Shown here one piece after another: positions 1 through 64,000 of a stretch of 64,000 bases of DNA. Numbering within the stretch: position 1 is the stretch's first letter; the number at the start of each line of letters is the position of its first letter. This DNA is from an uncultured Woeseia sp. GTDB taxonomy: Bacteria > Pseudomonadota > Gammaproteobacteria > Steroidobacterales > Woeseiaceae. Position numbers and translations under genes: made by a program. The stretch is taken from the NCBI GenBank assembly GCA_913031125.1, contig CAJWFK010000002.1, positions 1-64,000 of the forward strand. Direction: 5' to 3'. The notes beneath the pieces are model-generated. The model saw only the letters and a program-made list of their open reading frames with translations. It was not told where the DNA came from and searched no databases.

Positions 1-53
<53 letters not shown>

Positions 54-82
54 ATTACAAATAGAATGATAACGCGCCGCGT

Positions 83-111
83 ATTAGACCGGTGAACCGA
101 AAATCAGTCAA
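83..111 (-). promoter_or_regulatory. Sigma70 promoter of tRNA-Phe
   Basis: On the minus strand a -35 TTGACT (106-111) is separated by exactly 17 nt from a -10 TCTAAT (83-88); each is 5/6 to consensus. The next bases (71-82) are GC-rich (ACGCGGCGCG), the kind of discriminator typical of stable-RNA promoters under stringent control. It lies about 30 nt upstream of the mature tRNA 5' end. Stringent control is inferred only from the discriminator. Confidence 0.7.
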
Positions 112-180
112 GGATCATGCCTTGTTAGTTAGTTCTAGCCAATCGGAATATACCGACCAAACACAAGCAAAAGCGTAAAG

Positions 181-1302
181 TTACCCAGATTTTAAAAGCA
201 CCTCCGCGGACACGTATGGATAATCTAAAGCATCAGCAACCGCTTTATAATGTATTTGTCCGGCGTGCACATTCAAGCCTGCCCGAAGATGTTTGTCTCG
301 CACTAACGCACCGTGCCAACCCAGATTAGCCAAATCCCTTACAAAGGGCAGCGTGACATTCGTTAACGCAAAAGTTGAGGTCCTTGGGACCGCCCCTGGC
401 ATGTTGGCAACACAATAATGGACGACGTCATCCACTACATAGGTTGGGTCCGCATGCGTCGTGGGGTGACTGGTTTCGAAACAGCCCCCCTGATCAATCG
501 AGATGTCGACTAGCACGGCTCCAGCCTGCATCTGTTTAACCTGCTCCGCGGTAACAAGTTTCGGTGCCGCCGCACCAGCCACCAAAACGGCACCGATGAT
601 GAGATCCGCATCTGGCACCAGTATATCAATAGCCTGCTTAGTAGAATATTGCGTTTTTACCCGGCCCTCAAACAGCATATTAAGTTCCCTAAGCCTCGGT
701 ACCGACCGATCCAGTACCGTCACTTCCGCACCAAGGCCTAAAGCCATAGCTATAGCGTGGGTACCGGCAACTCCGCCACCGATAACCAAAACCTTCCCTG
801 GAGCCACACCAGGCACGCCACCGAGTAAGACTCCTCGTCCACCATTTGCTTTTTGCAATGCATACGCACCAGCCTGAATTGAAAGCCGGCCAGCAACCTC
901 GCTCATCGGGGTCAGGAGCGGTAATGAATTATCGACCGCCGTCACCGTTTCATAGGCAATCGCTGTTACACCCGACTCGACTAAGGCTTCCGTCTGCTCA
1001 GGGTCAGGCGCCAAATGCAGGTAGGTAAACAGTACTTGGCCTGTCCGCAGCATCTGACATTCTTCAGGTTGTGGTTCCTTGACCTTTACAACCAACTCAG
1101 CAGTTTCAAATACTTCTTTCGGAGTATTTAGGATAGTGGCACCTGCAGCTTCATAATCTGCGTCAGTCATACCAATACCGATACCTGCATTGGTTTCGAC
1201 AAAAACTTCATGCCCATCATGCACCAGCTCCGCAACACCTGCTGGCAACATACCAACACGAAACTCCAAAACTTTAATTTCCTTGGGCACTCCGACTCTC
1301 AT
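181..1302 (-). CDS. ald: Alanine dehydrogenase
   Basis: Catalyses NAD-dependent reversible oxidative deamination of L-alanine to pyruvate and ammonium. The 373-aa length matches the family (about 370). Visible signatures are the N-terminal [10 protein letters not shown], Arg in [10 protein letters not shown], Lys in VVKVKEP, His in FTYLHLA, the NAD-binding glycine motif [11 protein letters not shown] and the late DISIDQGG catalytic-Asp block. The frame stays open 35 codons further upstream, but the start at 1302 is preferred because GAGAGGAG sits just upstream and homology begins there. It is divergent from an Lrp-type regulator across 144 nt, a common arrangement in which the regulator controls ald; that control is inferred. 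Confidence 0.95.
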
Positions 1303-1446
1303 GGAAATACTCCTCTCGAATAGAATGAAAACTATTACCCACAGCATAAAGACTTCATCACGCAATTCTATTGCTGAATAAGTATCTTTATTATAAAAAT
1401 ATCGCATATAATTGCTTATATTTATCTTTTTTTCGAATTTTCTGCT

Positions 1447-1908
1447 ATGAAGATGGATCGTTTTGATAAAGCCTTGCTCCTAGCCCTGCAAAAGTATGGT
1501 CGGATAAGCAATGTGGAGCTTGCTTCTATAGTCAATCTCTCTGAGTCTGCCTGCCTACGGCGCGTTCGTGCACTGGAGGAAGAAGGCCTTATAGAACGCT
1601 ATGTCGCACTACTCAACCAAAAAGCAATCGGACTGACGGGCACCATTTTTGTCCAAATTGCTTTGAGCAGGGAAGGCCAAAGTGATCTAGCTGCTTTCGA
1701 GAAGGAGGTCCAGAATATCCCAGAGGTTATGGAGTGCTACCTAATGACTGGGGAATTTGATTATTTACTTCGCGTAGTTATTTCGGATATGGCAGATTTT
1801 GAGCGACTCCATAACCAAGCACTGACTCGCCTGCCCGGCGTTGCAAGAGTGAATTCCAGCGTCGCAATAAGGACGGTAACAAAGACGACAGAATTACCTG
1901 TAAGCTAG
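1447..1908 (+). CDS. Lrp/AsnC-family transcriptional regulator
   Basis: A 153-aa protein with an N-terminal winged helix-turn-helix (about residues 8-60, including LSESACLRRVRALEEEGLI) and a C-terminal RAM/AsnC effector-binding domain (about 65-145, with the GEFDYLLRVV strand). The family binds DNA as dimers to octamers and senses amino acids. It is transcribed away from alanine dehydrogenase, so the likely ligand is alanine or another branched/small amino acid and the likely target is the shared AT-rich 1303-1446 region. Two possible ATG starts (1447, 1453) differ by two codons. Its stop lies 1 nt before the convergent yggX stop. Confidence 0.9.
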   Translation: MKMDRFDKALLLALQKYGRISNVELASIVNLSESACLRRVRALEEEGLIERYVALLNQKAIGLTGTIFVQIALSREGQSDLAAFEKEVQNIPEVMECYLMTGEFDYLLRVVISDMADFERLHNQALTRLPGVARVNSSVAIRTVTKTTELPVS

Positions 1909-1909
1909 G

Positions 1910-2176
1910 CTACTCTGGCACAAAGTCAGCGGGTGTTTCAGAGCCTCCGCCAAAAAAATATTTTTCCATTTCTTTAGCAAGGAAACTACGTGCCTCAGGT
2001 TCAATCGGTGTCAAGCGGTATTCATTGATGAGCATAGTCTGGTGGGCTAGCCAACGCTGCCATGCTTCTTTGGACACACTCTCATAAATCCTCTCACCAA
2101 GTTCCCCAGGGTATGGAGCAAAATCGAGACCTTCCGCTTCCGTTTTAAGCATCACACAATTCACAATTCTAGACAT
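1910..2176 (-). CDS. yggX: Probable Fe(2+)-trafficking protein YggX
   Basis: An 88-aa protein of the YggX family, which protects iron-sulfur enzymes from oxidative damage and is proposed to traffic Fe(II). It begins [17 protein letters not shown], with the conserved Cys7, and carries the family blocks [26 protein letters not shown] and MEKYFFG. The frame extends 14 codons upstream, but AAGGGG lies 5 nt before the ATG at 2176 and family members start there. It follows mutY on the same strand with a 123-nt gap; mutY-yggX is a conserved gammaproteobacterial pair. Confidence 0.94.
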
Positions 2177-2299
2177 CTTGACCCCTTTGGATAATTGACA
2201 AATGGATTTAACAACCACATGGCATAAATATCATGGACGCCTTCAATCATACGTTTAATATGTTATCTCACGAACCGACATAACTCTGTTTACGATACA

Positions 2300-3367
2300 T
2301 CATTCAGCCGTGATCGCCCGAATTAGCTCAGTGATGGGTGCTGCAATCCCAATCTTAGCCATAGAACCAGGCTCATACCAAATACTGCCTAGTTCCTCTG
2401 GAATAGCAGCTTGTCCTATACTCAGACGAACAACAAATGGATGAATATTTAGATCGAAATGAGTGAAACTATGCCTCATCATAGAAACTGCCTTTATGCT
2501 AGCCACTTCACTATTGAATACTGTTCTAATCCAAATAGGAATTTGGTCCTCCGATTCTACCTCTGGACAACTGTATAGCCCCCCCCAAATTCCCTCTCTC
2601 GGACGTCTTTCCAAATAAATTTTAGCCCTATGCCTGACAAGTAGCATGTTTGTTGATTTTTGCGCTTTTATTTTCTTTGGTCGTCGCTCCGGAAATGCTT
2701 TTTCCTTCCCGGTCACATGCGCCAAGCACTCGCGCTGCAGCGGGCATTGTCCACAAAGTGGCCGGCTTCTCGTACAAACAGTAGCCCCCAAATCCATTAT
2801 GCCCTGAGTGTAATCAGCACCACGGGAGTTTGGTGTATTGTGTTCTGCCAAAGTCCAGAGTTTCTTCGCTGTGGCTGACTTACCGGGCCACCCTTTTACT
2901 GCATAAAACCGCGACAACACCCGTTTAACATTACCATCAAGAATTGGATACGGACCGTCACCAGATAAAGATAGGATCGCTCCGGCGGTCGAGCGCCCTA
3001 TACCAGGCAATAACACCAGCGTATTTAGGTCCGTAGGAATTTTCCCTCCATACTCACTACAAACTAGGCGAGCGGCTTTATGCATATTTCTTGCCCTAGC
3101 GTAGTAACCTAAACCAGACCAGTAATGAAGCACATTGTCCATATTTGCTGACGCTAATTGCCTTATATCAGGAAACGCCTGCATGAAGCGTTGATAGTAG
3201 GGAATTACTGTCGATACCTGAGTCTGCTGGAGCATAATCTCCGAGACCCATATACGAAAGGGTGTGGGATTCTGTTGCCAAGGCAAGTTCTTCCTACCAT
3301 GCTCATCAAACCAATTAAGCACCTTTTCGTAAATTATAGGTTTCACAGTAGACCTCGTCTCTGACAT
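2300..3367 (-). CDS. mutY: A/G-specific adenine DNA glycosylase MutY
   Basis: Removes adenine mispaired with 8-oxoguanine in base-excision repair. The 355-aa protein has the HhH-GPD fold: catalytic Glu43 in VSEIMLQQTQ, helix-hairpin-helix LPGIGRSTAGAI (120-131), catalytic Asp144 in LDGNVKRV, then a [4Fe-4S] loop with Cys198, Cys205, Cys208 and Cys214 (C-x6-C-x2-C-x5-C). The C-terminal third is the NUDIX-like 8-oxoG recognition domain, including the FTHFDL block. It lies between an AsmA-family gene (36 nt upstream) and yggX, as in many gammaproteobacteria. Confidence 0.96.
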   Translation of the reverse strand: MSETRSTVKPIIYEKVLNWFDEHGRKNLPWQQNPTPFRIWVSEIMLQQTQVSTVIPYYQRFMQAFPDIRQLASANMDNVLHYWSGLGYYARARNMHKAARLVCSEYGGKIPTDLNTLVLLPGIGRSTAGAILSLSGDGPYPILDGNVKRVLSRFYAVKGWPGKSATAKKLWTLAEHNTPNSRGADYTQGIMDLGATVCTRSRPLCGQCPLQRECLAHVTGKEKAFPERRPKKIKAQKSTNMLLVRHRAKIYLERRPREGIWGGLYSCPEVESEDQIPIWIRTVFNSEVASIKAVSMMRHSFTHFDLNIHPFVVRLSIGQAAIPEELGSIWYEPGSMAKIGIAAPITELIRAITAE

Positions 3368-3403
3368 ATCCTTTAGAACGGCACTGCAGGAGCTGGTGAT
3401 AGC

Positions 3404-5512
3404 TTAGTTATTAAATAGTTTCTTAAGAAGATCCTTACCTAACTTTTTTACACTCTCTTCACCGCCATCTTCTTCCTCTCCATCCCCCAATAGCTGCTTT
3501 AGTACCCGATCACGCAGTTTTTCTTTAGTCTCTTCTACGCTTTCTTCGACCCGTGCTCTAAATATCTGCTCAATATCCGGGCGAATCTCCGGAGACTCCA
3601 ATGAGCCGGTAATTTTCACTGGCACAACCGTATCCTGGAAATCAGCCAAAACATCGGCCCAATCACCGGCCAGCAAATCAGATCGTTCCACAACATTCAC
3701 TTCCAGGGAATAGTCGATTTCCGTCGTTGTGAGATCTACTTCCCCCCCTCCACTCAACTCCAAGAAGGGCAGGACCGCAGAAAAATCATTATTAGCGAAT
3801 ACTCCTTTATCAATACTGCCTGTCGCTTCAACCGACAAAAATGGAGTTCTCACTGGCAACGTTGGCTTTGGCGGAACTTCTTGCCTAAAAAGGGACCGCG
3901 CCGCTCTTAGCTGATACCAAATATCGGTTCCTTCCCATACGCCATCTACCAACTCAAACGATACCTGACCGGCTAAGTCGTCAATAATTTCGGGTAGCGT
4001 GTGGCCGCTCCCAAGAACCGCTGCGCTAGCCTTCGCTGTGCCGGAAATATCATCAATATCGGCTAAAGCCAATAACAGTGCACCTACATTTGCATTCTCA
4101 ATATGCTGGCTTGCTGATAGGACGGGGAGTTCTTTCGATACATCTATAGTAAGGTCACCAGTATACCTACCATCGTAAAAACCAGTGACCAAGGTAGCTA
4201 TACGTAATCTACCATGACTACTGTTTACCGTAACTTCTATATTACTGGCCTCAAGGCCTGCCACTGCGATTTCCTTGATGCCCAAGCGCCCATCGACAGA
4301 GAGCTTATGAATTAGAGCCGTTGGTATCTCAATATCACTCGCTGAATCGCTTTTCGCGAAGCCGTCACCTGCGAATACCAAGTAACGGTCCATGGAGATG
4401 GCGTCAGCCTGAAAATCGAATAGTACCTGTCCTGTTGGTGTTAAAGGCAGTTCCATATCACCTGTAATGTGTGAATCGTCAATATTCACCGACATGGTGC
4501 TTAGTTGAATATGTTTTTCACTAAGCAATACGTTGGCTGAGATAGACACATGCTGCAACGCGCTTGAATCTGATAACTCTAGCGTTGGACCTGCGACCTT
4601 ACCCATAAGTTCTATAACGGAGAAGTCGTCAATACTGATGCCAACCTTGGGCCCGTGCAGGTCAGCATAAGAAAAAGGTTCAAAAGTCGCCGCTATCGTG
4701 ACCCCAAGTAAATTTAAATCCATATCACCAAGAGAAACCTGCTCCGCAGCCAGATCAACAGCAACCTTTCGTGAATCAAACTCGAATGCTATCGGGTCCA
4801 CCAGCACGCCTAAAATACTGCCAGATATATTCGATCCTTCCAATATCAGAGCGGCAGGTTCGATCGTCACTTCAGAATCCACCCTCAAATGACCATTGAT
4901 GCCATCAGCACCCGAACTCACATCGAACTGTCCAGTAACTCCAAATGGCGTATTTGCGGCGATCCTTCCGGTTTCAACCGACAAATTAGCAACCTCATAA
5001 AAAGCCCCTGCGCTCATATCAGAATAAGAAATAGCCGCATTGATTAGGACAACTTTTCCGACATCAAAATCCGCAATTACAGGATCAACTGAGTCCTGCT
5101 CCACTTCTTTACTTATAAGGTCGTGCCAGTTATCCATCCCATCCGAAGCAACCTCAAGATTGACCTCAACCCCATTAAGTGTGATTTTCCCCGCCTGAAT
5201 TTCTTGCCTCAAAACAAGTGGTATTAACTTGACACTAAAAGAAGCTTCCTCAAAACTCAGAAATACTCCCTCTGAAAAGCCTTCTGGATTGCCCAGCTCT
5301 GTCCGCCCAATCTCGATCGCTATCCAGGGGAAGAGCTTCAAGTCAATATCGCCTAGAACGAGTTCGCGGCCAATCTGTTTCTTCGCTATAGAAGTAACCC
5401 GATCACGGAAATCATTAGGCTCAAAAAAGAATAGAGCCAATAGCACACCAATAATCACGACGCTGATGCATCCGGTAACTAATAAAACGATGCTCCTTAC
5501 AAAACGTTGCAT
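3404..5512 (-). CDS. AsmA family protein
   Basis: A 702-aa envelope protein. An N-terminal transmembrane anchor (about residues 7-30, IVLLVTGCISVVIIGVLL) is followed by the AsmA signature FFEPNDFRDRVTSIAKKQIGREL and GDIDLKLFPWI. The rest is a long beta-rich periplasmic region, and a C-terminal AsmA-like domain (about 430-640) ends in a charged coiled-coil-like tail rich in Glu and Lys. The family is related to bridge-like lipid-transfer proteins and influences outer-membrane phospholipid supply. The ATG at 5512 has AAGGA about 6 nt upstream. asmA next to mutY is a common gammaproteobacterial order. Confidence 0.88.
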   Translation of the reverse strand: MQRFVRSIVLLVTGCISVVIIGVLLALFFFEPNDFRDRVTSIAKKQIGRELVLGDIDLKLFPWIAIEIGRTELGNPEGFSEGVFLSFEEASFSVKLIPLVLRQEIQAGKITLNGVEVNLEVASDGMDNWHDLISKEVEQDSVDPVIADFDVGKVVLINAAISYSDMSAGAFYEVANLSVETGRIAANTPFGVTGQFDVSSGADGINGHLRVDSEVTIEPAALILEGSNISGSILGVLVDPIAFEFDSRKVAVDLAAEQVSLGDMDLNLLGVTIAATFEPFSYADLHGPKVGISIDDFSVIELMGKVAGPTLELSDSSALQHVSISANVLLSEKHIQLSTMSVNIDDSHITGDMELPLTPTGQVLFDFQADAISMDRYLVFAGDGFAKSDSASDIEIPTALIHKLSVDGRLGIKEIAVAGLEASNIEVTVNSSHGRLRIATLVTGFYDGRYTGDLTIDVSKELPVLSASQHIENANVGALLLALADIDDISGTAKASAAVLGSGHTLPEIIDDLAGQVSFELVDGVWEGTDIWYQLRAARSLFRQEVPPKPTLPVRTPFLSVEATGSIDKGVFANNDFSAVLPFLELSGGGEVDLTTTEIDYSLEVNVVERSDLLAGDWADVLADFQDTVVPVKITGSLESPEIRPDIEQIFRARVEESVEETKEKLRDRVLKQLLGDGEEEDGGEESVKKLGKDLLKKLFNN

Positions 5513-5813
5513 GGGATCCTTACTTTTTCCGCATTAACCGCTAGCACTCTTATTCGTACTAATGAGAATAGCAAAATGTCCTGCCTAATTTCGGTGCATT
5601 GGACTCGGCCTCTAAATACCAAGACCTTATTTATTGATACCTTAATCGATGTCACTTGCATTCTGTTATCATATTCGAGACCTCGGCAAAACCTAACAAT
5701 TCCCCTAATGGTAATCTTAGAACAACTACCGGATTGAAATAACTTCGCGGCTATAAAGTAAAATCCGCACAGGGTCAGGAGCTTAAATTGCGAGTGAAGG
5801 CAGCGTAAAATAG
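5513..5813. other. Intergenic, divergent AsmA / GGDEF-EAL
   Basis: A 301-nt gap between two divergently transcribed genes that must hold both promoters. Short open frames cross it on both strands but have no ribosome-binding site or recognisable family motif. I see no convincing -35/-10 pair, riboswitch or strong hairpin. Confidence 0.5.
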
Positions 5814-7931
5814 ATGGCAGGGCATTCGATTCTGTACCTCGGGAACAGTAAACATTCTGCTGCATTCGGTAAAAAGCTTAAAACGTATTCCTGCTGCAAA
5901 GAACTGATTAGACGACGAAAGTTGACGTTGCCTAAACAAGCACCGCACCCTGTCGATCTTATTTTGTTCGAAACACCGAACAGACTTGATGATGTCTGTA
6001 CCGCCCTTGACCATATTTTGGAAGCATCAAACTGTATACCAATTGTCGCTATCACAGTACGTGCAACTGAACACCTTGGTATCGCCGCTGTTCAAGCTGG
6101 CGCTCAAGCCTACATCTGTTCAGATGGCTCTAGCCACCTAGAAGTCAATTCGACTATCGAAGACACCATTAACCGCCAACGCCTGTTCGCAGAGCTACGC
6201 AAAACAGATAGGCCAGCTCTTGCTATTCTCACCAGCGTTAATGAAGGTGGAATGCTTGTGGACTGCAACGGCCGTATTCTGTCTATGAGTCCTGCAGGGC
6301 GCTCAATGCTCGGACTTGCAGCGCGACAACCATTAACAAACAGGTGGGCAAGCACATTTTGTTGCGTAAGCCCGGACGGCGCTAGAGAAATTGAATACAA
6401 CGACCTTCCAATCACAAAAGCGTGCAGAGGAGAACAATTCTCCGAGCAACTCGGTGCTTATCTAGTCCCTCATCAAGGCGATATCATTCTTAGCACCAGT
6501 GGCCGCGGGCTATACAGCCATGCAAATCACCTTATAGGTGGCATTATCACCTTTCGTGATGTTACGGATAGCGTTCAACATGCTGCCCACCTTGAAAAAC
6601 AGGTGCAGTTTGATCCACTTACCAAACTGCCTAACTGCCAGATGTTTACCAACCAGTTACAAAAAGCGATGGGGCGGGCCCAGCGTCATGACCGCCTACT
6701 AGCGGTCTTATTCCTAAATCTTGATCGCTTTAAATCGATTAACGATACTTTAGGGCATGACACTGGTGACAAACTCCTCCAGCAGGTTGGTTCTCGCCTC
6801 GCTAAAAACCTACGTGTCGGTGATTTTTGTAGTCGGCAGGATTCTGACCAGTTCATTGTTTGCCTCGAAGATCTTGACGAGCCCTCTAACGCCGCTTCAG
6901 CAGCACAAAAACTCGTTCTTGTCCTAGCCGATAAATATGAAGTCGATGGAAGTGAAGTCTACATAACACCAAGTATCGGTATTGTCGTCTATCCAGACAA
7001 GCATGCGAGTACTGCTGATTGGCTCATAAAAGCCGCAGAATCCGCTATGCAACGCGCAAAAAGTCGTGGAGGCAGTCGATTTGAATATTATTCTGCTGCG
7101 CTTAACGAAAATTTACGGCAGTTAGAGAAACTCGAATTTGGATTGCGGCATGCCTTAATCCGGGACGAGTTTCTTTTACATTACCAACCTCGGATCGATG
7201 TGAAAACTGGCAAGCTTCTCGGCCTTGAAGCCTTATTACGCTGGCAACATCCAAGTCACGGCTTGTTGATGCCAGCTAAGTTTCTACCTATTTTGGAATC
7301 GACCGGGTTGATACATTCGGCGGGTGAATGGGTTATCAATACTGCACTGACAAACCTGGCATCTTGGCAAAACAAATTCAATATGCCGGACCTTTCCATG
7401 ACCATCAACATCTCTCAACAGCAGCTGAAGCAGGGTAGGCTGGTAGATACCGTCTATAAAGCCATTACTAATAATGCAATTGACCCGGGCTGTGTGGAAG
7501 TTGAGATGCCTGAGGGTCACATTGTCCGCCAACGTTCAATCGAATTAAAAACTCTCCACAACTTGCGGAAGTTGGGTGTCCGGCTGTCACTCGACCATTT
7601 TGGTGTTCGTGACGTATCCGTCAACTCGCTTGAGGCGGGTGGAATTGACAGTTTCGTCTTGGATCAGTCTTTGATTCAGGACGTCACGACCAACACTAGC
7701 AACCAAAGAGCTGTGAAGACAGCCATCGCTATAGCGCGCGGTCTTGACATTGAGGTAACCGCCGAAGGTGTTGAAACGATCCCACAACTCGATTTTTTAA
7801 AGAATTGCAATTGTGATATTGCACAGGGTTTTCTGATTAGCCAACCAATGCACACAGAAAAAGTGACCAACATCCTGCGCGGCGCGGCAGCTGGAAAACC
7901 TCTACTTGGTACGGTATTACAAAGCAGCTGA
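5814..7931 (+). CDS. GGDEF-EAL protein with degenerate active sites
   Basis: A 705-aa predicted cytoplasmic protein with no transmembrane segment. Residues 1-125 resemble a receiver-like domain but lack a clear phospho-acceptor triad. About 130-255 is a PAS-like sensor. About 262-425 is a GGDEF domain (FDPLTKLPN, LNLDRFKSINDTLGH, ITPSIGI). About 435-690 is an EAL domain. The GGDEF signature is replaced by DSDQF (343-347). The EAL motif (472-474) and AEGVE (650-654) survive, but the metal-binding DDFG block reads DHFG (594-597) and the LKID lysine is Val615. This predicts loss of both synthesis and hydrolysis of c-di-GMP, leaving a sensor or scaffold role. The ATG at 5814 has only a weak ribosome-binding site. 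Confidence 0.85.
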   Translation: MAGHSILYLGNSKHSAAFGKKLKTYSCCKELIRRRKLTLPKQAPHPVDLILFETPNRLDDVCTALDHILEASNCIPIVAITVRATEHLGIAAVQAGAQAYICSDGSSHLEVNSTIEDTINRQRLFAELRKTDRPALAILTSVNEGGMLVDCNGRILSMSPAGRSMLGLAARQPLTNRWASTFCCVSPDGAREIEYNDLPITKACRGEQFSEQLGAYLVPHQGDIILSTSGRGLYSHANHLIGGIITFRDVTDSVQHAAHLEKQVQFDPLTKLPNCQMFTNQLQKAMGRAQRHDRLLAVLFLNLDRFKSINDTLGHDTGDKLLQQVGSRLAKNLRVGDFCSRQDSDQFIVCLEDLDEPSNAASAAQKLVLVLADKYEVDGSEVYITPSIGIVVYPDKHASTADWLIKAAESAMQRAKSRGGSRFEYYSAALNENLRQLEKLEFGLRHALIRDEFLLHYQPRIDVKTGKLLGLEALLRWQHPSHGLLMPAKFLPILESTGLIHSAGEWVINTALTNLASWQNKFNMPDLSMTINISQQQLKQGRLVDTVYKAITNNAIDPGCVEVEMPEGHIVRQRSIELKTLHNLRKLGVRLSLDHFGVRDVSVNSLEAGGIDSFVLDQSLIQDVTTNTSNQRAVKTAIAIARGLDIEVTAEGVETIPQLDFLKNCNCDIAQGFLISQPMHTEKVTNILRGAAAGKPLLGTVLQSS

Positions 7932-7954
7932 CAATCAGGATGGTCAGAATATAC

Positions 7955-8266
7955 CTATTCGTCTACCTGACTGCAGCTCCAACACGCAGAAAACTGGCCT
8001 TCATTCTTAGTACCACACGTGTTACATGTCCATACAGTAGCCGGAACCTCTTCTGAAAATTTACCGCCCTCAATTAACTCCAGCGCCCGGTCGTAGTCAA
8101 AGTCATTCTGTATCCATAATTCCGGCCAAATCTCCTGGAAAGGTATTTCTCCCATTATCGAACCAAAATGTTCATTTTTTAGAAAAGCCGTAATTCCCTC
8201 ACTGGCTAGAAGGTTCTTATAGTGATTAATCGTAACGATAGAGTCTGCCGATGTAACTTTCCTCAC
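7955..8266 (-). CDS. DUF2007-like protein with C-terminal zinc ribbon
   Basis: A 103-aa protein. Residues 1-70 match the DUF2007 (putative signal-transducing protein) pattern: an N-terminal strand, then NHYKNLLASEGI, then a helix DYDRALELIE. The C terminus holds a zinc finger with Cys81, Cys84, Cys95 and Cys98 (CxxC-x10-CxxC). Its GTG start overlaps the trpA stop by 4 nt (GTGA), so it is translationally coupled as the last gene of the trp operon. Function is unknown; being last in a tryptophan operon does not by itself show a role in tryptophan metabolism. It is convergent with the GGDEF-EAL gene. Confidence 0.8.
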   Translation of the reverse strand: MRKVTSADSIVTINHYKNLLASEGITAFLKNEHFGSIMGEIPFQEIWPELWIQNDFDYDRALELIEGGKFSEEVPATVWTCNTCGTKNEGQFSACWSCSQVDE

Positions 8267-9030
8267 CTTAAATTCCGCAAGAAGGTCGCGGGATCTTCTT
8301 CACGCTCAAGAACCTCTACAAGGGCTGAACCAACAATTGCTCCAGCTGCGTGACGTCCTACGTTGATCACATCGGCGGCAGAACGAATGCCAAATCCAGC
8401 ACATACTGGCAATGATGAGACAGAAGACACTTTATCGAGGTAATCCGCTAAATCATTCGGTAGACCGGAGTGTCCACCAGTAATTCCGGTAATCGTAACT
8501 GCGTACAAGAAACCTCGCGATACTTCAGAAAGCATTTTCAAGCGATTGTCTGGGGTTGCAGGGGTTACCAGCTGAATAAGGCCCACGCCATGCGCTTCCA
8601 GCGTTAATCTTATTTCTTCTGATTCTTCAAAAGGTAAATCCGGGACAATAAACGCGCAAACACCCGTATCCCGTGCTCGTTTAGCTAGCTTGTCATAGCC
8701 GAATGCAAGAAGAGGATTAAGGTAGGACATCATGACAAGCGGACTTTCGATATCATTTCCACTTTGCTCAAGCTGCTCAAAAATCCAATTTAAGGTCACC
8801 CCATTTTCGATCGCTGAAAAACTAGAACGCTGAATGGTCATACCATCTGCCATAGGATCAGAAAATGGCACACCAATTTCTACTACATCTCCAACCGATG
8901 CAACAGCACGCAAAGTATCAATGAATGCTTCGGGCTCAGGGTAACCTGCCGTCATAAAAGGTATAAGAGCTGTATTGCCCTTTGCAGTACTATCGCCTAT
9001 CGCGTGACTTATCCTTTCATATGGCAACAT
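8263..9030 (-). CDS. trpA: Tryptophan synthase alpha subunit
   Basis: Cleaves indole-3-glycerol phosphate to indole and glyceraldehyde 3-phosphate; indole is channelled to TrpB. The 255-aa TIM barrel shows catalytic Glu in VEIGVPFSDPMADG, catalytic Asp in IVPDLPFEE, the loop VTITGITGGHSGLP and the phosphate-binding GFGIRSA and GAIVGSALVE segments. The frame is open 46 codons upstream inside trpB, but the ATG at 9030 fits the family start. It overlaps trpB by 14 nt and is followed by a coupled DUF2007 gene. Confidence 0.97.
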   Translation of the reverse strand: MLPYERISHAIGDSTAKGNTALIPFMTAGYPEPEAFIDTLRAVASVGDVVEIGVPFSDPMADGMTIQRSSFSAIENGVTLNWIFEQLEQSGNDIESPLVMMSYLNPLLAFGYDKLAKRARDTGVCAFIVPDLPFEESEEIRLTLEAHGVGLIQLVTPATPDNRLKMLSEVSRGFLYAVTITGITGGHSGLPNDLADYLDKVSSVSSLPVCAGFGIRSAADVINVGRHAAGAIVGSALVEVLEREEDPATFLRNLR

Positions 9031-10273
9031 TAACTTTTGTCCTTGCTGGATATTGTCTAAGCGTGGGCATATCTTTATCACCTCTTCCAGAATTACCAAT
9101 AAGAATCCGTTTACCGGGGTTATCTTGCGCCCATTTTTTTGCATAGCCGTATGCATGTGCTGTCTCAAGCGCTGTCAGAATACCTTCAGTTTCACAAAGT
9201 TCTTCCAGTGCCTCTAAGGCCTCATTGTCATTAACAGCCACGTAAGTTACGCGCCCGATCGTCTGCAAAAAAGCATGTTCAGGACCAACACCTGAATAGT
9301 CGAGCCCCGCTGAAATGGAGTGGGTCTCCTGAACGTTACCGTCAGTGTCCTGAAGAATCATCGAATAGCTTCCTTGTAAAACACCCGGTGTGCCAGTCGC
9401 GAGTGTCGCAGCATTCTGTCCTAACTTATCCCCTGTACCACCGGCCTCGACACCGATTAACTCAATTTGCGTATCGCCTAATAGAGGATAGAAGAGACCA
9501 ATCGCATTCGATCCTCCACCAACACAGGCAAACGCAGCATGGGGTAAGCCACCCGCACTCTCCACCATCTGGGCTCTCGCTTCCTCCCCAATAACAGATT
9601 GGAGCTCTCGAACAAGATAAGGATAAGGGTGAGCGCCAACGGCAGAACCTAGTAAATAGTATATTCCAGCAGGATCGCTCACCCATTCCCTTAAAGCTTC
9701 ATCGATCGCTGCCCGCAGAGTTTTATCGCCCGTCTCAACCGGAAAAACTTCTGCTCCAAGCCTGTGCATACGATCCACATTGGGGGCCTGCCTTTCTATG
9801 TCTACTGCTCCCATATATACCCTGCATGGCAGATTGACACGGGCACACGCTGCAGCACTGGCCACACCATGTTGCCCAGCGCCAGTCTCCGCAATTATTC
9901 TTTTTGCGCCGAGCTGTTTAGCGAGTAAAGCCTGCCCGATAGCATTATTAATTTTATGGGCACCTGTATGGGCGAGGTCCTCCCGCTTGATCCAGACTTC
10001 TACTCCCCACTTTTCGGACAGTCGCGGCGCATGGGTTAAAGCCGTCGGTCGACCGACCCAAGTTCGTAATTCTGAACGGTATGCAGCCTGAAATGCTCCG
10101 CTATGCAAATGCTCAGCAATGCCTTTTTCCAAGCGCTGAAACGCAGGCATTAAAGTCTCAGGCACGTATTGACCACCAAAAGGCCCAAACCGGCCCCTTT
10201 CATCAGGAAGCTCCCCGGCGATGGACGCTGCCAAGAGCTTTTTAGCCTCTTCGGCATCTATTAACGCTTTCAT
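9017..10273 (-). CDS. trpB: Tryptophan synthase beta subunit
   Basis: PLP enzyme joining indole and serine into L-tryptophan. The 418-aa sequence has GRFGPFGGQYVPETL at its N terminus, the PLP lysine in HTGAHKINNA, the carboxylate loop ETGAGQHG, the cofactor phosphate loop CVGGGSNAIG and the C-terminal SGRGDKD. The ATG at 10273 has GAGGAAA about 8 nt upstream and lies 13 nt after trpF. Upstream in-frame codons give non-homologous sequence. This is a TrpB1-type partner for TrpA. Confidence 0.97.
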   Translation of the reverse strand: MKALIDAEEAKKLLAASIAGELPDERGRFGPFGGQYVPETLMPAFQRLEKGIAEHLHSGAFQAAYRSELRTWVGRPTALTHAPRLSEKWGVEVWIKREDLAHTGAHKINNAIGQALLAKQLGAKRIIAETGAGQHGVASAAACARVNLPCRVYMGAVDIERQAPNVDRMHRLGAEVFPVETGDKTLRAAIDEALREWVSDPAGIYYLLGSAVGAHPYPYLVRELQSVIGEEARAQMVESAGGLPHAAFACVGGGSNAIGLFYPLLGDTQIELIGVEAGGTGDKLGQNAATLATGTPGVLQGSYSMILQDTDGNVQETHSISAGLDYSGVGPEHAFLQTIGRVTYVAVNDNEALEALEELCETEGILTALETAHAYGYAKKWAQDNPGKRILIGNSGRGDKDMPTLRQYPARTKVNVAI

Positions 10274-10286
10274 AGTAATTTTTCCT

Positions 10287-10874
10287 CTACTGGACGGTCT
10301 TAACCTCAGAAATAAACGCCCTGATCTTTTTTGCGTCCTTAATACCCGGTCTTGATTCAACAGCGCTCGACACATCCACGCCAAAAGGGGAAACCAGTTG
10401 AATCGCTTCCCGCACATTAGTAGCCGAAAGCCCACCCGCAAGAATCATCTGGCCACGCTTCGCAAGCTCTCCAGCAATCTTCCAGTCGACAACCTTCCCC
10501 TGCCCGCTTGTCTTGCCTTCATACACAAATTTTTCTGGACAACATTCCAACACTGAACCTTCACGGAGTACAGGCCATTTTTCAATACCCGCTTTCACTT
10601 TAAGATATGAAAAATCCTCCATATCAGTCTGTAAGGCATCTGGCTGAAAACGTTTTTGTACACCTTCCCAGTGTGTTACTGACGGATGCAGCATGACCGC
10701 AACTTTTATTACATTGTTTGGCATGTCCGCCGCCAAGCGGACCGCTTTGTCCAACGTCAAGTTACGCGGGGAGTGTTCGTAGAAGACAAACCCAATGGCA
10801 TCTGCACCCGCTTGGATCGCTACATGTATGGACTCCGAATCGTTAATGCCACAAATTTTTATTATTGGCGTCAT
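10287..10874 (-). CDS. trpF: Phosphoribosylanthranilate isomerase
   Basis: Amadori rearrangement of phosphoribosylanthranilate to the ribulose form (CdRP). The 195-aa TIM-barrel protein has the catalytic Cys in IKICGI near the N terminus, the general-acid Asp in GVDVSSAVESRPGIKD and the phosphate-binding LAGGLSATNV. It is separate from trpC, unlike the enteric TrpCF fusion. Its ATG overlaps the trpC stop by 4 nt (ATGA). The sequence is somewhat divergent: the usual QLHG block around residue 82 reads LQTD. Confidence 0.94.
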   Translation of the reverse strand: MTPIIKICGINDSESIHVAIQAGADAIGFVFYEHSPRNLTLDKAVRLAADMPNNVIKVAVMLHPSVTHWEGVQKRFQPDALQTDMEDFSYLKVKAGIEKWPVLREGSVLECCPEKFVYEGKTSGQGKVVDWKIAGELAKRGQMILAGGLSATNVREAIQLVSPFGVDVSSAVESRPGIKDAKKIRAFISEVKTVQ

Positions 10875-11680
10875 GCGTTTCTGCCCGACGCCAACATATT
10901 TTGAATTAATAAATCTGGTCGCTCTGTACGCATCAGCGCAGTACCAACCAAAACCATTTGATAACCCCAGCGCACAGCTTGGCAAGCATCCTCCACTGTT
11001 TTCAGACCACTTTCGGCCACACCTGTTGTTCCTGCCGGGATAAGCGAATTTAGCCTGCCTAAGCGTGTCGAATCGACGGCAAGTGAGCGCAAATCGCGGG
11101 TATTTACGCCAACCAATAATTTATTTTGACGGGCCTGATCCAAGTATACTGGGCGCTCCAGAAGCCGTGCCGTTCGACCGAGATCATCCGAAGAAAATGA
11201 CTCAAGTAAGACAAAAAGCTTATGTTCAAATGCGCAATCAAGCAAGGCTGTTAACTGCTTTTGATCAAGCATAGCCACAATCAACAAAATACCGCTGGCG
11301 CCCGCGGCCTTAGCCTCCAGAATTTGCCCTATACTAACAAGAAAATCTTTGCGCATTACCGGTAACTCTCTATCGCCCACCGCATCCACTACCTCTGAGA
11401 GATGCGAAAGCTTGCCATCAAAGTAGTGTGGTTCAGTAAGTACAGAAATCGCGGCAGCTCCCCCCTCTGCATACAACGATGTCCGGTCGGCACGGCTCTC
11501 TTCGCCCAGTGTCAACTGCCCTTCAGCCGGTGAGCGACCTTTGATTTCAGCTATCAGGTCAAAGCCATTTAACTGAATAGGGTGAACCGGCCGGTCCAAA
11601 GCATCATCTGTATAAACACAATTCAATGCTTCAGCCCGCTCTTTACTCGACCTTGCCATTTTTTGAAGAAAGTCACTCAT
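10871..11680 (-). CDS. trpC: Indole-3-glycerol phosphate synthase
   Basis: Ring-closing decarboxylation of CdRP to indole-3-glycerol phosphate. The 269-aa TIM barrel has LIAEIKGRSPAEG (catalytic Glu/Lys region), LPVMRKDFL (catalytic Lys), LLVGVNTRDL, and AESGL for phosphate binding. The second Lys of the usual IKKASP motif is Gly here and Asn in INNRDL is Thr; both are tolerable variants rather than evidence of inactivation. It overlaps trpD by 1 nt (TGATG) and trpF by 4 nt. Confidence 0.95.
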   Translation of the reverse strand: MSDFLQKMARSSKERAEALNCVYTDDALDRPVHPIQLNGFDLIAEIKGRSPAEGQLTLGEESRADRTSLYAEGGAAAISVLTEPHYFDGKLSHLSEVVDAVGDRELPVMRKDFLVSIGQILEAKAAGASGILLIVAMLDQKQLTALLDCAFEHKLFVLLESFSSDDLGRTARLLERPVYLDQARQNKLLVGVNTRDLRSLAVDSTRLGRLNSLIPAGTTGVAESGLKTVEDACQAVRWGYQMVLVGTALMRTERPDLLIQNMLASGRNA

Positions 11681-12705
11681 CAGGTAGGGAAATGCTTCCT
11701 AAACCTATCTAGAAATACAGCAGCTTTACCGCTATCAATAGCCGAAGCACTTTGCTCTACACCATCCTTAGCATTTTCGGCAAGTCCTGCGACCTCAAGT
11801 ACAAGCGACGCACCCATCAATAAAGCATCCCTATGCGGCCCCACATCATCACCTGACATAACACGCATGAATTCCAACGCATTTTGTTTCGCATCGCTAC
11901 CTTGCAATTCTTCAGGTTGGCAACGCTGCACACCATAGTCCTCTGGCGTTCTATAGCTTTCGAGCACGGACCCTGGTGTAACGTCAAAATGCATAAATTC
12001 CCCGACCGGGGTTGCCTCATCCCAACCCGGTTCACCATGTATGACAAACGCATGCTCGATAGGCATTCCAGATAATGCATCGGCCATTAAACGAGCCACC
12101 GAAGGATTAAATGCCCCAACCACAAGACACCGAGGTGCAGCGGGGTTAGCAAGGGGCCCAAGAATATTGAACACGGTGCGCACACCGAGCGCTTTGCGCA
12201 CTGGCATAATTGCCTTCATCGCTGGATGATAAGCCGGAGCAAACAAGAACGTGAAGGAAAGCGCGTTAAGTGCCTGTACCGCTGCTGCTTCCTCAAGCGG
12301 CATTGGCATTCCAAGCTCCTCGAGCATATCCGCACTACCCGATTTAGAAGACACTGAACGATTGCCATGTTTGACGACAGTAGCTCCTGCAGCCGCAGCT
12401 AATAAGCCAGACCCTGTGGACAAGTTGAAGCTCCCAGAGCCATCACCTCCCGTCCCAACGGACTCAACCATTTTTGTTCCATCTGGAATAGCTGGCTTTA
12501 CCGCCAGCTCCTGCATTGCCGTAGCGAATCCACGAATTTCGTCAGCGGTCTCTCCTTTTGCACGAAGGCCGGCAAGCAAGGCTCCAGCCGCAGCAGGGTC
12601 GATATCTCCACTCGCCAAATTCCGCATAAGATCGGAAGACTCAGACTCACTTAAATCATTTCCACTCAGCAACCGATCCAGTAAAGCAGCGTATTTATTA
12701 GTCAT
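11680..12705 (-). CDS. trpD: Anthranilate phosphoribosyltransferase
   Basis: Transfers phosphoribose from PRPP to anthranilate. The 341-aa sequence shows the family signatures GTGGDGSGSFNLSTG (PRPP loop), KHGNRSVSSKSGSADMLEELG and NILGPLANPA. It is a stand-alone enzyme, not fused to TrpG as in enteric bacteria. Its ATG overlaps the trpG stop by 4 nt. Confidence 0.96.
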   Translation of the reverse strand: MTNKYAALLDRLLSGNDLSESESSDLMRNLASGDIDPAAAGALLAGLRAKGETADEIRGFATAMQELAVKPAIPDGTKMVESVGTGGDGSGSFNLSTGSGLLAAAAGATVVKHGNRSVSSKSGSADMLEELGMPMPLEEAAAVQALNALSFTFLFAPAYHPAMKAIMPVRKALGVRTVFNILGPLANPAAPRCLVVGAFNPSVARLMADALSGMPIEHAFVIHGEPGWDEATPVGEFMHFDVTPGSVLESYRTPEDYGVQRCQPEELQGSDAKQNALEFMRVMSGDDVGPHRDALLMGASLVLEVAGLAENAKDGVEQSASAIDSGKAAVFLDRFRKHFPT

Positions 12706-13289
12706 TTGAAATCCTGCTCTGTGAAGTTTTTTATTAACCTATCCCCGACTGGTGTAAGAATTGACTCTGGATGAAACTGCACTCCCATTAGGGGCAATGT
12801 CTTATGCTTAACACCCATTATCTCACGGCGATCAGTTCTAGCACTAATAACAAGTTCTGATGGGAAACTCCCACGATCCGCACAAAGAGAATGATAGCGT
12901 CCGGCTTCGAATCCTTGAGGAACCCGGGAATACAAAAGGCTATTGTCGTGATAGACCAACGACATCTTTCCATGCATGAGCCTTGAGGCTCGCACGATGC
13001 TACCACCATAATATTGGACTAAACATTGGTGGCCTAGGCAGACTCCGAGAATAGGAATTTTTCCAGCGAATCTACCGATCATTTGCAAAGACGCACCAGC
13101 ATTATCAGGCCTTCCCGGGCCTGGCGAAATCACTAAGTGTGTTGGTTTAAGATTCTCTGCTTCTTGCAGTGAAATGGCATCGTTTCGGTAAACCAAAACT
13201 TCCGCCCCAAGAGCCATGAAAGCCTGCACCAAGTTGTAGGTAAAGGAATCATAATTATCTATTAAGAGAATACGAACACCAGCGCTCAT
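12702..13289 (-). CDS. trpG: Anthranilate synthase component II (glutamine amidotransferase)
   Basis: Supplies ammonia from glutamine to TrpE. The 195-aa class I amidotransferase has LLIDNYDSFTYNL at its N terminus, the oxyanion segment SPGPGRPDNAG, the nucleophilic Cys in LGVCLGHQ and the His-Glu pair in VQFHPES. It could also serve aminodeoxychorismate synthase (PabA-like), but its place between trpE and trpD with 4-nt overlaps on both sides assigns it mainly to tryptophan. Confidence 0.95.
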   Translation of the reverse strand: MSAGVRILLIDNYDSFTYNLVQAFMALGAEVLVYRNDAISLQEAENLKPTHLVISPGPGRPDNAGASLQMIGRFAGKIPILGVCLGHQCLVQYYGGSIVRASRLMHGKMSLVYHDNSLLYSRVPQGFEAGRYHSLCADRGSFPSELVISARTDRREIMGVKHKTLPLMGVQFHPESILTPVGDRLIKNFTEQDFK

Positions 13290-14671
13290 AAGCCTTCCCC
13301 GGCAATCTCTAGCGCCCGTTTTAAAATAGCACTTTTCGCAAGCACTTCTTGATATTCCCTCTTTGGGCTGCTTTCAGCGACAATTCCGGCACCGGCTTGG
13401 AAACTGTAGTTCTCCCCGTGGAATACAATACTCCGAATCGTTATTGCTTGATCCATGTCACCACTACCACCGAAGTAGCCAGCGGTCCCAGCATAGAGCC
13501 CCCGACCGGTAACTTCCATGTCTTCAATTATCTGCATGGCACGAACCTTGGGTGCACCGACTAGTGTCCCAGCCGGGAAGGTAGCCGCAAATAAATCACA
13601 AGCATCGTATGCAAAGTCCAGTTTCCCCTGTACCCCACTCACGATATGCATTATATGACTATAGCGCTCTATTATCCGATAGGGGTCCACCCGCACACTG
13701 CCAGGTACAGCTACCCTGCCAAGATCATTACGTGCCAAATCGACCAGCATTACATGCTCGGATATCTCCTTCGGATCGGACAAAAGGTCAATCTCATTTT
13801 TTTCATCGTCTTTGGCCGTTGCGCCACGTGGTGCAGTGCCTGCAATTGGCCGGAGGGACGCTTCACGTCCATGCAGGCGCACAAGCGCTTCTGGCGACGA
13901 GCCCGCAATTTTCACATCATCAAAGTCGAAAAAAAACATATACGGAGAAGGGTTTAACAATCGAAGTGCACGATACACTTCGAATGGAGATAATTGGCTG
14001 ACTCCCTCAAACAGGACAGAAATCACTATTTGGTATATATCCCCCGCCTTAATAAACTCCTTACAAGCCCTCACCCTGTCCGCATAATCCTCTGCTGTCA
14101 TATTGGGTACAGGATCAACTACCGAACTTGTCCTACTATCCGTTAGAATCCCTCCACGAAGGAGGCTAATAACTTCTTTTCGCAGACTCCTACGTTCAGC
14201 CTCAGAACCACTATGAAATAGGGCAACTCGGCGCGTGAGGTGATCAAATACAAGGGTAGATGATGTAGCACAATAAGCCGCCATAGGAATACCCGACTGC
14301 TGAATAGTCTTTTGCGGCAACTTCTCAAATAAGCGAACGACATCGTAACCGGACACGCCGACCAAACCCCCAGAAAATGGCAATCCCTCAAAAGGCGGCA
14401 TCTGTACCGGCGCATCTTTAATGGCAGCCCTCAAACTAGCAAGATAGACATCCCTCCTAATAGGAGCTGGCACAAAGGCATCACCTACAACAAGCCCCTT
14501 TTCATCGAATCGCAGATCAAGTGAATCACCAAAACCCAGAAATGAATAACGCGCAAGGCGCTCACCGCCCTCCACGCTCTCCAGAAGAAAACGAGGATTC
14601 AGCGCCTTAAGCTTGCGGTACGCCGATACCGGTGTGTCGAGGTCCGCTGCAATATCAAATGGTGGTTTCAT
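13286..14671 (-). CDS. trpE: Anthranilate synthase component I
   Basis: Converts chorismate and ammonia to anthranilate, the committed step of tryptophan synthesis. The 461-aa sequence has the feedback tryptophan site LLES (29-32) followed by GGERLARYSFLG, then chorismate-binding blocks: IAGSSPEALVR, RPIAGTAPRG, DLARNDLGRV, FPAGTLVGAPKVRAM and the C-terminal FQAGAGIVAES. The retained LLES site implies allosteric inhibition by tryptophan on top of attenuation by trpL. First structural gene of the operon. Confidence 0.97.
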   Translation of the reverse strand: MKPPFDIAADLDTPVSAYRKLKALNPRFLLESVEGGERLARYSFLGFGDSLDLRFDEKGLVVGDAFVPAPIRRDVYLASLRAAIKDAPVQMPPFEGLPFSGGLVGVSGYDVVRLFEKLPQKTIQQSGIPMAAYCATSSTLVFDHLTRRVALFHSGSEAERRSLRKEVISLLRGGILTDSRTSSVVDPVPNMTAEDYADRVRACKEFIKAGDIYQIVISVLFEGVSQLSPFEVYRALRLLNPSPYMFFFDFDDVKIAGSSPEALVRLHGREASLRPIAGTAPRGATAKDDEKNEIDLLSDPKEISEHVMLVDLARNDLGRVAVPGSVRVDPYRIIERYSHIMHIVSGVQGKLDFAYDACDLFAATFPAGTLVGAPKVRAMQIIEDMEVTGRGLYAGTAGYFGGSGDMDQAITIRSIVFHGENYSFQAGAGIVAESSPKREYQEVLAKSAILKRALEIAGEGL

Positions 14672-14681
14672 AATTCAGCAT

Positions 14682-14717
14682 AAAAAAACCCGCCTGCACA
14701 TTCAGTGGAGACGGGTT
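14682..14717 (-). terminator. trp attenuator terminator (3:4 hairpin)
   Basis: On the minus strand AACCCGTCT (14709-14717) pairs with AGGCGGGTT (14687-14695) as a 9-bp stem with one G-T pair, followed by seven T residues (14682-14688). It lies 11 nt upstream of trpE and 30 nt past the trpL stop, as expected of an intrinsic attenuator rather than an ordinary operon end. Confidence 0.88.
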
Positions 14718-14779
14718 GTGTTTTTCTTATATTTCAGATACTCGCGATTAGGACAACCCCTCCTTTTCGGGGCGCCACC
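14713..14779 (-). promoter_or_regulatory. trp antiterminator and pause segments (regions 1-3)
   Basis: In minus-strand order, CCCC just after the tandem Trp codons (14773-14776) can pair with GGGG at the end of the leader ORF. Region 2, GGGTTGT (14753-14759), is perfectly complementary to region 3, ACAACCC (14713-14719). Region 3 also supplies the first arm of the terminator, so the 2:3 and 3:4 structures exclude each other. Ribosome stalling at the Trp codons would cover region 1, free region 2 and prevent termination. Confidence 0.8.
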
Positions 14780-14810
14780 AATTAACTCTTTTTAGAGTGT
14801 CCATGTTCAT
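14748..14810 (-). CDS. trpL: trp operon leader peptide
   Basis: A 20-codon ORF on the minus strand encoding MNMDTLKRVNWWRPEKEGLS, with two consecutive Trp codons at positions 11-12. It precedes mutually exclusive hairpins and an intrinsic terminator upstream of trpE, so it is the sensor of charged tRNA-Trp. There is no good Shine-Dalgarno before the ATG; the best promoter places the transcription start at or next to the A of this ATG, so the mRNA may be leaderless. An in-frame second ATG lies two codons later. Confidence 0.88.
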   Translation of the reverse strand: MNMDTLKRVNWWRPEKEGLS

Positions 14811-14817
14811 AAAAGAG

Positions 14818-14846
14818 AGTATCCCTGTGGAGAGGGGTTTGGTCAA
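14818..14846 (-). promoter_or_regulatory. Candidate trp operon promoter
   Basis: On the minus strand -35 TTGACC (14841-14846, 5/6) and -10 GATACT (14818-14823, 4/6) are spaced by exactly 17 nt. The -35 overlaps the stop codon of the upstream SLC13 gene. The initiation point 6-9 nt past the -10 falls at 14809-14812, that is on the trpL start codon. A weaker alternative is a TATGAT hexamer at 14850-14855 lacking a clear -35. Confidence 0.55.
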
Positions 14847-16681
14847 GAAAGATCATACATTTGCGGGAGCAGCATGGAGAAACCAAGCCACATCAATATC
14901 GTCAGCGGGATTCCAACTCGCAGGAAATCGGAAAACTTGTAACCCCCGGCGCTCAGGATCAAAAGATTTGTCTTATATCCGTACGGTGTAGCAAAACTCA
15001 TATTTGCACCGAATAAAACCCCTAAAACAAATGGCACTGGATCTACTCCAAGTTCCGATGCAATCGCGACCGCAATAGGTGTTCCAATGACAGCCGCCGC
15101 ATTGTTGGATACTAAGTTAGTAAGTATCGCCATAATCAACATCAACGCGCTTAGTATCACGGGCACAGGAAAATCAGACACAACACCAACGAATTCCATT
15201 GCAAGGTAGTTTGCCATTCCAGTTCCCATCAAAGCCTTACCTAAAGCAAGGCTAGTAACGATTATCATAATGACTTGGGTCGACATTGAACCTGCCGCAT
15301 CGCGCCACGTCAGACAATTGAGCGCAATCATCAAACCAACCCCAATTACAGCGCTAACAGCGATTGGCATCACCCCGAAAGCTGCGGCCAAAACTACAAA
15401 GGCCATCACACCAAGTGCACGTTTAGCACGATGTGTATCTGGAAGATCCGTCGTCCCATCAAGCACCAGCATTTTGCCACTAGCCTTTAGCACATCAATT
15501 GCCTCTCGACTTCCTTGCACAAGGAGCACATCACCTGCTCTAAGTCTGACCCTGCTCAAGTCGCCACTAACCTCTGCGTTCGGTGCCCTGGCACTATGAA
15601 TAGCCAAGGGTAATAAACCATAGTTGGAGCTAAAATTAACCATTCCAAGCGTACGCATATGTAATGGGGAACCGCGGGTCACGACTACTTCTGCCAACTG
15701 TTCGCCTTCCGCGCGAAACGGCGTTTCTTCATTAATAGGATGCTCATTGTCCGAAATATTATAGAGAGTTGCCCCTAGCAGGCTTTCGAAGTGTTTGAGA
15801 TTCTCGGGTGTATCCGACACGAATAGTCGATCCCCGGCCAGCAAAGTGACTGACGGTAGCTTTGCCAAAAACAAAGCGTCACTCCGCTGTATTTTCTCAA
15901 CACGCATTCGTCCATTTGTTCGGTCAAGCACTTCAGCCAATGTTTTCCCGACTGCAAATGAATCTTCCTTAACCAACAATTGGCTACTAAATACACGCGG
16001 CGTTGTATCGTCCAGCAAAGGAGCACGATCAGGTAATAATCTAGGCGCAACGAGCCATAGAAAAATGATCGCAACACTTCCAACAATCATCGCCGGCAAA
16101 AAGAATTCGAACATGCCAAACTCTTTCAATCCCATCTCATTTGAAATTCCGACAACGAGTAAATTGGTAGAGGTTCCTATAGTAGTTGACATGCCGCCAA
16201 TTATTGTCGCAAGACCCATAGGAAGCATTACATCAGTCACCGGAACCTTGTCCCTCATCGATATGCCTACCAAAATCGGCAATAGCAAGACAACAATAGG
16301 CGTGTTATTCATGAACGCACTTAACAAGCCTGCCCCGATTAGCGTCACCAATGTGGCAAGCATTGGCCGAGCAGAATATGCACGGCTAACGACTATCGCG
16401 AGCGGTTGCAGTGCACCGGTTGTTTCCAGTGCCCTGCCAACCATCATGAGCGCACAAATGGTTATAAGTGCCTGATTACCAAAGCCCGCAAAGAAATCAG
16501 CAGCACCGAGGGATTGACCATAGCCGGTATAAGGGAATAACTGAAACCCCGCAATCAAAGCAATCAGAATAGCTAAGCTTGAAGTTTCGAGCGGTATGTG
16601 ATCACGCGTAAAAAGAAACAACGCTATCGCGGTTAGCAATAGAACAGCAATTCCATGCGCATCTGGTGTAACTGCTTGCAA
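14843..16681 (-). CDS. SLC13-family permease with central RCK_C (TrkA-C) domains
   Basis: A 612-aa inner-membrane transporter of the DASS/SLC13 ion-transporter superfamily. About residues 8-220 form the first membrane half with the hairpin motif MNNTPIVVLLLP. About 225-400 is a soluble insert with two TrkA-C-like domains. About 410-610 is the second membrane half with LVSNNAAAVIGTPIAVA. The substrate cannot be read from sequence; relatives are annotated for dicarboxylates, sulfate or cations. The start is TTG at 16681, supported by GGGAGG about 9 nt upstream. It lies just upstream of trpL on the same strand and read-through into the trp leader is possible. Confidence 0.86.
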   Translation of the reverse strand: MQAVTPDAHGIAVLLLTAIALFLFTRDHIPLETSSLAILIALIAGFQLFPYTGYGQSLGAADFFAGFGNQALITICALMMVGRALETTGALQPLAIVVSRAYSARPMLATLVTLIGAGLLSAFMNNTPIVVLLLPILVGISMRDKVPVTDVMLPMGLATIIGGMSTTIGTSTNLLVVGISNEMGLKEFGMFEFFLPAMIVGSVAIIFLWLVAPRLLPDRAPLLDDTTPRVFSSQLLVKEDSFAVGKTLAEVLDRTNGRMRVEKIQRSDALFLAKLPSVTLLAGDRLFVSDTPENLKHFESLLGATLYNISDNEHPINEETPFRAEGEQLAEVVVTRGSPLHMRTLGMVNFSSNYGLLPLAIHSARAPNAEVSGDLSRVRLRAGDVLLVQGSREAIDVLKASGKMLVLDGTTDLPDTHRAKRALGVMAFVVLAAAFGVMPIAVSAVIGVGLMIALNCLTWRDAAGSMSTQVIMIIVTSLALGKALMGTGMANYLAMEFVGVVSDFPVPVILSALMLIMAILTNLVSNNAAAVIGTPIAVAIASELGVDPVPFVLGVLFGANMSFATPYGYKTNLLILSAGGYKFSDFLRVGIPLTILMWLGFSMLLPQMYDLS

Positions 16682-17053
16682 AAGACTATGCCTCCCGCGT
16701 TAAACTGTTAGTATCGCTGGCCAAATACTAATCGAACCATTAAGTATACAAACCGTATATCAGTTAATACCCCGGCTGCAATCCAATCCGCGTTTTTTGC
16801 CGGAATTGTAAACTACTAAATGCGTGTTTAAGCAAAGCTACCTAATATTCTTTTCCAATTTGAGCTCAATACTCTTCAATCTACCGACAGCATGGTGCAG
16901 TTACATAAAAAGTTTACCGTATTGCATTCACCCTACAACCCAGGGTGCGGTAAACTAAAATGAAAATTCTCCAGATCATAACCAGGTTTCAAAAATCTGC
17001 TCACGCCTAATTAGCTTTGCACAATAAAACGGTCCCGCATACTAGGAGGAAAC
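16682..17053. other. Intergenic, divergent SLC13 / yajQ, with hairpin
   Basis: A 372-nt gap between divergent genes. It holds the promoters for both sides, a strong nested inverted repeat at 16911-16956 (listed separately) and the yajQ ribosome-binding site AGGAGGA near 17044. I found no protein-coding potential and no tRNA. Confidence 0.6.
16906..16956 (-). terminator. Nested hairpin with minus-strand T tract
   Basis: AGTTTACCG (16911-16919) pairs perfectly with CGGTAAACT (16948-16956), and CACCCT (16929-16934) pairs with AGGGTG (16942-16947), giving a 15-bp stem interrupted by one 9-nt bulge with a 7-nt loop. Read on the minus strand the stem is followed by TTTTT (16906-16912 region), the form of an intrinsic terminator, but no annotated gene is transcribed into it from that side. 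On the plus strand it would instead be a structure about 100 nt upstream of yajQ. Confidence 0.55.
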
Positions 17054-17536
17054 ATGCCATCATTTGACGTAGTGAGTGATTTTGACACCCACGAAGCAAC
17101 TAACGCAGTAGATCAAGCGAACCGCGAGGTCACTACACGCTTTGATTTTAAGGGAACGGGATCCATTTACGAACTTGATGGAGCCCAAATTTTGCTATCA
17201 ACACAGTCTGATTTTCAACTAAAACAAATGATGGATATTCTTAAGCAAAAAATATCTAAACGCGGTATAGACATTGGTTGTCTAGAAGCAGAAAACCCCG
17301 AAATAACTGGCGCTGTCGCTCGGCAAAACATAATTATGCGTAAAGGCATTGATATCGTACTCGCGAAAACCTTGGTCAAAACTATCAAAAGTACTAAGCT
17401 AAAAGTCCAAGTATCTATACAGGGCGATAAGCTTCGTGTTTCTGGAAAGAAACGTGACGACTTACAAGCCGTCATTTCACTACTAAAAAAAACAGATTGT
17501 GGACTTCCACTGCAATATGAGAACTTCCGAGACTAA
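17054..17536 (+). CDS. yajQ: YajQ-family cyclic-di-GMP/nucleotide-binding protein
   Basis: A 160-aa cytoplasmic protein of the YajQ (DUF520) family, characterised in Xanthomonas as a c-di-GMP receptor that acts with a transcription factor. Family blocks seen: MPSFDVVSDFD, ATNAVDQANREVTTRFDFKG, the middle RQNIIMRKGID and C-terminal KVQVSIQGDKLRVSGKKRDDLQ. A strong AGGAGGA precedes the ATG. It is followed by ppc after only 5 nt, so the two are probably cotranscribed. Confidence 0.95.
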   Translation: MPSFDVVSDFDTHEATNAVDQANREVTTRFDFKGTGSIYELDGAQILLSTQSDFQLKQMMDILKQKISKRGIDIGCLEAENPEITGAVARQNIIMRKGIDIVLAKTLVKTIKSTKLKVQVSIQGDKLRVSGKKRDDLQAVISLLKKTDCGLPLQYENFRD

Positions 17537-17541
17537 AATTT

Positions 17542-20289
17542 ATGTCTACGGATAAGAAATCGCGCAAGGAACTGCGACGACGAGACATTACCTTCGAGAA
17601 AAAGGACCAACCCCTTAAGGATGATGTCCGCATTCTCGGAACTCTTGTCGGAGAGCTATTACGCGACCAAGGTGGCAATGAGCTCTTCGAGCTCGTAGAA
17701 AATGCGCGCCAGCGGTCTATCCATAGACGCGAAAATGATGAGCATCCGGGCGAGAAACTCTCTGATCTCGTAAGAAACCTAGATCTTTCGCTGTCTATAG
17801 AGGTAATCCGAGCTTTCTCAACCTATTTCCAAATGGTAAATACGGCAGAAAAAGTACACCGAATTCGCCGACGCCGTGAGTACCTGCAAAACTACGATCA
17901 ATATCAGCCTGGCGGACTTGAGGAAACTTTGGTCAAACTAAAAACAGACGGGCTTTGCTTCGAGAATCTCAAGACACTTCTCAATCGCTTGCGAATACAG
18001 CCTGTATTTACAGCCCATCCAACCGAACCAACCCGCCGAACAATCTTGCGTAAAGAGCAAAATATAGTCCGCCAGCTTATCGAAATGCTGAATCCAGCAA
18101 TGACAGCCAAAGAAACCAAAATCTGCCTTGAGAATATCAGACTCGATATGACCACTGGCTGGCAGACAGGCGAACATCCATCGGAACAAATGACAGTTTC
18201 TGACGAACTTGAACACATCCTATTCTTTATGACTGATGTGCTTTATAAGGCGATACCGCCATTTTATGAAGATCTCGAAAATACCATTGAACGTGTTTAT
18301 GGCATCGAGGAGAAAGAATTAACACTACCTCCTATAGTCCAGTTTGCTTCCTGGGTTGGAGGGGACATGGATGGCAACCCAAACGTCAATGCAAAAACCA
18401 TTCGTTCGACCCTTGCCCGACAGCGCTCCTTAATACTCGATCTCTACTACCAAGAGTGCAGTAAACTAGCGGATAAGCTTAGCCAATCAAAAAAACGCTT
18501 AACATTCGATGTGCAGCTATTGGACAAAATCGAAAAGTACCGAATACCATTTCAGCATGCGTATCATAGTGTTCCTGCCCGCCACCGCGATATGCCCTAC
18601 CGTGTCTTTCTAAGGCTCGTTCAAGAGCGATTACAAGCAACCTATGACGACGAGGCATATCCATATGAGTCAGCTAACGAACTTTATGCGGATATTGTTC
18701 TAATAGCCGACAGTTTGGAGACAAATAAAGGCCAAAATGCTGGTTTATTTTCGGTCAAACGTTTGCTTCGAAGAATAGAAACCTTCGGCTTTCACTTTAT
18801 GACGCTTGATATTCGCCAGGAGGCCAAGATTTTGCGGAAAGTCGTCGGTGAACTATTGGGCATTGACAATTGGCTGGACATCTCGCCAGCAGAAAGGGCA
18901 ACCCACATCAAAAATGCAATAGAGTCTCAAGACTCGCTACCCTTTGAGCAAAGTGTTGTCGCTCGAAAGACACTCCGCGTATTTCAAACGATAGCAGCGT
19001 GCCGGCGAAAATATGGGCACCAAGCCATCGGCCTTTTTATCGTTAGCATGACCGAAGGAGCTGATGACATCTTGTCCGTACTTTTACTCGCAAACTGGAG
19101 TGAACTGCATCATAAGCATCATGAAGTACCTCTCGACATAGTGCCTTTGCTCGAAACCGTCGATGATTTGGATCAAGGACCCAATATTCTCCGAGATATG
19201 CTTGATGACCAGCTGTATTGCGAGCATTTACAACAGCGCGATAATCAACAAACGGTCATGATTGGCTACTCCGACAGCAATAAGGATGCTGGACTGGCGT
19301 CTGCACGCTGGGCCCTCCAAAAAGCACAATTAAATTTGGTGCAAACAGTTTCTAAGAAAAATATCGATCTACATCTTTTTCATGGTCGAGGCGGAACGAT
19401 CAGCCGTGGCGGCGGCAAAACACATAAAGCGGTATTAGCTTCGCCGCCAGGTACGGTCAACGGTCACCTTAGGGTTACCGAACAGGGTGAAATTATCAAT
19501 GAGAAATATGGCCTCCGCGGCATTGCGCTCAGAACCTTGGAGCAAATGAGTGGATCCGTTGCACTGGCAACCGCGCTACCGGAACACAACGGTGATGATA
19601 AGCCTCAATGGCACGACATGATGCAAGTTATTGCCGATGTAAGTCGACAAACCTATCGGAGTCTCGTTTTTGATGCGCCAGAGTTCTACGAATATTTTCG
19701 TCTTGCAACGCCTATCGACCTAATCGAACGCATGCGAATTGGCTCACGGCCAGCTTCCCGTGGTGCGGATACCGAACTGGCAGGTCTACGTGCTATACCT
19801 TGGGTTTTTGCCTGGACACAAAGTCGCCTAATGCTGCCTGGATGGTTCGGCTTCGGCAGCGGCATTCAAGAGGCGAGCAAACAATTCAGCCAGCAAGAGT
19901 TCCAAGATATGTATCGCGAATGGTACTTCATGAGGGCACTAAGTTCTGATGCTGAACTGGTACTAGCAAAAGCTGATCTCGGAATCGCTAACTTATATTC
20001 AAAACTTGCTGGTGAACTGCATGAGCGTTTCTTCCCGGTGATCCACAAAGAGTTTGAGCTCACTCGGGATCTGATCCTGAAATACTCAGACGAACATACT
20101 TTGCTAGAAAGAGACTCCACACTGCAGCGAGCAATAATGTTGCGCAACCCATACGTCGACCCAATGAGCCTTATGCAAATCGACCTGCTACGGAGGTGGC
20201 GTTCCTCTGATTATGACGATATGGACTTGTTTGAGGCACTGTTAGCATCCGTAAATGGTATTGCACAAGGGCTACAAAACACCGGCTAG
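17542..20289 (+). CDS. ppc: Phosphoenolpyruvate carboxylase
   Basis: Carboxylates PEP with bicarbonate to oxaloacetate, replenishing the TCA cycle. The 915-aa sequence has catalytic His159 in FTAHPTEPTRR, the substrate loop SWVGGDMDGNPNV, GYSDSNKDAGLASARW and the glycine-rich FHGRGGTISRGGGKTH. The C-terminal inhibitor-binding region ends with LRNPYVDPMSLMQID and a Gly. Length and motifs are those of a complete bacterial-type enzyme. Probable two-gene unit with yajQ; convergent with the YcgN-type gene. Confidence 0.97.
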   Translation: MSTDKKSRKELRRRDITFEKKDQPLKDDVRILGTLVGELLRDQGGNELFELVENARQRSIHRRENDEHPGEKLSDLVRNLDLSLSIEVIRAFSTYFQMVNTAEKVHRIRRRREYLQNYDQYQPGGLEETLVKLKTDGLCFENLKTLLNRLRIQPVFTAHPTEPTRRTILRKEQNIVRQLIEMLNPAMTAKETKICLENIRLDMTTGWQTGEHPSEQMTVSDELEHILFFMTDVLYKAIPPFYEDLENTIERVYGIEEKELTLPPIVQFASWVGGDMDGNPNVNAKTIRSTLARQRSLILDLYYQECSKLADKLSQSKKRLTFDVQLLDKIEKYRIPFQHAYHSVPARHRDMPYRVFLRLVQERLQATYDDEAYPYESANELYADIVLIADSLETNKGQNAGLFSVKRLLRRIETFGFHFMTLDIRQEAKILRKVVGELLGIDNWLDISPAERATHIKNAIESQDSLPFEQSVVARKTLRVFQTIAACRRKYGHQAIGLFIVSMTEGADDILSVLLLANWSELHHKHHEVPLDIVPLLETVDDLDQGPNILRDMLDDQLYCEHLQQRDNQQTVMIGYSDSNKDAGLASARWALQKAQLNLVQTVSKKNIDLHLFHGRGGTISRGGGKTHKAVLASPPGTVNGHLRVTEQGEIINEKYGLRGIALRTLEQMSGSVALATALPEHNGDDKPQWHDMMQVIADVSRQTYRSLVFDAPEFYEYFRLATPIDLIERMRIGSRPASRGADTELAGLRAIPWVFAWTQSRLMLPGWFGFGSGIQEASKQFSQQEFQDMYREWYFMRALSSDAELVLAKADLGIANLYSKLAGELHERFFPVIHKEFELTRDLILKYSDEHTLLERDSTLQRAIMLRNPYVDPMSLMQIDLLRRWRSSDYDDMDLFEALLASVNGIAQGLQNTG

Positions 20290-20309
20290 ATGATTCAATT
20301 TAAGGTATA

Positions 20310-20738
20310 TCAAGTGAGTTTTCGTAAAATAGAATACTGTGTGCTCTCTATTTCTGATCGGGCTTTCCCCCTGACAGATATATCCGCCTTGTGGACTGAG
20401 TCAGGATCCCCTGTGATCAACGGATGCCAATCCGGAAGCTCCTTTCCCTCGGATAATCTCCGGTATGCGCAGCTTTGAGGCAACCAACGGAATGTTTCAG
20501 GCTCGTCCGCTGAAAGAACAAGGCAATCCACAACCTGCTTTACGCGTACTGGATAATCACTGCATCGACAAGACTCGAGATCCAATAAACTACAAGCGAT
20601 ATCAGTGAAATAGACTTCGCCGGATGCCTTATCCTCTATCTTTCTCAGGCAACATAACGCACATCCATCACAAAGAGACTCCCATTCTGCATGATTCATC
20701 TCCCCCAATGATTTGCGTTTCCAAAATCGATCGGTCAT
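20310..20738 (-). CDS. YcgN/UPF0260-family cysteine-cluster protein
   Basis: A 142-aa protein matching the UPF0260/YcgN family within the YkgJ cysteine-cluster group, which is presumed to bind metal. An N-terminal CDGCALCC cluster (Cys23, 26, 29, 30) is followed by family blocks YFTDIACSLLD, CSDYPVR and WLPQSCAYR. The molecular function is not established. It is head to head with the hydroxyacid dehydrogenase gene, 37 nt apart. Confidence 0.85.
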   Translation of the reverse strand: MTDRFWKRKSLGEMNHAEWESLCDGCALCCLRKIEDKASGEVYFTDIACSLLDLESCRCSDYPVRVKQVVDCLVLSADEPETFRWLPQSCAYRRLSEGKELPDWHPLITGDPDSVHKADISVRGKARSEIESTQYSILRKLT

Positions 20739-20775
20739 CGTGCAACCTTATAAATCTAGTCACCAAACATATAAT

Positions 20776-21735
20776 ATGAAAGCCGTCTTCCTCGATTTTG
20801 CCACCGTAGCGTCGGACACTATAGATGTCTCGCCACTTCAGCAAATAACTAAAGAATTAACTCTTTACGATCATACACCCAGTGACCGAGTAACGACGCG
20901 TATAAGAGGATGCGAGCTCGTCTACCTAAACAAAGTCCAAATAACAAGTGACATTATTCGAGCCGCTTCATCGCTTAAGTTTATAGGCCTCATCGCAACA
21001 GGCGTAGACAATATTGATCTCGAGGCAGCGCAACAAAAAAATATTGCCGTATGCAATATTCGTGCATATTGCAGTAAATCAGTCGTCGAGCATGTGTTCG
21101 GCATTTTACTTGAGCTTACTCATAACCTAAGCCTCTACCAGCGAAGCGTCCGCAAAGGTAACTGGCAATTAGCCAATAATTTCTGCCTCTTGAATTACCC
21201 AATTCGCCAATTATCCCACATGACCCTTGGTATTATCGGCTACGGAGAACTCGGAAAAGCAGTGGCAAAAATGGCTCGTGCTTTTGGTATGAAAGTTCTT
21301 ATTTCGGGACGTGCCGGACTAGATGTGAGCGCTGATAAATCACGAACCAACTTTGAAGATGTGCTGAGAGAATCAGATGTTATTTCATTGCATTGCCCAT
21401 TAACGGCGGACACCACTAATCTGATCGGTGCGGTGGAACTCAAGATGATGAAGACCGGAGCAATCCTTATTAATACAGCCCGCGGCCGGCTCATCGACTC
21501 GACAGCTCTGATTTACGCACTAGAGAACGGAATAATTAGTGCTGCTGGGATAGATGTCCTAGCGGAAGAGCCTCCCGTGAATAACGACCCAATTTTAGAC
21601 TATGACGGTGACAATCTTATAGTAACTCCGCACATTGCATGGGCAACGGTGGAAGCACGACAAAACGCTATCAATGAAGTTGCCTTAAACGCTCAAGCCT
21701 TCCTTGCCGGCAATCGACGGAACCGAGTTATCTAA
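20776..21735 (+). CDS. D-isomer-specific 2-hydroxyacid dehydrogenase (glycerate dehydrogenase-like)
   Basis: A 319-aa NAD(P)-dependent oxidoreductase. The Rossmann motif is GIIGYGELGKAVAKMA. The catalytic triad is visible as Arg in NTARGRLIDS, Glu in DVLAEEPP and His in VTPHIAW. Overall it resembles glycerate/hydroxypyruvate dehydrogenases (HprA-like). The residue after the second beta-strand is not Asp (LISGRAG), so cofactor preference cannot be read reliably. The frame is open 21 codons upstream, overlapping the YcgN gene, but the ATG at 20776 fits the family start. Confidence 0.87.
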   Translation: MKAVFLDFATVASDTIDVSPLQQITKELTLYDHTPSDRVTTRIRGCELVYLNKVQITSDIIRAASSLKFIGLIATGVDNIDLEAAQQKNIAVCNIRAYCSKSVVEHVFGILLELTHNLSLYQRSVRKGNWQLANNFCLLNYPIRQLSHMTLGIIGYGELGKAVAKMARAFGMKVLISGRAGLDVSADKSRTNFEDVLRESDVISLHCPLTADTTNLIGAVELKMMKTGAILINTARGRLIDSTALIYALENGIISAAGIDVLAEEPPVNNDPILDYDGDNLIVTPHIAWATVEARQNAINEVALNAQAFLAGNRRNRVI

Positions 21736-21775
21736 AAAAATTCAACTGCCAATCACTATGCCAACAGAGTTAATC

Positions 21776-24262
21776 TTAAGCCCGCAGTACCGCAACGGGC
21801 GGAACACTGATCGCACGACGCAGCGCCAAGTATCCACTGGCGCATACCAGTGTAACCCCTCCAATTAAACCCGCCGCCCAAAGCAACATGTTTGGCGTAT
21901 ATTCAAGATCAAATAAATTTACTGTGATTGCCGCGGCCAGTAATGAAGCCCCAAGGGAAGCCAAAAATCCGGCTACCATCCCAATCACGGCAAACTCTGC
22001 TAAGACGCCAGCCACAACAGTGGAACGACGAGCTCCGAGCGTACATAAGATTGCACTTTCGAATCTTCGCTGATCAATAGTCGCATGGACAGATGCAAAT
22101 AAAACAAGCAAACCAGCGACCAGTGTGAACAAGAACACAACCTGCACCGCCAAACTCGCTTTATCGATAATACCTTTGACCTGCAAAAGGATAGAGCCAA
22201 TGTCGATGACAGATACTGTGGGGTGGGTCCGGATCACCTCAGTCAATACCTGTTCCTTATTACCTGCCAATCTTAGGCCAGAGATGAACGTTGAAGGATA
22301 AGCATCTAGCGAACCGGGTGATAGCACCATAAAAAAGTTAGGCTGAAATGAATCCCAGTTTACCTCGCGGACGTTGAAAACCGTCGCCTCTAGTTTTTGC
22401 CCCGCAATAATGTACGTCAGCTTGTCTCCTATCGACAGACCAAGCTCTAGGGCGGCCTCGCGCTCGAGCGAAACCAGGGGCTCACCTGCATAATCAGCTG
22501 CCCACCATTTTCCTTCAACGACCTTGTTCGTCGGGCTAATAGATTTAGCCCAAGATAGATTTTGCTCTCGATTCGCCATCCACTGGCCGTCCTCCATGGG
22601 GTAACGACGCTCCCTAACATCTTCCCCATTGATCGATTCCATTCTTGCACGAACCATTGGCGCAAATTCTGGTATAGCCTGGTTATTAGTCCTGAAGATA
22701 TCAGCGATTGAGGAACGTTCATCTGGTTGCACATTTATCATGAAGTGATCAGGTGCACTTTCAGCTAAAGTCTGCTGCCAGCTTTCCAGTAAATCGACGC
22801 GAACAAAGGTAAGTAACAATAATACGGTCAGGCCTAACCCAAACGCTACCACCTCAATGGCACTATCTCTGCCTCGGCGTGAAACGTTCGATAAACCATA
22901 CCGCCAAGCAATACCTACTCCTGTCCTTGCTCTTCCCAACAACGACACCAAAATACGGCCCGCTATATACAATAGGGCAGCAACCGCCAAAACTCCCCCA
23001 AGCACCAGCAGTAACATTAAACTATCGCCAATGGATATATACAGCATGACAGTCACAGCAATTAGAGAGCATCCCCCAATGAATAATCGTGATATTGGTG
23101 GTGGCATTGCATCATGGCGGAGCACACGAAGTGGTGGTGTATTTTTAAGTTGCATCAGTGCTGGCATAGCAAAACCAAAAAGTAAAATAAAGGCGCTTCC
23201 AGCAGCTAAAAATACTGGTCCCCACCCAATAGGCGGCAGATCCGTTTGAACAAATTCACCTAACAAACCAACCACAAGCTTTTCCACTAGAAACCCAGCA
23301 ATACTGCCAGTCACTACCCCCAAAATACCCAATAAAAATAACTGTCCCGATGCACTAGAGATCACAAGATGCTGACTTGCGCCAAGACTTTTCATCAGCG
23401 CCACAGTGTCTAGTCGCCGCTGAGCAAATCTTCTTGCGGACATCGCTATAGCAACTGCACTCAAAAGCAAACTGATGACCGCTGTCAGCGAAAGAAAGCG
23501 TTGCGCTCGCTCCGCTGTTGTAATTGCCCGGTCACTACCTTCCTCCCGGCTCCGAGCTCTCACTGACGCGGGTTGGAGTTGCTCGAATGCCTGATAAAAT
23601 GTCTCTACGTTCTCCCCAATTCCCGCTACCAAAAAAGCATACCTCACTCTACTACCAGTCTTTACCAGTCCAGTATCGTTTAAGTTTGCAGAATTTAAAA
23701 TAAGGGACGGTGCGAGTGACGCAAAACCAATTGACTGATCAGGTCGGTAGGTCAATACCGAACCAACTTTCGCCTCCAGTTCGCCTACCGATATTGTGTC
23801 ACCGATATCAACGTCAAGCCTTGCTAACAGTGCAGCATCAGCCCAAACAGTATTCTCAGCGGGAATGCCTTCAGCGATGCGTTGGTCGGTAAACAGTTGC
23901 TCCGTAATCCTAACCTGGCCCCGTAAAGGATAGTTTGTACTGACCGCCATAACTGTAGCCAATGAACTTAAGTCACCAGAAAATACTACAGTTGGGAAAG
24001 TGGCTGTCTCCGCACTGCGAAGCTCATATTCACGCGCAAGCTCGTGCCATTCTGTTGGAATCGGGTCGGGTGAGCGAAGCCGAAGATCGGCTGCTAGAAC
24101 TTCATTTGCCTGACGCTCAACAGCCCGACTTACACGGTCAGTAAGAAAGCCTACGGCAGTCAGGGCCGCCACCGCGAGTGATACCGCAGCAAGCAAAACC
24201 ATTACTTCGCCGGAACGCAATTCCCGAAAAAAACTTCTAAGGGCATAATGAATTGCGCTCAT
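21776..24262 (-). CDS. ybbP: ABC transporter permease, YbbP type
   Basis: An 828-aa inner-membrane protein of the FtsX/MacB permease superfamily. An N-terminal transmembrane helix (about 20-45) is followed by a large periplasmic region, a central block of helices (about 255-450) with SLGASQHLVISSASGQLFLLG, a second periplasmic region and three C-terminal helices (about 700-815). This is the YbbP layout: two FtsX-like halves. Its start overlaps the ybbA stop by 4 nt. YbbAP with TesA is thought to extract hydrophobic compounds from the membrane; that role is from literature, not visible here. Confidence 0.92.
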   Translation of the reverse strand: MSAIHYALRSFFRELRSGEVMVLLAAVSLAVAALTAVGFLTDRVSRAVERQANEVLAADLRLRSPDPIPTEWHELAREYELRSAETATFPTVVFSGDLSSLATVMAVSTNYPLRGQVRITEQLFTDQRIAEGIPAENTVWADAALLARLDVDIGDTISVGELEAKVGSVLTYRPDQSIGFASLAPSLILNSANLNDTGLVKTGSRVRYAFLVAGIGENVETFYQAFEQLQPASVRARSREEGSDRAITTAERAQRFLSLTAVISLLLSAVAIAMSARRFAQRRLDTVALMKSLGASQHLVISSASGQLFLLGILGVVTGSIAGFLVEKLVVGLLGEFVQTDLPPIGWGPVFLAAGSAFILLFGFAMPALMQLKNTPPLRVLRHDAMPPPISRLFIGGCSLIAVTVMLYISIGDSLMLLLVLGGVLAVAALLYIAGRILVSLLGRARTGVGIAWRYGLSNVSRRGRDSAIEVVAFGLGLTVLLLLTFVRVDLLESWQQTLAESAPDHFMINVQPDERSSIADIFRTNNQAIPEFAPMVRARMESINGEDVRERRYPMEDGQWMANREQNLSWAKSISPTNKVVEGKWWAADYAGEPLVSLEREAALELGLSIGDKLTYIIAGQKLEATVFNVREVNWDSFQPNFFMVLSPGSLDAYPSTFISGLRLAGNKEQVLTEVIRTHPTVSVIDIGSILLQVKGIIDKASLAVQVVFLFTLVAGLLVLFASVHATIDQRRFESAILCTLGARRSTVVAGVLAEFAVIGMVAGFLASLGASLLAAAITVNLFDLEYTPNMLLWAAGLIGGVTLVCASGYLALRRAISVPPVAVLRA

Positions 24263-24963
24263 TGTGGTTTTTTCTCATCTGCCACAAGGCACCCAGCCTC
24301 CAGACCTAACCTGCGATCGCACCGTGCTGCAATCGAGCTATCGTGTGTAACAATAATCAAAGTCGTCGATGAATTACGATTCAGGTCAAACATTAGATCA
24401 GCAATTTTTTCTCCCGTTACGCTATCCAAATTTCCCGTAGGCTCATCAGCAAAGAGCACCGCCGGCCGGGTTGCAAAAGCTCGTGCTATAGCAACACGCT
24501 GTTTCTCACCACCGGACAATTGCGCTGGATAATGATGCAGGCGCGCCCCAAGACCGACTCTTTCCATAATTTTGGTTGCGGTCCCGCGTGGATTCCCATC
24601 CCCACCGAGTTCGAGTGGCAACATGACATTTTCGAGCGCGTTCAAGGACGGCAGCAAATGAAATGACTGAAAAACAAATCCGACGTTAGAGGCCCTGACT
24701 GCTGCCCGCCCATCTTCATCCAATTCTGTTAAATTGACGTCACCTAACCAAATTTCACCCGCTGTCGGTAAATCCAGCCCCGCAAGAAGCGCAAGCAATG
24801 TCGATTTACCTGCCCCAGAAACGCCAACAAGGGCTACCGATTCGCCTTTTTGGACCGAAAAGGTTACTTCCGAAAGAATAGTCAAAGTACCTTCCGGGCT
24901 GCTAACCTTCTTAGTGACGTTTTTTGCGGTAAGGACCGCCTGTTTATTCATATTTTCCGACAT
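24259..24963 (-). CDS. ybbA: ABC transporter ATP-binding protein YbbA
   Basis: ATPase partner of YbbP, of the LolD/MacB-like subfamily. It shows Walker A GVSGAGKST, the Q-loop FVFQSFHLLP, signature LSGGEKQR, Walker B VLFADEPTGNLD and the switch His in IVTHD. Starts at 24963 and 24951 are both possible; the second has a GGA closer by. If 24963 is used, its ATG and the tesA ATG on the other strand share the palindrome CATG. It overlaps ybbP by 4 nt. Confidence 0.93.
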   Translation of the reverse strand: MSENMNKQAVLTAKNVTKKVSSPEGTLTILSEVTFSVQKGESVALVGVSGAGKSTLLALLAGLDLPTAGEIWLGDVNLTELDEDGRAAVRASNVGFVFQSFHLLPSLNALENVMLPLELGGDGNPRGTATKIMERVGLGARLHHYPAQLSGGEKQRVAIARAFATRPAVLFADEPTGNLDSVTGEKIADLMFDLNRNSSTTLIIVTHDSSIAARCDRRLGLEAGCLVADEKKPQ

Positions 24964-25573
24964 GCGAATAATGCTACCTTTTTTCCTATTGCTATTTAGC
25001 ACCTGTGTACCAGCATCACCTTTGCCCACCATCCTCGTATTTGGGGATAGCCTTAGTGCTGGCTATGGCATAGATATTGATCAATCATGGCCAACTTTGT
25101 TGCAGGCCAAGCTTAAAACGCAAGGTTACGAATATCTTGTAATTAACGCCAGCATAAGCGGCGAAACGACAGAGGGTGGAAGCGTTCGTATCGGTGCTGC
25201 TCTCGAAAACTTCAACCCTAACCTCGTAATACTTGAGCTAGGCGGAAACGACGGACTACGCGGTTTCCCACCACAAATTATTAAAAATAACTTACGGAAG
25301 ATTATACAAGCTGCGCAGGCCAATAAGGCGTCAGTTGTGTTGCTCGGCATCCGCATTCCTCCAAATTATGGCGTACGATACACGCAAGCATTCGAAAGCG
25401 TCTACCGTGAATTAGCTACTGAATTAAGTATTCCATGGATCGAATTCTTTATGCAGGATGTTGCGCTCGACCAGAGCCTGATGCAGGAAGATCAAATCCA
25501 TCCTAACGCAGCAGCACAACCAATATTGCTCAATAATGTGTGGCCTGTCGTCAGTGAAACACTATCAAAGTAA
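24962..25573 (+). CDS. tesA: Lysophospholipase/acyl-CoA thioesterase I (SGNH hydrolase)
   Basis: A periplasmic multifunctional esterase. A signal peptide (about residues 1-18) precedes an SGNH hydrolase domain: block I FGDSL with Ser30, block II with Gly in SGETTEGG, block III GGNDGLRG and block V DQIHP with the Asp-His pair. The 203-aa length suits the family. It is divergent from ybbA with almost no spacing, as in E. coli. The ATGs at 24962 and 24971 are both possible and neither has an obvious ribosome-binding site. Confidence 0.92.
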   Translation: MRIMLPFFLLLFSTCVPASPLPTILVFGDSLSAGYGIDIDQSWPTLLQAKLKTQGYEYLVINASISGETTEGGSVRIGAALENFNPNLVILELGGNDGLRGFPPQIIKNNLRKIIQAAQANKASVVLLGIRIPPNYGVRYTQAFESVYRELATELSIPWIEFFMQDVALDQSLMQEDQIHPNAAAQPILLNNVWPVVSETLSK

Positions 25574-25651
25574 CTGACATTAAAAACTAATAAAGGAAAC
25601 AAGTGTTAATCAGTAAGAAGAAGGCATTCGGTCATGCAACATGAAAATTGA

Positions 25652-25801
25652 TTGTGTCCAAAATGCAGTCACAAAGAGTATGAAGTGGGTGAAATGCGAG
25701 TAGCCGGCAGTTTCTGGGCCAAAATATTTGATATACAAAATAAAAAATATTGTTCGGTTACCTGTGCAAAATGTTCTTATACTGAATTTTATAAAGAGTA
25801 G
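25652..25801 (+). CDS. Small zinc-ribbon protein, possible frameshift at 5' end
   Basis: A 49-codon frame that opens with CPKCSHKEYEVGEMR and contains FWAKIFDIQNKKY, then CAKC and ends YTEFYKE. This matches my recollection of short zinc-ribbon nucleic-acid-binding-like proteins (PF09855 type); the probable zinc ligands are Cys2, Cys5, Cys38 and Cys41. The only in-frame start is a TTG at 25652 directly before the first Cys. An ATG at 25641 reads MKID in another frame, and removing one TG from the TGTG at 25653-25656 would join it to CPKC. So it is either a TTG-started gene, a 2-nt frameshifted gene or a sequence error. Confidence 0.65.
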   Translation: MCPKCSHKEYEVGEMRVAGSFWAKIFDIQNKKYCSVTCAKCSYTEFYKE

Positions 25802-25842
25802 AGATCTGCAGCGCTTGGGAACGTATTTGATTTTTTCACGAA

Positions 25843-26907
25843 TTAAGCATGATACGCAGGGCTTAAGTCGTGAACAGCTTCCACGAGAACTTCGAGATGC
25901 ATGGGATCGATATCAGGTGTGATACCGTGACCGAGATTAAAAATGTGTCCCGGCCCGGCTCCATAGCTTTCCAGCACAGTCGCTACGCCTTGCCGTATTA
26001 CTGCCGGCGTTTCTCTCAAAATTGCAGGATTTAAATTACCCTGAAGCGACACTTTATCACTGGTATATTTTCTAGCATCAGCCATACTGGTAGTCCAGTC
26101 GACGCCTAAAGCATCGCAACCTGTGTCAACCATATCACCAAGCAATTGTCCTGCTCCTTTTGTAAAGAGTATTACCGGAATTGTCCGGCCCTCTTTTTCT
26201 CGTTGCAGACCCGCTACGATCCTTTTCATTGCTGCTAACGAGAATCGTCGGTAATCATCCGGCTGCAGAATAGCGCCCCATGTATCGAACAACATAATGA
26301 CATCTGCCCCAGCGACTATCTGCGCATTCAGATAGTCGGTTGTCGTGTCAGCCAAGATATCAAGCATTCTTTCTAAGCTAGCAGGATTTTCTTTGGCTAG
26401 GCTTTTAATTTTCAAAAAATCACGACTTGAACCACCCTCTACCATATAAGTAGCAACCGTCCACGGGCTACCGGCAAAACCGATCAATGGCACCTTGCCA
26501 CCCAGCTCCCGCTTCACAAGCGCAATCGCTTCGAAAACATAACCAAGTTTATCCATAACATCCGGGACTGTAAGTGCTCTTATTGCTGCGTCGGTTGCCA
26601 CCGGACGCTCGAATTTTGGCCCTTCCCCTGTAACAAAATAGAGTCCAAGCCCCATTGCATCCGGGATAGTTAAAATATCCGAGAATACAATTGCTGCATC
26701 TAAAGAAAAGCGCTCTAGTGGTTGCAGCGTTACCTCGCATGCAAGTTCTGGATTGGAACACAGGCTAATGAAGTCACCGGCCTTAGCTCTTACCGCTCGA
26801 TACTCTGGCAAGTAACGTCCAGCTTGGCGCATTATCCAAACTGGCGTCCTAGAAACGGGTTGTCTGAGAAGAGCCCGTATTAACAGGTCATTATGACTAT
26901 TGACCAT
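25843..26907 (-). CDS. hemE: Uroporphyrinogen decarboxylase
   Basis: Decarboxylates the four acetate side chains of uroporphyrinogen III to give coproporphyrinogen III in heme synthesis. The 354-aa protein has the N-terminal signature [16 protein letters not shown], then [12 protein letters not shown] (conserved Asp), [13 protein letters not shown] and the C-terminal [10 protein letters not shown]. Its ATG overlaps the pyrF stop by 1 nt. Confidence 0.97.
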
Positions 26908-27620
26908 CAGTCAAAAATCGACGCTATCGTCGTTTGAATCGACTCTGCTGCTGCACGCGGACAAGTAGCATCACGAATGGGTCGCCCTATAACTATTTGG
27001 TCGGCACCATTTCTGAAAGCCTGTTCAACAGTAACGATTCGCTTCTGATCCTCAACAGGCCTATTTTCAACTGGCCTAATACCTGGTGTCACAACAAGCA
27101 GTTTTTGACTAATAAACTCTCGAAGCTTTGCGGCTTCGAGTCCTGAAGATATGACACCATCACAGCCACACTCCAGTGCCCTCCTAGCTCGTGACAATAC
27201 CAAACTTTCAACTTCACAATCGAAACCAAGGTCGTCCAGATCGCCACGATCTAAGCTAGTGAGCACCGTCACGGCGAGCACTTTTAGATAGTCACCTTTT
27301 GCCCCAGCAGCTGCTTCCATAATAGCTTGGTTACCATGGACCGTTACGTAACTGGCTCCACGATTCCGGAGTTGGCTTATAGCTGACGCAACAGTCACGG
27401 GTATATCGAAAAATTTTAAATCGACAAATACCTTTTTGTGTTGACCTATTAACCAATCAAGCAACTCAAAGTACCCGCCACTTGCCATTAGTTCGAGACC
27501 AATCTTGTAGAAAGTTACAGACTCGCCTAGTTCTGTTGCAAGTTTTCGAGCTTGCGCACAATCTGGCACGTCCATCGCAAAAATAAGACGTTCTTTTGAA
27601 GGTATGTTATTTACTGCCAC
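26907..27620 (-). CDS. pyrF: Orotidine 5'-phosphate decarboxylase
   Basis: Final step of UMP synthesis. The 237-aa TIM barrel has the catalytic D-x-K-x-x-D array (Asp67, Lys69, Asp72) in [16 protein letters not shown] at the N terminus and the phosphate-binding VTPGIRP and IVIGRPI. It lies upstream of hemE with a 1-nt overlap and 51 nt after dgt. The pairing with hemE is unusual in my experience but gives no functional hint. Confidence 0.96.
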
Positions 27621-27671
27621 GTGAAAACAAAATTAACAAAAAGCACCGTGATTGTACCAACTATAAAGAAA

Positions 27672-28799
27672 TCAGTTCAGCCGTTCATGCTCTGCGATAG
27701 CAAAGCGGTCAGTCATTCCTGCAATGTAATTAGCTACCACGCGAGCTTTCGTTTTATTGTCACTACGATCACGTCTTGAAAACTCAATAGGCATAAGTGC
27801 TGGGTTTGCCATATAGCGTTCAAAAAGAAATCCTATTATTTCCTTGGTCCGTTCATTCATGGCCCGAACCTGCTCATGCTGATATAGATTTTTATGAAGG
27901 AAGCGTTTGAGCCCTTGATGTAAGTCTAGGACTTCCGCGCTAAAGCCAGCAATACTCTTCTTATGGTTACGAATATCATCTATACAGGTCGGATTTAAGG
28001 CTTTGACAGCAGCTGAAGTGTGATCTATTAGATCTGTAACAACATAATTGATCATCCCTCTGATCACCTCATAAATCAGCCGACGACCCTCAAGACCAGC
28101 ATATCTTCTTTTCACTATTTCGAAGTGTTGGTGAAACATCTTCTGTTCTTGCAGTTGACGCAACCCAATTAATCCAGCACGAACACCATCATCAACATCA
28201 TGGTTGTTGTAGGCGATCGAATCAGCCATATCTACGATCTGCGCCTCAAGTCCAGGCGACGTTCGATCCAAAAAGCGCTTACCTAAAGATCCAAGCTCAC
28301 GTGCATTCCTTGCCGAACAATGCTTAAGAATCCCCTCCCGAGTCTCCCATGTAAGGTTCAGCCCGGGAAAATCAGCATATTTTTCTTCTAGTTCATCTAC
28401 AACCCGCAATGACTGCAAATTGTGCTCAAAACCTCCATAGTCTTGCATGCATTGATTAAGAGCATCCTGCCCAGAGTGCCCAAAGGGTGTATGCCCAAGA
28501 TCGTGCGCCAAGCTAATTGCCTCTACCAATGATTCGTTAAGCCGCATTGCCCTCGCAACTGTCCGTCCGATTTGGGCAACCTCGAGTGAATGTGTGAGCC
28601 GGGTGCGATAAAGGTCTCCTTCATGATTGACGAAGACTTGGGTCTTGTACATCAGTCGCCGAAACGCCGTCGAATGGATGATCCGGTCGCGATCTCTCTC
28701 ATATTCACCTCTATAAGAGGATGTGGGTTCATCATAAAACCTGCCCTTGCTGCTACATTCTTGCGCTGCATGCAGCGCCAAGGTTTCTCCAGGGAACAT
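27672..28799 (-). CDS. dGTPase-like HD-domain phosphohydrolase
   Basis: A 375-aa deoxyguanosinetriphosphate triphosphohydrolase-like protein, predicted to cleave dNTPs to deoxynucleoside and tripolyphosphate. HD-domain metal ligands are visible: His in RLTHSLEVAQIGR, His-Asp in AHDLGHTPFGHSG and Asp in DMADSIAYNNHDVDDG. The frame stays open 26 codons upstream into aroB. The ATG at 28799, which gives the normal family N terminus (ALHAAQECSSKGR), lies 4 nt past the aroB stop. The exact dNTP preference of type-2 Dgt-like proteins is not predictable. Confidence 0.9.
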   Translation of the reverse strand: MFPGETLALHAAQECSSKGRFYDEPTSSYRGEYERDRDRIIHSTAFRRLMYKTQVFVNHEGDLYRTRLTHSLEVAQIGRTVARAMRLNESLVEAISLAHDLGHTPFGHSGQDALNQCMQDYGGFEHNLQSLRVVDELEEKYADFPGLNLTWETREGILKHCSARNARELGSLGKRFLDRTSPGLEAQIVDMADSIAYNNHDVDDGVRAGLIGLRQLQEQKMFHQHFEIVKRRYAGLEGRRLIYEVIRGMINYVVTDLIDHTSAAVKALNPTCIDDIRNHKKSIAGFSAEVLDLHQGLKRFLHKNLYQHEQVRAMNERTKEIIGFLFERYMANPALMPIEFSRRDRSDNKTKARVVANYIAGMTDRFAIAEHERLN

Positions 28800-28803
28800 C
28801 GCG

Positions 28804-29874
28804 TCACCCGTCGGCACGCGAAACCACTTCAAGTAACCTGTCTTGCGAATATTCACTCGTGACAAACGCAGAACCAAGTGCCCGAAGCAATACTAAGCGC
28901 AACTTGTTTGATTGGATCTTTTTATCCGTCCTCATCGCCGCCTTTAATTTGTCGGCCCCTACACAAGGCGGTATCACCGGCAACCCCGCAGCACATATTA
29001 ATGCAGATAATCGATCTAATTCATCATCAGAAATCTCACTCATGGATGCAGCCATCATCATACCTACAGCTACCGCTTCTCCATGTAACCATTCACCGTA
29101 TCCGGCCGACTTTTCAATTGCGTGCCCGAAAGTATGACCAAAATTGAGCAGTGCGCGCTTCCCAGCTTCACATTCGTCTTGAGCTACCACACCGGCTTTA
29201 ATTTCGCATGAACGCCGGATAGCATACGTGAGCGCCTCGGGATCCCTCTCTAATAAGGTTTCAATGTGTTCTTCAAGCCAAACGAAGAACTCGATGTCGA
29301 CTATCGCGCCATATTTGATTACCTCAGCTAGCCCCGCTCGAAATTCCCGGTCGGGTAATGTACAAAGAGTCTCCGTTTCAATTAACACTATCCTGGGCTG
29401 ATGGAATGCGCCTATCAGGTTTTTTCCAGCCGGATGGTTAACACCCGTCTTGCCACCAACTGAAGAGTCTACCTGCGCAAGAAGCGTCGTTGGAATTTGA
29501 ACAAACGGTACACCACGCATGTAACAAGCGGCAGCAAATCCAGCAATATCTCCAATCACCCCGCCCCCCAAAGCTATAACGCTCGTCTTTCGATCAGCTT
29601 TAGCCTCCACCAACTCGTCGATTACTGACCGAGCAGTGCTCAACGTTTTATATTTTTCACCATCAGGTAGGGTAATTGACCTGACCTTACTACTAGGGAG
29701 GCACTCTCTCAAACTCTCAAGATACAACGATCCAACGGTTTCGTTCGTAACGACCAAACATTTGTCGCTTGGCAAAAATGTCTCTAAATCAAAACGATTA
29801 CGAAATAGACCACGACCTATAACAATCGGGTAGCTCCGATTACCAAGATCAACTGTTAAAGCTTGCTCACTCAT
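28804..29874 (-). CDS. aroB: 3-Dehydroquinate synthase
   Basis: Second step of the shikimate pathway, converting DAHP to 3-dehydroquinate with NAD and Zn. The 356-aa protein has PDGEKYKTL, the NAD-binding GGGVIGDIAGFAA, PTTLLAQVDSSVGGKTGVNHPAGKN split over the active site, and metal ligands in LNFGHTFGHAIE and HGEAVAVG. It follows aroK by 58 nt, the standard pil-aro arrangement. Confidence 0.97.
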   Translation of the reverse strand: MSEQALTVDLGNRSYPIVIGRGLFRNRFDLETFLPSDKCLVVTNETVGSLYLESLRECLPSSKVRSITLPDGEKYKTLSTARSVIDELVEAKADRKTSVIALGGGVIGDIAGFAAACYMRGVPFVQIPTTLLAQVDSSVGGKTGVNHPAGKNLIGAFHQPRIVLIETETLCTLPDREFRAGLAEVIKYGAIVDIEFFVWLEEHIETLLERDPEALTYAIRRSCEIKAGVVAQDECEAGKRALLNFGHTFGHAIEKSAGYGEWLHGEAVAVGMMMAASMSEISDDELDRLSALICAAGLPVIPPCVGADKLKAAMRTDKKIQSNKLRLVLLRALGSAFVTSEYSQDRLLEVVSRADG

Positions 29875-29932
29875 GAGGCCAGAAAGAGTACATTATTTCG
29901 GCTAGGCAGGGAGTTATTTTGTTTTCCGTTTC

Positions 29933-30442
29933 TTAAAAGGATCTGCAAATTTCAGCAACAACATCACTTACTCGCCGCCCATCAGTATCAACGATTAAGT
30001 CAGCTATCTCTCGGTACAAAGTATCCCTCACACTCATCAAATCTTCCAAGATCTTCCTTTTATCACCACCTTGAAGTAATGGCCGATTACTATCACGCTG
30101 GGTACGCTCCAGCTGTTGCTCAACAGTTGTGTATAAGTAAATCACAAAACCACGGCCCCCCAATTGACTACGATTCTTCGCATCTAAAACAGCACCCCCG
30201 CCAGTGGCCAAAACAACGGCCTGCCGCCCGGAAAGTTCATCTATCACTTTAGATTCACGTTTACGAAAACCCTGTTCGCCTTCCTTTTCAAAAATGTATG
30301 AAATGTCAACACCGGTTCGATGTTCGATCTCTTCATCGCTATCCCAGAAAACCAAATTCAATCGCTTCGCTAATTGGCGACCTACTGCCGATTTGCCCGC
30401 GCCCATAGGGCCAACCAAGAAAAGATTTTGGGTTTTATTCAT
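29933..30442 (-). CDS. aroK: Shikimate kinase
   Basis: Phosphorylates shikimate at O3. The 169-aa P-loop kinase has Walker A GPMGAGKS (11-18), the [11 protein letters not shown] shikimate-binding segment, FRKRE, GGGAVLD and the lid region RDSNRPLL. It lies between pilQ and aroB, so its expression is probably partly tied to the pil genes. Confidence 0.96.
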
Positions 30443-30532
30443 GGTTCTTTCTAACAGTGAGAAGAATCATCCCTATCGGCATTATTAGGCCATGGCTATA
30501 TTCTTTCGACGACCACAAAGGTGACTCGAGAG

Positions 30533-32710
30533 TTAGTTCGACCCTTCCTCTAAGATCCTTGGGGTTACAAAAATCAAAAGTTCAGCCTTATTAGAAACAT
30601 TTTTCTTCGATCTAAATAAATTACCTACGCCTGGAATATCACCTAGAAAAGGCACCTTATTTATAGTCTCACGACTTTCAGTTTCATAGATGCCCCCAAG
30701 TACAACCGTTTGACCGTCTCTGACCAAGACTTGGGTCTCAACCGCGCGAGTATCAATACTCGGAACTAAGCCACCTGTAGCACTTGGCGTAAGTTCTCCA
30801 ACATTGTCCTTACTAACTAACAAATCCATAATAATATTGTTATCTGGCGTAATCTGTGGAGTCACGGTTAATGCTAAAACAGCTTTTTTAAATTGTGTGG
30901 TCGTCGCGCCAGATGAGGCCGACTCTTGATACGGGATTTCGACACCTTGTTCAATACGCGCTTCCTTTTGGTTAGCGGTAATAATTCTCGGTGTTGACAC
31001 GATCTCGCCACGACCCTCTGCTTGCAAAGCCGTAAGTTCAAGATCGACAATATAATCTGAATCAAGAACGGCTAATGCGAGTCGTCCTGCTGGGTTTTCA
31101 ACCGGCACATTGATATTGTATCTGTCTGTTAGATTAGGCATGTTGACTGGGAAAGGTGTCCCTGTATTCTCTATGTTATTCCGGCCAGAATTCACAATCA
31201 CATCGCTACCCTCGCCTGACCCAGTGAACGCTATTAATCCATCACTAGAATTATCCTGTACATTTGTCATACCAAATCGCAAACCCAGATCGCGGCTAAA
31301 ATCATCATTAACAACAACGATCCGCGACTCAATTAATACCTGCCTAATAGGTATATCTAATGTCCGGACAAGGCGTTTTATATCCTGCAGTCTTTCGGTT
31401 GTATCTTGGACAAGTAGCGTGTTCGTTCGATCATCGATACCAACGCTGCCTCGCTCCGACAACAAACTATTTGATGCTCCCGAGGCACTTCCGCCTCCTC
31501 CAATTAAAGCTGCAAGATCTGCCGCCTTTGCATAGTTCACCTGAAGAAACTCCGAGTATAGCGGCTCCAACTCCGTTATCGCTTGACGTGCTTCTAAATC
31601 CGCCGTTTCACGAGCTGCTATTTCCTCCGCTGGGGCAACAATGATTACATTACCGTTTTCCCTCATGCCGAGACCTTTAGTCGTCATAACGATGTCTAGT
31701 GCTTGGTCCCATGGCACATTCCTTAGACGAAGCGTGACATTGCCCTGCACGCTATCCGAAACCACAATGTTCCGTTCAGATGTTTCAGCAAGAAGCTGCA
31801 GTACTGCACGGGTTTCAATATCTTGAAAGTTTAGCGTTAATCTCTGGCCCTGATATTGTTTTGTTTCTGAGAACAAAGATGATTGTGTATCAGCACCCTC
31901 TATTCTTGGATTAATTTCAATCGTGAAATCATTGTCCGATTGATACGCTAACTGTTCATAATTTCCATCAGCCGCAATAATAATCCTGGCGCCTGTACTT
32001 GTGCTTAAAGAATCGACCGTATGCACGGGCGTCGCAAAATCTATAACATCGAGACGACGAACTAACTGGGCAGGCAATTTCGTACCCTTAAATGTGGCTA
32101 TAACCCGGTTACCTTCTTGATGAACATCAACAGGTATCGACGGATCGCTTAGAGAAACCAACACTCGCCCGCCCCCCGAATTATTCCGGCGAAAATCGAT
32201 GGTATTTATCTGGGGCTCGCCAATAGATTCTGAAGATAGCGACGATGTCTGACTGAACTCATTAGAAAATTGTATATTTGCATTATTTTCGGGCACAGCA
32301 CCCAGCGTGACAAACACTACATTACCAGCCTTTCTCGTATCATATGGCACCATTGAATCTAGGTTTAAAACGATCCGTGTTCGATTGCTGCCTTCAGCAG
32401 TCAAGACTGTATCTAAGGGCCCAAGATTAATATTTTGTCTCCGTACCGAAAGACCGAGTGTTGTCCCAGGTAAATCCAACGCGATCCTCGCCGGATCTTC
32501 AATAGAGAACGAGAGAGGGTCGGGTGCAGGCTTGCGTAAAATCAACCTTAGTTCAATGCGCTGATCCGGCAAGGTTTGGACTTCTATATCCTGTAAAACA
32601 TTATTTTCTTGGGCAATTACAGGCACGGACCAAAGGACCAGTTGTGTCACAACCAATCGCATAATCCACATAAGGTATCTTCCGAACATTATCTGAATAT
32701 TGACCTTCAT
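30533..32710 (-). CDS. pilQ: Type IV pilus secretin PilQ
   Basis: Forms the outer-membrane pore for the type IV pilus. The 725-aa protein has a signal peptide (about residues 10-33), two N-terminal AMIN-type beta domains (about 40-140 and 165-270) for peptidoglycan binding, a secretin/TonB short domain (LNFQDIETRAVLQLLAE, about 290-345), an N1-type domain and the C-terminal secretin domain with VPFLGDIPGVGNLFR and LLIFVTPRIL. Last gene of the pilMNOPQ cluster, before aroK. Confidence 0.96.
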   Translation of the reverse strand: MKVNIQIMFGRYLMWIMRLVVTQLVLWSVPVIAQENNVLQDIEVQTLPDQRIELRLILRKPAPDPLSFSIEDPARIALDLPGTTLGLSVRRQNINLGPLDTVLTAEGSNRTRIVLNLDSMVPYDTRKAGNVVFVTLGAVPENNANIQFSNEFSQTSSLSSESIGEPQINTIDFRRNNSGGGRVLVSLSDPSIPVDVHQEGNRVIATFKGTKLPAQLVRRLDVIDFATPVHTVDSLSTSTGARIIIAADGNYEQLAYQSDNDFTIEINPRIEGADTQSSLFSETKQYQGQRLTLNFQDIETRAVLQLLAETSERNIVVSDSVQGNVTLRLRNVPWDQALDIVMTTKGLGMRENGNVIIVAPAEEIAARETADLEARQAITELEPLYSEFLQVNYAKAADLAALIGGGGSASGASNSLLSERGSVGIDDRTNTLLVQDTTERLQDIKRLVRTLDIPIRQVLIESRIVVVNDDFSRDLGLRFGMTNVQDNSSDGLIAFTGSGEGSDVIVNSGRNNIENTGTPFPVNMPNLTDRYNINVPVENPAGRLALAVLDSDYIVDLELTALQAEGRGEIVSTPRIITANQKEARIEQGVEIPYQESASSGATTTQFKKAVLALTVTPQITPDNNIIMDLLVSKDNVGELTPSATGGLVPSIDTRAVETQVLVRDGQTVVLGGIYETESRETINKVPFLGDIPGVGNLFRSKKNVSNKAELLIFVTPRILEEGSN

Positions 32711-32738
32711 TTCCGAATACTCCCGTTTAGTCCAGCCA

Positions 32739-33260
32739 TCAATTGATCAGGGAAAGGGCTGCCTCCCTCTCCATATAACCGCCAATACCGTTAGCAATTA
32801 TCTCGACAAGCTTAATTTCAGCATCTTTGATCGTACTAATACGACCATCATTCTGTCCTATGTAATTGCCAGGCAAAACCCGATGAATCAAACCATCTGC
32901 TGTCTGCACAAGGCCATAGTTTATATCCCCAATTTGCAAGGTTCCGACCATGCGTAGCGTATCAAGCGAAAAACTTTCCAGATATTCCCGGCTTCTCTTA
33001 AGATCTGGACGCATCCCAATATCTAGATCGTTAGCAACCTGTGGGGCATCGGGAACGAACGGTGAGCGCAGCCCTTGCTTATCCGCAGTGTAATTGAAAA
33101 CTTCATATGCCGTTATTTCCGGTAGAGGCTCAATTCTTCCCCCTGGGCGAGCTTTGATTTCGTTAATATAACTGTCTAGGTCTGCCATATCCTGACCGCA
33201 AGAACTGAGCACAGAACTAACGAGCAATACAAGCAAGGAGTCTTTTGCACTAGCAGTCAT
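32739..33260 (-). CDS. pilP: Type IV pilus assembly lipoprotein PilP
   Basis: A 173-aa lipoprotein linking the PilMNO inner-membrane complex to the PilQ secretin. The signal peptide ends in the lipobox LSSC with Cys21 as the lipidated residue. The C-terminal beta domain (about 85-170) includes RMVGTLQIGDINYGLVQT and GRISTIKDAEIKLVEI, typical of PilP. The ATG overlaps the pilO stop by 4 nt. Confidence 0.94.
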   Translation of the reverse strand: MTASAKDSLLVLLVSSVLSSCGQDMADLDSYINEIKARPGGRIEPLPEITAYEVFNYTADKQGLRSPFVPDAPQVANDLDIGMRPDLKRSREYLESFSLDTLRMVGTLQIGDINYGLVQTADGLIHRVLPGNYIGQNDGRISTIKDAEIKLVEIIANGIGGYMEREAALSLIN

Positions 33261-33865
33261 TCTTGGACGACTCCCTGTTCTTCAATGTAACGATAAGTTT
33301 TAGCTGTAACCTGCAAAGTCAAACTATCATAGATGTTCGTATCATCAGGCGTAATAACAATATTATGCAATGTGACGATGCGCGGTAAAGCGGCCACACC
33401 GCTTACAAAATTAGCGATGTCATGATAGCCACCCGTTAAACTGATCATTATCGGTTTCTCTGCGTAAAAATCCCTTGGTATTTCTGGCTGTGGCTGGAAC
33501 AGTTTTTCCTGTAGCCCCGCGGCAAGACCGGTTTGTGAAATATCAACTATCAAACTTGGAATTTCCGTTTCGCCAGGCAACTGCCGAAGCATCGTACCAA
33601 ACGACTGTTCCATTTCTTCTAACTGAGTTTTGTATGCATCGTAATTTGCAGCTTTCCGTTGCTTATTTTCAAATACACTGCGCAACGATAACTCTTCCTG
33701 CTCCACGCGCTGCAGGATCAAATGCTTGTCTTCTAGAATAAGGAAATAGATACCAAGACCTACAAAGGCTGTAAAGAAAATACAAATTACTCCCGCACGA
33801 AAAATAAAAGGCCATCTACCAATATCTTCAACGTCAAGATTTTTGAGCTCCTCGATAAAACTCAC
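33257..33865 (-). CDS. pilO: Type IV pilus inner-membrane protein PilO
   Basis: A 202-aa bitopic membrane protein. A short cytoplasmic N terminus is followed by one transmembrane helix (about 22-46), a coiled coil rich in Glu and Gln (about 48-90) and a ferredoxin-like C-terminal domain (about 95-195) that dimerises with PilN. The GTG start overlaps the pilN stop by 4 nt (GTGA). Confidence 0.93.
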   Translation of the reverse strand: MSFIEELKNLDVEDIGRWPFIFRAGVICIFFTAFVGLGIYFLILEDKHLILQRVEQEELSLRSVFENKQRKAANYDAYKTQLEEMEQSFGTMLRQLPGETEIPSLIVDISQTGLAAGLQEKLFQPQPEIPRDFYAEKPIMISLTGGYHDIANFVSGVAALPRIVTLHNIVITPDDTNIYDSLTLQVTAKTYRYIEEQGVVQE

Positions 33866-34428
33866 AAGCCCTGCTCCTTATATTCCTCTGGACTAGTTTG
33901 TTTTAACGTGACAACAAATTCTGCTTGCCGCGCTGAACCAGATTCTGTGGTCTCAACCTTTGTAACAGTCGGGTCCGTCAACCAAACTGACTCATCCGCC
34001 CGTCGCATAAGTGCTGATACACGAGTACTCGATTGCGCAATACCTTTTAACTCGATGGTATCACCCTGCTGAGTCATACGATTCAGATATACACCTTCGG
34101 GAACCTGCCGCGTTATTTCTTCGAAGAGATGAACTACTTCTGGCCGGCTACGCTGTAGTTCTTCGATGATTTCCATACGAGCAAGTAGCCTTTCTTTCTG
34201 ACGCTCGAGCCCATCGATTTCTGTAATACTTCTTTCAAGCGTGGCAATTTCAGCTTGAAGCCTATGGTTTCTGTCGCGTTGCGCCTCAATCATTTGCACG
34301 AAGACAAACCATGCCAAGCTGACCACAATAGCTGCTGCAACAAAGGCTGCAGCCAGGGCAATCATAAAATCATGTTGTCGTCTTTTACGTTCTTGTTCGC
34401 GCCAAGGAAGCAGATTAATCTGAGGCAT
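33862..34428 (-). CDS. pilN: Type IV pilus inner-membrane protein PilN
   Basis: A 188-aa bitopic protein. The N terminus PQINLLPWREQ is the PilM-binding segment that docks in the PilM cleft. One transmembrane helix (about 20-45), a coiled coil (about 48-85) and a ferredoxin-like domain follow. A TTG nine bases upstream (34437) is in frame, but the ATG at 34428 better fits AGGAG spacing and the family N terminus. It starts 1 nt past the pilM stop. Confidence 0.94.
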   Translation of the reverse strand: MPQINLLPWREQERKRRQHDFMIALAAAFVAAAIVVSLAWFVFVQMIEAQRDRNHRLQAEIATLERSITEIDGLERQKERLLARMEIIEELQRSRPEVVHLFEEITRQVPEGVYLNRMTQQGDTIELKGIAQSSTRVSALMRRADESVWLTDPTVTKVETTESGSARQAEFVVTLKQTSPEEYKEQGL

Positions 34429-34429
34429 C

Positions 34430-35491
34430 TCAGTCAAAGCTCCTTAATGCCAAACCGCAGGCTGTGAGCAGCGCTGTCGCATCCTTATGCACGCCTTGTG
34501 AATTAGCTTTATATGAAATCTTCATCTGACCGAGCGGATCGCCAATTTCTGTTGGAATTCCGACTCTACTCGAAATCACGTCCGCTATACCCGCAATATT
34601 GGCACAGCCGCCACACACCAAAATCATGTCCGGTTGTTCCCGACCGCCACCAGAAGCGAGATAAAATTGAAGCAACCTACTTACCTGTTGGGTCATATCA
34701 TCAACAAATGGTTCCAGCACCTCTGGCTGATAATTGCTAGGCAACCCCCCCTGTTTCTTGGCGCGGCCAGCATCGCCGATAGACAGCCCATATGTACGCA
34801 TAATTTCTTCTGTCAGCTGTTGGCCTCCAAAAGCAAAATCTCTGGTATAAATTACTTTTAAGTCCTGTAATACACTAAAGGTCGTACTACTTGCTCCAAT
34901 ATCCGCGATGGCAACTGTTTGGCCAGCGCCGCTGTCGGGAATCTGGTGACTCAGCAATTGAAAGGCATTTTCTAATGCGAAAGCCTCAACGTCGACTATC
35001 CGGGCAGTAAGCCCAGCCGCATCCACAGCGGACTGGCGCTGATCAACATTCTCGGTACGAGTGGCAACGAGCAAAACATTTAATAGCTCGGGATCTTTTT
35101 CGTTTGACCCCAAAATCTCAAAATCAAAACTTACTTCTTCCATAGGAAACGGGATGTATTGATCTGCCTGTATTTCTACTTGTCCCTCAAGCTCCCGCTC
35201 TGACAAACTAGCAGGCATCTGGATAATCTTTGTGATAGCTGCATCACCATTAATACCGATCGCTACGTCGCTAGTCCGAGCGCCTGCTCTTTTGACCGCT
35301 CTCCTGATAGCATCACCTAAAGCCTTGGTATCTACAATTACCCTTTCGTTTACTGAGCTAGGGGGTGTGGGTTCAGCCGCATATGATTCAACCCTATAAC
35401 GCCTGCCCGTTTGCGACAGCTCAATTAATTTAACTGAGGATGCCGTTATATCTAAGCCTAAAAGGGGCTGCGATTTTTTCCTGAAAAGCAC
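34430..35491 (-). CDS. pilM: Type IV pilus assembly ATPase-like PilM
   Basis: A 353-aa cytoplasmic actin/FtsA-fold protein that recruits PilN. It begins with LLGLDITASSVKLIEL (phosphate 1 loop) and has VAIADIGASSTTFSV (phosphate 2) and LVCGGCANIAG (adenosine loop). The GTG start at 35491 has AAGGA about 7 nt upstream. First gene of pilMNOPQ, transcribed away from the PBP1A gene as in pseudomonads and relatives. Confidence 0.95.
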   Translation of the reverse strand: MLFRKKSQPLLGLDITASSVKLIELSQTGRRYRVESYAAEPTPPSSVNERVIVDTKALGDAIRRAVKRAGARTSDVAIGINGDAAITKIIQMPASLSERELEGQVEIQADQYIPFPMEEVSFDFEILGSNEKDPELLNVLLVATRTENVDQRQSAVDAAGLTARIVDVEAFALENAFQLLSHQIPDSGAGQTVAIADIGASSTTFSVLQDLKVIYTRDFAFGGQQLTEEIMRTYGLSIGDAGRAKKQGGLPSNYQPEVLEPFVDDMTQQVSRLLQFYLASGGGREQPDMILVCGGCANIAGIADVISSRVGIPTEIGDPLGQMKISYKANSQGVHKDATALLTACGLALRSFD

Positions 35492-35802
35492 GTAAATTCC
35501 TTCTAAGTCCGCTAGTTGCGGTAGATTTCTCGGTCCAATCTCAATAAATCAAGGTAAATATATAACAATACTATGTTAAATAAAATGGAACTTGCAGGTA
35601 CGTTGAGTAGGATTTTCGCATGCATAGGCCTTAAGCTACGACTTCTATCCCGATTCAAATGGCTATTTGTTACTACATATTTTAGGAAAATTGGTTTATA
35701 AAATGTGTCAAATAACCTTTTTTCATTGCAGGTGTAGTTTAAAGCTGGATATTATCCACCACAGACATCAGGAGCCTGGTAGGCATAACCTCCCTTATTT
35801 GC
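35492..35802. other. Intergenic, divergent pilM / PBP1A
   Basis: A 311-nt AT-rich divergent promoter region. It contains the pilM ribosome-binding site at its left end and one near-match DnaA box (TTATCCACC, 35752-35760) that I regard as chance. I see no hairpin, leader peptide or well-matched promoter hexamers. Confidence 0.5.
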
Positions 35803-38469
35803 GTGTCAGCATTCCATCAAAACATGCAGCGACGACATAGAAAGAAGCAATCAACTCGAACCCCTAAAAGAAAGGGGCATTGGCTTAGCCGGATTGTTCT
35901 TCTGTCATCCTTGTGCATCACGCTCTCGGTCATCGGTACAGCAAGCGTTGTGGGTGCCTACTATTATGTCGCTCCTAGTTTACCTCCCGCGGCAACAATA
36001 GGTGAGATACCACTCCAGATTCCATTACGGATATATAGCCGCGACGGTCGACTAATTGAAGAGGTAGGTGAGCGACGACGAATCCTTGTAACATATGAAG
36101 ACTTGCCACAATTGGTTGTAGATGCTTTTGTAGCCGCTGAAGATGGACGCTTTTTCGAACACCCGGGAATAGACTATCAAGGCATTCTGCGTGCGCTCCT
36201 TCTGCTAATTAAAAGTGGGGAAATTTCAGGGGGTGGAAGCACAATTACACAACAACTGGCCCGCGACTATTTTTTGACACGCGAACAACTTTTTACTCGA
36301 AAATTGCGGGAAGCTTTTCTTGCGTGGCAAATAGAACAAACATTTTCAAAGAAAGAAATAATGGCTCTCTTTTTGAACAAAATGTTTTTTGGCCACCGAG
36401 CTTATGGCGTAGCGGCAGCCTCACTAGTGTATTTTGGTAAATCATTGTCAGAGATCAACGTCGCTGAGGCTGCTACCTTAGCCGGTGTGCTGCCAGCGCC
36501 CTCAGAATATAACCCGGTTCGCAGCCCATCAAATGCAGCCGCCCGTCGACATTATGTTCTGAATCGTATGCATGAACTTGGTCACATAAATGCCACACAA
36601 CTTGAAGAATCTTTAGCTTACCCGCTTCAATCGCAGCTACATGGAACAAAAAATGAATTATCAGCCCCATATGTAGCTGAAATGGTTCGTCGGGCAATGC
36701 TGTCACGGTACGGCGAGGATACTTATTCCGCTGGTTACAAAGTCGTTACAACCCTTGATTCAAAATTGCAGAGAGCAGCCAACTATGCGGTGCGCAACGG
36801 GCTTCTTAGTTTCACGAGACGCCGTGGTTACCGCGGCCCAATTGCCAATTTGGAACAAGGCCCTACAACATTAGCGTCAGCATTTTCTGACTGGCCAGAA
36901 GCAGTCCGTCGCCAACTGCAAGACTATGCGGCTCCTAGTGGTCTGTCGGTAGCAATAGTAAGTGATGTGAAAAATAACAGCGCAGACATCGTATTCCAAG
37001 ACGGAGGTCGATCTAACATCGATTGGCATGGCATTTCTTGGGCAAGGGCATATATAGACGGTAATAGTACCGGGCCAACACCAAAAACAGCGTCTGATGT
37101 ACTTACAACAGGAGATATTATTTATGTGATGCCAATCACTGTTGGAGGCTGGGCCTTAGCTCAATTACCTAGCGCACAATCGGCCCAAGTATCAATTGAT
37201 CCATCGGATGGGGCAATCACCAGCCTTGTAGGTGGTCTAGACTTTTCCCTCTCGAAGTTTAATCGTGCGACCCAATCGGCGCGACAACCGGGCTCGGCTT
37301 TTAAGCCTTTTATTTACTCAGCAGCATTAGAAGCTGGGAACAGCCTTGCTACATTAATTCTGGACGCGCCGGTAGTGATCAATTCATCTGTTCTTGAGCG
37401 CCTATGGCGTCCTGTTAACTACAGTGGGCGCTTCTACGGTGAACAACGAGTACGTGAAGCTTTAGTAAGATCCATGAATTTAGCTTCTGTCCGACTCCTG
37501 CTAAATAATACTGGGGTACGAAGAACGGTAACCCACTTAACTCCTTTTGGTTTTAATGACGCAGCACTACCGCGTAATGGGTCACTGGCCCTTGGCGCCG
37601 GTAATGCTTCACCACTTGACATAGCACAAGGCTATGCGACATTTGCGAATGGCGGTTACGCCGTTAAACCATATGTTATAGACACCATAATCGGTCCAAA
37701 TGAGACGATAGCTTATAGAGCAGATCCTTTTATAGTCTGTACTGAATGTGAGTCAATTGAACAAAAAACTGTTCCGACCCTGAGTGCCGAACCACAAAAT
37801 CTCAATAATAGGCCAAATTCCGACAATCAAGGACTAGCTGCAACTCAGCAACCTTCAGAATACGGCGAAAATTTATTAAATGCAGGAATGCCCCTCGAAC
37901 AAATGATCGAACTTGGTGAAAACTATAGACCAGACGCCACAATAGCTCCAAAACTTTATGAAGAGGTTAACGTTGCGGAGCGGATTATCACTCCACAAAA
38001 CGCATTTCTCATTCAAGATGCAATGCGAGATGTAATTGCAAGAGGTACCGGAATACGAGCCCGTGCACTTCGACGTAACGATCTATCAGGTAAAACCGGT
38101 ACTTCTAATGATCGTCGAGATGCGTGGTTTGCCGGCTTTAATGCAAATTTAGTAAGTGTGGTCTGGGTAGGATATGACGATGATTCCCCACTAGGACCAC
38201 GTGAAGAGGGCTCGCGGACGGCACTGCCCATCTGGATCGATTTTATGGGCACTGCGCTTGCCGGTGTATCAAACAATCGCATGCAGATACCTGAAGGTAT
38301 CATCAGCGTGCGTATATCTAAGGCTACTGGGTGCCCTGCTGATTCAACAACACCGTTTCAAGACGTAATGTTCGAACATTTCCGTGAGGGAAATGTTCCG
38401 GAATGCGCAGTCGACCCTACTGTGCCAAACATTTTCAATACCTCCGACGGTAATTCAGACCTTTTTTAA
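35803..38469 (+). CDS. mrcA: Penicillin-binding protein 1A (bifunctional)
   Basis: Class A PBP polymerising and cross-linking peptidoglycan. The 888-aa protein has a basic cytoplasmic N terminus, a transmembrane anchor (about 28-55), a GT51 glycosyltransferase domain with catalytic Glu in AAEDGRFFEHPG and GGSTITQQLARDYF, an OB-like insert and a transpeptidase domain with the Ser-x-x-Lys motif in QPGSAFKPF, SMN and KTGTS. A CTEC pair after the SMN region matches the CPEC of the E. coli enzyme. The start is uncertain: GTG at 35803 or ATG at 35824, neither with a good ribosome-binding site. Confidence 0.95.
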   Translation: MSAFHQNMQRRHRKKQSTRTPKRKGHWLSRIVLLSSLCITLSVIGTASVVGAYYYVAPSLPPAATIGEIPLQIPLRIYSRDGRLIEEVGERRRILVTYEDLPQLVVDAFVAAEDGRFFEHPGIDYQGILRALLLLIKSGEISGGGSTITQQLARDYFLTREQLFTRKLREAFLAWQIEQTFSKKEIMALFLNKMFFGHRAYGVAAASLVYFGKSLSEINVAEAATLAGVLPAPSEYNPVRSPSNAAARRHYVLNRMHELGHINATQLEESLAYPLQSQLHGTKNELSAPYVAEMVRRAMLSRYGEDTYSAGYKVVTTLDSKLQRAANYAVRNGLLSFTRRRGYRGPIANLEQGPTTLASAFSDWPEAVRRQLQDYAAPSGLSVAIVSDVKNNSADIVFQDGGRSNIDWHGISWARAYIDGNSTGPTPKTASDVLTTGDIIYVMPITVGGWALAQLPSAQSAQVSIDPSDGAITSLVGGLDFSLSKFNRATQSARQPGSAFKPFIYSAALEAGNSLATLILDAPVVINSSVLERLWRPVNYSGRFYGEQRVREALVRSMNLASVRLLLNNTGVRRTVTHLTPFGFNDAALPRNGSLALGAGNASPLDIAQGYATFANGGYAVKPYVIDTIIGPNETIAYRADPFIVCTECESIEQKTVPTLSAEPQNLNNRPNSDNQGLAATQQPSEYGENLLNAGMPLEQMIELGENYRPDATIAPKLYEEVNVAERIITPQNAFLIQDAMRDVIARGTGIRARALRRNDLSGKTGTSNDRRDAWFAGFNANLVSVVWVGYDDDSPLGPREEGSRTALPIWIDFMGTALAGVSNNRMQIPEGIISVRISKATGCPADSTTPFQDVMFEHFREGNVPECAVDPTVPNIFNTSDGNSDLF

Positions 38470-38489
38470 CCAAAAAGGAAAAATGGGTA

Positions 38490-39113
38490 ATGGGTAAGAA
38501 AACTCTAGGTGGTCACGATCGGGCACGTACTGTGCTAGCTCAAGAAGCAGCCCGAATTATCATTGAGCAAGGTATTGAGGACTTTCGGATTGCTAAAAAT
38601 AAAGCTGCGGAGCGGCTAGGGTTGAAAAACTGTGGCTCTTTACCATGCAACACCGAAATTCAAACAGCTATTAGTGAATATTTGCAGCTCTTTGGTCAAG
38701 AATCTCACTTTGATCGACAGTCCGAACTCCGCCGCACCGCTTTGGCTGCCATGGATCTATTAGCGCCATTCAAGCCACGCTTAGTCGGGCCCGTGCTTGA
38801 CGGGACAGCTGCCCCCAATTCTCCGATCAACCTTCATGTTTTCTCTGATACCGCGGAGATGGTTGCTATGAAATTAGATGCCGTCGGCCTTCGTTATCAA
38901 GTGTATGAGCGACGACTCAAAAGTCGCCGAGATCGTACGGAAGCATTCCTCGGATATTGTTTTCAACAGGGAGATTTATCGATAGAAGCAACTGTGTTCC
39001 CTATCACCGGAATGCGGCAAGCGCCAATTAGTTCGATCAATGGGCGCCCGATGAAACGAGCTAATCATGCAGCAGTATGCAAGCTCCTAAAAAAAGATCA
39101 TCCGACTGGATGA
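38490..39113 (+). CDS. Uncharacterised conserved protein, nucleotidyltransferase-like
   Basis: A 207-aa protein of unknown function. The N-terminal 85 residues are alpha-helical ([22 protein letters not shown]). The C-terminal half has the pattern [25 protein letters not shown], then a [11 protein letters not shown] block and [11 protein letters not shown] with INGRPMKRA. The GPVLDGTA-x4-S-x-I-x-LHVFSD segment resembles a nucleotidyltransferase core, but I cannot confirm catalytic residues. It follows mrcA by 20 nt and overlaps the convergent gltA 3' end by 16 nt. Confidence 0.72.
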
Positions 39114-40411
39114 TCCCTGACCCTATCCTCAATATTTAAATAGTCGCGCTCCCTTGGGCCGCTATAGAGCTGGCGTGGACGACTAATACGACCATTTGGA
39201 TCGGTAATCATCTCACGCCAGTGGGCTACCCAACCGACTGTCCTTGCCATAGCAAAAATCACTGTGAACATTGATGTTGGTATTCCAAGTGCTCGATATA
39301 TGATCCCTGAATAAAAGTCGACGTTCGGGTAAAGATTTTTCTTGATGAAATATTCATCGTTAAGCGCAACTTGTTCTAACTCTAGGGCAAGGTCAAAAAG
39401 AGGTGACTCCAAGTGTCCCATTTTAATTAAAACCTTGTGACACATTTTACGTATGATCTCAGCGCGTGGATCATAATTCTTGTAGACACGGTGCCCGAAG
39501 CCCATTAAACGAAATGAGTCTTTCTTGTCCTTGGCTTTCTCAACGTACTTTTGAATGTTGCTTACACTGCCGATTTCTTTAAGCATCCTAAGCACTGCCT
39601 CGTTCGCACCACCATGGGCTGGACCCCAAAGGGCTGAAATGCCTGCCGCAATTGCGGAGTAGGGATTTGCACCCGAGCTTCCCGCCATTCTAACGGTTGA
39701 GGTAGAACAATTCTGCTCATGGTCGGCATGCAATATAAGAAGCAAATCAAGTGCTTCCACCGCTACTTCATCAATCTCGTATTCCTCTGCAGGCACGGCA
39801 AATAGCATTCGCAAAAAGTTCTCAGCATACTTAAGGTCGTTACGGGGATAAATGAAGGGCTGGCCTGCAGTCAGTTTATGAGCAGCAGCCGCAATAGTGG
39901 GTATCTTTGCAATGATCCGATGTGCGAAAATTTCTTGCGCCTCTACACTATTTATATCCATTGTGTCGTGATAGTAGGCAGACATTGAGCCTACCACAGC
40001 CGAGACAACTGCCATCGGATGGGCGTCATAACGAAACCCGTTGAAGAATCGCAACATGCCCTCATTTAGCATTGTGTGCCGAGTGATCGAGGTTTCAAAT
40101 TGGCAAAGTTGGTCGGATGTCGGCAACTCTCCATATAAAAGGAGGTAGGCCACCTCAATGAAATTTGAATGCTTAGCCAGCTGCTCAACCCGATAACCTC
40201 GGTACGTGAGCACCCCGTCTTTCCCATCTATGTACGTGATTTTGCTTTCGCAACTCCCAGTAGAAACGAAGCCTGGATCATAGGTAAAGACGCCACATTC
40301 TTTGAATAGTTTCCCAATTTCAATAACATCTGGGCCGGTCGTTCCTTTACGAATAGGCAATTCGATCTTTTGCCCATCGGGACTTCTCAGTGTAAATACT
40401 TCCTTGGTCAT
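39098..40411 (-). CDS. gltA: Citrate synthase
   Basis: Condenses oxaloacetate and acetyl-CoA to citrate. The 437-aa sequence is of the Gram-negative hexameric type, with an N-terminal beta domain, catalytic His in WGPAHGGAN, His in [13 protein letters not shown] and Asp in NVDFYSG. The ATG at 40411 has GAGGAAA 5-6 nt upstream; an in-frame GTG at 40432 would add seven residues and is less likely. NADH-sensitive regulation is usual for this type but not shown here. Confidence 0.96.
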
Positions 40412-40493
40412 AATTTCCTCAATAGTAACCACCGCCCATCGAAGGTCAGCAACACCCTTCGATACCGCAAGCCGGAAATATTAACAATCAACT

Positions 40494-40511
40494 GAAGCCC
40501 GAGACGGCTTC
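40494..40511 (-). terminator. Possible terminator after rpmE
   Basis: GAAGCC (40494-40499) and GGCTTC (40506-40511) form a 6-bp stem with a 6-nt loop just downstream of the rpmE stop on the minus strand. The following sequence is only T-rich (AGTTGATTGTT), without a clean U tract, so termination would be weak. Confidence 0.3.
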
Positions 40512-40524
40512 TTGCCCAACCTAT

Positions 40525-40737
40525 CTAGCTACTTGAGTCCAGACCGTACTTACGACGAAACTTATCGACCCGACCACCGGTATCAACTATTTTCTGTTTA
40601 CCTGTATAAAACGGATGACAAGCAGAACAAACCTCTATAGCAAGATCTTCACGCAGAGTACTGCGTGTGGTGAATTCATTGCCACAGCTACAAGTTACAT
40701 TGATTTCACTGTAGTTGGGATGTATATCGACCTTCAT
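40525..40737 (-). CDS. rpmE: 50S ribosomal protein L31 (zinc-binding form)
   Basis: A 70-aa ribosomal protein. It retains the four zinc ligands Cys16, Cys18, Cys37 and Cys40, making it the C+ form that also acts as a zinc reserve. Family sequence [32 protein letters not shown] is intact. No Zur-like operator is evident. Its upstream region is the AT-rich DnaA-box segment described separately. Confidence 0.97.
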
Positions 40738-40837
40738 GTAAGGACATTCCTAATTTTGGGTTCGGTGGTCTCGAAAAGGGCGCGTAGGATAATCTGAAGC
40801 TGCTTCCGCCGCAAGTCTTATGCTAAAGCACTTAACT

Positions 40838-41049
40838 TTATCCACAAAAATTGTGGATAACTCTGTGTAAAAAATCAGCAAGAATACCCTAAGTATCCAT
40901 TTTTAAAGAGTGCTTTTTAGTATGTATACTTTGTGTTAATTTTGTTAACTATATATTTATCAATTAGTTATAATTTATTTTAGAATTATTAAGCTAAATT
41001 TCTCGCGTATCATATAGAAAAGAAACACATACCCTCGACTTGTGTATAA
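40838..41049. other. Candidate replication origin / DnaA-binding locus
   Basis: TTATCCACA (40838-40846) and TGTGGATAA (40852-40860) are two perfect DnaA boxes as an inverted repeat 5 nt apart. TGTGTATAA (41041-41049) is a third perfect box (TTATACACA on the minus strand), and 40864-40872 is one mismatch from consensus. Between them 40911-41000 has 14 G/C in 90 bases. A perfect IHF consensus (WATCAA-N4-TTR) lies at 40958-40970. This is the E. coli oriC inventory: strong boxes, a low-stability unwinding region and an IHF bend. dnaA and mnmG are not in the window, so the assignment rests on sequence and the nearby change in gene orientation. Confidence 0.55.
40958..40970 (+). promoter_or_regulatory. 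Putative IHF-binding site
   Basis: TATCAATTAGTTA matches the IHF consensus WATCAA-N4-TTR at every fixed position and sits within the very AT-rich segment flanked by DnaA boxes. A-tract-rich sequence on its left is favourable for IHF bending. Confidence 0.5.
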
Positions 41050-41118
41050 CGACTTCTGCAAAAGCTTTGTCCATCTTTCACGTAAAGAAAACCAAAATTT
41101 CTCAAATCTTAACTATTA

Positions 41119-42279
41119 TCAAGGCAGAAAGCGCGCCTGCAAATCATTCAAAAAGCGTAGTCCATTGCAGGTCGGACGCCATCGATCCTCGTCTACCCTC
41201 TCCAACAACCCATCTTCTGCCGCGATATGCAATTTGGTTTCAATTAGCAAGGAATCTAGTCCAGTGCGTTCATGAAACATACCAATAGAAAATCCGTCTA
41301 GCATACGCAATGCATTTAACATGAACTCAAATACCAAATCTTTGCCAGCTACATAACTTGAATTATCCACGAAGCATCCAGTTTCTATATGCTCTATAAA
41401 TTCTTGCGGATTGGACGCTTTACGGTAACGAATAATTTTACCATCTTTAGTGGTAATTTTACCGTGGGCCCCCGCACCGGCTGCAAGATAATCACCAAAC
41501 TGCCAATAATTCACATTGTGGCAACAGCGCCTATCACGCTGCGCGAACGCAGATATTTCATATTGCTGATAACCCGCGCGCTTCAATAAACGGTGTCCCT
41601 TATTCTGCATCTCCCAAGTTATATCGTCATTCGGAATGCCTTTCGGTGGACATTTATAGAATACGGTATTCTGCTCAAGAGTTAATTGGTAATAAGAGAT
41701 ATGCTGCGGTGATAGCTCAACAGCATATGAAATATCTGCAGCCGCCTGATCGACCTGTTGTCCAGGTAAAGCAAACATTAAATCTATGTTTATGTTATCG
41801 AACCCGGCTTTAACAGCCCCAGAAAAAGCTGCTCGTATTTCTTCTGGACCATGAATTCTTCCTAGTGCCTGCAACATAACGTTATCGAAACTTTGCGCTC
41901 CAATTGACAATCTATTAACGCCAGCTTCCAAATAGCCTGAAAAATTGCCATATTCAACCCCCCCCGGATTTACTTCCATCGTGATTTCACAATTGCTAAT
42001 AATTGAAAAATGAGCCCTACACTGATCAAGAACCGATTTGATTTGTGCTGGGGTGAACAGACTGGGTGTTCCGCCACCAATGAAGATGCTTGCAATAGCT
42101 CGATCTGAGGCCCGCCGAGCTTCATTCTCAATATCGACGTTTAGAGCATTTGTATAGCGATCAAACGGCGCATTCTCCCCAGCTTTATGCGAATTGAAAT
42201 CGCAATATGGACATTTGCTAACACACCACGGCAAATGCAAATAAAGGGATAGAGGCGTTGAGACCTGAATTAAATCCAA
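41119..42279 (-). CDS. hemW: Radical SAM heme chaperone HemW
   Basis: A 386-aa protein of the HemN-like radical SAM family; HemW members bind and transfer heme rather than act as coproporphyrinogen dehydrogenases. The [4Fe-4S] motif is C-x3-C-x2-C with Cys19, Cys23 and Cys26, and the following residues are DFNSH, the HemW rather than HemN pattern. Other blocks are FIGGGTPSLF, EVNPGG and RLSIGAQSFD. The start is TTG at 42279, overlapping rdgB by 10 nt. hemW-rdgB is a conserved gammaproteobacterial pair. Confidence 0.94.
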   Translation of the reverse strand: MDLIQVSTPLSLYLHLPWCVSKCPYCDFNSHKAGENAPFDRYTNALNVDIENEARRASDRAIASIFIGGGTPSLFTPAQIKSVLDQCRAHFSIISNCEITMEVNPGGVEYGNFSGYLEAGVNRLSIGAQSFDNVMLQALGRIHGPEEIRAAFSGAVKAGFDNINIDLMFALPGQQVDQAAADISYAVELSPQHISYYQLTLEQNTVFYKCPPKGIPNDDITWEMQNKGHRLLKRAGYQQYEISAFAQRDRRCCHNVNYWQFGDYLAAGAGAHGKITTKDGKIIRYRKASNPQEFIEHIETGCFVDNSSYVAGKDLVFEFMLNALRMLDGFSIGMFHERTGLDSLLIETKLHIAAEDGLLERVDEDRWRPTCNGLRFLNDLQARFLP

Positions 42280-42878
42280 ACTGTCGCGTCCTCCATAAGA
42301 TCACGAAGCCTTTTAAACGCTTTGCCACGATGACTGACGATATTTTTTTCCTCGCGACTCATTTCCGCGCCAGTTTTCATACTTCCCACATCGTAAAAAA
42401 CCGGATCATATCCAAACCCACCAATTCCACGTCGTTCTCTTAGTATTTTGCCTCGCCATATAGCTTCAGCAATTACCGCGCGTTTATCATCACCGGAGTG
42501 CACAAATACCGCGGCACAATGGAAACAAGCTGTTCGCTTCTCATCAGGAACATGACGTAACTCGTAAAGTAACCGATCCACATTTTGATCGTCAGTCGCG
42601 CCTTGACCAGCATAACGGGCCGACCACACTCCTGGTCTTCCGTTTAGAGCGTCTACAGCTATACCCGAATCGTCGGCTATAGCGGAAACTCCTAATTGCG
42701 TGGCCGCAAAAACTGCCTTCTGGAGAGCGTTTTCAACAAACGTTCTACCTGTTTCTTCGGGCGATTCCAGCCCAAATGCCGTTTGCGGTAATAACTCTAA
42801 AGCAAAATCATCGAAGATCGCCCTTATCTCTTTAACTTTAGATTCATTTCCCGTAGCTAAGATAACTCTTTGCGTCAC
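42270..42878 (-). CDS. rdgB: XTP/dITP diphosphatase (RdgB/HAM1)
   Basis: Hydrolyses non-canonical purine NTPs (ITP, XTP) to monophosphates, preventing their incorporation. The 202-aa protein has the N-terminal ILATGNESKVKEI, the active-site ADDSGIAVDALNGRPGVWSARYAG and the C-terminal GFGYDPVFY and SHRGKAF. The start is GTG. It lies 12 nt after rph and overlaps hemW. Confidence 0.96.
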   Translation of the reverse strand: MTQRVILATGNESKVKEIRAIFDDFALELLPQTAFGLESPEETGRTFVENALQKAVFAATQLGVSAIADDSGIAVDALNGRPGVWSARYAGQGATDDQNVDRLLYELRHVPDEKRTACFHCAAVFVHSGDDKRAVIAEAIWRGKILRERRGIGGFGYDPVFYDVGSMKTGAEMSREEKNIVSHRGKAFKRLRDLMEDATVWI

Positions 42879-42890
42879 AGCAGTGTCCCC

Positions 42891-43613
42891 TTACCTAGCA
42901 GATGCAATAGCCAAGCTTTGCGCTTCCATTACCTTTTTAATTCCCGAACCTGCTAATGATATTAATGCTTCTAGTTCCTTTCGGTCGAAAGCGTGGCCCT
43001 CAGCTGTACCTTGAACCTCTATGAAACGGCCAGCCTCATTCATGACAATATTCATGTCAGTTTCCGCTTCGGAATCTTCCGCATAGTCAAGATCCAGCAC
43101 AGGTGTGCCACGATAAATCCCAACTGATATGGCGCCAATCATTCCATGGATAGGGCTAGTCTTAACATTATTGTCACTGCATGCTCGCTGCATGGCGATT
43201 ACCAAAGCGACATAAGCGCCACTTATAGCTGCTGTTCTGGTACCACCATCCGCCTGAATGACATCACAATCAAGGGTCACTGTCCGCTCACCAAGTCCCG
43301 AGAGATCGGTCACTGCTCGCAACGAACGTCCGATCAATCGCTGGATTTCTTGTGTTCGACCAGATTGTTTACCCCGCGCTGCTTCCCTCCCCGTTCTCGT
43401 ATGTGTCGATCCCGGCAACATTCCATATTCTGCGGTAACCCACCCCTTACCAGAACCTCGAATCCAACTCGGCACGCGATTTTCAATGCTCGCAGTGCAC
43501 AGCACACGTGTGCACCCAAATTCAGCAAGGACACTGCCATCTGCATGCACAGTGTAATCGGTAAGAAAATTTACGGATCTCATCTCTTCCGGTCTACGAC
43601 CACTAGGCCTCAT
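42891..43613 (-). CDS. rph: Ribonuclease PH
   Basis: Phosphorolytic 3'-to-5' exoribonuclease that trims tRNA 3' ends. The 240-aa protein has [11 protein letters not shown] at the N terminus, [17 protein letters not shown], the phosphate-site Arg in [29 protein letters not shown] and [15 protein letters not shown]. Full length, with no sign of the frameshift known in E. coli K-12. Divergent from yicC across 293 nt. Confidence 0.97.
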
Positions 43614-43906
43614 AAATTATTTCCCCATTAAATGTCATTGTTTGCTCTATTAACAAAAGAGTTTCGCCACACATCTCAATAATATCCTCAATTTTCACTG
43701 CGCCTTAAAAATTACTTTTGATCATGGTTCTTCACCATTTTACATGTGATGTCAGCCAACTTGCTGGCCCACGTCGTTCAGTCAGCCTAAAATAAGCAGT
43801 AATTCTTTAACACAAGAAAATTTCATCTTTATTTAGGTGAAGAACAAAAAATTTCATTTAAAATTAGGGCGCTTGATTTTTATAAGAAAGTTACGGCTGC
43901 ATAGAC

Positions 43907-44770
43907 ATGTTAAATAGTATGACGGGTTTTGCCCACAAAATGAGAGAAGCGCCTTTTGGCTTGATAACCTGCGAGTTGCGGGCTACAAACCACCGGTTTC
44001 TAGATATTCAGCTCCGCTTACCCGAAGAGCTGCGCTCTAAGGAAATCGAACTGCGAACTGAAATTAGCAAATCCATCAAACGCGGCAAAGTCGATTGCGT
44101 CATGGTACTGAGACACAAATATAACGACAATGAAATCCAACTGAACAAAAACTTGTTAACGAAAATTGCGACTCTGTTGAGAGAAATAGCAACGATCGTC
44201 CCTAAATCAAAATCGGTCGACCCTATATCTATTTTGCGTTGGCCCGGCGTAATGACGGAATCCGAAATTGATACTGAGCCGGTCTATATAACAGCTCTGC
44301 AGTTACTTCGGGAAACTCTTAGTGACCTAACCCAAATGCGCTTAAGTGAGGGAGGGCGGATAGAAGACATGCTAGCAAGCCGGCTTACCAAAATTGAGGG
44401 GATTGTGGCCAATGTTCGGCGACATATGCCCGAGATACTTGAAACGACAAGGATCAAGCAGCTTGAACGAATCAAGAAACTTGCGATCGATGCTGAACCA
44501 GCACGCCTAGAAACTGAACTGGCCCTTATTGCCCAGAAACTTGATGTTGATGAAGAGCTCGATAGGCTTGCTAGTCATATCCAAGAAGTAAGAATAACCT
44601 TAAAAAATGGCACGCCAATGGGCCGTCGCCTTGATTTTTTAATGCAAGAACTAAATAGAGAGGCGAATACTTTGGGCTCTAAATCAGTTAATGGAGAAAC
44701 CACCAAAGCGGCTGTAGACCTGAAAGTTTTAATTGAGCAAATGCGCGAACAAGTACAGAACGTCGAATAA
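43907..44770 (+). CDS. yicC: YicC-family endoribonuclease
   Basis: A 287-aa protein of the YicC family, shown in E. coli to be an endoribonuclease acting on small RNAs. It begins MLNSMTGFA, with the family blocks LRATNHRFLDIQLRLPE, a central helical region and the C-terminal DFLMQELNREANTLGSKS, a conserved signature with probable metal ligands. It is 4 nt upstream of gmk and starts a run of 15 plus-strand genes. Confidence 0.94.
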   Translation: MLNSMTGFAHKMREAPFGLITCELRATNHRFLDIQLRLPEELRSKEIELRTEISKSIKRGKVDCVMVLRHKYNDNEIQLNKNLLTKIATLLREIATIVPKSKSVDPISILRWPGVMTESEIDTEPVYITALQLLRETLSDLTQMRLSEGGRIEDMLASRLTKIEGIVANVRRHMPEILETTRIKQLERIKKLAIDAEPARLETELALIAQKLDVDEELDRLASHIQEVRITLKNGTPMGRRLDFLMQELNREANTLGSKSVNGETTKAAVDLKVLIEQMREQVQNVE

Positions 44771-44774
44771 CCAA

Positions 44775-45416
44775 ATGTCTAGACCACCTTCCTTATTTGT
44801 TGTTGCTGCGCCCTCAGGTACCGGTAAAACGACTATGGTAAATAGGTTAGTGCAACGTAACACCTGTTGTAAATTGTCCATTTCCTATACAACTCGCGCT
44901 CAGCGTCCCACTGAAAAACACGGTCGAGATTATCTTTTTGTAACCCAAGAGAGCTTCCAGTCCCTGAAGCGGTCTGGAAAGCTTCTCGAGTCCGCTTTAG
45001 TGTTTGATAATTTTTATGGTACCAGCCGATCACAGGTAGAACAGTGTCTCTTGGATGGCCATCACGTTATATTGGAAATTGACTGGCAAGGAGCTCGCAA
45101 GGTCCGCAAATCGATGCCAGACTGCATCACAATCTTCATCTTGCCCCCGTCACAGTGCGAGCTCGAAAACAGGCTTCGTGGTAGAAAGACCGATACAGAG
45201 GATGTTATCAATCGGAGGTTGAGCGACGCTATTGACGACATGTCACACTGGATAGAATTCGAACATGTAATTATTAATGATGACTTGACGAAAGCCGTGG
45301 ATCAACTTGAAGCAATAGTCTTAGGTGATAGGCAAACTAACCCTGCAACAAACCCTCAACTCATAGAACAAATCGAGAATATACTAGTCTCGGCCGCCGA
45401 GATTGGGATAGACTAG
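44775..45416 (+). CDS. gmk: Guanylate kinase
   Basis: Phosphorylates GMP to GDP. The 213-aa protein has the P-loop APSGTGKTT (12-20), the GMP-binding SISYTTRAQRPTEKHGRDYLF spread over residues 35-60, ILEIDWQGARKVR and RLRGRKTD in the lid. An in-frame start 42 nt upstream inside yicC is possible, but the ATG at 44775 fits the family. Neighbouring rpoZ and spoT complete the usual gmk-rpoZ-spoT set that links GTP supply to (p)ppGpp. Confidence 0.96.
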   Translation: MSRPPSLFVVAAPSGTGKTTMVNRLVQRNTCCKLSISYTTRAQRPTEKHGRDYLFVTQESFQSLKRSGKLLESALVFDNFYGTSRSQVEQCLLDGHHVILEIDWQGARKVRKSMPDCITIFILPPSQCELENRLRGRKTDTEDVINRRLSDAIDDMSHWIEFEHVIINDDLTKAVDQLEAIVLGDRQTNPATNPQLIEQIENILVSAAEIGID

Positions 45417-45468
45417 GCGACTAACACTTTAATAGCCGCTCGAAAAGAGCTGCTGGAGCTAGTAACCA

Positions 45469-45750
45469 ATGGCTAGAATTACTATTGAAGACTGCGTGGA
45501 AAATATCCCGAATACATTTGAAATGGTTTTGGTAGCCGCTAAACGCGCACGGCGACTAGCTCATGGTACTGATGCTCTGATCGAGATCGAGAACGATAAA
45601 CCAACTGTGATAGCACTTCGGGAAATATCCGAAGGCCATATTACACCTTCAATCCTTGAGGAACCTGACCAACCGTACGCAGAAGACTTCCTTCATCCGG
45701 AAGACGCTGAAGATATTTTGCCGATGCGTGGTATTTCAATAGGCGATTAA
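45469..45750 (+). CDS. rpoZ: RNA polymerase omega subunit
   Basis: A 93-aa omega subunit that assists beta-prime folding and forms ppGpp site 1. It begins [23 protein letters not shown] with the family block [28 protein letters not shown]. It lies 52 nt after gmk and 48 nt before spoT, consistent with one operon. Confidence 0.97.
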
Positions 45751-45798
45751 ACTTCAGCCCTAGCGAACGGCTGCCCCAGATGCAGAAAATGATGGGTT

Positions 45799-47958
45799 AT
45801 GGACTACGCCGCCGTACTTCTCTCCAAACTTCCCGGAACGTCATCCCGAAGAAGTAAAGATTTAATAAAGCAGCTTATTAGCGCACTTGAGTCCTATCTG
45901 CCGGATGAACAGATGACAGAGGTCTTCCGTGCATATGAGTTTGGCACTTCAGCGCACAAGGGCCAAAGAAGGCGATCAGGAGAACCATATATTTCTCACC
46001 CGGTAGCAGTTGCGCAAACACTCGCTGACATACGACTAGATGGGCAAGCTATAGTTGCTGCTATCCTTCATGACGTAATTGAAGATACCGATATCAACCT
46101 CACGGCAATTGAAGACGAATTCGGTACAGAGGTCGCTACTCTAGTTGACGGTGTCAGCAAACTAGACCAAATCCAGTTCACAAGTCGTGCTGAAGCGCAC
46201 GCAGAAAGCTTCCGAAAAATGATCCTGGCAATAATTGAAGACATTCGTGTCATTCTAGTCAAACTTGCCGACCGCATGCATAACATGGAGACGCTGGATG
46301 CGATGCCAAGAGAAAAACAGGCACGAATCGCACGGGAAACTCTAGAAATTTACGCTCCGATTGCTAATCGCCTTGGTATTAATACGATGAAAGTAGCTCT
46401 CGAAGACCTTGGCTTTCGTTATCTCTATCCCTACAGGTACTCCGTTTTGAAAAATGCTGTGAAACGGAGTAAAGGCAGCCAACGCCAAATCGTCAAGCGC
46501 ATATCGGAGTCTCTTCGCGTTGCAATGGAGGAGGATAACATCCTTGGCGAAGTGCGCGGTCGTGAGAAACGTCTATACAGTATTTACAAAAAGATGGCTG
46601 AGAAAAAAATTATACTTTCTGATGTAGCTGACGTTTATGGTTTCCGCATTATTGTAGAGGACGTTAATACCTGTTATCGATTACTCGGCACCGTCCATAA
46701 TCTTTACAAACCCATGCCAGGGCGGTTCAAAGACTATATTGCGATTCCGCGCATCAACGGGTACCAATCTCTGCACACCACACTCTTGGGTCCAAAAGGT
46801 CTTCCGCTAGAAGTACAAATAAGGACGAGAGATATGGATCGTGTTGCAGAGTCTGGAGTGGCCGCTCATTGGCAATATAAAACATCTGATAAGTCATCTA
46901 CAACACCAGAAGTTCGTGCCCGAGACTGGCTAGCACGGCTAGAAGAAATCCACAAAACAGACACTCCAGAAGAATTCCTTGAAAGCGTCAAGGTAGATCT
47001 CATTCCAGATAAGATTTATGTATTTACTCCGAAAGGCGACATCTTACCACTGCCGAAAGGCGCTACAGTCATCGACTTCGCGTATGCAGTACATACGGAT
47101 GTTGGAAATCGCTGTACCAGTGCCAAAGTTGACCGGGCACTAGCACCTCTTGGAACAGTGCTAGAAAACGGCCAAACGGTTGAAATCATAACAACTAGGG
47201 GGGCTAAACCGAATCCGAACTGGCTCTCTTTCGTAATAACCGCAAAAGCTAGTGCGGCTATTCGTCAACACATGAAAAACATGCGCGAGAGTGAATCGAT
47301 TGATCTTGGTAAGAGGTTGTTAGATCGTTCTTTGAAAAGTCTTGGCTCATCACTCCGCAAGGTCGGAAAAATACGATTTCACGAAGTATTAGATCAACTT
47401 GGAATTAAGGAGCCAAGTGAGTTGTTTGCCCAGTTAGGTCTGGGTGAACGATTACCACCCTTGACCGCACGCCTCCTCATCGGAGACGAGGCCAAAACAA
47501 AAGAATTTAAATCCGGAAGTCTGATTATCGCTGGTACTGAAGGCATGGTAATCAGCTATGCAAAATGCTGTCACCCTATTCCTGGCGACGATATTATGGG
47601 CTACCTTAGTGCTGGTCGAGGGGTCATAGTACATCGGAACACGTGTGGTAATTTAGGTAACTTCCGAAAGCATCCAGATAAATGGTTATCCGTGAACTGG
47701 GAAAAGAATATCGATCGATATTTTCCGTGCCAGATTCAGGTTGAAACTGCGAACAAGACGGGTGTGCTAGCGGAGGTGGCCGCTGTCATTGCCAACTCAA
47801 AAACAAATATTGAAGATGTATCCCTGAGCAATCGTCACCAAGGTGCCACTACAATGACTTTCATTCTGTGGATACAAAACCGCACTCATTTAGCAAATAT
47901 CATAAGAAACGTCCGCAAAATGCAACATGTTAATCGTGTAAGCCGGGACGGTGCATAA
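45799..47958 (+). CDS. spoT: Bifunctional (p)ppGpp synthetase/hydrolase SpoT
   Basis: A 719-aa long RSH enzyme that makes and degrades the stringent alarmone. The HD hydrolase domain (about 30-185) includes SHPVAVAQTL and ILHDVIEDTD. The synthetase (about 220-360) has KRLYSIYKKM, YGFRIIV and NGYQSLHTT. A TGS domain (about 395-460) begins IYVFTPKGDILPLPKGAT, followed by a helical and zinc-finger-like stretch with KCCHPIPGDD and a C-terminal ACT domain. The intact HD motif distinguishes it from RelA. Confidence 0.96.
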   Translation: MDYAAVLLSKLPGTSSRRSKDLIKQLISALESYLPDEQMTEVFRAYEFGTSAHKGQRRRSGEPYISHPVAVAQTLADIRLDGQAIVAAILHDVIEDTDINLTAIEDEFGTEVATLVDGVSKLDQIQFTSRAEAHAESFRKMILAIIEDIRVILVKLADRMHNMETLDAMPREKQARIARETLEIYAPIANRLGINTMKVALEDLGFRYLYPYRYSVLKNAVKRSKGSQRQIVKRISESLRVAMEEDNILGEVRGREKRLYSIYKKMAEKKIILSDVADVYGFRIIVEDVNTCYRLLGTVHNLYKPMPGRFKDYIAIPRINGYQSLHTTLLGPKGLPLEVQIRTRDMDRVAESGVAAHWQYKTSDKSSTTPEVRARDWLARLEEIHKTDTPEEFLESVKVDLIPDKIYVFTPKGDILPLPKGATVIDFAYAVHTDVGNRCTSAKVDRALAPLGTVLENGQTVEIITTRGAKPNPNWLSFVITAKASAAIRQHMKNMRESESIDLGKRLLDRSLKSLGSSLRKVGKIRFHEVLDQLGIKEPSELFAQLGLGERLPPLTARLLIGDEAKTKEFKSGSLIIAGTEGMVISYAKCCHPIPGDDIMGYLSAGRGVIVHRNTCGNLGNFRKHPDKWLSVNWEKNIDRYFPCQIQVETANKTGVLAEVAAVIANSKTNIEDVSLSNRHQGATTMTFILWIQNRTHLANIIRNVRKMQHVNRVSRDGA

Positions 47959-47973
47959 CCAAGGGAGATAAAT

Positions 47974-48390
47974 GTGAGCAAAGACCCCATACATACCGAC
48001 AATGCGCCCTCCGCAATTGGGACTTATTCACAGGCGATCAGAAGTGGAAACCAAGTGTATATATCGGGTCAAATTCCGCTAGATCCTGACTCTATGGAAA
48101 TTGTAGAGGGAGATTTCGCATCCCGCGCACACCGCGTTTTCCAGAATATTAAGGCAGTATCTGAAGAGGCGGATGCTAAGCTTGACCATATTGTAAAAAT
48201 CACAATCTACCTTACCGATCTAGATAATTTCGCTACGGTCAACAATGTGATGGAACAGTATTTCAATAAACCCTATCCGGCCCGTGCAGCAATTGGCGTC
48301 GCATCTTTACCAAAAGGATCTGATATAGAAGCAGACGCGATACTTGTGGTTCCGACGTCTGCTCCACGAGATCTAGCTAAAGAGACTTAG
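47974..48390 (+). CDS. ridA: RidA family enamine/imine deaminase
   Basis: Deaminates reactive 2-aminoacrylate and related enamines. The 138-aa protein has [25 protein letters not shown] at the N terminus, the catalytic-site Arg in [15 protein letters not shown] and the family IEADAI. The start is GTG at 47974 with GGGAG about 8 nt upstream. It lies 15 nt after spoT and 3 nt before recG. Confidence 0.94.
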
Positions 48391-48393
48391 CGG

Positions 48394-50478
48394 TTGGAGA
48401 AACAAGAGCCCAATCTTTCGTCCTCCCTTGAGGTTTTGCGGGGTGTTGGCCCAAGCTTGGCCAAAGCGCTTGAACGCTTGGGACTTTATAGAGTTGAGGA
48501 TTTATTATTTCTCTTACCAATCCGGTACGAAGACCGGACAAAGCTTTATCGCCTGGGAGCGCTGCAAAAAGGGATGCGCTGTTTGATCAGTGGCGAGGTT
48601 CTGCTCGCAAAAACAGTGTACCGGGGACGCAGAATCTTACTCGTGCGACTTGGGGACGGCACGGGTCAAATTGAACTCCGTTTCTTCTATTTTTCCCGCC
48701 AACAGGAAGCACAGTTTAAGTTAAACCATATTGTGACTTGCTATGGCGACGTTCGTTCCGGCGCAGCTGGACTCGAAATGGTTCACCCAGAATATAGGAT
48801 CCTTGCGCCTGGGGAAAAACCCTCTGTCAGTAATGCCTTAACACCGATTTACCCACTCACGGAAGGCATCCAGCAAGGTCGCCTGAGAAACCTAGTACGA
48901 CAGGCTCTGAATATAATGCAGTCAAAACCTCCGGACGACTTCCTCCGGCAAGAATCTATGTCGGACTTATCCTCCCCTTCACTTACGGACGCTCTTAACC
49001 TTCTTCACAACCCAACAGCAGAAGTTGACCTCAAAAGCATGGAAGAAGGACGACACCCATGCCAAGTTAGGTTGGCGTTTGAAGAATTACTCGCTCACTA
49101 TATGAGCCTCCGGCACCTTCGTAATCTGGCTAGCAAAGAAAACTCAATTGCCTTAAAGGGAGACTCATCACTTCAAAGAAAATTTCTAGCCGCTCTCCCG
49201 TACAAGTTAACAGACGCACAAAATCGTGTTATTTCTGAAATAAGTACGGACCTCAAAGAACCGCATCCTATGATGCGCTTAGTCCAAGGTGACGTTGGCT
49301 CAGGCAAAACGGTTGTTGCGGCGGCCGCCTGCACCCAAGCAATATCGAGTGGTGTCCAAGTTGCGGTAATGGCGCCTACCGAGCTACTCGCTGAGCAACA
49401 CTGGCGTGAGTTCAATAGTTGGTTCGCACAATATGAGATCGCTCTTACGTGGGTATCTGGTAGCCAAAAGCAATCCGAAAGGCGCCGATCACTCGAAGAG
49501 ATTCAGTCCGGCCATGCCCAGATTATAATTGGGACTCACGCCCTGTTTCAGGATGCTGTCGCATTTTCAAACCTCGGGTTAATAGTCATTGATGAACAGC
49601 ATCGATTTGGTGTTCATCAGCGTGTAGCCCTGCGTAATAAAGGTACTATCGGATTACATCCGCATCAATTGGTGATGACAGCGACACCGATTCCTCGCAC
49701 TCTGGCGATGGCCGCTTATGCAGATCTTGATACCTCGGTCATTGACGAGCTACCACCGGGTCGGCAGCCGATCTCTACAATTGCCCTGCCGGAAAAACGC
49801 CGCCCTGAAGTTATCTCAAGAGTGCGGGAATCCTCCGCTAAAGGTCAGCAAGCTTATTGGGTCTGTCCATTGATAGATGAATCGGACACATTAGATTATC
49901 AAGCGGCCGAAGCCAGCCATAAAATGCTATCTGAGACATTGGACGACCTTGAAGTAGGACTCGTACATGGGCGTATGCGCATCACTGAGCGTGACAAAAC
50001 TATGCAGGCCTTCAAAGATGGCGAAATCGATGTGCTTGTCGCAACTACTGTGATCGAGGTGGGAGTTGATGTGCCGAAAGCTACCCTTATGATCATCGAA
50101 AACGCAGAACGAATGGGACTCTCCCAGTTACATCAATTGCGCGGACGGGTTGGCCGCGGCAACGAACAGAGCCATTGCGTGATGCTATACAAAGGGCCAC
50201 TTGGGACGCTCGCAAAATCTCGATTAAGTGTCCTGCGAGAAACTAATGATGGGTTTGTTATAGCTCAGCGCGATCTAGAACTTAGGGGCCCAGGCGAGTT
50301 ACTTGGTACACGTCAAACCGGTTTACCAGCATACCGCATTGCCAACCTCTTGCGAGACGCAAATTTGATGCCTGCAGTACAAGCAGCAGCCACAAAAATC
50401 CAAGCTGAATATCCAGATGCAGAACGCGGCATCGCGTCTCGCTGGCTAGGCGATGCGCACAACTACGGCAAAGTGTAG
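48394..50478 (+). CDS. recG: ATP-dependent DNA helicase RecG
   Basis: Remodels stalled replication forks and branched DNA. The 694-aa protein has an N-terminal wedge/OB domain (about 1-200), then SF2 helicase motifs: Walker A QGDVGSGKTVVA, motif Ib APTELLAEQHW, Walker B variant DEQHRFGV, TATPIPRTLAM, VATTVIEVGVDVP and QLRGRVGRG. It initiates with TTG only 3 nt after ridA, so it is probably translationally dependent on upstream genes. Confidence 0.96.
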   Translation: MEKQEPNLSSSLEVLRGVGPSLAKALERLGLYRVEDLLFLLPIRYEDRTKLYRLGALQKGMRCLISGEVLLAKTVYRGRRILLVRLGDGTGQIELRFFYFSRQQEAQFKLNHIVTCYGDVRSGAAGLEMVHPEYRILAPGEKPSVSNALTPIYPLTEGIQQGRLRNLVRQALNIMQSKPPDDFLRQESMSDLSSPSLTDALNLLHNPTAEVDLKSMEEGRHPCQVRLAFEELLAHYMSLRHLRNLASKENSIALKGDSSLQRKFLAALPYKLTDAQNRVISEISTDLKEPHPMMRLVQGDVGSGKTVVAAAACTQAISSGVQVAVMAPTELLAEQHWREFNSWFAQYEIALTWVSGSQKQSERRRSLEEIQSGHAQIIIGTHALFQDAVAFSNLGLIVIDEQHRFGVHQRVALRNKGTIGLHPHQLVMTATPIPRTLAMAAYADLDTSVIDELPPGRQPISTIALPEKRRPEVISRVRESSAKGQQAYWVCPLIDESDTLDYQAAEASHKMLSETLDDLEVGLVHGRMRITERDKTMQAFKDGEIDVLVATTVIEVGVDVPKATLMIIENAERMGLSQLHQLRGRVGRGNEQSHCVMLYKGPLGTLAKSRLSVLRETNDGFVIAQRDLELRGPGELLGTRQTGLPAYRIANLLRDANLMPAVQAAATKIQAEYPDAERGIASRWLGDAHNYGKV

Positions 50479-50528
50479 ACTGCTTACTGGCATTGCCCAA
50501 TCTAGAAATAAAAGGCTTCCCAGCAAAT

Positions 50529-51392
50529 ATGAGTTATTTTTCGCAACTCAAAAATTACGCCGTGCTAATGCGTCTCAACAAGCCAATCGGCATCTGGCTT
50601 TTACTATGGCCAACATTGTGGGCGTTGTGGATGGCTGGGGACGGTCATCCCGACCCAGAGATATTTACTATCTTTGTACTTGGTGTTGTCATCATGCGTT
50701 CGGCAGGTTGTGTTCTTAATGATTTTGCAGACCGAAAAATCGATCCCTATATAGAACGCACGCATCAACGCCCAATTGCATCAGGTGCAGTCGACGCTAC
50801 AGAAGCACTTGTGCTTTTTACCGCTCTCTCTCTATCGGCTATTGGCCTAGCCGCTTTGCTCAACCAACCCGCCCAAATACTTGCAGTTTTCGCTGCCATG
50901 CTAACCATCAGCTACCCGTTTATTAAGCGCATTTTCTCACTTCCACAACTTTTTCTGGGCGCTGCTTTTGGGTGGGCGGTTCCTATGGCCTTCGCCGCGC
51001 AAACGGGCGAAGTGAATCAGCTTGGTTGGCTAGTGTTTGGCACTGCCCTTATCTGGGCAATTATTTACGACACGTTTTATGCTATGGCAGACCGGGAAGA
51101 AGACCTCGAGGTTGGAGTTAAATCAACCGCCATTCTATTCGGTGAGGCTGACCTTTTTATAATAGCAGGACTCCAGGTCACTATGCTCATAAGCCTTATT
51201 CTAATTGGTAATATGGCTCAATTCGGTATCTGGTATTACTATTCAGTTGCGATTAGCGCCTTGCTTATGGCTTACCACCAATGGCTGGCAAGGGATCGTA
51301 AAAGGGAAAATTGCACTGCCGCTTTTTTCAACAATCACTACATCGGTATGGTGATATTTGTTGGCATATGGCTGAACTACACTTTCCAATAA
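50529..51392 (+). CDS. ubiA: 4-Hydroxybenzoate polyprenyltransferase
   Basis: Membrane prenyltransferase attaching the polyprenyl chain to 4-hydroxybenzoate in ubiquinone synthesis. The 287-aa protein has about eight to nine transmembrane helices. The two Asp-rich motifs are NDFADRKIDPYIERTHQRP and YDTFYAMADREED. The frame opens with a TTG at 50493, but the ATG at 50529 (MSYFSQLKNYAVLMRLNKPIG region) fits the family better. No chorismate lyase (ubiC) is adjacent. Confidence 0.95.
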   Translation: MSYFSQLKNYAVLMRLNKPIGIWLLLWPTLWALWMAGDGHPDPEIFTIFVLGVVIMRSAGCVLNDFADRKIDPYIERTHQRPIASGAVDATEALVLFTALSLSAIGLAALLNQPAQILAVFAAMLTISYPFIKRIFSLPQLFLGAAFGWAVPMAFAAQTGEVNQLGWLVFGTALIWAIIYDTFYAMADREEDLEVGVKSTAILFGEADLFIIAGLQVTMLISLILIGNMAQFGIWYYYSVAISALLMAYHQWLARDRKRENCTAAFFNNHYIGMVIFVGIWLNYTFQ

Positions 51393-51443
51393 CAGCCTCT
51401 CATAGATGTCAATAGGAAATAACCAAAAAGTATAACGTCCACA

Positions 51444-52271
51444 ATGAGGCTAGATTCAGTAAAACTAGAGACATCAGCAATTAGACAACGGTTTGACGCT
51501 ATCGCGTCAACCTTTGATAAAGCGGACTTTGTACATGAGAAAACTCGAGCAGGTTTACTTGAAAGACTCAAACCAATAAAAATTGATGGCGGCCTAATTC
51601 TTGATCTGGGCTCCGCGACTGGCAAGGGGAGCAAGGAATTACATAAAGTTTACCGTAGCGCAACAATAATTAGTTTCGATATTTCATTCGAAATGTTGAA
51701 AAAGGTTTTGCGAAAACGGCCATTATTTTCACGTTATAACCCTCTAGCGGTACAGGGCGATGCTAGCCGTATCCCGATACAAGACAAATGTGTTGACCTC
51801 GTATTTTGCAACCAAATGCTTCCATGGGTCGATAATTTAAGCAACTTGTTCTCGGAAATCGAGCGCATATTAAAGCCAAATGGCGTATTTAGTTTCGCGA
51901 CCCTCGGGCCGGAAACATTTTCTGGGCTCTATACAATCGAAAAAAGAAGTAAAGCCTTTTTATATCCGGATATGCATGATGTTGGTGACGCTTTGGTGCA
52001 AGCAGGCTTATCAGATCCCGTGTTAGACATAGATCGGCTAAAGGCTACTTTTCCCTCGCTAGCTGCCCTAGTCACTGATTTAGAAGCTTGCGGTGCTAGC
52101 CGCCATCTCTCAGCTAGGCAGCTTGAATTACAAGCCACACATTGCAAAACCATAGAAATGGATTTTGAGCTAGTCTACGGCCATGCATGGGGCACCAAAA
52201 AACGTTTACAAAACGATGAGTATCAGATTGATCCAAAATCAATCACACAACGAACCACAACATTTAAGTAA
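51444..52271 (+). CDS. BioC-like SAM-dependent methyltransferase
   Basis: A 275-aa class I methyltransferase resembling malonyl-ACP O-methyltransferase BioC, which starts pimelate synthesis for biotin. It has an N-terminal RQRFDAIASTFDKADFVHE, the SAM motif LILDLGSATGKGS, DISFEMLKKVL, VFCNQMLPWVDN and the BioC-like FSFATLGPETF. No bio genes are adjacent and a ubiquinone gene precedes it, so another methyltransferase role is possible. An in-frame stop-to-start gap of about 10 nt separates it from SURF1. Confidence 0.8.
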   Translation: MRLDSVKLETSAIRQRFDAIASTFDKADFVHEKTRAGLLERLKPIKIDGGLILDLGSATGKGSKELHKVYRSATIISFDISFEMLKKVLRKRPLFSRYNPLAVQGDASRIPIQDKCVDLVFCNQMLPWVDNLSNLFSEIERILKPNGVFSFATLGPETFSGLYTIEKRSKAFLYPDMHDVGDALVQAGLSDPVLDIDRLKATFPSLAALVTDLEACGASRHLSARQLELQATHCKTIEMDFELVYGHAWGTKKRLQNDEYQIDPKSITQRTTTFK

Positions 52272-52281
52272 TTATGCGATA

Positions 52282-53004
52282 GTGGAAAAATTATTCCAAA
52301 ATCCAGTGTTTATTAAGTATTTTCCCTACTTCGCCGGATTATTTTTCCTCGTATTATTCCTCTCGCTTGGTATCTGGCAACTAGAAAGGGCTCAAGAAAA
52401 AACCAGTTTATTTAACAAGTTTGACGATACGGCTCCTTATAAAGAAATGATGGAATATGGATTAGTTAGAGCCTTCGACAGAATAAAGGTTTCCGGAAAA
52501 TATCTACCTAATAAACAAATTCTCATAGAAAATGTCCCGCGAGGTGGGCGTTTAGGCTATTTCGTTATTTCACCATTCATGATATCTGCTGATGGATCAA
52601 CTCTGCTCATCAATCGCGGCTGGGTAGCTAAGCCGATGGACCCAGAGAATCTACCAAGTATTTCCATCGAGGATAAAATTCGAACGGTGAAGGGCCATGC
52701 CGGGCACTTACCAAAAATCGCAATTCGAACTGATCCCGCATTCGCTCAACAAGATAGTTGGCCCAGAATCGGGCGGTACCCATCAATTTCTGAAATTCAA
52801 AATGAGATTCAAATGTCATCTTTGCCTATCGTACTGCTACTCAGTCCGGATTCAGAAGATGGTTTTCATCGGAGCTGGAAACCAGCTGTCAGTGGTCCAA
52901 AGACCCACTATGGCTATGCTCTACAATGGTTCGCCTTCTCCCTAGCTGTCATCTGCGTCGTTGCATGGGTAAAAAAAGGTGACTTTAAATCTCGAACCAT
53001 ATAA
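52282..53004 (+). CDS. SURF1 family cytochrome oxidase biogenesis protein
   Basis: A 240-aa inner-membrane protein helping insert heme a/a3 into cytochrome c oxidase. The N-terminal transmembrane helix (about 13-33) ends in the SURF1 signature LGIWQLERAQEK, then VSGKYLPNKQILIENVPRGGRLGYFVISPF, LINRGWV, and a C-terminal HYGYALQWFAFSLAV helix. The start is uncertain: GTG at 52282 avoids overlap with the methyltransferase gene, and an ATG at 52216 would overlap it. The oxidase subunits themselves are not in the window. Confidence 0.88.
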   Translation: MEKLFQNPVFIKYFPYFAGLFFLVLFLSLGIWQLERAQEKTSLFNKFDDTAPYKEMMEYGLVRAFDRIKVSGKYLPNKQILIENVPRGGRLGYFVISPFMISADGSTLLINRGWVAKPMDPENLPSISIEDKIRTVKGHAGHLPKIAIRTDPAFAQQDSWPRIGRYPSISEIQNEIQMSSLPIVLLLSPDSEDGFHRSWKPAVSGPKTHYGYALQWFAFSLAVICVVAWVKKGDFKSRTI

Positions 53005-53152
53005 TTCTATGTATCGACTAACAAGAAACATACACGCGTATTTTGTGCGTTGACCGTTACTTGGAAGAAAAACTGAAAATCTTACCGAACTTTCCTTGCG
53101 CAGCGATTGACCGCCGGATAAAGTTCCCCCCCGCCGGCTCTTAATCTGCCTT

Positions 53153-54109
53153 ATGCGTGGAGGAAACCGGGTTATTTTTTTAATTACCAAAGATGAGCAA
53201 ACACTTTTGAGTGCAGGCATCCTCCAATCACGCAGTGCGTTGCGCGACTTTTTCGAGCTAACTAAACCAAAAGTCGTTGTGCTTATTGTCTTCACCGCCA
53301 TAGTTGGAATGTTTCTGGCTGTGCCCGGTTGGCCAGGCTTAATGCCGCTTACCATCGGCTCTCTTGGTATAAGTTTAGCTGCAGCTGCCGCGGCAGTAAT
53401 TAATCACGTGCTCGACGCCCGCATTGATCTGCTAATGTCCCGCACTAAAAATCGTCCACTACCACAAGGCCGGTTATCCGACTTCCAAGCCCTGACTTTC
53501 GCGGCCATCCTTTGCGTTCTATCAATGTTAATGCTCGGTTTATTGGTCAATTGGCTGACCGCGTTTCTAACGTTCAGCTCACTTATTGGCTATGCTGTGA
53601 TTTACACGGTGTTTTTGAAAAGAGCTACACCACAAAATATAGTAATTGGCGGTGCTGCTGGTGCTGCCCCCCCGGTGCTAGGGTGGACCGCCGTAACAGG
53701 AGAAATTCATACTGACGCGCTAATACTGTTCATGATCATATTTATGTGGACACCACCACATTTTTGGGCGCTAGCAATTTCGCAAAAAGATGATTACGAA
53801 CGTGCCGGCATACCTATGCTTCCTGTAACACATGGTGAAAAATTTACACGTCAGCACATTCTGCTCTACACAACATTACTAGTCCCAATAACCACCGCTC
53901 CTTACCTGACTGGGATGAGCGGACTCATTTATCTAAGCGCAGCTATACTGCTTGGCACCAAGTTCCTTCTCTACGCGATACGTATGCAAAAAGATAGTGA
54001 CCCCAAATTGCCGATGCAGGTTTTCCGGTTCTCAATCACTTATTTAATGTTATTGTTCCTTGCTCTGTTAATAGATCATTACTACATCATTCGATTAGGA
54101 GCCTGGTAG
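53153..54109 (+). CDS. ctaB: Protoheme IX farnesyltransferase (heme O synthase)
   Basis: A UbiA-superfamily enzyme converting heme b to heme o for terminal oxidases. The 318-aa protein has about eight transmembrane helices, FFELTKPKVVVLI near the N terminus, the Asp-rich NHVLDARIDLLMSRTKNRPL, WTPPHFWALAI and the DDYERAGIPMLPVTHG block. The start is uncertain: ATG 53153 gives a longer N terminus, and TTG 53207 matches homologue length. No ctaA is present between SURF1 and this gene. Confidence 0.94.
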   Translation: MRGGNRVIFLITKDEQTLLSAGILQSRSALRDFFELTKPKVVVLIVFTAIVGMFLAVPGWPGLMPLTIGSLGISLAAAAAAVINHVLDARIDLLMSRTKNRPLPQGRLSDFQALTFAAILCVLSMLMLGLLVNWLTAFLTFSSLIGYAVIYTVFLKRATPQNIVIGGAAGAAPPVLGWTAVTGEIHTDALILFMIIFMWTPPHFWALAISQKDDYERAGIPMLPVTHGEKFTRQHILLYTTLLVPITTAPYLTGMSGLIYLSAAILLGTKFLLYAIRMQKDSDPKLPMQVFRFSITYLMLLFLALLIDHYYIIRLGAW

Positions 54110-54198
54110 TAACTTTGTGTCGGTTCGAGTGTCTCCCTTAATTCCGGAACGTACTTTTCTGCTAGACTGCGCCGCCTAAATTTTTTCTAAATCCAAAA

Positions 54199-56373
54199 TT
54201 GGACGTTACCTCAAACCTTAATTCACTGAATAGTGCTCAGCACGAAGCAGTAACCTCGCCCCCAGAACCGGTGCTAGTGATTGCCGGCGCTGGGAGCGGA
54301 AAAACAAGAGTACTTACCAATCGTGCTGCCTGGCTAATTGGCTCCGAAGGTATAGCTCCACAGAGCCTGCTAGCCGTCACATTTACTAATAAGGCTGCGA
54401 AAGAGATGCGTGATCGCATCGAAACTCTTCTTAGTATATCGGTGAACCATTTGTGGATAGGTACTTTTCATAGCCTGGCCCACCGATTGCTGCGCACGCA
54501 CTGGCGTGACGCTAACCTGCCACAAGCCTTTCAAATTATCGACGCAGACGATCAGTTCCGTATCCTAAAACGTCTTATTAAAGATTCAGATGTCGACGAT
54601 GATCAGTGGACAGGTCGCGAAGTCCAATATTTTATCAATATGCAAAAAGATGAAGGGCTGCGAGCGGAACACCTAACTGATAATAATGATCCCAATAGGA
54701 GGCAAATGATTGCTTTTTACCGCCAATATCAGGAAACATGCAATCGCAGCGGTCTAGTAGATTTTGCTGAATTGTTGCTCCGCGCACACGAACTCTGGCG
54801 GGATAACCAAGAAATCCTTTCCTTCTACCGCCAACGATTTAAACACCTGTTAGTTGATGAATTCCAGGACACTAACGCCATACAGTACGCGTGGCTCCGC
54901 ATCCTAGCTGGTGAAACAGGCGTTCCTTTCGTAGTCGGTGATGATGACCAATCTATTTATCGCTGGCGGGGAGCCAAAGTAGAGCATATACAACAATTCC
55001 AACAGGACTTCCCGGACGCGGCCGTGATTAAGCTTGAACAGAATTACCGCTCCTCCGCAACAATTCTTAAGGCGGCCAACGCTGTTATTACGAATAACGA
55101 TGCACGCCTTTCAAAAAATCTATGGACAGAAGGCCCAACGGGTGAGCTCATACAGGTCTATTCTGCCTATAACGAACGCGATGAGGCTGATTTTATTACC
55201 GGTCGTCTTCAAGTCTGGAGTGACCACGGAAACGCCCGAACAGATTCGGCTGTGTTATATCGCTCTAACGCCCAGTCTCGTGTCCTTGAAGAAGCATTAA
55301 TTAATGCCGGTTTACCATATCGTATATACGGGGGCTTACGATTTTTTGAAAGGCAAGAAATAAAAGACTCGCTCGCATATTTGCGCTTGAGCGTGCATAG
55401 AGACGACGACAGCTCATTCGAACGGATTGTTAACCGGCCAAAACGTGGAATTGGTGTACGAACCTTGGAAATAATTCGAAATTATGCACGCGCACACAAC
55501 TGTTCAATGTGGTCAGCCGCGGCTAAAGCCGCGCAAGGCCAACTAAGTAACCGTGCAACAACCTCGATTGTCGTTTTCCTAAACCTTGTTGAGAGGATAT
55601 CTAAAGATATAGAGAGCCTGCCCCTGCATGAAAAAGTCGATCACATTAATAAAGCCAGTGGACTTATAGATTTTTTTGCTCAGGAAAAAGGAGAGCGTGC
55701 CGCAACACGCATAGAGAATTTAGAAGAGCTGGTTAGCGCGGCCAAAAGCTTTCAACAAGATCCAGACGACGCATTAACCGACCTCGATGCTTTTCTATCT
55801 AACGCTGCTCTCGAAGCAGGCGAGCGACAATCTGGTGAGTGGGAGGATTGTGTCCAACTTATGACGATGCACTCCGCAAAGGGCCTCGAATTTCCGCTTG
55901 TCTTTCTATGTGGTTTAGAGGATGGATTGTTTCCCCACCAACGATCCCTATCAGACAATGACGGGCTGGAAGAAGAACGGAGGCTATGCTATGTCGGTAT
56001 TACCCGCGCAAAGGAAAAACTTTATGTCACATACGCTGAACAACGGCGCTTGCATGGTACGGAAAATTTCGCCCAACCGTCGAGATTCATTTCAGAAATT
56101 CCGGAAGAATTGAAAGAAGAAGTTCGACCGCAGCGTCCTACAGGCCGAACAGTGTACAGACGACCCGAGGTTGCGATACACAATGGTACTAGTCACAGTG
56201 CAGCGGCCGAAATTGGAGTAAGGCTAGGACAGAGAGTGCATCACCCAAAATTCGGGGATGGCATTGTTTTGAGTTGTTCTGGCCAAGGAACTCATGCCCA
56301 GGTCGAAGTTAACTTCGAGCAAGCGGGAACAAAAATACTAGTGCTTGCGTATGCAAATCTCGAACTGTTGTAG
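54199..56373 (+). CDS. uvrD: DNA helicase II UvrD
   Basis: A superfamily 1A 3'-5' helicase for nucleotide-excision and mismatch repair. The 724-aa protein has the Q motif LNSAQHEAV, Walker A GAGSGKTRVL, VTFTNKAAKEMRDRI, Walker B VDEFQDTNAIQ, GDDDQSIYRWRGA, QNYRSSATIL, TMHSAKGLEFP and YVGITRAKE. The extended C terminus ends in the RNAP-binding Tudor-like segment HPKFGDGIVLSC. The start is TTG at 54199 (MDVTSNLNSLN), matching the family. I saw no LexA box upstream. Confidence 0.95.
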   Translation: MDVTSNLNSLNSAQHEAVTSPPEPVLVIAGAGSGKTRVLTNRAAWLIGSEGIAPQSLLAVTFTNKAAKEMRDRIETLLSISVNHLWIGTFHSLAHRLLRTHWRDANLPQAFQIIDADDQFRILKRLIKDSDVDDDQWTGREVQYFINMQKDEGLRAEHLTDNNDPNRRQMIAFYRQYQETCNRSGLVDFAELLLRAHELWRDNQEILSFYRQRFKHLLVDEFQDTNAIQYAWLRILAGETGVPFVVGDDDQSIYRWRGAKVEHIQQFQQDFPDAAVIKLEQNYRSSATILKAANAVITNNDARLSKNLWTEGPTGELIQVYSAYNERDEADFITGRLQVWSDHGNARTDSAVLYRSNAQSRVLEEALINAGLPYRIYGGLRFFERQEIKDSLAYLRLSVHRDDDSSFERIVNRPKRGIGVRTLEIIRNYARAHNCSMWSAAAKAAQGQLSNRATTSIVVFLNLVERISKDIESLPLHEKVDHINKASGLIDFFAQEKGERAATRIENLEELVSAAKSFQQDPDDALTDLDAFLSNAALEAGERQSGEWEDCVQLMTMHSAKGLEFPLVFLCGLEDGLFPHQRSLSDNDGLEEERRLCYVGITRAKEKLYVTYAEQRRLHGTENFAQPSRFISEIPEELKEEVRPQRPTGRTVYRRPEVAIHNGTSHSAAAEIGVRLGQRVHHPKFGDGIVLSCSGQGTHAQVEVNFEQAGTKILVLAYANLELL

Positions 56374-56406
56374 AATGTAGTTGGAGTACAAGGCCGTCTA
56401 CAGATA

Positions 56407-57783
56407 ATGAAAATATTAATTCTTGGCGCGGGCCAGGTTGGCTCATCCGCGGCATACCACCTCTCGAAGGAGGACGCCAACGAAGTCACTGTGGTTGATG
56501 TCCGCCCAGACATATTACGAGATTTACAAGATCGTCTCGATATCCGAACCGTCGTAGGGCATGCCGCCTATCCCGATGTGCTCGAACGCGCTGGTGCCAA
56601 TGACGCGGACATTGTAATCGCCCTAACAGACACGGATGAAATAAATATGGTTGCCTGTCAGGTAGCTTATAGCCTGTACCACACACCTACAAAGATATCT
56701 CGTATACGGTCTGCGGAATACATGAATGCACCGAAATTGTTCGCCCAAGATGCGCTCCCAGTAGACGTTCGAATTAGCCCGGAACAATTAGTCTGCGATT
56801 ACATAGAACAACTTTTAGTTTACCCAGGAGCGCTGCAGGTGCTTGATTTCGCTGCTGGAAGAGTCCGTCTTGTTGGTGCTAGAGCCGATCATCGTGGCTC
56901 ACTAGTAGGTCAAAAAATTTCCGCGCTCAAAGAACATATTCCTGATACCGAGGGTCGTATCGCCGCAATTTATCGAGACGGAAAATCCTTACAGCCCGAC
57001 GGAGATACGATCATTAACGAAGGGGACGAAGTATTTTTCATAGCTGCCCGAGAAGATGTCCGAGCATTTATGAGTGAAGTACGAAAATTAGAAGACCCTG
57101 TACGCCGCGTTATGATTGCTGGCGGTGGAAATATCGGCATGCGTCTCGCACTTGCGCTTGAAGAACATAACCAAGTAAAAATAATTGAACGAGATCCGGC
57201 ACGTGCCCGTCTCATTTCCGAGCACCTAAATAAGGCGATCGTCCTAGTTGGCGACGCGGCAGATGAGGAACTATTGCTCGAAGAGGACATCGATCGAGTA
57301 GATGTGTTCTGTTCCTTAACTAATGCCGAAGAGGCCAACATTCTTACAGCCATGCTTGCTAAACGCTTGGGAGCTCACAAAGTTATGGCTTTGATTAACC
57401 GACCATCTTTTGGTGACTTGGTCCAATCCGACACCATCGACATCGCCATATCGCCGCAACAAATCACGATTGGATCGCTGTTAGCGCATATTCGTCGTGG
57501 TGATGTAGTCAAAGTACATTCTCTGCGCCGTGGGGCAGCTGAAGCGATTGAAGCCGTAGCCCATGGTGATTCTGTGGAGTCCAAAGTGGTTGGAAGAAAA
57601 ATTGAAGATCTGGAACTACCTAAGGGCACGGGAATTGTGACTATTGTTCGCGGAAACGATGTAATCATGGCTCACCATGACACTGTTATCGAGACGGATG
57701 ATCACGTCATTCTATTTATGACTGATCGCCGTAAAATTAACAAAATTGAAGACCTATTCCAGGTTGGCGTTTCATTTGTATAG
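56407..57783 (+). CDS. trkA: Trk potassium uptake regulator TrkA
   Basis: A peripheral NAD-binding regulator of the Trk K+ channel. The 458-aa protein contains two RCK_N-RCK_C repeats: ILGAGQVGSSAAYHL at residues 4-18 and IAGGGNIGMRLALAL at about 238-252 are the two dinucleotide-binding motifs. Full length for the gammaproteobacterial type. It is followed by trkH after 51 nt; this trkA-trkH adjacency differs from E. coli, where the two are unlinked. Confidence 0.95.
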   Translation: MKILILGAGQVGSSAAYHLSKEDANEVTVVDVRPDILRDLQDRLDIRTVVGHAAYPDVLERAGANDADIVIALTDTDEINMVACQVAYSLYHTPTKISRIRSAEYMNAPKLFAQDALPVDVRISPEQLVCDYIEQLLVYPGALQVLDFAAGRVRLVGARADHRGSLVGQKISALKEHIPDTEGRIAAIYRDGKSLQPDGDTIINEGDEVFFIAAREDVRAFMSEVRKLEDPVRRVMIAGGGNIGMRLALALEEHNQVKIIERDPARARLISEHLNKAIVLVGDAADEELLLEEDIDRVDVFCSLTNAEEANILTAMLAKRLGAHKVMALINRPSFGDLVQSDTIDIAISPQQITIGSLLAHIRRGDVVKVHSLRRGAAEAIEAVAHGDSVESKVVGRKIEDLELPKGTGIVTIVRGNDVIMAHHDTVIETDDHVILFMTDRRKINKIEDLFQVGVSFV

Positions 57784-57834
57784 AGCATTCTTAATAACCC
57801 ATTCACTGGAAAATTACCGGATAATAACTGGGAC

Positions 57835-59286
57835 ATGAATTGGTCTACCACTCAACGCATTTTAGGCGTGTTGTTGATGATGTTCAGCGCTACGATGCTC
57901 ATTCCGATGCTCATCGGATTTTTCTATGGCGATGGCACTTGGCTACTATTCGTTCAGAGTCTTGCGCTGATTCTTGCGGCCGGCGCTACCTTCTGGTTTC
58001 CAGTCAGAAGGCAACGTAGGGAACTTGGGCTAAGAGACGGTTTTCTTATCGTCGCATCTTTCTGGATCGTACTCGGAAGCGCAGGTGCGTTGCCATTTTA
58101 TCTTGCCGATATATTGTCAATGTCCTTCACTGATGCTGTATTCGAGTCGGTTTCCGGAATTACCACAACCGGCGCAACGGTATTAAACGGGCTCGACACG
58201 CTCCCAAGGTCTATCCTGTTTTACCGACAACAACTGCAATGGTTTGGGGGTATGGGCATAATTGTCCTCGCCGTTGCAGTTTTGCCTATGCTTGGAGTTG
58301 GCGGCATGCAACTTTACCGCGCGGAAACGCCGGGTCCGATTAAAGATACAAAATTAACTCCGCGAATTACGGAAACTGCTAAAGCACTATGGTACGTCTA
58401 TTTGGCTTTTACAGTTTTTTGTGCTGCCGGTTATCTATTTGCAGGTATGGATCCATTCGACGCTATATGTCACGCGTTCTCGACCGTCGCTATCGGGGGG
58501 TTTTCAACACATGATTTATCTATTGGCTATTTCGATAGCCCCGCAATCAATTTAGTCGGAATTATTTTCATGGTACTTGCGGGTGTAAACTTTTCTTTGC
58601 ATTTTATTGCGTGGAGAAAAGTCTCTATAAACCAATATGGCAAAGATCCGGAGCTCAGGGCCTATATATTCGTTCTACTTATGGTGTCCGCGATTGTCAT
58701 TGTCTCTTTATCAATGCTAAATACTTATGACTACTGGCCCGACACAATTATTAACGGCCTCTTTCAAGCAGTATCAATAGCTACTACAACTGGCTTTACC
58801 ACTGCAGATTATCCAAATTGGCCCGGTGCATTGCCGGTATTACTAATATTCGCAAGCTTTGTTGGTGGCTGCGCAGGGTCAACGGGTGGGGGAATTAAAG
58901 TTATTCGTTGTCTCCTGATTGTCAAACAGGGGACACGTGAAATAATACGCCTACTCCACCCCAGAGCGGAAATCCCAGTAAAGCTTGGGCAGACTGCTTT
59001 ACCATTTCGCGTTGTTGACGCAGTTTGGGGGTTTTTCTCAGTATACATAATAGTATTTGTAATAATGCTATTAGCGATGATGTCGACTGGTTTAGACCAA
59101 GTAACCGCATTTTCAGCCGTTGCTGCCACAATTAACAACCTCGGCCCAGGGCTTGGCGAAGTATCCTCCGGTTTCATGTTGCTTTCCAACTCTGCGAAGT
59201 GGATATCTATCATCGGAATGCTGCTAGGCCGCCTTGAGATATTTACACTTTTAGTTTTAATCTCACCGGCTTTTTGGCGCCATTGA
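57835..59286 (+). CDS. trkH: Trk potassium uptake channel TrkH
   Basis: A 483-aa K+ channel of the SKT family with four M1-P-M2 repeats. Selectivity-filter Gly residues are seen in SGITTTGATV, ATGGFSTHDLS as AIGGFSTHDLS, TTTGFTTADY and NNLGPGLG. About ten to twelve transmembrane segments. It pairs with the upstream trkA; its last codons overlap the start of the TRAP dctQ gene by 4 nt, probably by compaction rather than function. Confidence 0.95.
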   Translation: MNWSTTQRILGVLLMMFSATMLIPMLIGFFYGDGTWLLFVQSLALILAAGATFWFPVRRQRRELGLRDGFLIVASFWIVLGSAGALPFYLADILSMSFTDAVFESVSGITTTGATVLNGLDTLPRSILFYRQQLQWFGGMGIIVLAVAVLPMLGVGGMQLYRAETPGPIKDTKLTPRITETAKALWYVYLAFTVFCAAGYLFAGMDPFDAICHAFSTVAIGGFSTHDLSIGYFDSPAINLVGIIFMVLAGVNFSLHFIAWRKVSINQYGKDPELRAYIFVLLMVSAIVIVSLSMLNTYDYWPDTIINGLFQAVSIATTTGFTTADYPNWPGALPVLLIFASFVGGCAGSTGGGIKVIRCLLIVKQGTREIIRLLHPRAEIPVKLGQTALPFRVVDAVWGFFSVYIIVFVIMLLAMMSTGLDQVTAFSAVAATINNLGPGLGEVSSGFMLLSNSAKWISIIGMLLGRLEIFTLLVLISPAFWRH

Positions 59287-59801
59287 TCGCTAAGCCACAA
59301 TCTCGATTTCTGGGTTTAATTGACCGTATAAGTATTTTTACAGGCCAAGTTGCTGCTTGGCTCACACTCGCAATGGTGCTAGCAACATTCACTATCGTGA
59401 TCCTACGATACGTCCTCGACACGGGAGCAATTTGGCTACAAGAATCAATCATCTGGATGCATGCGATGATCTTCATGCTTGGTGCTGCATACACTTTGCA
59501 ACGAGACGAACATGTCCGTGTTGATATTTTCTATCGCAAGATGAGTAAAAAACATAGGGCGTTAGTGAACCTTCTGGGAATTCTTTGTTTTGTATTCCCG
59601 CTGTGTATTGTTCTGCTATATGAGGGTTTTGACTACGTCCGTCTCTCCTGGGCCATGCGCGAAATTTCAAGAAACGCCGGAGGGCTCACTTATCCATTTA
59701 TACCGCTACTTAAGACGAGTTTGCTAATCATGCCCACCATGCTGTTACTCCAAAGCACATCGATTGCTTTACGGGCTTTTTTAACGCTAAAGGGCTCCTG
59801 A
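59283..59801 (+). CDS. TRAP transporter small permease (DctQ)
   Basis: A four-helix membrane subunit of a tripartite ATP-independent periplasmic transporter. The 172-aa protein has a first helix near residues 17-42 (VAAWLTLAMVLATFTIVILRYV), the family block GAIWLQESIIWMHAMIFMLGAAYTLQRDEHVRVD and two more C-terminal helices. Only TTG starts are available (59283 or 59274), both overlapping trkH. It pairs with dctM 3 nt downstream. Confidence 0.9.
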   Translation: MIAKPQSRFLGLIDRISIFTGQVAAWLTLAMVLATFTIVILRYVLDTGAIWLQESIIWMHAMIFMLGAAYTLQRDEHVRVDIFYRKMSKKHRALVNLLGILCFVFPLCIVLLYEGFDYVRLSWAMREISRNAGGLTYPFIPLLKTSLLIMPTMLLLQSTSIALRAFLTLKGS

Positions 59802-59804
59802 TTA

Positions 59805-61175
59805 ATGGATTGGGTGCCATTTATTTTGTTTGTATGCGTAGTTTGTTTTTTACTAACGGGCTTCCCGGTAGCTTTCGCTCTTGGAGGGACTGCGCTAATT
59901 TTTGCGTTTAGCGGCATACTTGCGGGCACCTTCGAAGCGGCATTTCTAACCGCACTACCAACCCGAATTTTCGGCATAATGACTAACGAAACTTTGGTGG
60001 CTGTTCCACTCTTTGTCTTCATGGGTATAACCCTTGAACGAGCTAACATTGCGGCAAATTTACTTGAAACTCTAAGCATGCTATTTAGTAAATTGCGCGG
60101 TGGCTTGGGCATTTCTGTCACAGTAGTTGGCATGCTGCTAGCTGCCAGCACCGGTATTGTCGGTGCAACCGTGGTGACCATGGGGCTTTTATCGCTGCCA
60201 ACAATGCTTAAAAAAGGCTATGCCCCTAGCATAGCCGCCGGGACTATCTGCGCTTCTGGAACACTAGGACAAATTATTCCTCCGTCGATTATCTTAGTTA
60301 TGCTTGGTGATGTAATTTCCTCCGCCTATCAACGATCACAACTTTCCCAAGGAAATTTTTCGCCAAATACCGTATCAGTCGGTGACCTCTTTGCTGGCGC
60401 CCTTATTCCAGGCCTTATGCTTGTGGTCCTTTATATTGTCTATTTGCTCTTTAAGGCAACAGTGCATCCAGAACTAATGCCAGCAAATCACATCAACAAA
60501 AATGAAACCGTCGTGCCTAGACAGTTTTTTCGCGCAGCCGCACCGCCATTGATCTTAATTTTCTCAGTGCTTGGTTCGATCCTCGCTGGCCTTGCAACCC
60601 CAACGGAAGCGGCCGGCGTGGGAGCAATGGGGGCCGCAATTATCGCTTCTTACTTCGGCTCTCTAAATCCCAACCTCCTCCGTGAAATCATGCGTGCCAC
60701 ACTTAGAATAAGCAGCATGGTTTTTATGATCCTAATTGGAGCATCAATATTTTCTTTAGTATTTCGTGGTTACGGCGGAGATGATGTCGTTCATTCCATG
60801 CTGTCTAGCCTACCTGGTGGTGCGTTTAGCGCGATGATCGTAGTAATGCTAATCGTGTTCCTCCTTGGTTTTGTACTAGACTTTATAGAGATAACCTTCG
60901 TTGTTGTACCTATTGTCGGGCCAGTTTTACTTTCGATGGGCCTTGACCCTGTATGGCTTGGCATCATGATTGCCATAAATTTGCAGACATCATTCCTTAC
61001 CCCGCCGTTTGGTTTCGCACTTTTCTACCTGCGAGGCGTTGCCCCACCGGATGTTTCTACAAGTGAGATTTACCGTGGTGTGATGCCTTTTATAGGCATA
61101 CAAGTTTTTGCCTTGATAATACTAACGTTGTTCCCCAGCCTCGTTACTTGGCTTCCCAGTAAACTTTATGGATAA
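59805..61175 (+). CDS. TRAP transporter large permease (DctM)
   Basis: A 456-aa permease with about 12 transmembrane helices, driving Na+- or H+-coupled uptake of an organic acid. Family motifs are VPLFVFMGITLERANIA, the hairpin block ASTGIVGATVVTMGLLSLP, ASGTLGQIIPPSIILVMLGD and the C-terminal NLQTSFLTPPFGFALFYLRGV. It has an extended hydrophilic loop (about 170-190, SAYQRSQLSQGNFSPNT) of the kind found in the keto-acid/mannitol subfamily. It is convergent with the methyltransferase-like gene, 7 nt apart; the binding protein is further on, on the opposite strand. Confidence 0.93.
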   Translation: MDWVPFILFVCVVCFLLTGFPVAFALGGTALIFAFSGILAGTFEAAFLTALPTRIFGIMTNETLVAVPLFVFMGITLERANIAANLLETLSMLFSKLRGGLGISVTVVGMLLAASTGIVGATVVTMGLLSLPTMLKKGYAPSIAAGTICASGTLGQIIPPSIILVMLGDVISSAYQRSQLSQGNFSPNTVSVGDLFAGALIPGLMLVVLYIVYLLFKATVHPELMPANHINKNETVVPRQFFRAAAPPLILIFSVLGSILAGLATPTEAAGVGAMGAAIIASYFGSLNPNLLREIMRATLRISSMVFMILIGASIFSLVFRGYGGDDVVHSMLSSLPGGAFSAMIVVMLIVFLLGFVLDFIEITFVVVPIVGPVLLSMGLDPVWLGIMIAINLQTSFLTPPFGFALFYLRGVAPPDVSTSEIYRGVMPFIGIQVFALIILTLFPSLVTWLPSKLYG

Positions 61176-61182
61176 ATTTGTG

Positions 61183-62319
61183 TTACTCAATCAATTTTCT
61201 TGTAACGGCAAATGTTTCATCATTAAACCAGAGCCCACCATTTTCCTGCAATACGTTCGACGTAGCTTCAAGATAGCCGCCTTTGGATGCAACCGGTTCA
61301 AGTCGTTCATCTTCTATTTGTGCCACATAAATAGCTGCATTCCACGCAGCAAAAAGAGTTGAGGTACCAATAGATTCGCCAATCTCCTCTGGCAGGGTAT
61401 GCATACTGTATTGAAATACTGCCTCCTCATCAGAACATTCATCGAATTCATAATTGTCCACATCATCTCCAAGATGTGCTTTTAGTACGTCTACCAGTTC
61501 ATGGCGATCAACTTTAAATGGATCTTCATCTGGCCATATCTTTCTCACAAGCTCTAAACCCGGATCATTCCCCATCGATTGAAAAACTGTTGCCCTACCA
61601 CCTGGTGCGAGGCTGCGGACAAGTGGTGCTAGTACTTTACTAACCTTAAATTCCGCTCCCATTCTTGCCCGCCATGGTTGGGAAATAACGATAAGATCAT
61701 AATTACTCGCCTGTTCTTCACCACACCGCGGAATCACATCATTAAGTGCAAATTTGTGGTCTTCCCTATAAAGGACTAACACTGTGGGCTTAACATAGAG
61801 TGGGTTACCGGTCTTGACACTAGCTTTGACCTGCCAGCCCTCAACGAGATCGGAATCCAAAGCCCTAAGCTGCTCCCCAAAGCCATGGGCCGTATCGCCC
61901 TTGAGCGCTACATCAAGCCAGTTTAGTTCCTTCAGTTTTTCAACATTATTTGGCATTAACCAGGGCGATTCTGCATAGTACAAATTAGTGAAAACAATCA
62001 CGCTAGCCGGATGCTCAACAAATCTATCGGGCATCTTTTCTAATGACAGACGAATATCTTCTAAGCTGATTTCTTTACCTACTACGTAAAACGGAATCGT
62101 AGGATGGCGACGGTGCATGGCCCGCATCAAATGTGTCAGTAAAGTCCCATCACCCATACCGGCATCAAACAGCCGAAACGCCGGTGGTTGGGGCTCAACA
62201 TACTGTAATTCTTCAGCACAGCGTTCGGCTACTTTCCATTTTTCATCACAAGTATTAACAAACGCCAGATACTTCTGTCTATTATCGTAAAAACGAAAAG
62301 GTCGTTTATCAACCACCAT
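61183..62319 (-). CDS. Uncharacterised protein with methyltransferase-like fold
   Basis: A 378-aa protein that I do not assign to a characterised family. Residues about 48-62 (FRLFDAGMGDGTLLTHLM) resemble a SAM-binding motif I; VVGKEISLEDI could be the acidic strand-2 motif; YDLIVISQPW and LAPGGRATVFQSMG resemble later Rossmann-methyltransferase strands. No signal peptide or transmembrane helix. It starts 3 nt after the dctP stop, so it is probably cotranscribed with the TRAP binding protein and may act on the transported compound; that link is inference. Confidence 0.65.
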   Translation of the reverse strand: MVVDKRPFRFYDNRQKYLAFVNTCDEKWKVAERCAEELQYVEPQPPAFRLFDAGMGDGTLLTHLMRAMHRRHPTIPFYVVGKEISLEDIRLSLEKMPDRFVEHPASVIVFTNLYYAESPWLMPNNVEKLKELNWLDVALKGDTAHGFGEQLRALDSDLVEGWQVKASVKTGNPLYVKPTVLVLYREDHKFALNDVIPRCGEEQASNYDLIVISQPWRARMGAEFKVSKVLAPLVRSLAPGGRATVFQSMGNDPGLELVRKIWPDEDPFKVDRHELVDVLKAHLGDDVDNYEFDECSDEEAVFQYSMHTLPEEIGESIGTSTLFAAWNAAIYVAQIEDERLEPVASKGGYLEATSNVLQENGGLWFNDETFAVTRKLIE

Positions 62320-62322
62320 CTA

Positions 62323-63417
62323 TTACACCTCTCGCGCTTGAAGTGCCGCTAATTCCGAAATATTCTGATACGGAGCTGATATGCGTTGAAATTCGTCGAA
62401 AGATTTTTTAATCCTCGCAGCCCAATCATCAGTTACTGCCAGCTCCTCAATAACCTGTTCACTTAGTTCTTTTAAGAGTGCCAATACCTCATCCGGTAGC
62501 CGCCTCACTTCAACCGTCGGATCCAAAGTAATCTGTTCGAGTGCCCTCGCGTTCCCGGCCGTATAATCGGCCATCATATCTAGGTTAATGGCCTGGCAAT
62601 TAACCGAAACGATTTCTTGCAGATCAGGTGGAAGAGAATCCCATGCCTCCCTGTTGATCGTGCACTGTACCATTGGTCCTATCTCATGCCACCCGGGATA
62701 ATAGTAATATCGAGCCACTTTATTTAATCCCAGTGCAATATCATTGTAGGGTCCAACCCATTCAGCGGCATCAATCGTACCTGTCTGCAGTGCGGTAAAA
62801 ATTTCGCTGGCCGGCACTGTAATTTGGGACACACCGGCGCGTTGCATTACTTCTCCGCCTAATCCCGGGATGCGCATTTTTAAACCCTTCAGGTCGTTCG
62901 CAGAATTGATTTCTTTATTGAACCACCCCGCCATCTGCATCCCGGTATTCCCAGCCGGAAAAGGAATCACATTGAAAGGTTTATATAGTTCTCTCCACAA
63001 CTGTAGGCCTCCACCATAGTACATCCAAGCATTTATCTCATGGACAGTTTGACCAAATGGGACAGTTGTAAAATATTGTGCTGCCGGCACCTTTCCCCGG
63101 TGGTAATAAGCCGAGTCATGACCCATTTGAACGGTACCCCGGCTTACTGCATCCAAAACTTCCAATGCTGGAACTAACTCCCCCCCAGCAAAAACCTTTA
63201 TTTTAAGCCTGCCGTTAGACGATTTTTCTATCCGTTCCGCTAAGCGCTCGACGCCGACCCCTAATCCGGGCAAACCAGCTGGCCATGCGGTTACGAGGTT
63301 CCATTCAAATCTCGATTCCTGCAAACCCTGGCTCCCTCCTGACACTGGGGCCTCCGTGGTACATGCCGTGACACCAGCAAGCGACGTTAAACCAGCGACA
63401 AAATCTCTTCTTTTCAT
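62323..63417 (-). CDS. TRAP transporter substrate-binding protein (DctP), Tat lipoprotein
   Basis: A 364-aa periplasmic binding protein. The N terminus MKRRDFVAGL is a twin-arginine signal, and the signal ends in a lipobox VTAC with Cys19, suggesting a Tat-exported lipoprotein. Binding-site blocks are KMRIPGLGGEV (carboxylate-binding Arg), GTIDAAEWVGPYND and YYYPGWHEIGPM, resembling the TakP-type keto-acid binders. The frame continues to a TTG at 63447, but the Tat signal favours the ATG at 63417. It presumably works with the convergent dctQM. Confidence 0.9.
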   Translation of the reverse strand: MKRRDFVAGLTSLAGVTACTTEAPVSGGSQGLQESRFEWNLVTAWPAGLPGLGVGVERLAERIEKSSNGRLKIKVFAGGELVPALEVLDAVSRGTVQMGHDSAYYHRGKVPAAQYFTTVPFGQTVHEINAWMYYGGGLQLWRELYKPFNVIPFPAGNTGMQMAGWFNKEINSANDLKGLKMRIPGLGGEVMQRAGVSQITVPASEIFTALQTGTIDAAEWVGPYNDIALGLNKVARYYYYPGWHEIGPMVQCTINREAWDSLPPDLQEIVSVNCQAINLDMMADYTAGNARALEQITLDPTVEVRRLPDEVLALLKELSEQVIEELAVTDDWAARIKKSFDEFQRISAPYQNISELAALQAREV

Positions 63418-63761
63418 TCCTAGGTAACGCTCATATCTGCTCAGCAAGGAACCACAGTGTAAATGTCACGCCATGAGTAGGAAACTGCTTTTTATAAGGC
63501 ATCAAAAAACCATATATTTAACTTTATAGGCATAATTTAACACTTGATATCCCACTTTTCTCATTTTCTATATATTGTGGACAATTGAATATCATAATCT
63601 AATTAATATAGATAGAATGTGGGATTTATTTATTAAAAAGGCCTGAAAAATCGAAATGAATCTTTTTATTCGACAGAGAATTCACGAAAAGTAACCTGCA
63701 GCACAACAATCCAGCTTATAATTAACCATACAAACATAATAAATATGCTAAAAGGACTTTT
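63418..63761. other. Intergenic, divergent dctP / dtd
   Basis: A 344-nt, very AT-rich divergent region that should hold both promoters. It includes a short palindrome ATTGT-GG-ACAAT near 63578 and separated complementary heptamers ATCCCAC and GTGGGAT about 70 nt apart. I cannot name a regulator for these. AAGGA about 6 nt before the dtd GTG is its ribosome-binding site. Confidence 0.5.
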
Positions 63762-64000
63762 GTGATATCCCTGCTACAAAGAGTTTCTGAAGCTAAAGTG
63801 ACCGTTGGCAATGTGATTAGTGGGGAAATTGGTCGCGGATTGTTAGTGTTTACGGCAATTCAGCCAGACGATGATATCAAGAAAGTAACCCGGATGGCTG
63901 CCCGGATTTTGACTTATCGGGTATTTCCAGACTCTGAGGATCGTATGAATCTTAGCTTGGTAGATAACAACCTAGGCCTACTTATTGTGCCACAATTCAC
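63762..64000 (+). CDS. dtd: D-aminoacyl-tRNA deacylase, partial
   Basis: The first 79 codons of a DTD-fold enzyme that removes D-amino acids (and glycine from tRNA-Ala) from mischarged tRNA. It begins with ISLLQRVSEAKVTVGN after a GTG start with AAGGA upstream, then GEIGRGLLVF, ARILTYRVFPDSEDRMNLS and LLIVPQFT. The usual SQFT signature reads PQFT here. The gene runs off the right end of the window, so the second signature (near GPVT) is not visible. Confidence 0.93.
   Translation, partial: MISLLQRVSEAKVTVGNVISGEIGRGLLVFTAIQPDDDIKKVTRMAARILTYRVFPDSEDRMNLSLVDNNLGLLIVPQF

Follow-up and report, generated by a model that had tools for sequence, protein, structure and literature searches.

Hda makes ADP-DnaA in RIDA, and loci of the DARS type are non-coding sites which turn ADP-DnaA back into ATP-DnaA. 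For E. coli DARS1 and DARS2, the core has been described as a set of three DnaA boxes with equal spacing in both loci, in which box I is opposite to boxes II and III, and head-to-head boxes were reported to be a prominent DARS feature (PMC5742627). ADP-DnaA molecules bound to boxes I and II were reported to meet head to head and to lose ADP (PMC8682772). DARS1 was described as a fragment of 101 bp which is active in vitro without other factors (PMC5742627), and the sequence flanking its last DnaA box was published as an accessory region (PMC4585315). For DARS2, additional DnaA boxes and a requirement for IHF at set distances were reported (PMC4245941, PMC8682772), with a separation of 3 bp published for IBS1-2 (PMC4245941). 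A ChIP-seq study gives in its Table 1 a double DnaA box with 3-bp spacing for DARS1 and one with 2 bp for DARS2, and also double boxes at E. coli datA and oriC (PMC11317965).

Conservation of DARS2 has been reported for E. coli-proximal beta- and gammaproteobacteria, including Vibrio cholerae and Shewanella denitrificans (PMC8682772, PMC4245941, PMC5742627). Among the papers listed in searches of an open-access library, none links DARS, or a DnaA box, with rpmE, and none links DARS with priA. The locus described here lies between rpmE and hemW and, judged from its sequence, is probably a DARS-type locus.

The element between rpmE and hemW

The window, which is the whole stretch of 64,000 nucleotides analysed, comprises bases 1-64000 of contig C2 (143,145 bp) from a draft genome of 2.98 Mb (G000). 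By HemW, the closest named relatives are Woeseiaceae MAGs. An earlier note on this DNA had listed three perfect DnaA boxes, one near match, a perfect IHF site and an intervening stretch with 14 G/C in 90 nt; all of these were found in place, and rpmE and hemW had been named correctly as the flanking genes (Table 1).

Table 1. Features of the rpmE-hemW region and of the dnaA-dnaN gap, in contig C2 coordinates.
Feature	Position	Strand	Remarks
DnaA box I TTATCCACA	40838..40846	+	opposite in direction to boxes II and III; separated from box II by 5 bp
DnaA box II TTATCCACA	40852..40860	-	reference point for distances within the element
DnaA box III TTTTACACA	40864..40872	-	fits the TTWTNCACA consensus; 3-bp spacer GAG to box II
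AT-rich spacer around IHF site	40911..41000		14 G/C of 90
IHF site TAACTAATTGATA	40958..40970	-	perfect IHF consensus; 110 bp upstream of box II (start to start)
Distal DnaA box TTATACACA	41041..41049	-	189 bp upstream of box II (start to start)
Putative rpmE promoter	40786..40814	-	TTGCGG (40809-40814), 17 bp, TATCCT (40786-40791); read by eye
rpmE (ribosomal protein L31)	40525..40737	-	downstream neighbour; 56% identical to E. coli RpmE
hemW	41119..42279	-	upstream neighbour; named from sequence
Likely true oriC, dnaA-dnaN gap	C2:86093-86290 (L003:2093-2290)		at skew switch and very AT-rich, with boxes at 86150 and 86247 (-)

The element is intergenic and non-coding, and is separate from oriC. 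Its core reads TTTTACACA-GAG-TTATCCACA-ATTTT-TGTGGATAA, corresponding to box III, box II and the inverted box I; box III precedes box II by 12 bp, and the start of the inverted box I follows that of box II after 14 bp. Boxes II and III together form a 'double DnaA box'. Read in the orientation of hemW, the distal box TTATNCACA is followed after ~80 bp by the IHF site YAANNNNTTGATW and then by box II TTATCCACA, with 110 bp from start to start between the latter two.

The putative rpmE promoter is kept in relatives and is separate from the element. No perfect Fis consensus was identified in the hemW-rpmE intergenic region. A known RNA leader was ruled out, since no Rfam match was obtained at E<=1 in 40300-41300, and an intrinsic terminator was ruled out because on neither strand is the 23-bp palindrome followed by a T run. 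The genome encodes Hda and IHF-alpha, both identified above curated cut-offs.

Single 9-mers of this kind are unremarkable, with 49 occurrences of TTATMCACA in the 2.98-Mb draft compared to 37 for the backwards control. The chance of finding three TTATMCACA boxes in 212 bp anywhere in the genome is about 3e-4 in a rough Poisson estimate which ignores local base composition. On the 143-kb contig, the rpmE-hemW cluster is the best-scoring DnaA-box cluster, and its AT-rich spacer is the only non-overlapping 90-bp stretch with <=14 G/C. At 0 mismatches, the genome contains no second convergent box pair with 5-bp spacing. A same-strand pair TTATACACA/TTATCCACA, 111 bp apart, was observed on another contig (C3:59834-59953) and is similar to the box pair of the dnaA-dnaN gap, which is spaced by 97 bp.

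Position of the replication origin

The combination of DnaA boxes, AT-rich DNA and an IHF site is insufficient for calling an origin. The earlier note had considered a relocated origin and had suggested a search for dnaA, dnaN and mnmG together with a skew analysis. All three genes were found on the contig of the element, with dnaA at C2:86291-87616, mnmG at C2:91657-93564, and dnaN, recF, gyrB, yidC and mnmE (names read from translations) between or beside them. Between 0 and 86.5 kb, the GC skew at 4-fold degenerate sites, in + strand reading, was -0.17 to -0.20 whichever strand carried the genes. Between 86.5 and 118 kb, it was +0.14 for 23 + genes and +0.27 for two - genes; beyond 118 kb of C2 it was mixed, with -0.02 for + genes and +0.14 for - genes. 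The sign flips at 86.2 kb between dnaN (-0.51) and dnaA (+0.26), and no sign change was present on C2 at 41 kb. When break points were fitted with gene strand included as a covariate, the break was placed at 86,246 with a log-likelihood gain of 92.4, compared to 23.3 when it was forced to the element.

By skew, the origin of the genome thus likely lies between dnaA and dnaN, and the element does not coincide with the replication-strand skew switch. Since dnaA is located 45 kb from the element on C2 and the skew flips between dnaN and dnaA, the element is not the origin, and a relocated origin was rejected on skew. Of the observations named in the earlier note as arguing against an origin at this site, a denser box cluster beside dnaA is absent from the source genome with its two boxes in the dnaA-dnaN gap, but the skew is decisive.

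In relatives, three boxes spaced 35 and 98 bp were identified just downstream of dnaA in G005, G009, G076 and G101. Similar sets are present there in G026 (35, 32) and G035 (34, 100), and no box or a weak one was found in G040 and two genomes of family f13. For the complete relatives G059 and G040, the raw skew keeps dropping through the element to the dnaA region, which is 212 kb off in G059 and 90 kb off in G040. The strand-corrected fits for these two genomes were weak. For G040, they barely distinguished dnaA (9.1) from the element (8.4), with the best break 12 kb past dnaA (14.0). The highest gain for G059 (15.7) was obtained with a break at 315 kb of the stretch, compared to 2.8 at the element and 1.6 at dnaA; a rise after dnaA is unseen here because the stretch ends 5 kb past dnaA. 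A weak or uninformative skew was obtained for G005, G009, G026, G035, G076 and G101, with the strand-corrected fit leaning slightly to the element in G076 (2.05 versus 0.66 at dnaA) and to dnaA in G101 (4.37 versus 0.06 at the element). In two small AT-rich genomes of family f13 (G062:C1 and G087:C1), a break of the 4-fold skew was observed at dnaA with a sign opposite to that of the source genome.

Conservation of the geometry in relatives

Among 196 order-level genomes, 107 contained the pattern consisting of the distal box and boxes II and I, with one match per genome except for two in G177. Within the family, the pattern of distal box and core was present in 39 of 41 genomes (counted from the table). 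When the spacer was relaxed to 166-196, the pattern was identified in 115 of 369 class-level genomes; it was absent from 89 genomes of the order set and from 254 of the class set. The reversed control gave 0 matches in the 196 order-level and 369 class-level genome rows, which have five genomes in common, and a chance origin of the arrangement was thereby ruled out. When the core alone was searched with three mismatches allowed, the reversed control matched once per strand in G076. The distance from the distal box to box II is 186-193 bp from start to start (gaps 177-184) in 124 of 143 class-level matches, whereas 36.9 would be expected with equal gap odds if the genomes are treated as independent.

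Among 80 named HemW loci, 67 were without an rpmE match in the DNA covered and were set aside. For 24 loci with both hemW and rpmE matches, in which the locus of the window itself and a single duplicate pair are counted, the full set of perfect boxes was found in 17; degenerate versions are present in L014, L037 and L084, and the boxes are absent in L070, L075, L095 and L107. No conservation in close relatives, which in the earlier note would have spoken against the cluster, is therefore not what was found, as boxes and spacing are kept.

The IHF site provided an independent test, since its motif was left out of the search pattern. For this test, 99 elements were used (the window, L011-L020, L032-L141, L268-L297 and L302-L321), of which 76 non-redundant ones were left after dropping those with >=70% ungapped identity. 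In 52 of these 76 elements, an IHF motif with at most one mismatch precedes box II by 107-113 bp and has the same orientation, and none of the 76 has it there in the opposite orientation; in control windows of equal width, it was found in 0 and 1 of 76. The remaining 24 elements are without the motif at this distance. In L280 and L284, which have an unusual distal spacing, the IHF site is nevertheless present at 110 and 109 bp. The matching AT-rich stretch was at least 5 points below its flanks in G+C in 76 of 76 elements, a set in which near-duplicates were kept, and its median GC was 0.33 compared to 0.48-0.63 in neighbouring intergenic DNA (46 elements).

The genomic place was analysed for 30 order-level loci drawn from the 107 genomes with the pattern; family f15 contributed 28 of these loci and f4 two. 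All 30 are immediately upstream of rpmE, behind which gltA follows, and the other flank is hemW, rdgB or rph in 29 of them. In the first 30 class-level loci, 14 adjoin priA, three are near rpmE and one has hemW alone nearby; the remaining 12 gave no match to any of the 20 neighbour proteins used. Four genomes (G246, G386, G340 and G415) contain one element at priA and one at rpmE. The distance from the core to rpmE ranges from ~90 to 250 bp among the hemW-rpmE loci and is ~0.7 kb in L268 and L269, and the internal spacing stays constant while both this distance and the neighbouring genes change. The same geometry was also seen beside alpha/beta hydrolase-like (L270-L272), ksgA-like (L273) and proS-like (L280) genes, named by eye from translations. 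In the complete genome G040, with its rpmE element at 2595972, a second DARS-like convergent pair with one mismatch was noticed at C1:2789347-2789369.

Predicted function and comparison with E. coli loci

The arrangement of a DARS core, with box I opposite to boxes II and III in the spacing of DARS1 and DARS2, is present in the element. The case for DARS rests on box I, because a double box like that of boxes II and III occurs at datA and oriC too. A common rule was applied to all loci, by which a convergent pair has a 5-bp spacer, one perfect half and up to three mismatches in the other half. Such a pair was identified once each in the 6-kb stretches of DARS1 and DARS2, at their cores, and once in the element, and was absent from the E. 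coli datA (4-kb), oriC and priA-rpmE stretches. The geometry of the boxes favours a DARS-type locus over both titration and a second origin. We conclude that it would be a variant form, which differs from DARS2 by an IHF arm on the other side of the core, by an additional DnaA box at the distal position and by the lack of a perfect Fis consensus.

By analogy, ADP-DnaA would load on core boxes I-III, and two AAA+ domains on boxes I and II would come together head to head, with loss of ADP. IHF is predicted to bend the 190-bp arm, by which DnaA at the distal box could touch or regulate the core complex, and the released apo-DnaA would pick up ATP for the next initiation. Fis may be dispensable, or may be replaced by DnaA at the distal box.

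For three other explanations, arguments are available on both sides. In a datA-like locus, IHF-bound DNA would gather ATP-DnaA and either stimulate ATP hydrolysis or titrate DnaA, preventing early re-initiation. This would fit with the IHF site between DnaA boxes, since datA likewise pairs an IHF site with flanking DnaA boxes, and with the position of the element, which is 33-212 kb from dnaA in 15 of 30 genomes chosen partly for long contigs (on separate contigs in the other 15) and 45 kb in the source genome; datA was reported to be always close to oriC (PMC4585315), and DnaA boxes were reported to be enriched around oriC in E. coli (PMC12371093). However, head-to-head boxes are described as a prominent feature of DARS (PMC5742627), the 4-kb E. 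coli datA stretch is without a convergent pair of 5-bp spacing, and at most four boxes of the element fit the consensus, which are few for titrating, so that a datA-like role is considered unlikely. The proposal of the earlier note was right in kind insofar as it described a DnaA-binding control locus away from the origin; the geometry fits better to a DARS-type locus than to the titration locus or the second origin-like element which the note had named.

A secondary or former replication origin would explain the boxes, the IHF site and the localized AT-rich stretch, and raw cumulative skew minima are indeed located <=0.8 kb from the element in G062 and G087, ~4 kb in G005 and G009, and ~7 kb in G101. 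When gene strand was modelled, however, a break at the element gained only 0.00-2.30 log-likelihood units in these genomes (0.11 in G062, 0.02 in G087, 0.00 in G005, 2.30 in G009 and 0.06 in G101), and the flip at dnaN/dnaA in the source genome and the raw skew falling past the element in G059 and G040 also argue against an origin, which makes this reading very improbable. A DnaA-dependent control of the neighbouring gene, rpmE here and priA elsewhere, would couple ribosome or primosome synthesis to DnaA. Box I is located 23 bp upstream of the predicted -35 region of rpmE, and the constant position upstream of rpmE in the order and the frequent one at priA in the class would be in agreement with such a control. 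It is nevertheless improbable, since the neighbouring gene and the distance to rpmE vary with internal distances nearly fixed, which argues for a self-contained nucleoprotein site and not for an rpmE operator.

As a probable DARS-type locus, the element can be compared to the E. coli sites one by one. The DARS1 core, located between bioD and uvrB, reads TAATACACA-TGG-TTATCCACA-GGAAT-AGTGGATAA and has the same spacing and orientation of boxes I, II and III as the element. On its box III side, two weak sites with two mismatches each were found at the places where the element has its own sites, an IHF-like one at 111 bp and a DnaA-like 9-mer at 189 bp, the background rate of such weak sites being ~0.6-0.8% per offset. 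Unlike in the element, the IHF-like and distal sites of DARS1 are degenerate, and its genomic place is another one. Matches to uvrB were obtained in 367 of 369 genomes of the class.

The DARS2 core, located between rppH and mutH, reads TCTTACACC-ATG-TTATCCACA-GAAAG-CTGGGATAA and also has the spacing of the element, but its box I is degenerate with three mismatches. An IHF-like site with one mismatch is present at 109 bp on the box III side, as in the element, while a distal box, which the element has, is missing at 185-195 bp (best 9-mer with five mismatches). The only two IHF motifs with at most one mismatch that are 3 bp apart, and which thereby fit to IBS1-2, are located on the box I side of DARS2. 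The IHF site of the element is on the box III side, opposite to the side of IBS1-2 as assigned from the 3-bp separation. DARS2 depends on Fis sites, whereas the element is without a perfect Fis consensus. By the side of its IHF site, the lack of this consensus and its hemW-rpmE locus, the element is not a strict homologue of DARS2. In the DARS2 stretch, a second convergent pair, TTATTCACC-TTTTC-TGTGGATAG, with three mismatches in all, was observed 316 bp from the core (L298:1136-1158).

E. coli datA shares with the element an IHF site, a DnaA-box cluster near the origin and a double box like that of boxes II and III. It differs by the convergent pair with a 5-bp spacer, which is missing from the datA stretch of E. 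coli; in the element, an IHF site lies between boxes. The likely oriC of the source genome also combines DnaA boxes and AT-rich DNA, but is located at the skew switch, and the element is not.

The weak IHF-like and distal sites in DARS1 and DARS2 provide a lead for a common descent with the element. As a tentative proposal, which we regard as possible rather than probable, an IHF-looped DARS with a core, an IHF site at 110 bp and a distal box at 190 bp might be a general, probably ancestral, gammaproteobacterial module for recharging DnaA, located at rpmE or priA and in some genomes at both. DARS1 and DARS2 would then be relocated, partly degenerate descendants without the distal box, of which DARS2 gained control by Fis. 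If the element works as its geometry implies, switching of DnaA between the ATP and ADP forms by dedicated sites would be common in Gammaproteobacteria, with a rigid architecture of its own. A simple sequence test for DARS-type loci could then be applied to any genome, and the spread of DnaA reactivation would be directly testable. DARS has been described mainly from E. coli and its relatives, and the fixed arrangement of binding sites identified here is found in many members of the class.
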